Assembly (NCBI GenBank): GCA_024697885.1
Contig: JAILSA010000179.1
Coordinates: 1 to 13,517, forward strand
Source of the DNA: Eubacterium sp.
GTDB taxonomy: Bacteria; Bacillota; Clostridia; Lachnospirales; Lachnospiraceae
DNA: 13,517 nt
Reading direction: 5' to 3'
Below are positions 1 to 13,517 of this stretch, in pieces; within the stretch, counting starts at the first letter, position 1; the number at the start of each line of letters is the position of its first letter. The position numbers were made by a program, and so were the translations under genes. The notes beneath the pieces were generated by a model. The model was not told where the DNA came from and did not search any database. It was given only the letters and a program-made list of their open reading frames with translations.

Positions 1-102
1 GATATGATTTACGGCATTCTTGCTTCAGGTAGTTGCCACCTTACTGACATTGTAAATCAACTCCATGAAAAGACTAAAACTGAATTTGCATTTCAAGACT
101 GA
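1..102 (+). pseudogene. Transposase N-terminal fragment (partial, left edge)
   Basis: Frame 1 is open from the left edge to a TGA at 100-102 and encodes 33 residues. They include DMIYGILASGSCHLTDIV and QLHEKTK, which resemble from memory the N-terminal region of IS4-like DDE transposases of Clostridia (pattern D-x2-YG-x-LAS-x-S...DI-x3-LHE-x-TKK). In those proteins the helix continues with a conserved RLSRHL-like stretch and several hundred more residues. Here the frame ends after seven unrelated residues, and no downstream frame continues the enzyme. I infer a decayed insertion sequence whose beginning lies outside the window. The next promoter starts 11 bp downstream. It could instead be the end of an unrelated protein; the call rests on a short motif only. 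Confidence 0.4.
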
Positions 103-113
103 CTCCCTTTCCC

Positions 114-142
114 TTGACACCATACCCCTTCTTATATAGAAT
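114..142 (+). promoter_or_regulatory. Sigma-A promoter of the DUF4250-GNAT operon
   Basis: A perfect -35 TTGACA (114-119) is separated by 17 bp from TAGAAT (137-142), which matches the -10 consensus at 5 of 6 positions. The predicted start is near 149, giving a leader of about 50 nt. The leader contains a small hairpin, GAGGC (169-173) with GCCTC (178-182), just ahead of the GGAGG ribosome binding site. Confidence 0.7.
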
Positions 143-200
143 AAGTCTGTATAGAAAAAATATTGACAGAGGCTCAGGCCTCAGAACGGAGGAATTTTTT

Positions 201-377
201 ATGGATATACCCCACGACCCCATTATTTTAGTAAGCTATGTAAATACCAAATTAAGGGATCAATTTGCAACCCTGGATGAATTTTGTCGCACCTATGATG
301 TGGATGAAACCAAACTCAGAGAAATTCTTGGGGACATTGACTATCAATACGATGAAACTACAAATCAATTTGTATAA
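201..377 (+). CDS. DUF4250 domain-containing small protein
   Basis: This encodes 58 residues. The start at 201 is chosen because GGAGG (188-192) lies 8 nt upstream; an in-frame ATG at 114 would sit inside the promoter. The layout follows the DUF4250 family as I know it: an N-terminal PHDPIILVSYVNTKLRD, a central LDEFCRTYDVDETKLREIL that looks helix-turn-helix-like, and the C-terminal IDYQYDETTNQFV signature at the very end. The family is small (about 55-65 residues), common in Clostridia, and has no established function. The following acetyltransferase starts 11 nt after the stop codon, so the two are very probably co-transcribed. No signal peptide or membrane segment is visible, so a cytoplasmic location is expected. 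Confidence 0.85.
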   Translation: MDIPHDPIILVSYVNTKLRDQFATLDEFCRTYDVDETKLREILGDIDYQYDETTNQFV

Positions 378-388
378 GGATGACGGGG

Positions 389-835
389 ATGAAGACACCA
401 ATAACATATACCCATGAAATTTCAATCGAAGAATATAACAAGCTGAGGGCCAGTGTAGATTTTATCACCATCCGGCCAGCTCGGGCCAAGGTGGCCCTAT
501 CCAACTCCCTCTTTACCATTGTGGCCATGGAGGGTAACCACCCCATCGGTATGGCCCGTGTTGTGGGAGATGGAGGCTATGTCTACTTTGTCTGTGATGT
601 CATCGTCAGACCTGACCACCAGTCCCGCGGTCTGGGACGCCAGATCATCGAACATGTTTTGACCTGGCTTGAGACCCAGGTCCACCCCGGGGAAACCATT
701 ATGGTAAATCTTATGTCCGCCATGGGCAAGGAGCCTTTTTACGAAAAACTGGGCTTCCACACCAGACCCTTTGGCAACCACGGTGCCGGCATGAGCCGGT
801 GGATCACCGGAGGCGAGGACATCATTCCCAAGTGA
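389..835 (+). CDS. GNAT family N-acetyltransferase
   Basis: This is a 148-residue single-domain protein expected to transfer an acetyl group from acetyl-CoA to an unknown small substrate or protein amine. Motif A, which binds the CoA pyrophosphate, reads RPDHQSRGLGRQII at about residues 74-87 and fits the Q/R-x-x-G-x-G/A rule. It is preceded by the strand YVYFVCDVIV. The C-terminal FYEKLGFHTRPFG is the usual GNAT strand-helix-strand end. The start at 389 has AAGGA (376-380) 8 nt upstream; an in-frame ATG at 380 overlaps that site and would add three residues. It lies just downstream of the DUF4250 gene in one operon and is followed by hairpin terminator copy 1. The substrate cannot be deduced. 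Confidence 0.85.
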   Translation: MKTPITYTHEISIEEYNKLRASVDFITIRPARAKVALSNSLFTIVAMEGNHPIGMARVVGDGGYVYFVCDVIVRPDHQSRGLGRQIIEHVLTWLETQVHPGETIMVNLMSAMGKEPFYEKLGFHTRPFGNHGAGMSRWITGGEDIIPK

Positions 836-866
836 ATATTCACTCTGATTTAAAGTATAATAAAAC

Positions 867-926
867 AGGAAGAGGACAACCAGAGAGAGACTTTCGTCTC
901 AAGTCGGTTGGACTCTTCCTATTTTT
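867..926. terminator. Bidirectional terminator hairpin, family A copy 1
   Basis: AGGAAGAG (867-874) pairs with CTCTTCCT (913-920). GA (875-876) faces GA (911-912), a potential tandem sheared G-A pair. CAACC (877-881) pairs with GGTTG (906-910). An internal loop AGAGA (882-886) / AAGTC (901-905) follows, then GAGAC (887-891) pairs with GTCTC (896-900) around a 4-nt loop. A T-tract at 922-926 serves the plus strand; AAAA at 862-865 serves the minus strand. It lies between the convergent acetyltransferase and response-regulator genes and shares its core with the hairpins at 4082-4146 and 9479-9541. Confidence 0.7.
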
Positions 927-932
927 AGACTA
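906..932. repeat. 27-bp inverted repeat, left copy
   Basis: The reverse complement of 906-932 matches 4041-4067 at 26 of 27 positions. The copy covers the right arm of terminator hairpin copy 1 (906-920) plus 12 bp of flank. The two copies are in opposite orientation and enclose the response regulator, kinase and metK. Confidence 0.8.
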
Positions 933-934
933 TC

Positions 935-950
935 TTAGTGCGACAGCCCC
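935..950 (-). repeat. Solo half of hairpin family B
   Basis: The plus-strand sequence TTAGTGCGACAGCCCC is the exact reverse complement of 7230-7245, the left arm of the complete hairpin at 7228-7276. A T-tract follows at 952-958. No matching left arm is present nearby, so this is an orphan half: either a broken terminator or an end left by a lost element. Confidence 0.6.
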
Positions 951-989
951 CTTTTTTTATGTAATCCTCTTTTCCCTTTTAGCATGGCA

Positions 990-1706
990 CTACATATGGA
1001 AACGATATCCCACTCCCCAGATGGTCTCAATGTACTCTGGATTGGAGGTGTCTTTTTCCACCTTCTCGCGTAACTTCTTGATATGAACTGTTACGGTTGC
1101 TATATCGCCAACAGATGGAGTTCCCCAGATTTCCTGGAAGAGCTCCTCCTTGGTAAATACATGGTTTGGATTCTTGGCCAGGAAGAAGAGCAGATCAAAT
1201 TCCTTAGTGGTAAAATTCTTCTCCTCGCCGCGAATGAATACGCGTCTAGCAGTCTTGTCAATCTCTAACTCGCCTACTGTAATTACCTCATTGCCTGTAT
1301 CCTGTGGATTGGCCTGAGAGGTCAGAACGTCATAGCGGTCCAGGTGAGCCTTGACGCGGGCTACCAACTCGCTTGGGCTAAATGGCTTGGTCATGTAATC
1401 GTCTGCTCCCAGACCCAAGCCGTGAATCTTATCAATATCTTCCTTCTTGGCAGATACCATAATCACTGGTGTCTGGTGCTCCTGTCTGAACTCGCGACAG
1501 ATCTCAAATCCGTCCTTGCCCGGCAGCATCAAATCCAAAATCAAGAGGTCGTATTCTCCTGTCATGGCCTGCGCCATTCCGTCCTCTCCGTTATCCACGA
1601 TGGTTACCTCAAAATTGCTGAGTTCCAAATAATCTTTCTCCAACTCAGCGATTGGTGCCTCATCCTCTACTATTAATATTTTTTTCATTGTCTTTTTCCT
1701 TTCCAT
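990..1706 (-). CDS. OmpR/PhoB-family DNA-binding response regulator
   Basis: This is a 238-residue two-component regulator. The receiver domain (about 7-125) has the acidic pair E14-D15, phosphoacceptor D58 in LILDLMLPGKDG, S85 in the switch position and K107 in the DDYMTKPF motif. A winged-helix output domain (about 140-238) ends with the typical IWGVGYRF. The start at 1706 lies 3 nt after the kinase stop, with GGGAG inside the end of the kinase gene, suggesting translational coupling. A second start at 1688 (MKKILIVEDE) has its own AAAGGA site and is the more usual beginning for this family, so the first six residues are uncertain. It is expected to act in the cytoplasm, phosphorylated by the kinase encoded upstream, binding direct repeats in target promoters. 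Confidence 0.92.
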   Translation of the reverse strand: MERKKTMKKILIVEDEAPIAELEKDYLELSNFEVTIVDNGEDGMAQAMTGEYDLLILDLMLPGKDGFEICREFRQEHQTPVIMVSAKKEDIDKIHGLGLGADDYMTKPFSPSELVARVKAHLDRYDVLTSQANPQDTGNEVITVGELEIDKTARRVFIRGEEKNFTTKEFDLLFFLAKNPNHVFTKEELFQEIWGTPSVGDIATVTVHIKKLREKVEKDTSNPEYIETIWGVGYRFHM

Positions 1707-1709
1707 CTT

Positions 1710-2657
1710 TTATTCTCCCTTCACCTTTGGTATAGATATGTAAACCGTCGTTCCCTGGTCAACCTCGCTCTCCGCCCAAATCTTTCCCCCGTGGTCGTCC
1801 ACAATCTTTTGCGCTATGGACAGACCCAATCCGGAACCACCTGTGGTGGAATTTCGCGAGCTGTCGGTTCTATAAAATCTCTCGAAAATGCGGGGAAGCT
1901 CATCCTTTGCTATTCCTACACCGTTGTCTGCCACTTCCACAATCACACTCTCATCATCTTCTTTTAACCTAACCATGAGAATTCCAATATTTCTCTGTAT
2001 ATATTTAGAAGCGTTCCCGATAATATTATTCATTACCCGCTTCATTTTTTCACTGTCAAGGCGGACCAGGGTAGTTCTGCTGATTTCACTTTTAAAAATA
2101 AGACTAATTTTCTTGGTCTCCAGGTCCAGGGAAAGATCACTGGCACAGGAGGAAAAATAATCCAGAGCCGAAACTTCCTGCCACTGATAGGAAATGTCCT
2201 TTTGATAAATCTTGGCAAAGAAGGACAGCTCATCCACCAGCGATGACATGTCATTGGACTTGTTGCGAATGGTGGTCACATACTTCATCAACTTGTCCGG
2301 GTCCGATGCCACCCCGTCCAAAATACCCTGAGAATAACCCTTAATGGCCGTCAGGGGCGTTTTCAAATCATGGGTAATATTTCCCAAAACCTCTCGAGTC
2401 AGAGAATCCACCTGGTCCTTCTCTTCCCGAAGGGCTCTGGTCTCCTCTAATGCCCCCCTGTGGGTGTACCTCAAGGGAAAAAGAATCGCCGCAAATTGGA
2501 TAATGGAAAGGGCTAATACGCCGTAGAGCACCAAATCGCGTTCTGCCGGCCCCAGAGCATCCGTCAGGGTCCAGGCAACCAAACCAAAGGCCGCTATAAT
2601 CTCAACAACCAGCGCCACCTTGCATATCATGTCCCATTTACGCCACTTTGCTATCAT
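1710..2657 (-). CDS. Sensor histidine kinase with two membrane segments
   Basis: This is a 315-residue membrane kinase. Two hydrophobic segments (about 11-32 and 42-60) are joined by only about ten residues, so there is no extracellular sensing domain, and no clear HAMP domain follows. The HisKA helix carries the phosphorylated H96 in LGNITHDLKTPL. The ATPase domain has the N box (RVMNNIIGNASKYI), G1 (DNGVGIAKDELPRIFERFYRTD) and G2 (GGSGLGLSIAQKIV). The start at 2657 has GTGAGG 5 nt upstream. It is the first gene of an operon with the response regulator. The short membrane hairpin resembles intramembrane-sensing kinases that monitor envelope stress or work with a membrane partner; the stimulus here is unknown. 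Confidence 0.92.
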   Translation of the reverse strand: MIAKWRKWDMICKVALVVEIIAAFGLVAWTLTDALGPAERDLVLYGVLALSIIQFAAILFPLRYTHRGALEETRALREEKDQVDSLTREVLGNITHDLKTPLTAIKGYSQGILDGVASDPDKLMKYVTTIRNKSNDMSSLVDELSFFAKIYQKDISYQWQEVSALDYFSSCASDLSLDLETKKISLIFKSEISRTTLVRLDSEKMKRVMNNIIGNASKYIQRNIGILMVRLKEDDESVIVEVADNGVGIAKDELPRIFERFYRTDSSRNSTTGGSGLGLSIAQKIVDDHGGKIWAESEVDQGTTVYISIPKVKGE

Positions 2658-2682
2658 GCATACCTCACGCTTTCAATTCTTA

Positions 2683-2709
2683 ATTAAAATTTTACATCAA
2701 TTTTAATCA
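2683..2709 (-). promoter_or_regulatory. Candidate regulator-binding repeat in the kinase leader
   Basis: AATTTTA occurs at 2688-2694 and again at 2699-2705, exactly 11 bp apart; the 11-mers are AATTTTACATC and AATTTTAATCA. Overlapping this, ATTAAAATT (2683-2691) and AATTTTAAT (2699-2707) form a perfect 9-bp inverted repeat with a 7-bp spacer. It lies just downstream of the predicted kinase-operon transcription start. An 11-bp direct repeat is the usual spacing for PhoB/OmpR-type regulators, so autoregulation by the encoded regulator is plausible. The AT-rich setting is a caution. Confidence 0.45.
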
Positions 2710-2718
2710 TATGTGTTA

Positions 2719-2747
2719 ATTATAATCTAATTTTCCTTTTTTTTCAA
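2719..2747 (-). promoter_or_regulatory. Sigma-A promoter of the kinase-regulator operon
   Basis: On the minus strand, TTGAAA (2742-2747) is followed after 17 bp by a perfect TATAAT (2719-2724). The predicted start is near 2712, leaving a leader of about 55 nt. Confidence 0.7.
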
Positions 2748-2789
2748 GCACATCATATATAAATGGGAGGGCCTTTTTCCAAAACTTTC

Positions 2790-2818
2790 TTGACGACATT
2801 TTTTTTATATCCTATAAT
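2790..2818 (+). promoter_or_regulatory. Sigma-A promoter of metK
   Basis: TTGACG (2790-2795) and a perfect TATAAT (2813-2818) are 17 bp apart. The predicted start is near 2826, so the leader is only about 39 nt. That leaves no space for a SAM riboswitch. Confidence 0.8.
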
Positions 2819-2864
2819 GAGTTTTACTGTATTAACAAATGACTCTTTTGAATTGGAGGAAATT

Positions 2865-4043
2865 ATGGGTAAAATTTTATTTACTTCTGAATCCGTTACT
2901 GAGGGACATCCAGATAAAATCTGTGACCAGATTTCTGATGGTATTCTGGACGCCCTTTTAGCACAAGACCCTATGAGCCGCGTGGCCTGCGAGACCACCA
3001 CTTCCACCGGGTTTGTTATGGTTATGGGAGAAATCACTTCCAAGGCCAATATTGATATTCAAAAAATCGTCAGAGACACCGTTTGCCAGATCGGCTACGA
3101 TTCCTCTGACAAGGGATTTGACGGCAACAGCTGTGCCGTTATGGTAGCCCTGGACAAGCAGTCCGCTGACATCGCCATGGGCGTGGACAAGGCTCTTGAG
3201 GCCAAGCTGACTGACTCCCAGATCGACGCCATCGGCGCCGGAGACCAAGGTATGATGTTTGGCTATGCCACAGATGAGACCGATGCCTATATGCCATACC
3301 CAATCTATCTGGCCCACAACCTGTCCCGCCAATTGACCAAGGTCCGCAAGGATGGAACTCTTGCCTACCTTCGTCCAGACGGCAAGAGCCAGGTGACTGT
3401 GGAGTACGACGAAAACGGCAAGCCAATCCGCATTGATGCCATTGTTGTCTCCAGCCAGCACAGCGAAGATGTGGAGTGGGAGCAAATCAAGACAGACATC
3501 CGCAAGCATGTCATCGACCCTATTATTCCAGCCAACCTCATTGATGAGGACACCAAGATCTACATCAACCCAACAGGCCGCTTCGTAATCGGCGGTCCTA
3601 ATGGAGACAGCGGTTTGACTGGAAGAAAAATTATCGTAGACACCTACGGCGGTTGGGCACGCCACGGCGGCGGCGCCTTCTCCGGCAAGGATCCAACAAA
3701 GGTAGACCGTTCTGCTGCCTATGCAGCAAGATACGTTGCCAAAAACCTGGTAGCTGCAGGCCTGGCCAAAAAAGCGGAAATCCAGCTTTCCTATGCCATC
3801 GGAGTAGCAGCTCCAACCTCCGTCCGAGTAGACACCTTCGGCACAGGCAAGTTGCCTGAGGAAAAATTAGTAGACATCGTCAACGAAAACTTCGACTTGA
3901 GACCAGCGGGAATAATCCAGATGCTGGACTTGAGAAGACCGATCTACAAACAGACCGCTGCCTACGGACACTTCGGACGCACCGATTTAGATTTACCATG
4001 GGAAAAATTAGATAAGGTAGAGACCTTGAAGAAATATCTATAG
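2865..4043 (+). CDS. metK: S-adenosylmethionine synthase (MetK)
   Basis: This 392-residue cytoplasmic enzyme makes S-adenosylmethionine from methionine and ATP. The length and motifs are typical: [20 protein letters not shown] at residues 6-25 with ATP-binding H15 and D17, GAGDQG at 124-129 followed by [10 protein letters not shown], and the glycine-rich phosphate loop [16 protein letters not shown]. The start at 2865 has GGAGG 6 nt upstream; the frame is open back to 2763, but that would put the promoter inside the gene. It is monocistronic and divergent from the kinase operon. Its TAG stop is also the first three bases of the 27-bp inverted repeat, and a strong hairpin terminator follows. 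Family assignment is essentially certain. Confidence 0.98.
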
Positions 4044-4067
4044 TCTAAAAACAGGAAGAGTCCAACC
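4041..4067. repeat. 27-bp inverted repeat, right copy (with solo hairpin arm)
   Basis: This matches the reverse complement of 906-932 at 26 of 27 positions. It begins with the metK stop codon and contains AGGAAGAGTCCAACC (4053-4067), one arm of the family A copy 1 hairpin. The partner arm is absent here; a different complete family A hairpin begins 15 bp further on. Confidence 0.8.
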
Positions 4068-4081
4068 ATAGTCCAGCAGAA

Positions 4082-4146
4082 AAAAAATACTACCAGCGAG
4101 AGACTCCAAGGCGAATGCCTTGTGTCTCGAGTCGGTAGTATTTTTT
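4082..4146. terminator. Bidirectional terminator hairpin, family A copy 2
   Basis: A 13-bp outer stem pairs 4082-4094 with 4134-4146, with A6 and T6 at its ends, so it can terminate in both directions. Inside it are an internal loop AGCGA (4095-4099) / GAGTC (4129-4133), stem GAGAC (4100-4104) with GTCTC (4124-4128), loop TCC (4105-4107) / GT (4122-4123), stem AAGGC with GCCTT, and apical loop GAAT (4113-4116). It fills the space between metK and the nrdD stop codon, which it touches. Confidence 0.85.
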
Positions 4147-6336
4147 CTATAAATGCAACACCCTATCCTTTATCTCCTGGGTTCTTCCCTGATTCCAGAA
4201 CTGGGTTCCTATATATCCACAGGTTCTTCTGGCCACAAAGAGGGTTGCCTGGTCGCGGTTGCCACAATTTGGGCACTCCCAACAAAGTTTTCCATTGGCC
4301 TCTTCCTTGATCTGGATTTCTCCGTCATAGCCACATTTTTCGCAGAAGTCGCTCTTGGTATTGAGCTCTGCATAAATAATATTGTCGTAAATATATCTCA
4401 TAACAGACATAACTGCATCTGTGTTATCCTGGAGGTTTGGCACCTCTACATAGGAAATAGCTCCGCCTGGTGACAGCTTCTGGAAGTCCGACTCAAACTT
4501 GAGTTTGCTAAAAGCATCAATTTCCTCTGACACATGGACATGGTAGCTGTTGGTGATGTAGTTTTTGTCCGTTACACCCTCAATCATGCCAAAGCGCTTC
4601 TGCAGGCACTTGGCGAACTTGTAGGTGGTGGACTCCATTGGAGTTCCGTATACAGAATATCCTATATCCTCTGCCGCTCTCCACTCCTGACACTTGTCAT
4701 TGAGCTTTTGCATAACAGCCAGGGCGAATTTCTTGCCCTTCTCGGAGGTATGGGTCTGGCCCAGCATGCGGACGCACATCTCGCAGATTCCTGCGTATCC
4801 CAAGGATATGGTGGAGTAGCCGCCAAAGAGGAGTTTGTCGATCTTCTCACCTTTTTTCAAGCGGGCCAGGGCGCCGTGCTGCCAGAGGATTGGGGCCACG
4901 TCAGAAACGGTTCCCAAAAGTCTCTCGTGGCGGTAGCGAAGGGCCTTGTGGCAAAGCTCCAACCTCTCGTCCAGGATTTTCCAAAACTGCTCAAGGTCTC
5001 CCTCGGAGGAGCAGGCCACATCTACCAAATTGATAGTAACTACACCCTGGTTGAAGCGGCCGTAGTACTTGCGGCTTCCGTCTGGGTTGCGAACTCCGTC
5101 CTCGCTGGTTGGGAAGGAGCGGCATCCCATACATGGGTAGACATCTCCCTTTTTGATTTCCTTCATAACCTTAGCAGAAATATAATCTGGCACCATTCTC
5201 TTGGCGGTGCACTTGGCAGCCAGCCTAGTCAATTCATAGTACTTAGAATCTTCATTAATATTGTCCTCGTCCAAAACATAAATCAGCTTAGGAAAGGCAG
5301 GTGTAATCCAAATTCCCTTTTCATTTTTAACACCCTTGATTCTCTGGTGCAAAACTTCCTCAATAATCATAGCCAGGTCATCCCTGGTCTGTCCCTCAGG
5401 CACCTCGTCCAGGTACATGAACATGGTGACAAATGGGGCCTGACCGTTACAGGTCATAAGGGTAATGAGCTGGTACTGGATGGTCTGGATTCCACTCTTT
5501 ACCTCCAGATACAGTCTCTTTTCTGTGATTTTATCTATAATTTTTTCATCTAAAGACTCGCCGCACTCCTGGCGCTCCTCAATTACCTGCTGGCGGATTT
5601 TCTTTCGACTGACATCGACAAAAGGAGCGATGTGAGCCAGGGTAAAGGACTGGCCGCCGTACTGGTTGCTGGCCACCTGAGCCACGATCTGGGTGGTGAC
5701 GTTGCAGGCAGTAAAAAAGCTCTGGGGTCTGTCGATCATAGTCTCACTGATTACCGTGCCATTTTGCAACATGTCCTCCAAATCAATGAGATCACAGTTG
5801 TGCTCCCTCTGGGCAAAATAGTCGGAGTCGTGAAAATGGATAATACCCTTTTCGTGAGCCTCCACAATATCTTGTGGCAAGAGCATGCGCCTGGTCAAAT
5901 CCTTGCTGACCTCTCCTGCCATATAATCACGCTGGGTGGAGTTGATCACCGGGTTCTTGTTGGAATTCTCCTGGTTGACCTCCTCGTTGATGTTGTCAAT
6001 CAGGGCCAAAATTCCGTTGTCCGTAGTGTTGGACTTACGGGTCAACTCTCTCTTATAGCGGTAGCGCACATACTTCTGTGCCACCTCATATCCACGCATC
6101 TCCATGATTCCGGTCTCCACCATATCCTGGATGTCCTCTACATGAACTGCATGGGTCATTTCCTCAATCTTGCGAGTCACATTCTCGGCCACAGCCTTGA
6201 CCTGGTACTCGTTCATTTGGTGGAGCTTGTCCACCTCATTGTTGGCAGCTGCAATCGCATTTTCAATCTTTGAAAAATGAAATTCAACCTCTTCCCCGTT
6301 TCGTTTGATTACTCGAATCTTTGCCACTTTTCCCAT
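4147..6336 (-). CDS. nrdD: Anaerobic ribonucleoside-triphosphate reductase (class III, NrdD)
   Basis: This 729-residue glycyl-radical enzyme reduces ribonucleoside triphosphates to deoxynucleotides without oxygen. An N-terminal ATP-cone (about 4-95; VIKRNGEEVEFHFSKIENAI) gives allosteric control. The catalytic core has the cysteine motif PCMGCRSF. Near the C-terminus, CEKC and CWECPNC supply cysteines for the structural zinc site, followed by RRTCGYIGTQFWNQGR. The glycine after that cysteine (G707) is the expected radical residue by analogy with the E. coli enzyme. The start at 6336 has AGAGG 7 nt upstream. The activase gene nrdG, often adjacent, is not in this window, so it must be encoded elsewhere. 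Its leader holds candidate NrdR boxes. Confidence 0.97.
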   Translation of the reverse strand: MGKVAKIRVIKRNGEEVEFHFSKIENAIAAANNEVDKLHQMNEYQVKAVAENVTRKIEEMTHAVHVEDIQDMVETGIMEMRGYEVAQKYVRYRYKRELTRKSNTTDNGILALIDNINEEVNQENSNKNPVINSTQRDYMAGEVSKDLTRRMLLPQDIVEAHEKGIIHFHDSDYFAQREHNCDLIDLEDMLQNGTVISETMIDRPQSFFTACNVTTQIVAQVASNQYGGQSFTLAHIAPFVDVSRKKIRQQVIEERQECGESLDEKIIDKITEKRLYLEVKSGIQTIQYQLITLMTCNGQAPFVTMFMYLDEVPEGQTRDDLAMIIEEVLHQRIKGVKNEKGIWITPAFPKLIYVLDEDNINEDSKYYELTRLAAKCTAKRMVPDYISAKVMKEIKKGDVYPCMGCRSFPTSEDGVRNPDGSRKYYGRFNQGVVTINLVDVACSSEGDLEQFWKILDERLELCHKALRYRHERLLGTVSDVAPILWQHGALARLKKGEKIDKLLFGGYSTISLGYAGICEMCVRMLGQTHTSEKGKKFALAVMQKLNDKCQEWRAAEDIGYSVYGTPMESTTYKFAKCLQKRFGMIEGVTDKNYITNSYHVHVSEEIDAFSKLKFESDFQKLSPGGAISYVEVPNLQDNTDAVMSVMRYIYDNIIYAELNTKSDFCEKCGYDGEIQIKEEANGKLCWECPNCGNRDQATLFVARRTCGYIGTQFWNQGRTQEIKDRVLHL

Positions 6337-6395
6337 TTTTTAACCTCTTTCCTGGCATTTTTAACCTTGTTTTGTCTCGCTTCCCCTAAAAGTTA

Positions 6396-6445
6396 AATCA
6401 CGATATAGTGTATTTAGTTCCCATATATAGCACTAGATATTGTAC
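6396..6445 (-). promoter_or_regulatory. Two candidate NrdR boxes
   Basis: AATCACGATATAGTGT (6396-6411) and GCACTAGATATTGTAC (6430-6445) each match the known 16-bp NrdR consensus aCaCwAtATaTwGtgT at 12 positions. They lie just downstream of the predicted nrdD start. The start-to-start distance is 34 bp; known pairs are usually 31-32 bp apart. Repression of nrdD by NrdR with (d)ATP is therefore plausible but not certain. Confidence 0.5.
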
Positions 6446-6453
6446 TAGTAGCC

Positions 6454-6482
6454 ATTATATCTCAAAGTTGTAAAATTGAAAA
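6454..6482 (-). promoter_or_regulatory. Promoter of nrdD
   Basis: On the minus strand, TTTTCA (6477-6482, 4 of 6 matches) is followed after 17 bp by a perfect TATAAT (6454-6459). The predicted start is near 6447, giving a leader of about 110 nt that contains the candidate NrdR boxes. Confidence 0.55.
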
Positions 6483-6535
6483 GGGGTAAAATATATTTTT
6501 TTTACTTTCTTTTAAGAAACTTATAGGAATAATTC

Positions 6536-6566
6536 TAATGAAATAGGGAATAAAAGACGATATAAT
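6536..6566 (+). promoter_or_regulatory. Promoter, possibly sigma-28 type
   Basis: GACGATAT (6556-6563) differs by one base from the flagellar sigma-28 (SigD) -10 element GCCGATAT. TAAT (6536-6539) lies 16 bp upstream, near the TAAA expected for the -35. A sigma-A -10 TATAAT overlaps at 6561-6566, but it has no good -35 at 17 bp. The rest of the 6337-6597 gap shows only AT-rich sequence and a short palindrome, TTTCTT/AAGAAA, at 6506-6519. Confidence 0.4.
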
Positions 6567-6597
6567 GTATATAATAACCATTGAAAGGAGGATTCAC

Positions 6598-7185
6598 ATG
6601 GATGTAAATGGAATTAACAGTGTCTTGGCCAATACCTATACTGCCAATCAGAAATCAGGCAAGACAAGTCAAACGGCGAACAGTTCTTCTGCCGCAGAAG
6701 AACCAGGTGTTGTGTATGAGCCATCCACTGGCGCTACGGATAGCACCTCCTCACAGAAGACGGATTACTCCTCAATTGTGGCAAGCTTGAAAAAGGAGCA
6801 GGCAGCTCACACCCAGCAGCTGCAGAACCTGGTAGATCAGCTGATCAGCAAGCAGGGCCACAAGTACACCAGCCTGGCGGAGATTTTTGAAAACGCTGAG
6901 GTGGATGAGGAGAATCGCGCTGAAGCCCAAAAGGAAATTGGAGAAGATGGATATTGGGGAGTAGAAAAGACCAGCGACCGCTTGGTTGCCATGGCCCAGG
7001 CCCTTTCCGGAGGAGACCCTTCCAAGGCAGACACCCTGATTGACGCCATCAAGGAAGGATTTTCCCAGGCCGGCCAAGCATGGGGTGGGGACCTGCCAGA
7101 GATTTGCCAGAAGACGGTAGATACGGCTATTCAGAAATTGGAAAAATGGAGAGATGGCGTTACCGACTCCCAAGAACAGGCATAA
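6598..7185 (+). CDS. Conserved protein of unknown function
   Basis: This encodes 195 residues. The start at 6598 has a full AAAGGAGG site (6584-6591); an in-frame ATG at 6565 lies inside the -10 region. Residues 1-60 are Ser/Thr/Gln-rich and probably disordered, beginning MDVNGINSVLANTYTA. Residues about 65-100 form a charged helix. The C-terminal part carries GYWGVEKTSDR, a LSGGDPSKAD stretch, FSQAGQAWGGDLPEICQKT and a final KLEKW helix. I recall this C-terminal pattern from uncharacterised proteins of flagellated bacteria, but cannot verify it here. There is no signal peptide or membrane segment. It is monocistronic and convergent with the CheY-like gene. The sigma-28-like promoter would fit a motility link, which remains inference. 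Confidence 0.75.
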   Translation: MDVNGINSVLANTYTANQKSGKTSQTANSSSAAEEPGVVYEPSTGATDSTSSQKTDYSSIVASLKKEQAAHTQQLQNLVDQLISKQGHKYTSLAEIFENAEVDEENRAEAQKEIGEDGYWGVEKTSDRLVAMAQALSGGDPSKADTLIDAIKEGFSQAGQAWGGDLPEICQKTVDTAIQKLEKWRDGVTDSQEQA

Positions 7186-7227
7186 AAATACGAACTAATT
7201 GTGAGCAATTTTTCGCCACCACACAAG

Positions 7228-7276
7228 AAGGGGCTGTCGCACTAACAATTAAAAAATTGTTAGTGCTCAGCCCCTT
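7228..7276. terminator. Bidirectional terminator hairpin, family B
   Basis: AAGGGGCTG (7228-7236) pairs with CAGCCCCTT (7268-7276). An internal loop TCG/CT follows, then CACTAACAATT (7240-7250) pairs with AATTGTTAGTG (7255-7265) around an AAAA loop. It lies between two convergent genes, 3 nt before the end of the receiver gene. A weaker hairpin, AATTG-TGAG-CAATT followed by TTT, lies at 7197-7213 just after the upstream stop codon. Confidence 0.8.
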
Positions 7277-7279
7277 TCC

Positions 7280-7651
7280 TTACTTTGCTGAACCTATCAC
7301 ACTCTTTAAGAGATCCATATCGATAGGTTTTTTTAACACCCCACTAATCCCGGATACTTCCAAGGCACGATTGACCACATCATAGGTGATACCGGTCACA
7401 GCTATAATAGGAATTTTTCTGGCGTCCGACCGATCGGCCTGACGAATCCTTGCCGCCACTTCCGTTCCCTTTTTCTCTGGCATCATGATATCCATGAAAA
7501 TGAAATCAAATTCACCTTCTCCGGAAGACTTGAAAATATCCAAGGCATCTTCGCCGTTTAGGGCAGTGACTGAATCCACTCCCAAAAGCTCCAGTTTTTT
7601 GGACAACTCCAGGGCAGAAACCTTGTTGTCATCCACAACTAATGCCTTCAT
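7280..7651 (-). CDS. Stand-alone CheY-like receiver domain protein
   Basis: This 123-residue protein consists of a receiver domain only. It has the acidic pair D7-D8, phosphoacceptor D54 in FIFMDIMMPEKKG, T86 in IIAVTG and K108 in GVLKKP, so it should accept a phosphoryl group. It lacks any output domain and must act by protein contact or as a phosphate shuttle. The sequence is closer in style to receivers detached from hybrid kinases (MDIMMP...IIAVT) than to classical chemotaxis CheY. The start at 7651 has GGAAGG 8 nt upstream; an upstream in-frame TTG at 7675 would overlap this site. No kinase or chemotaxis gene is adjacent, so its partner is unknown. Confidence 0.88.
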   Translation of the reverse strand: MKALVVDDNKVSALELSKKLELLGVDSVTALNGEDALDIFKSSGEGEFDFIFMDIMMPEKKGTEVAARIRQADRSDARKIPIIAVTGITYDVVNRALEVSGISGVLKKPIDMDLLKSVIGSAK

Positions 7652-7688
7652 GACATCGCCTTCCTTTCTCCGCAATATAGTTGCTTTT

Positions 7689-7717
7689 ATTATATCCCAA
7701 AAAAGACAAATAGTCCA
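7689..7717 (-). promoter_or_regulatory. Promoter of the receiver gene
   Basis: On the minus strand, TGGACT (7712-7717, 4 of 6) is followed after 17 bp by a perfect TATAAT (7689-7694). The predicted start is near 7682, about 30 nt before the gene. Confidence 0.6.
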
Positions 7718-7746
7718 CGGATTTCATCCCTATAAGTCTTTATTTC

Positions 7747-7775
7747 TTGCGAAAATTCCCTCTAGGTTTTATAAT
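7747..7775 (+). promoter_or_regulatory. Promoter of the secreted surface protein gene
   Basis: TTGCGA (7747-7752, 4 of 6) is followed after 17 bp by a perfect TATAAT (7770-7775). The predicted start is near 7782, giving a leader of about 35 nt with AAGGAGG at 7805-7811. Confidence 0.6.
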
Positions 7776-7816
7776 AAAACTGAAACTTTTTTATAAACTT
7801 TTTTAAGGAGGAATCT

Positions 7817-9442
7817 ATGAAAAGTATAGCCAAGACATTATCTGGCCTCTTTGTGGGCCTCATGTCCCTGACACTTCTCCTTGCCCCAGAGGCAAAGGCG
7901 GAGACTACACTCGAGGTATGCACCCCTGATGTGCATGTATCTACTGCTAGCGAGTTGAGCCAGGCACTTACAACTAGCAGCTCCAAATCCACTATTATTT
8001 TGGACAAGGACATCACCGATGCCACAAGTCTGACCCCTACTATTTCGGGTTCAATAATTTTGGACTTAAATGGCCACAACCTGACCATTACCGGTGACTG
8101 CGGTTTCCACATGACCACAGACACAGACCTTTTTATTGCCAACAGTAATGACTGCCAGACAGATAGCACCTCTACCTCCAGCATTACTTATAAGTCCAGT
8201 GGCGGCGGCAGCTACAACCAGGCCTTTGTCTACTTTGATAATCAAGATGCATCTTTTACATCTGTTGGCCAAAATCTGGGAAGCAATTACAAGTCCCGGT
8301 CCATTCAGATTTACATTGAGGGTCAGGATGCCTGCGGCTTCAGTGTAAAAAATTCCGGCAACATCTGTCAGGCTCGTGGAGTTAATCTCTTAGGAACCAC
8401 GGTTTACTCCAGTTCTGCCAGCCACATTTTTTACCTGCCTTCCGAGACAAGTTCTCAGTTACCTATCATTCTTGGCAACCAGTCCAACATCCAGTCCAAG
8501 GAGGCACCTTTTTACTGTAACAACTACTATAGCAGCAAACTTAAACTCTACGACTGCACCCTGGGAACAGCCACCGCTAATGGCAAGATTTTTGACATCT
8601 GCGACTCTGGCTACACCTCAGATCTTACAAGTATAACCGTTAGCCAGTTCTTGGGTTCTAACACAACCGCTTACAAGAACACCACCTACACTGCTAGCAA
8701 CCAGTACGATGAAAGCACGGCTATTTCCGCTGTAATCTCAAAGATGTGTACTAACGTTTCCGCTAGCACCACTGAGACAGTACAGCTTCCACTCTTTGCC
8801 TATGAGGGTGGACATGTTTATCTGACCAACTTCTATCAGTTAATTTTCACCTCTCACAGTTATAGCGACACTACCAATGAAGCTACCTGTGGTTGCGATG
8901 GATGTCACACCCATACCTGTACAGAATGTGGCTACTCAACAGAGACTATCATTCCAGCTACAGGAAATCACACCTGGGACAAGGGAACTGTTACAGTAGA
9001 GCCTACAGAGACTAGCGAAGGAGTTATGACCTATGTCTGCACCACCTGCGGTGCCACCAAGACGGAAACTATTCCAGCTCTTAACGCCGACTCAAGCACT
9101 TCTTCTAGTTCTTCTAGCACAAGCCAGGCCAGCACTACCACAACCACAAGCCTTGCCAAGCAGACTATCACCATTACCAAGGTTAAAACCTACAAGGTAA
9201 AGAGCTTAAAGAAGAAAAAGCTAAAAATCAAGCTCAAGGCCAAGACAAGTGGAGATGGCAAGCTGACTTATTCTGTAAAGAAGACAGCCAAGAAACTGAG
9301 AAAGTATATTAAGGTCTCCAAAAAAGGCGTAATAACCATTAAGAAAAAAGCCAAAAAAGGAACCTACAAGGTTTTGATTAAGGCCTCTGCCACCTCCAAG
9401 TACGCGGCAGCAAAGAAACTGATCAAAATCAAAATAAAATAA
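7817..9442 (+). CDS. Secreted surface protein, beta-helix-like with lysine-rich C-terminal domain
   Basis: This encodes 541 residues. A signal peptide (1-28; cleavage after AKA) directs export. Residues about 29-330 contain LDLNGHNLTI and many short repeated beta-strand stretches, suggesting a right-handed beta-helix as in adhesins or polysaccharide-active proteins; no catalytic motif is recognised. Residues about 350-420 hold cysteine pairs (C358, C360, C363, C368, C371, then C408, C411) within a GNHTWDKGTVTVEPTETSEG repeat common in Clostridia surface proteins. A Ser/Thr linker follows (about 424-447). The last 93 or so residues include about 35 lysines and one acidic residue, in a YKVKSLKKKKLKIKLKAK Ig-like fold. 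No LPxTG sortase signal is present; electrostatic wall binding is my inference. Confidence 0.8.
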   Translation: MKSIAKTLSGLFVGLMSLTLLLAPEAKAETTLEVCTPDVHVSTASELSQALTTSSSKSTIILDKDITDATSLTPTISGSIILDLNGHNLTITGDCGFHMTTDTDLFIANSNDCQTDSTSTSSITYKSSGGGSYNQAFVYFDNQDASFTSVGQNLGSNYKSRSIQIYIEGQDACGFSVKNSGNICQARGVNLLGTTVYSSSASHIFYLPSETSSQLPIILGNQSNIQSKEAPFYCNNYYSSKLKLYDCTLGTATANGKIFDICDSGYTSDLTSITVSQFLGSNTTAYKNTTYTASNQYDESTAISAVISKMCTNVSASTTETVQLPLFAYEGGHVYLTNFYQLIFTSHSYSDTTNEATCGCDGCHTHTCTECGYSTETIIPATGNHTWDKGTVTVEPTETSEGVMTYVCTTCGATKTETIPALNADSSTSSSSSSTSQASTTTTTSLAKQTITITKVKTYKVKSLKKKKLKIKLKAKTSGDGKLTYSVKKTAKKLRKYIKVSKKGVITIKKKAKKGTYKVLIKASATSKYAAAKKLIKIKIK

Positions 9443-9478
9443 AAAGCGCTTCTCACACTGAGATACTGATAAACAAAA

Positions 9479-9541
9479 AAGTGCCCTACCAGCGAGAGAC
9501 TCCAGGACCAATGTCTTGTGTCTCAAGTCGGTAGGGCACTT
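9479..9541. terminator. Bidirectional terminator hairpin, family A copy 3
   Basis: A 12-bp outer stem pairs 9479-9490 with 9530-9541. An internal loop AGCGA (9491-9495) / AAGTC (9525-9529) follows, then GAGAC with GTCTC, loop TCC/GT, inner stem AGGAC (9504-9508) with GTCTT (9513-9517, one G-T), and apical loop CAAT. An A-run (9475-9480) lies on the left and a T-rich stretch on the right. It separates the convergent surface-protein and nitroreductase genes. Confidence 0.85.
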
Positions 9542-9550
9542 CTATTTTAT

Positions 9551-10087
9551 TTAACAAATCTTCAAAATATCCGCTGGTGTTTTTCTCTTTGGCATATCTG
9601 CTCCCTGGCTGGCATATCCCACCGCAATAACTGCCACGATGGTCTCTGCCTCTGGCACCTGCAAGAACTGGCGGATGGCCTTCTCGTCACGGATTCCCAT
9701 GATCAGAGTGTCAAGGCCCATATCCTTGGCCTTCAAAACCAGGTTCTCGTTGTGGAGTCCCAAATCATAGAAGCCCCAGCCGTTACCTGCCTCGTTGTCC
9801 GGCTGTCCCTCGCGGTTAAAACCTGCTCTGTTGGCCACAAATGTAGTCACAATCAGAGCCGCTCCCTTGGAGTTGTTGGCATTGAACTCTGGCAGACATT
9901 TTGCCAGGAAGTCCTCAATCTTGTCCTCAGACAGGATTGCGTAATATCTGGCGGTCTGGGAGTTTTTCCAGGATGGCGCCAAAATCGCTGCCTCTACCAT
10001 CTCCTCCACCTGGGCCTGAGTTACCTTCTTGCTGGCATCATAGTGGCGGATGCTTCGTCTCTGCTCAATTACTTGTGAAAATTCCAT
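9551..10087 (-). CDS. Nitroreductase-family flavoprotein
   Basis: This 178-residue protein is expected to bind FMN and reduce a nitro, quinone or similar substrate with NAD(P)H, probably as a dimer in the cytoplasm. The N-terminal QRRSIRHYDASKKVT (residues 9-23) is the usual phosphate-contacting RRSxRxF/Y motif. LAPSWKNSQTARYY (37-50) fits the second flavin-contact region. A central GFYDLGLHNENLVLKAKDMGLDT helix precedes the C-terminal VAVIAVGYAS strand. The start at 10087 has GGGAGG 10 nt upstream. The KDPG aldolase gene ends 60 bp upstream on the same strand with no convincing terminator between, so read-through from it is possible. The physiological substrate cannot be deduced. Confidence 0.92.
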   Translation of the reverse strand: MEFSQVIEQRRSIRHYDASKKVTQAQVEEMVEAAILAPSWKNSQTARYYAILSEDKIEDFLAKCLPEFNANNSKGAALIVTTFVANRAGFNREGQPDNEAGNGWGFYDLGLHNENLVLKAKDMGLDTLIMGIRDEKAIRQFLQVPEAETIVAVIAVGYASQGADMPKRKTPADILKIC

Positions 10088-10147
10088 AGTGATAATACCT
10101 CCCTTTTTTCAAAATCTCATGATTTTATTTTACACTTTTTGCCCCCA

Positions 10148-10780
10148 TTAGTACAGATTTTTTTCTACCAGGGTCACTGCTTTTTTGGCCTCTAGGGCCA
10201 CCTGTTCGTAGTCTCCCTTTTTGGCTCCTGCCGTGATCCAGCTGCCGCCGCAGCAGTAGACCTTGTCATAATCCAGATAGGTCTTGGCATTTTCCAGGGA
10301 AATCCCCCCTGTGGGCATAAATCTCACGTGAGGAAATGGGGCGGAAATAGCCTTGAGGGTCTTTAAGCCCCCTGCCGCCTCTGCCGGGAAAAATTTTACG
10401 TGGTCAAGACCTAGACTCACCGCCTTTTGCAGCTCTGTAGGGGTCATGATTCCCGGGATTACCGGCACCCTTTTTTCCCTGCAGTAATTTACTATTTTCT
10501 TGGAGATTCCCGGGGTCACAATAAACTCAGCTCCCGCGTCTAGGGCCTGATCCACCTGGTCTGTGGTCAGGATGGTTCCCGCCCCAATCAGGGCCCTTGG
10601 GCAGGCCTCCTTCATGCCCTGGAGGGCGTCTGCCGCCGCCGGTGTTCGAAAGGTGACCTCCGCCGCCATAAGTCCCCCATTTTTCAGGGCGTTCATAATT
10701 CTCACCCCCTGCTCACGGCTCTCCACTGTCACCACTGGGATAATGCCGATTTTCTCCAATCTCTCCATCATATCGTTCAT
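10148..10780 (-). CDS. eda: 2-dehydro-3-deoxy-phosphogluconate (KDPG) aldolase
   Basis: This 210-residue class I aldolase is expected to split KDPG into pyruvate and glyceraldehyde 3-phosphate, the last step of the Entner-Doudoroff and hexuronate routes. Members may also act on 4-hydroxy-2-oxoglutarate. The catalytic E41 lies in AAEVTFRT and the Schiff-base K129 in DHVKFFPAE; GAGTI (66-70) and MPTGGIS bind the phosphate. Length and fold markers are typical of the family. The start at 10780 has GGGAGG 8 nt upstream. No kdgK, uronate or other Entner-Doudoroff gene is nearby. The gene begins only about 20 nt beyond the fabF terminator, leaving little room for its own promoter. Confidence 0.95.
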   Translation of the reverse strand: MNDMMERLEKIGIIPVVTVESREQGVRIMNALKNGGLMAAEVTFRTPAAADALQGMKEACPRALIGAGTILTTDQVDQALDAGAEFIVTPGISKKIVNYCREKRVPVIPGIMTPTELQKAVSLGLDHVKFFPAEAAGGLKTLKAISAPFPHVRFMPTGGISLENAKTYLDYDKVYCCGGSWITAGAKKGDYEQVALEAKKAVTLVEKNLY

Positions 10781-10801
10781 ATTTCCTACCTCCCTTTTTT
10801 G

Positions 10802-10833
10802 AAAAAAGAAGCCGCGGAAAAAACCGCAGCTTC
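10802..10833 (-). terminator. Terminator after fabF, just ahead of eda
   Basis: On the minus strand GAAGCTGCGG pairs with CCGCGGCTTC (10 bp including one U-G wobble) around a T6 loop, followed by T6 (10807-10802). On the plus strand the wobble becomes a C-A mismatch, so the minus strand is the functional direction. The T6 is followed by C and A6 (10800-10795), which could pair with it. Confidence 0.85.
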
Positions 10834-10840
10834 CCTGTCA

Positions 10841-12091
10841 TTATTCGTATTTTTTAAAGATTACACTGGAATTTTGGCCGCCGAACCCAAAGGAGTTGCT
10901 CATGGCAACCTTGACCTCTTTCTTCATGGCCTTGCCAGGCACATAGTTTAGGTCGGCGCACTTGTCGTCCAAGTTGTCCAGATTCAGTGTAGGTGGCACA
11001 AGGCCCTGGCGAATACACTGGATGCAGGTGATGGCCTCGGTAATGCCTCCTGCTCCCATCATGTGGCCGGTGGCTCCCTTGGTAGAAGTCACTGCCATGT
11101 CCTTTGCGTGGTCTCCGAAAAGTTCCACAATGGCCTGGGTCTCAATTGGGTCACCCATAGGCGTAGAGGTTCCGTGGGTGTTGATGTAGTCCACCTCCTC
11201 CACAGAAAGTCCCGCATGTTCAATAGCCTTTTCCATGCAAAAAACAGCTCCAATTCCCTCTGGGTGTGGGCTGGTGACATGGTAGCCGTCGGTGCAGTTG
11301 GAAAAACCTGCCAGCTCGCAGAGAATCTTAGCCCCGCGCTTCTTGGCATTTTCCTCTGTCTCAATAATCAGAGCTCCGCCGCCCTCACCGATGACAAAGC
11401 CGTCTCGGTCCTTGTCAAAAGGTCGGCTGGCGCCCTGTGGGTTGTCATTGTTGGTGGACAGGGCGTGGGCAGATGCCAGTCCCAAAATAAAGAGTGGGGA
11501 CAGGGCGCTCTCTGTGCCCATGGCCAAAACGGCGTCTGCCTGGCCGGACATAAGCATCATGCAGGCTGTGCTAATGGCATCTCCGCCGGAAGAACAGGCT
11601 GTGCTCACCGTCAGACTAGGTCCCCTGTATCCCTTGGCAATAGCCACCTGAGCTGCTGCCTCGTTGCCAATGATTTTTGGCACAAAGCGAGGACTCACCT
11701 TCTTGTGGGCCCCGGTACTCAAGCCGTCCTGGGTCTCTGCCATTGGGCTAATACCTCCCAGGGCTGTTCCCACAGTGATTCCCATTCTCTCAGGGGCTGC
11801 AATATCCTCCCCCGCCATCTCAATGGCCTCCATGGCAGCGGCGTAACCGTACTGCATAAAGACATCCATCTCACGGGTCAATTTTTTTGGCATATAGGCC
11901 AGGGGATCAAAATCCTTAACCTCTGCCGCTATTTTTACAGGAAGGTCTGTGGTGTCAAAACGGGTGATTTTGTCCACGCCACAAACTCCGGCTGTCACAT
12001 TGTTCCAGTAATCGTCTAGGCCGATTCCAATGGGAGTTACGGCTCCCATACCGGTTACTACCAGACGACTAGTCTTCATTTGCATTTTCAT
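10841..12091 (-). CDS. fabF: Beta-ketoacyl-ACP synthase II (FabF-like)
   Basis: This 416-residue condensing enzyme extends an acyl chain by decarboxylative condensation with malonyl-ACP. The Cys-His-His triad is intact: C166 in VSTACSSGGDA, H306 in NTHGTSTPMGD and H343 in GATGHMMGAGG. It begins with RLVVTGMGAVTPIG and ends with SNSFGFGGQNSSVIF, as in the family. The start at 12091 has AAGGAG 10 nt upstream and overlaps the ligase gene by 23 bp; ATGs at 12085 and 12079 are alternatives. The loop after the active-site cysteine reads SSGGD rather than the more usual ATG/ASG form. No acp, fabD, fabG or fabZ is adjacent. Its neighbour is a CoA ligase, so a role outside bulk fatty-acid synthesis is possible. 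Confidence 0.93.
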   Translation of the reverse strand: MKMQMKTSRLVVTGMGAVTPIGIGLDDYWNNVTAGVCGVDKITRFDTTDLPVKIAAEVKDFDPLAYMPKKLTREMDVFMQYGYAAAMEAIEMAGEDIAAPERMGITVGTALGGISPMAETQDGLSTGAHKKVSPRFVPKIIGNEAAAQVAIAKGYRGPSLTVSTACSSGGDAISTACMMLMSGQADAVLAMGTESALSPLFILGLASAHALSTNNDNPQGASRPFDKDRDGFVIGEGGGALIIETEENAKKRGAKILCELAGFSNCTDGYHVTSPHPEGIGAVFCMEKAIEHAGLSVEEVDYINTHGTSTPMGDPIETQAIVELFGDHAKDMAVTSTKGATGHMMGAGGITEAITCIQCIRQGLVPPTLNLDNLDDKCADLNYVPGKAMKKEVKVAMSNSFGFGGQNSSVIFKKYE

Positions 12092-13517
12092 TCCAGTCGT
12101 TCTCCTTAATTTCTTTTCTACGAATCTTACCGCTGATGGTCTTTGGCAATTCCTTGGTGAAATCAAGAATTTTTGGCCACTTGTAGGATGCAATGTTTTC
12201 CTTTAGGGTTTTCATAATCTCTGTCTTGAGTTTTTCGTTGCCGTCCTCATCCTCTGTGAGAACAATGCTGGCCTTAATGGCCTGACCGCGGATTGGGTCC
12301 GGCACTGGGGTCACAGCGCACTCCAACACATATGGCAACTTCATAATCTCATTTTCAATTTCAAAAGGTCCGATGCGGTAGCCACTGGACTTAATTACGT
12401 CATCCACGCGTCCCACATACCAGAGATATCCATCCTCATCAAAGTAAGCGGTGTCGCCGGTGTGATAGTAGCCATCATACCAGGCGTCGTTCGTTTTCTC
12501 TTCGTCACCATAATAACACATAAAGAGGCCGTTTGGAATACCTTCCTCCGTGCGGATTACCACCTCTCCCTCTTCCTTGGCCTCAGCCATGGTGCCGTCG
12601 GATTTCATAATGTGAACATCGTAGCCAGGGGTAGGTTTGCCCATGGAACCAGGTCTCGGAGTGTCTCCCTTCAGGTTGCCGATGGTCAGGGTCGTCTCCG
12701 TCTGGCCAAAGCCCTCCATAATATCAAAACCGGTTTTTTTCTTAAAACGATAGTAGATTTCAGGGTTTAGGGCCTCTCCCGCTGTGGTCACATTCTGGAG
12801 AGAGGACAGGTCGTAGCGGTCTAGCTTCATGTGAACCATAACGCGATAAACTGTAGGCGGCGCACAGAAGGTAGTAATCTTGTATTTCTCAATCATGCGC
12901 AAAATCTCTTTGGCGTCAAAATCGTCAAAATCATAGGTAAAAATACAGGCCTCACAGAGCCACTGGCCGTAGAGCTTGCCCCAGAGAGCCTTGCCCCATC
13001 CCGTGTCGGAAATGGCGAAGTGGATGCCCTCCGGATCCACCTGATGCCAGTACTTGGCTGTCACATAGTGGCCCAATGGATACTTAAAATTGTGGGTTGT
13101 AATCTTTGGATAAGAGGTGGTGCCTGAGGTAAAAAACATGATGGAAGGGTCGTTTCCACCGGCAGCTTTTTCCCCCTGTGGACGGCGGAAGTGGCTGGAA
13201 AAATATTTTACTTCCTTGTTAAAGCTCTTCCATCCCCTGCGGCTGGCTCCCACCATGATCTTGGCCTTGAGGCCCTTGTAGCCCCTGGCCGCCTTGTCGA
13301 TTTCCCGAGAAACAGGGCCGTCGGCTGTACAAATAACCGCATCCACATTGCCCGCCTTAAAGCGGTATTCAAAGTCGGATTTGAGCAAGAGGTTGGTGGC
13401 AGGAATTACCACTGCACCGATTTTATGTAGGGCAAGTATTGTGAACCAGAACTGGTAATGGCGCTTGAGAACCAGCATAACCCGGTCCCCCTTGCGAATT
13501 CCCAGATAGGACAAATA
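12069..13517 (-). CDS. Medium-chain acyl-CoA synthetase-like AMP-binding ligase (partial, right edge)
   Basis: The frame is open through the right edge, so the N-terminus (probably 70-80 residues) is missing. A TTG near the edge is an ordinary leucine codon. About 482 residues remain. Adenylating-enzyme motifs appear in order: FFTSGTTSYPK (usually TSGTTG-x-PK; here S replaces G), FGQTET, YYHTGDTAYFDEDGYLWYVG, DDVIKSSGYRIGPFEIE and the C-terminal PKTISGKIRRKE with the catalytic lysine. The pattern is nearest to acetyl- and medium-chain acyl-CoA synthetases, which activate a carboxylic acid with ATP and load it onto CoA. The substrate is not deducible. The stop lies inside the start of fabF, implying translational coupling and a shared pathway. 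Confidence 0.9.
   Translation of the reverse strand, partial: YLSYLGIRKGDRVMLVLKRHYQFWFTILALHKIGAVVIPATNLLLKSDFEYRFKAGNVDAVICTADGPVSREIDKAARGYKGLKAKIMVGASRRGWKSFNKEVKYFSSHFRRPQGEKAAGGNDPSIMFFTSGTTSYPKITTHNFKYPLGHYVTAKYWHQVDPEGIHFAISDTGWGKALWGKLYGQWLCEACIFTYDFDDFDAKEILRMIEKYKITTFCAPPTVYRVMVHMKLDRYDLSSLQNVTTAGEALNPEIYYRFKKKTGFDIMEGFGQTETTLTIGNLKGDTPRPGSMGKPTPGYDVHIMKSDGTMAEAKEEGEVVIRTEEGIPNGLFMCYYGDEEKTNDAWYDGYYHTGDTAYFDEDGYLWYVGRVDDVIKSSGYRIGPFEIENEIMKLPYVLECAVTPVPDPIRGQAIKASIVLTEDEDGNEKLKTEIMKTLKENIASYKWPKILDFTKELPKTISGKIRRKEIKENDWNENANED

Follow-up and report, generated by a model that had tools for sequence, protein, structure and literature searches.

Three gaps between convergent genes of a Lachnospiraceae contig hold hairpins with the same internal core, which raises the questions of whether they belong to one dispersed family and of what keeps their arms paired. 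The window, i.e., the whole 13,517-nt stretch analysed here, is a single contig of a draft genome (G000; 1.79 Mb, 302 contigs, 79.5% complete). Gene calling on the window gave 12 genes, with Pfam support for an acetyltransferase, a response regulator with a kinase, a second response regulator, a KDPG aldolase, a ketoacyl synthase and an AMP-binding enzyme; ten proteins were searched, one of them from outside the window, and two matched no Pfam family. An earlier note had described the three tail-to-tail hairpins as sharing one architecture, and their coordinates, stems and facing motifs are indeed as claimed. The relevant features are the following:

867..920, plus strand: copy 1, subtype A; outer stem 867-881/906-920, with two mismatched bases inside
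882-905, plus strand: core of copy 1; AGAGA 882-886 facing AAGTC 901-905, stem GAGAC 887-891/GTCTC 896-900, loop TTTC
921..951, plus strand: right flank of copy 1, common to other subtype A copies; contains TGCGACAGCCCC
939-950, minus strand: GGGGCTGTCGCA beside copy 1, which is TGCGACAGCCCC when read on the plus strand
2865-4043: gene that we take to be metK
4042..4067, minus strand: what remains of a subtype A right arm, standing alone between metK and copy 2
4082..4146, plus strand: copy 2, subtype B; outer stem 4082-4094/4134-4146, loop GAAT
4095-4133, plus strand: core of copy 2; AGCGA 4095-4099 and GAGTC 4129-4133, stem GAGAC 4100-4104/GTCTC 4124-4128
4107-4112/4117-4122, plus strand: second stem of copy 2
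4147-6336: gene presumed to be nrdD
7225..7280, strand not assigned: hairpin of the fourth gap, without the core; GGGGCTGTCGCA at 7230-7241, equal to the subtype A end sequence
9479..9541, plus strand: copy 3, subtype B; outer stem 9479-9490/9530-9541, a second stem, loop CAAT
9491-9529, plus strand: core of copy 3; AGCGA 9491-9495 and AAGTC 9525-9529, stem GAGAC 9496-9500/GTCTC 9520-9524
9551-10087: gene assumed, from its sequence as for the two above, to encode a nitroreductase

On either strand, copies 1-3 fold far more stably than their dinucleotide shuffles (z -5.5 to -8.9; 0 of 200 shuffles as good). The likeness of their cores is not chance, since the pattern GAGAC-N{2,30}-GTCTCRAGTC has 21 matches in G000 and its reversed form has none; the further genomic copies that the earlier note expected thus exist, and more are found across the genus. 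A first covariance model, built from 19 copies, recovers all 21, many of them on both strands, together with four weaker hairpins. These copies fall into two subtypes. In subtype A, which includes copy 1, the whole hairpin is kept and the flanks mostly so; correspondingly, the outer stem and flanks of copy 1 recur in other G000 copies. In subtype B, which includes copies 2 and 3, the common parts are the core together with the second stem and some five closing pairs, and the rest of the outer stem is site-specific but still mostly paired. The view of the three copies as one kind therefore stands for the core, but copy 1, with its mismatched outer stem, represents a separate subtype. Likewise, the NAAT apical loops of copies 2 and 3 are confirmed (GAAT and CAAT), whereas their outer stems, noted as unrelated in sequence, have the closing pairs in common with other copies and are site-specific only beyond them. 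The fourth gap does contain a different hairpin, as had been noted, yet this begins with the GGGGCTGTCGCA that also borders copy 1 on the other strand.

Several further observations concern these sites. The lone arm at 4042-4067 equals the reverse complement of 906-931 at 25 of 26 bases, as if an older element there had been lost or replaced. The core-free hairpin of the fourth gap belongs to a second dispersed type, GGGGCTGTCGCACTAAC..GTTAGTGC.., seen at 7225-7280 of the window and at L431:1497-1542, and also in gaps behind genes in a relative, G054. Finally, reading the core strand of subtype A gives a short open frame (799-1086 in the window, plus strand; copies in G000 and G054), which in several copies comes after GGAGGAATG; the frame is probably fortuitous, because two G000 copies differ by one base in core length, which shifts it.

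The stems vary in a concerted manner. In 119 distinct rows, aligned by fitting to the model and hence leaning towards its structure, two-sided changes occur at 22 of 24 stem pairs, standard pairs fill 95.6% of 2801 stem cells, slid registers pair in 28-42%, and 0 of 500 shuffles reach any of five covariation measures. The covariation predicted from the window is thus borne out. The invariance of the GAGAC/GTCTC stem within G000 is a product of the search pattern chosen; in relatives this stem changes to GAACC/GGTTC, GAGC/GCTC or GGGC/GCCC, and the facing motifs remain unchanged. What is conserved is an asymmetric core in which AGNGA faces RAGTC, the most frequent pairings among the 119 being AGCGA/GAGTC (54), AGAGA/GAGTC (19) and AGTGA/GAATC (17). 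In many copies, though not in those with AGAGA, a C-G/U-A pair that covaries occupies the middle of this core. The conserved internal loop of the earlier note is accordingly real as a conserved core but not as a loop throughout: it is better seen as A.C, then G.U, then a C-G or U-A pair, followed by tandem G.A and A.G mismatches. As to which strand matters, wobble counts and folding energies point in different directions. The 2801 cells comprise 2653 Watson-Crick pairs, 26 G.U on the core strand, 54 A.C and 68 others, and the 54 A.C cells are G.U on the gene-sense strand; yet, of 137 copies, only 28 fold more stably on the gene-sense strand than on the core strand.

How widely the family occurs was addressed by a profile search of 39 genomes of the genus with a second covariance model, built from 30 copies. 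It is present in 11 of them and has no match in 28, and its copy number is uneven, being high in five genomes: 83 rows in G015, 47 in G044, 38 in G054, 24 in G000 and 12 in G045, followed by 6 in G013, 4 in G041 and 2 each in G014, G019, G051 and G052, some rows being a single hairpin read from both strands. In G015, several copies are located at the very end of a contig or close to it (C36, C52, C60, C84 and C112); the repeat has probably broken the assemblies, so that copy numbers in drafts are lower bounds. Outside the genus, a family-level sample of 299 genomes gave only single weak matches in G078 and G156, and an order-level sample of 392 genomes gave G078 again, weakly; these larger samples were searched with stricter filters, under which G000 itself falls to 16 and 12 rows, which makes absence outside the genus less certain. 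When named species were scanned with the pattern, 93 stretches resulted, 80 of which are covered here. Among the matches listed, several per record occur only in the Lachnospiraceae MAGs HAN042 and HAN043, Eubacterium sp. SUG160 and Lapin-011 bin5, which are genomes already counted (G015, G044, G045 and G052), and every other record has one. Rescoring of 16 named loci with the model left one strong match (SUG160) and two weak ones (E 0.008 and 0.055). Comparison with Rfam, which the earlier note had called for, gave nothing at gathering score for the window (five sub-threshold rows at E 5 or better) and no match for eight further loci. A literature search, with most subscription papers outside its reach, returned no description of the hairpin family. 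Carriage by viruses was considered and rejected: of 61 loose pattern matches in viral contigs, one is weak by the model (E 0.074) and 60 give nothing at E 0.1, and the strict pattern has no match there; copy 1 has no match among plasmids, nor copy 2 among phages. The family has so far been seen in one Lachnospiraceae genus.

Within these genomes, the elements take a defined place and orientation: they follow closely on a stop codon, and their core is on the strand opposite to the gene concerned. Of the 147 copies used, out of 148 compiled from ten genomes as a subset of all copies, 117 have the end of an antisense gene no more than 120 nt from the hairpin, and 6 have only a sense gene end at such a distance; the remaining 24 have neither gene end nearby or stand at edges. 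In the four main genomes, the hairpin is a median of 21-44 nt away from the stop codon of the antisense gene. The expected enrichment at convergent 3' ends is likewise found, as convergent gaps account for 70 of the 101 that contain an element vs. 9 of the 250 that do not, the latter figure being biased downward because the loci were picked around elements. At the hairpin base, the fraction of T is 0.51-0.57 on the gene-sense strand and 0.49-0.56 on the core strand, compared to 0.26-0.29 at random places. This anatomy predicts intrinsic terminator activity and, where tracts flank both sides, fits bidirectional terminators. A consensus terminator scan, which counts loops only up to 8 bases, does not list copies 1-3. 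Neighbouring copies less than 600 nt apart form 17 pairs, one in tandem and 16 inverted and facing outward (10 in G015, 6 in G044).

Identical copies and a sharp repeat edge indicate recent spread in at least one relative, G054. There, 11 copies with identical 70-mers are found at different places, and identical copies stand behind different genes. Most subtype A copies of G054 have a sharp gene-proximal edge, GGGGCTGTCGCACTAAGACAGTC, and their far side is a mosaic of other repeats; due to this mosaic, no defined pair of edges is available in which target duplications could be sought. The 12-mer GGGGCTGTCGCA occurs 47 times in G054, five times in G000 and once in G045 (a reversed control has one match in all) and is absent from G015 and G044. 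The window accounts for two of the five G000 places: one borders copy 1 and the other opens the fourth-gap hairpin. Such edges are limited to subtype A in G054, and subtype B copies of G000 lack them. Together with the patchy occurrence across the genus, this supports the proposal that the hairpins spread as a repeat unit. As a separate observation, L098, L101 and L430 of G054 contain long intergenic stretches of several other short repeats, some in tandem, beside elements.

In two genomes, the paired arms reach well beyond the common hairpin. In G044 and G015, pairing continues for a median of about 40 nt past the 13-bp stem and begins inside the adjacent coding sequence at 17/25 and 12/14 element ends, respectively, vs. 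0/53 and 0/19 element-free ends. The corresponding figures are 4/16 vs. 0/9 ends with no element nearby in G000, and 2/29 vs. 2/66 in G054; ends near the element of another gene pair into coding sequence in 1/13 cases in G044, 2/7 in G054 and 1/14 in G000. Up to 36 nt from the stem, arms match their own partners better than those of other loci in both G044 (32 copies) and G015 (39 copies), with 0 of 2000 permutations as good in either; by the same test, own-partner matching is absent in G000, G054 and G045. At 36-90 nt the effect persists in G044 and G015 through few copies, with 4 of 32 standing out in the former and 2 of 39 in the latter, one of these two convincingly. The test excluded L132 (G044), a near-duplicate of L150 (G015). 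The proteins of these two loci are 99-100% alike, while the genomes otherwise differ by 10-40% at compared proteins, which reflects either a recent transfer or a mis-binned contig. That all long arms of G044 and G015 are copies of the adjacent gene was considered and rejected, as many carry a common, diverged end motif able to supply stop codons. Because of this motif, the claim of inverted gene copies rests on the permutation test and on one site compared with its orthologs, L141:2540 in G044, out of about five loci with strong copies of coding sequence. In a small sample of nine orthologous gene ends bearing elements in two species, 14 of 18 identities between near and far arms exceed both between-species values.

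At L141:2540, the gene beside the G044 copy encodes 359 amino acids, terminates in IYNDKWKELMAQ and has matches in 26 of the 39 genus genomes. The protein end is the same or similar in at least 17 other loci of this gene, and 19 loci outside G044 give no match to the element model. In G051, which is 88% identical, 24 nt separate the gene from the same convergent neighbour, vs. 337 nt with two elements in G044; in the latter, the far arm beyond the hairpin contains the last codons once more, inverted and slightly decayed. Since the gene end is conserved and the orthologs are element-free, the coding end is ancestral, and the element and the inverted copy are derived. A similar comparison for nrdD found no element at 12 loci, but these do not provide a clean empty site, as the sequence after the gene differs there.

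Collectively, this evidence makes it reasonably probable that the hairpins constitute a dispersed family of terminator-like palindromes, comparable to SPRITE and REP elements, whose arms are kept paired by selection together with template switching. Together with their A/T tracts, they would serve the near gene as intrinsic terminators, and both genes where the gap is convergent. The arms would stay paired partly through selection and partly through template switching, in which the strand being synthesised folds back at the hairpin, so that the near arm, sometimes plus coding sequence, is copied into the far arm; this would account for the inverted copies and the matched arms. The template-switching part of this reading rests on two genomes, as own-arm matching is confined to G044 and G015. 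Neither the invariant core nor the fixed orientation is explained by template switching, which suggests a recognising protein: the core may be retained through protein recognition, perhaps by a mobilising enzyme acting on single-stranded DNA.

Alternatively, the elements might be miniature transposons (MITEs) moved in trans by a DDE-type transposase, with the hairpin as part of the body and the long arms as terminal repeats. The recent spread, the sharp GGGGCTGTCGCA edge in G054, where opposite copies lie 330-1200 bp apart, and the similar, diverged end motif in the G044 and G015 arms all agree with this, but subtype B copies of G000 have no such ends, the target-flank copies are inverted rather than direct, and no autonomous partner appears among the three protein families searched (Y1_Tnp, RVT_1 and PDDEXK_2). 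Nor do neighbouring pairs look like the two ends of one transposon, as the interiors of 16 inverted pairs are unlike beyond the arm ends, except at a near-identical locus of G015 and G044. We regard a MITE as unlikely. None of the three protein families tracks copy number. A PDDEXK_2 nuclease-family gene was considered as a motor because in G054 it is flanked by a pair of inverted GGGGCTGTCGCA hairpins with a spacing of 1.2 kb (L429:1550-2900); the family is present in 31 of the 39 genomes but not in G000 or G052, and it was rejected. A reverse transcriptase was rejected likewise, RVT_1 occurring in 17 of 39 genomes and in none of G000, G015, G044 and G045. For a classical REP family moved by a RAYT (a Y1 tyrosine transposase), sites behind genes and between convergent genes, as the accessible text of PMC3733652 describes for REPs, and the mismatched palindrome would be expected. 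However, 0 of 147 copies carry GTAG or CGTC in the 8 bases adjoining the stem at either end. In these draft genomes Y1_Tnp, which has four matches in G054, is missing from G044 and G045, fragmentary in G000 and G015, and present in the copy-free G046, G006, G017 and G024, leaving this explanation a very slim chance.

A regulatory RNA in the 3'-UTR, its core the site of a host RNA-binding or processing protein and selection acting at the RNA level behind particular genes, would accommodate the fixed orientation to the gene, the covariation of stems around an invariant core and the excess of wobble on the gene-sense strand (54 A.C vs. 26 G.U cells, read on the core strand). It sits poorly with the 28 of 39 genomes without a match, the identical copies behind different genes, the element-free orthologs of one bearer gene, the better folding of gene-sense RNA in only 28 of 137 copies and the fact that an unsystematic look at the bearer genes reveals no common function; such a role appears rather improbable. 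We give a similarly low chance to a foldback element that spreads in a manner of its own. In this view, a core-specific protein would bind the single-stranded DNA form of the hairpin at gene ends, and copying of the adjoining gene end would be primed by the hairpin's 3' end. The element would thus assemble its palindrome out of host sequence and acquire long arms with coding sequence in them, all the while acting as terminator of the host gene. That three ordinary terminators merely look alike is scarcely conceivable: terminator-like hairpins are common at gene ends, and the fourth gap has one without the core, but the 21 forward and 0 reversed matches in G000 and the matches across the genus contradict coincidence.

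The dispersed terminator-like family favoured here has its closest counterpart in SPRITE of the pneumococcus, a dispersed terminator-like repeat enriched between convergent genes, formed by an 18-bp duplex followed by a U-rich tract and limited to few related species (PMC3049150, from the part of the article available). Like SPRITE, the present family has many dispersed copies (21 in G000; 38-83 rows, some read from both strands, in G054, G044 and G015), consists of a terminator-like hairpin with a T-rich tract, is over-represented between convergent genes and is confined to few related species. Compared by description, and as far as that text goes, it differs in that the core is asymmetric and invariant, the stems covary, the antisense orientation is fixed and the arms are matched. 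REPs, in the accessible part of PMC3733652, are 20-40 bp long and tagged with GTAG or CGTC. The likeness to REPs and BIMEs described there includes mismatched, multi-copy palindromes behind genes, single or in close inverted pairs, that can supply stop codons, and mosaic repeats surround the elements in G054; by contrast with REPs as portrayed there, the hairpins here span 50-80 bp, are untagged and are tracked by no RAYT. Template switching has been proposed to create inverted copies and to fix both sides of a stem at once (PMC8794818, as seen in part). The own-site matching of arms and the few G.U pairs fit this proposal, whereas, relative to the hairpins treated in that portion, the process would here affect dozens of dispersed terminator-like repeats and extend into coding sequence, and it is known by its footprints only.

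In some of these bacteria, an unannotated repeat family therefore stands behind dozens of genes, and its copies at contig ends mean that it may break assemblies. With more than 100 strongly covarying natural hairpins that have a fixed core, a fixed polarity and, in two species, site-specific arms, the set allows one to ask how perfect pairing is kept, by selection or by template switching, and how dispersed repeats turn into terminators of their host.
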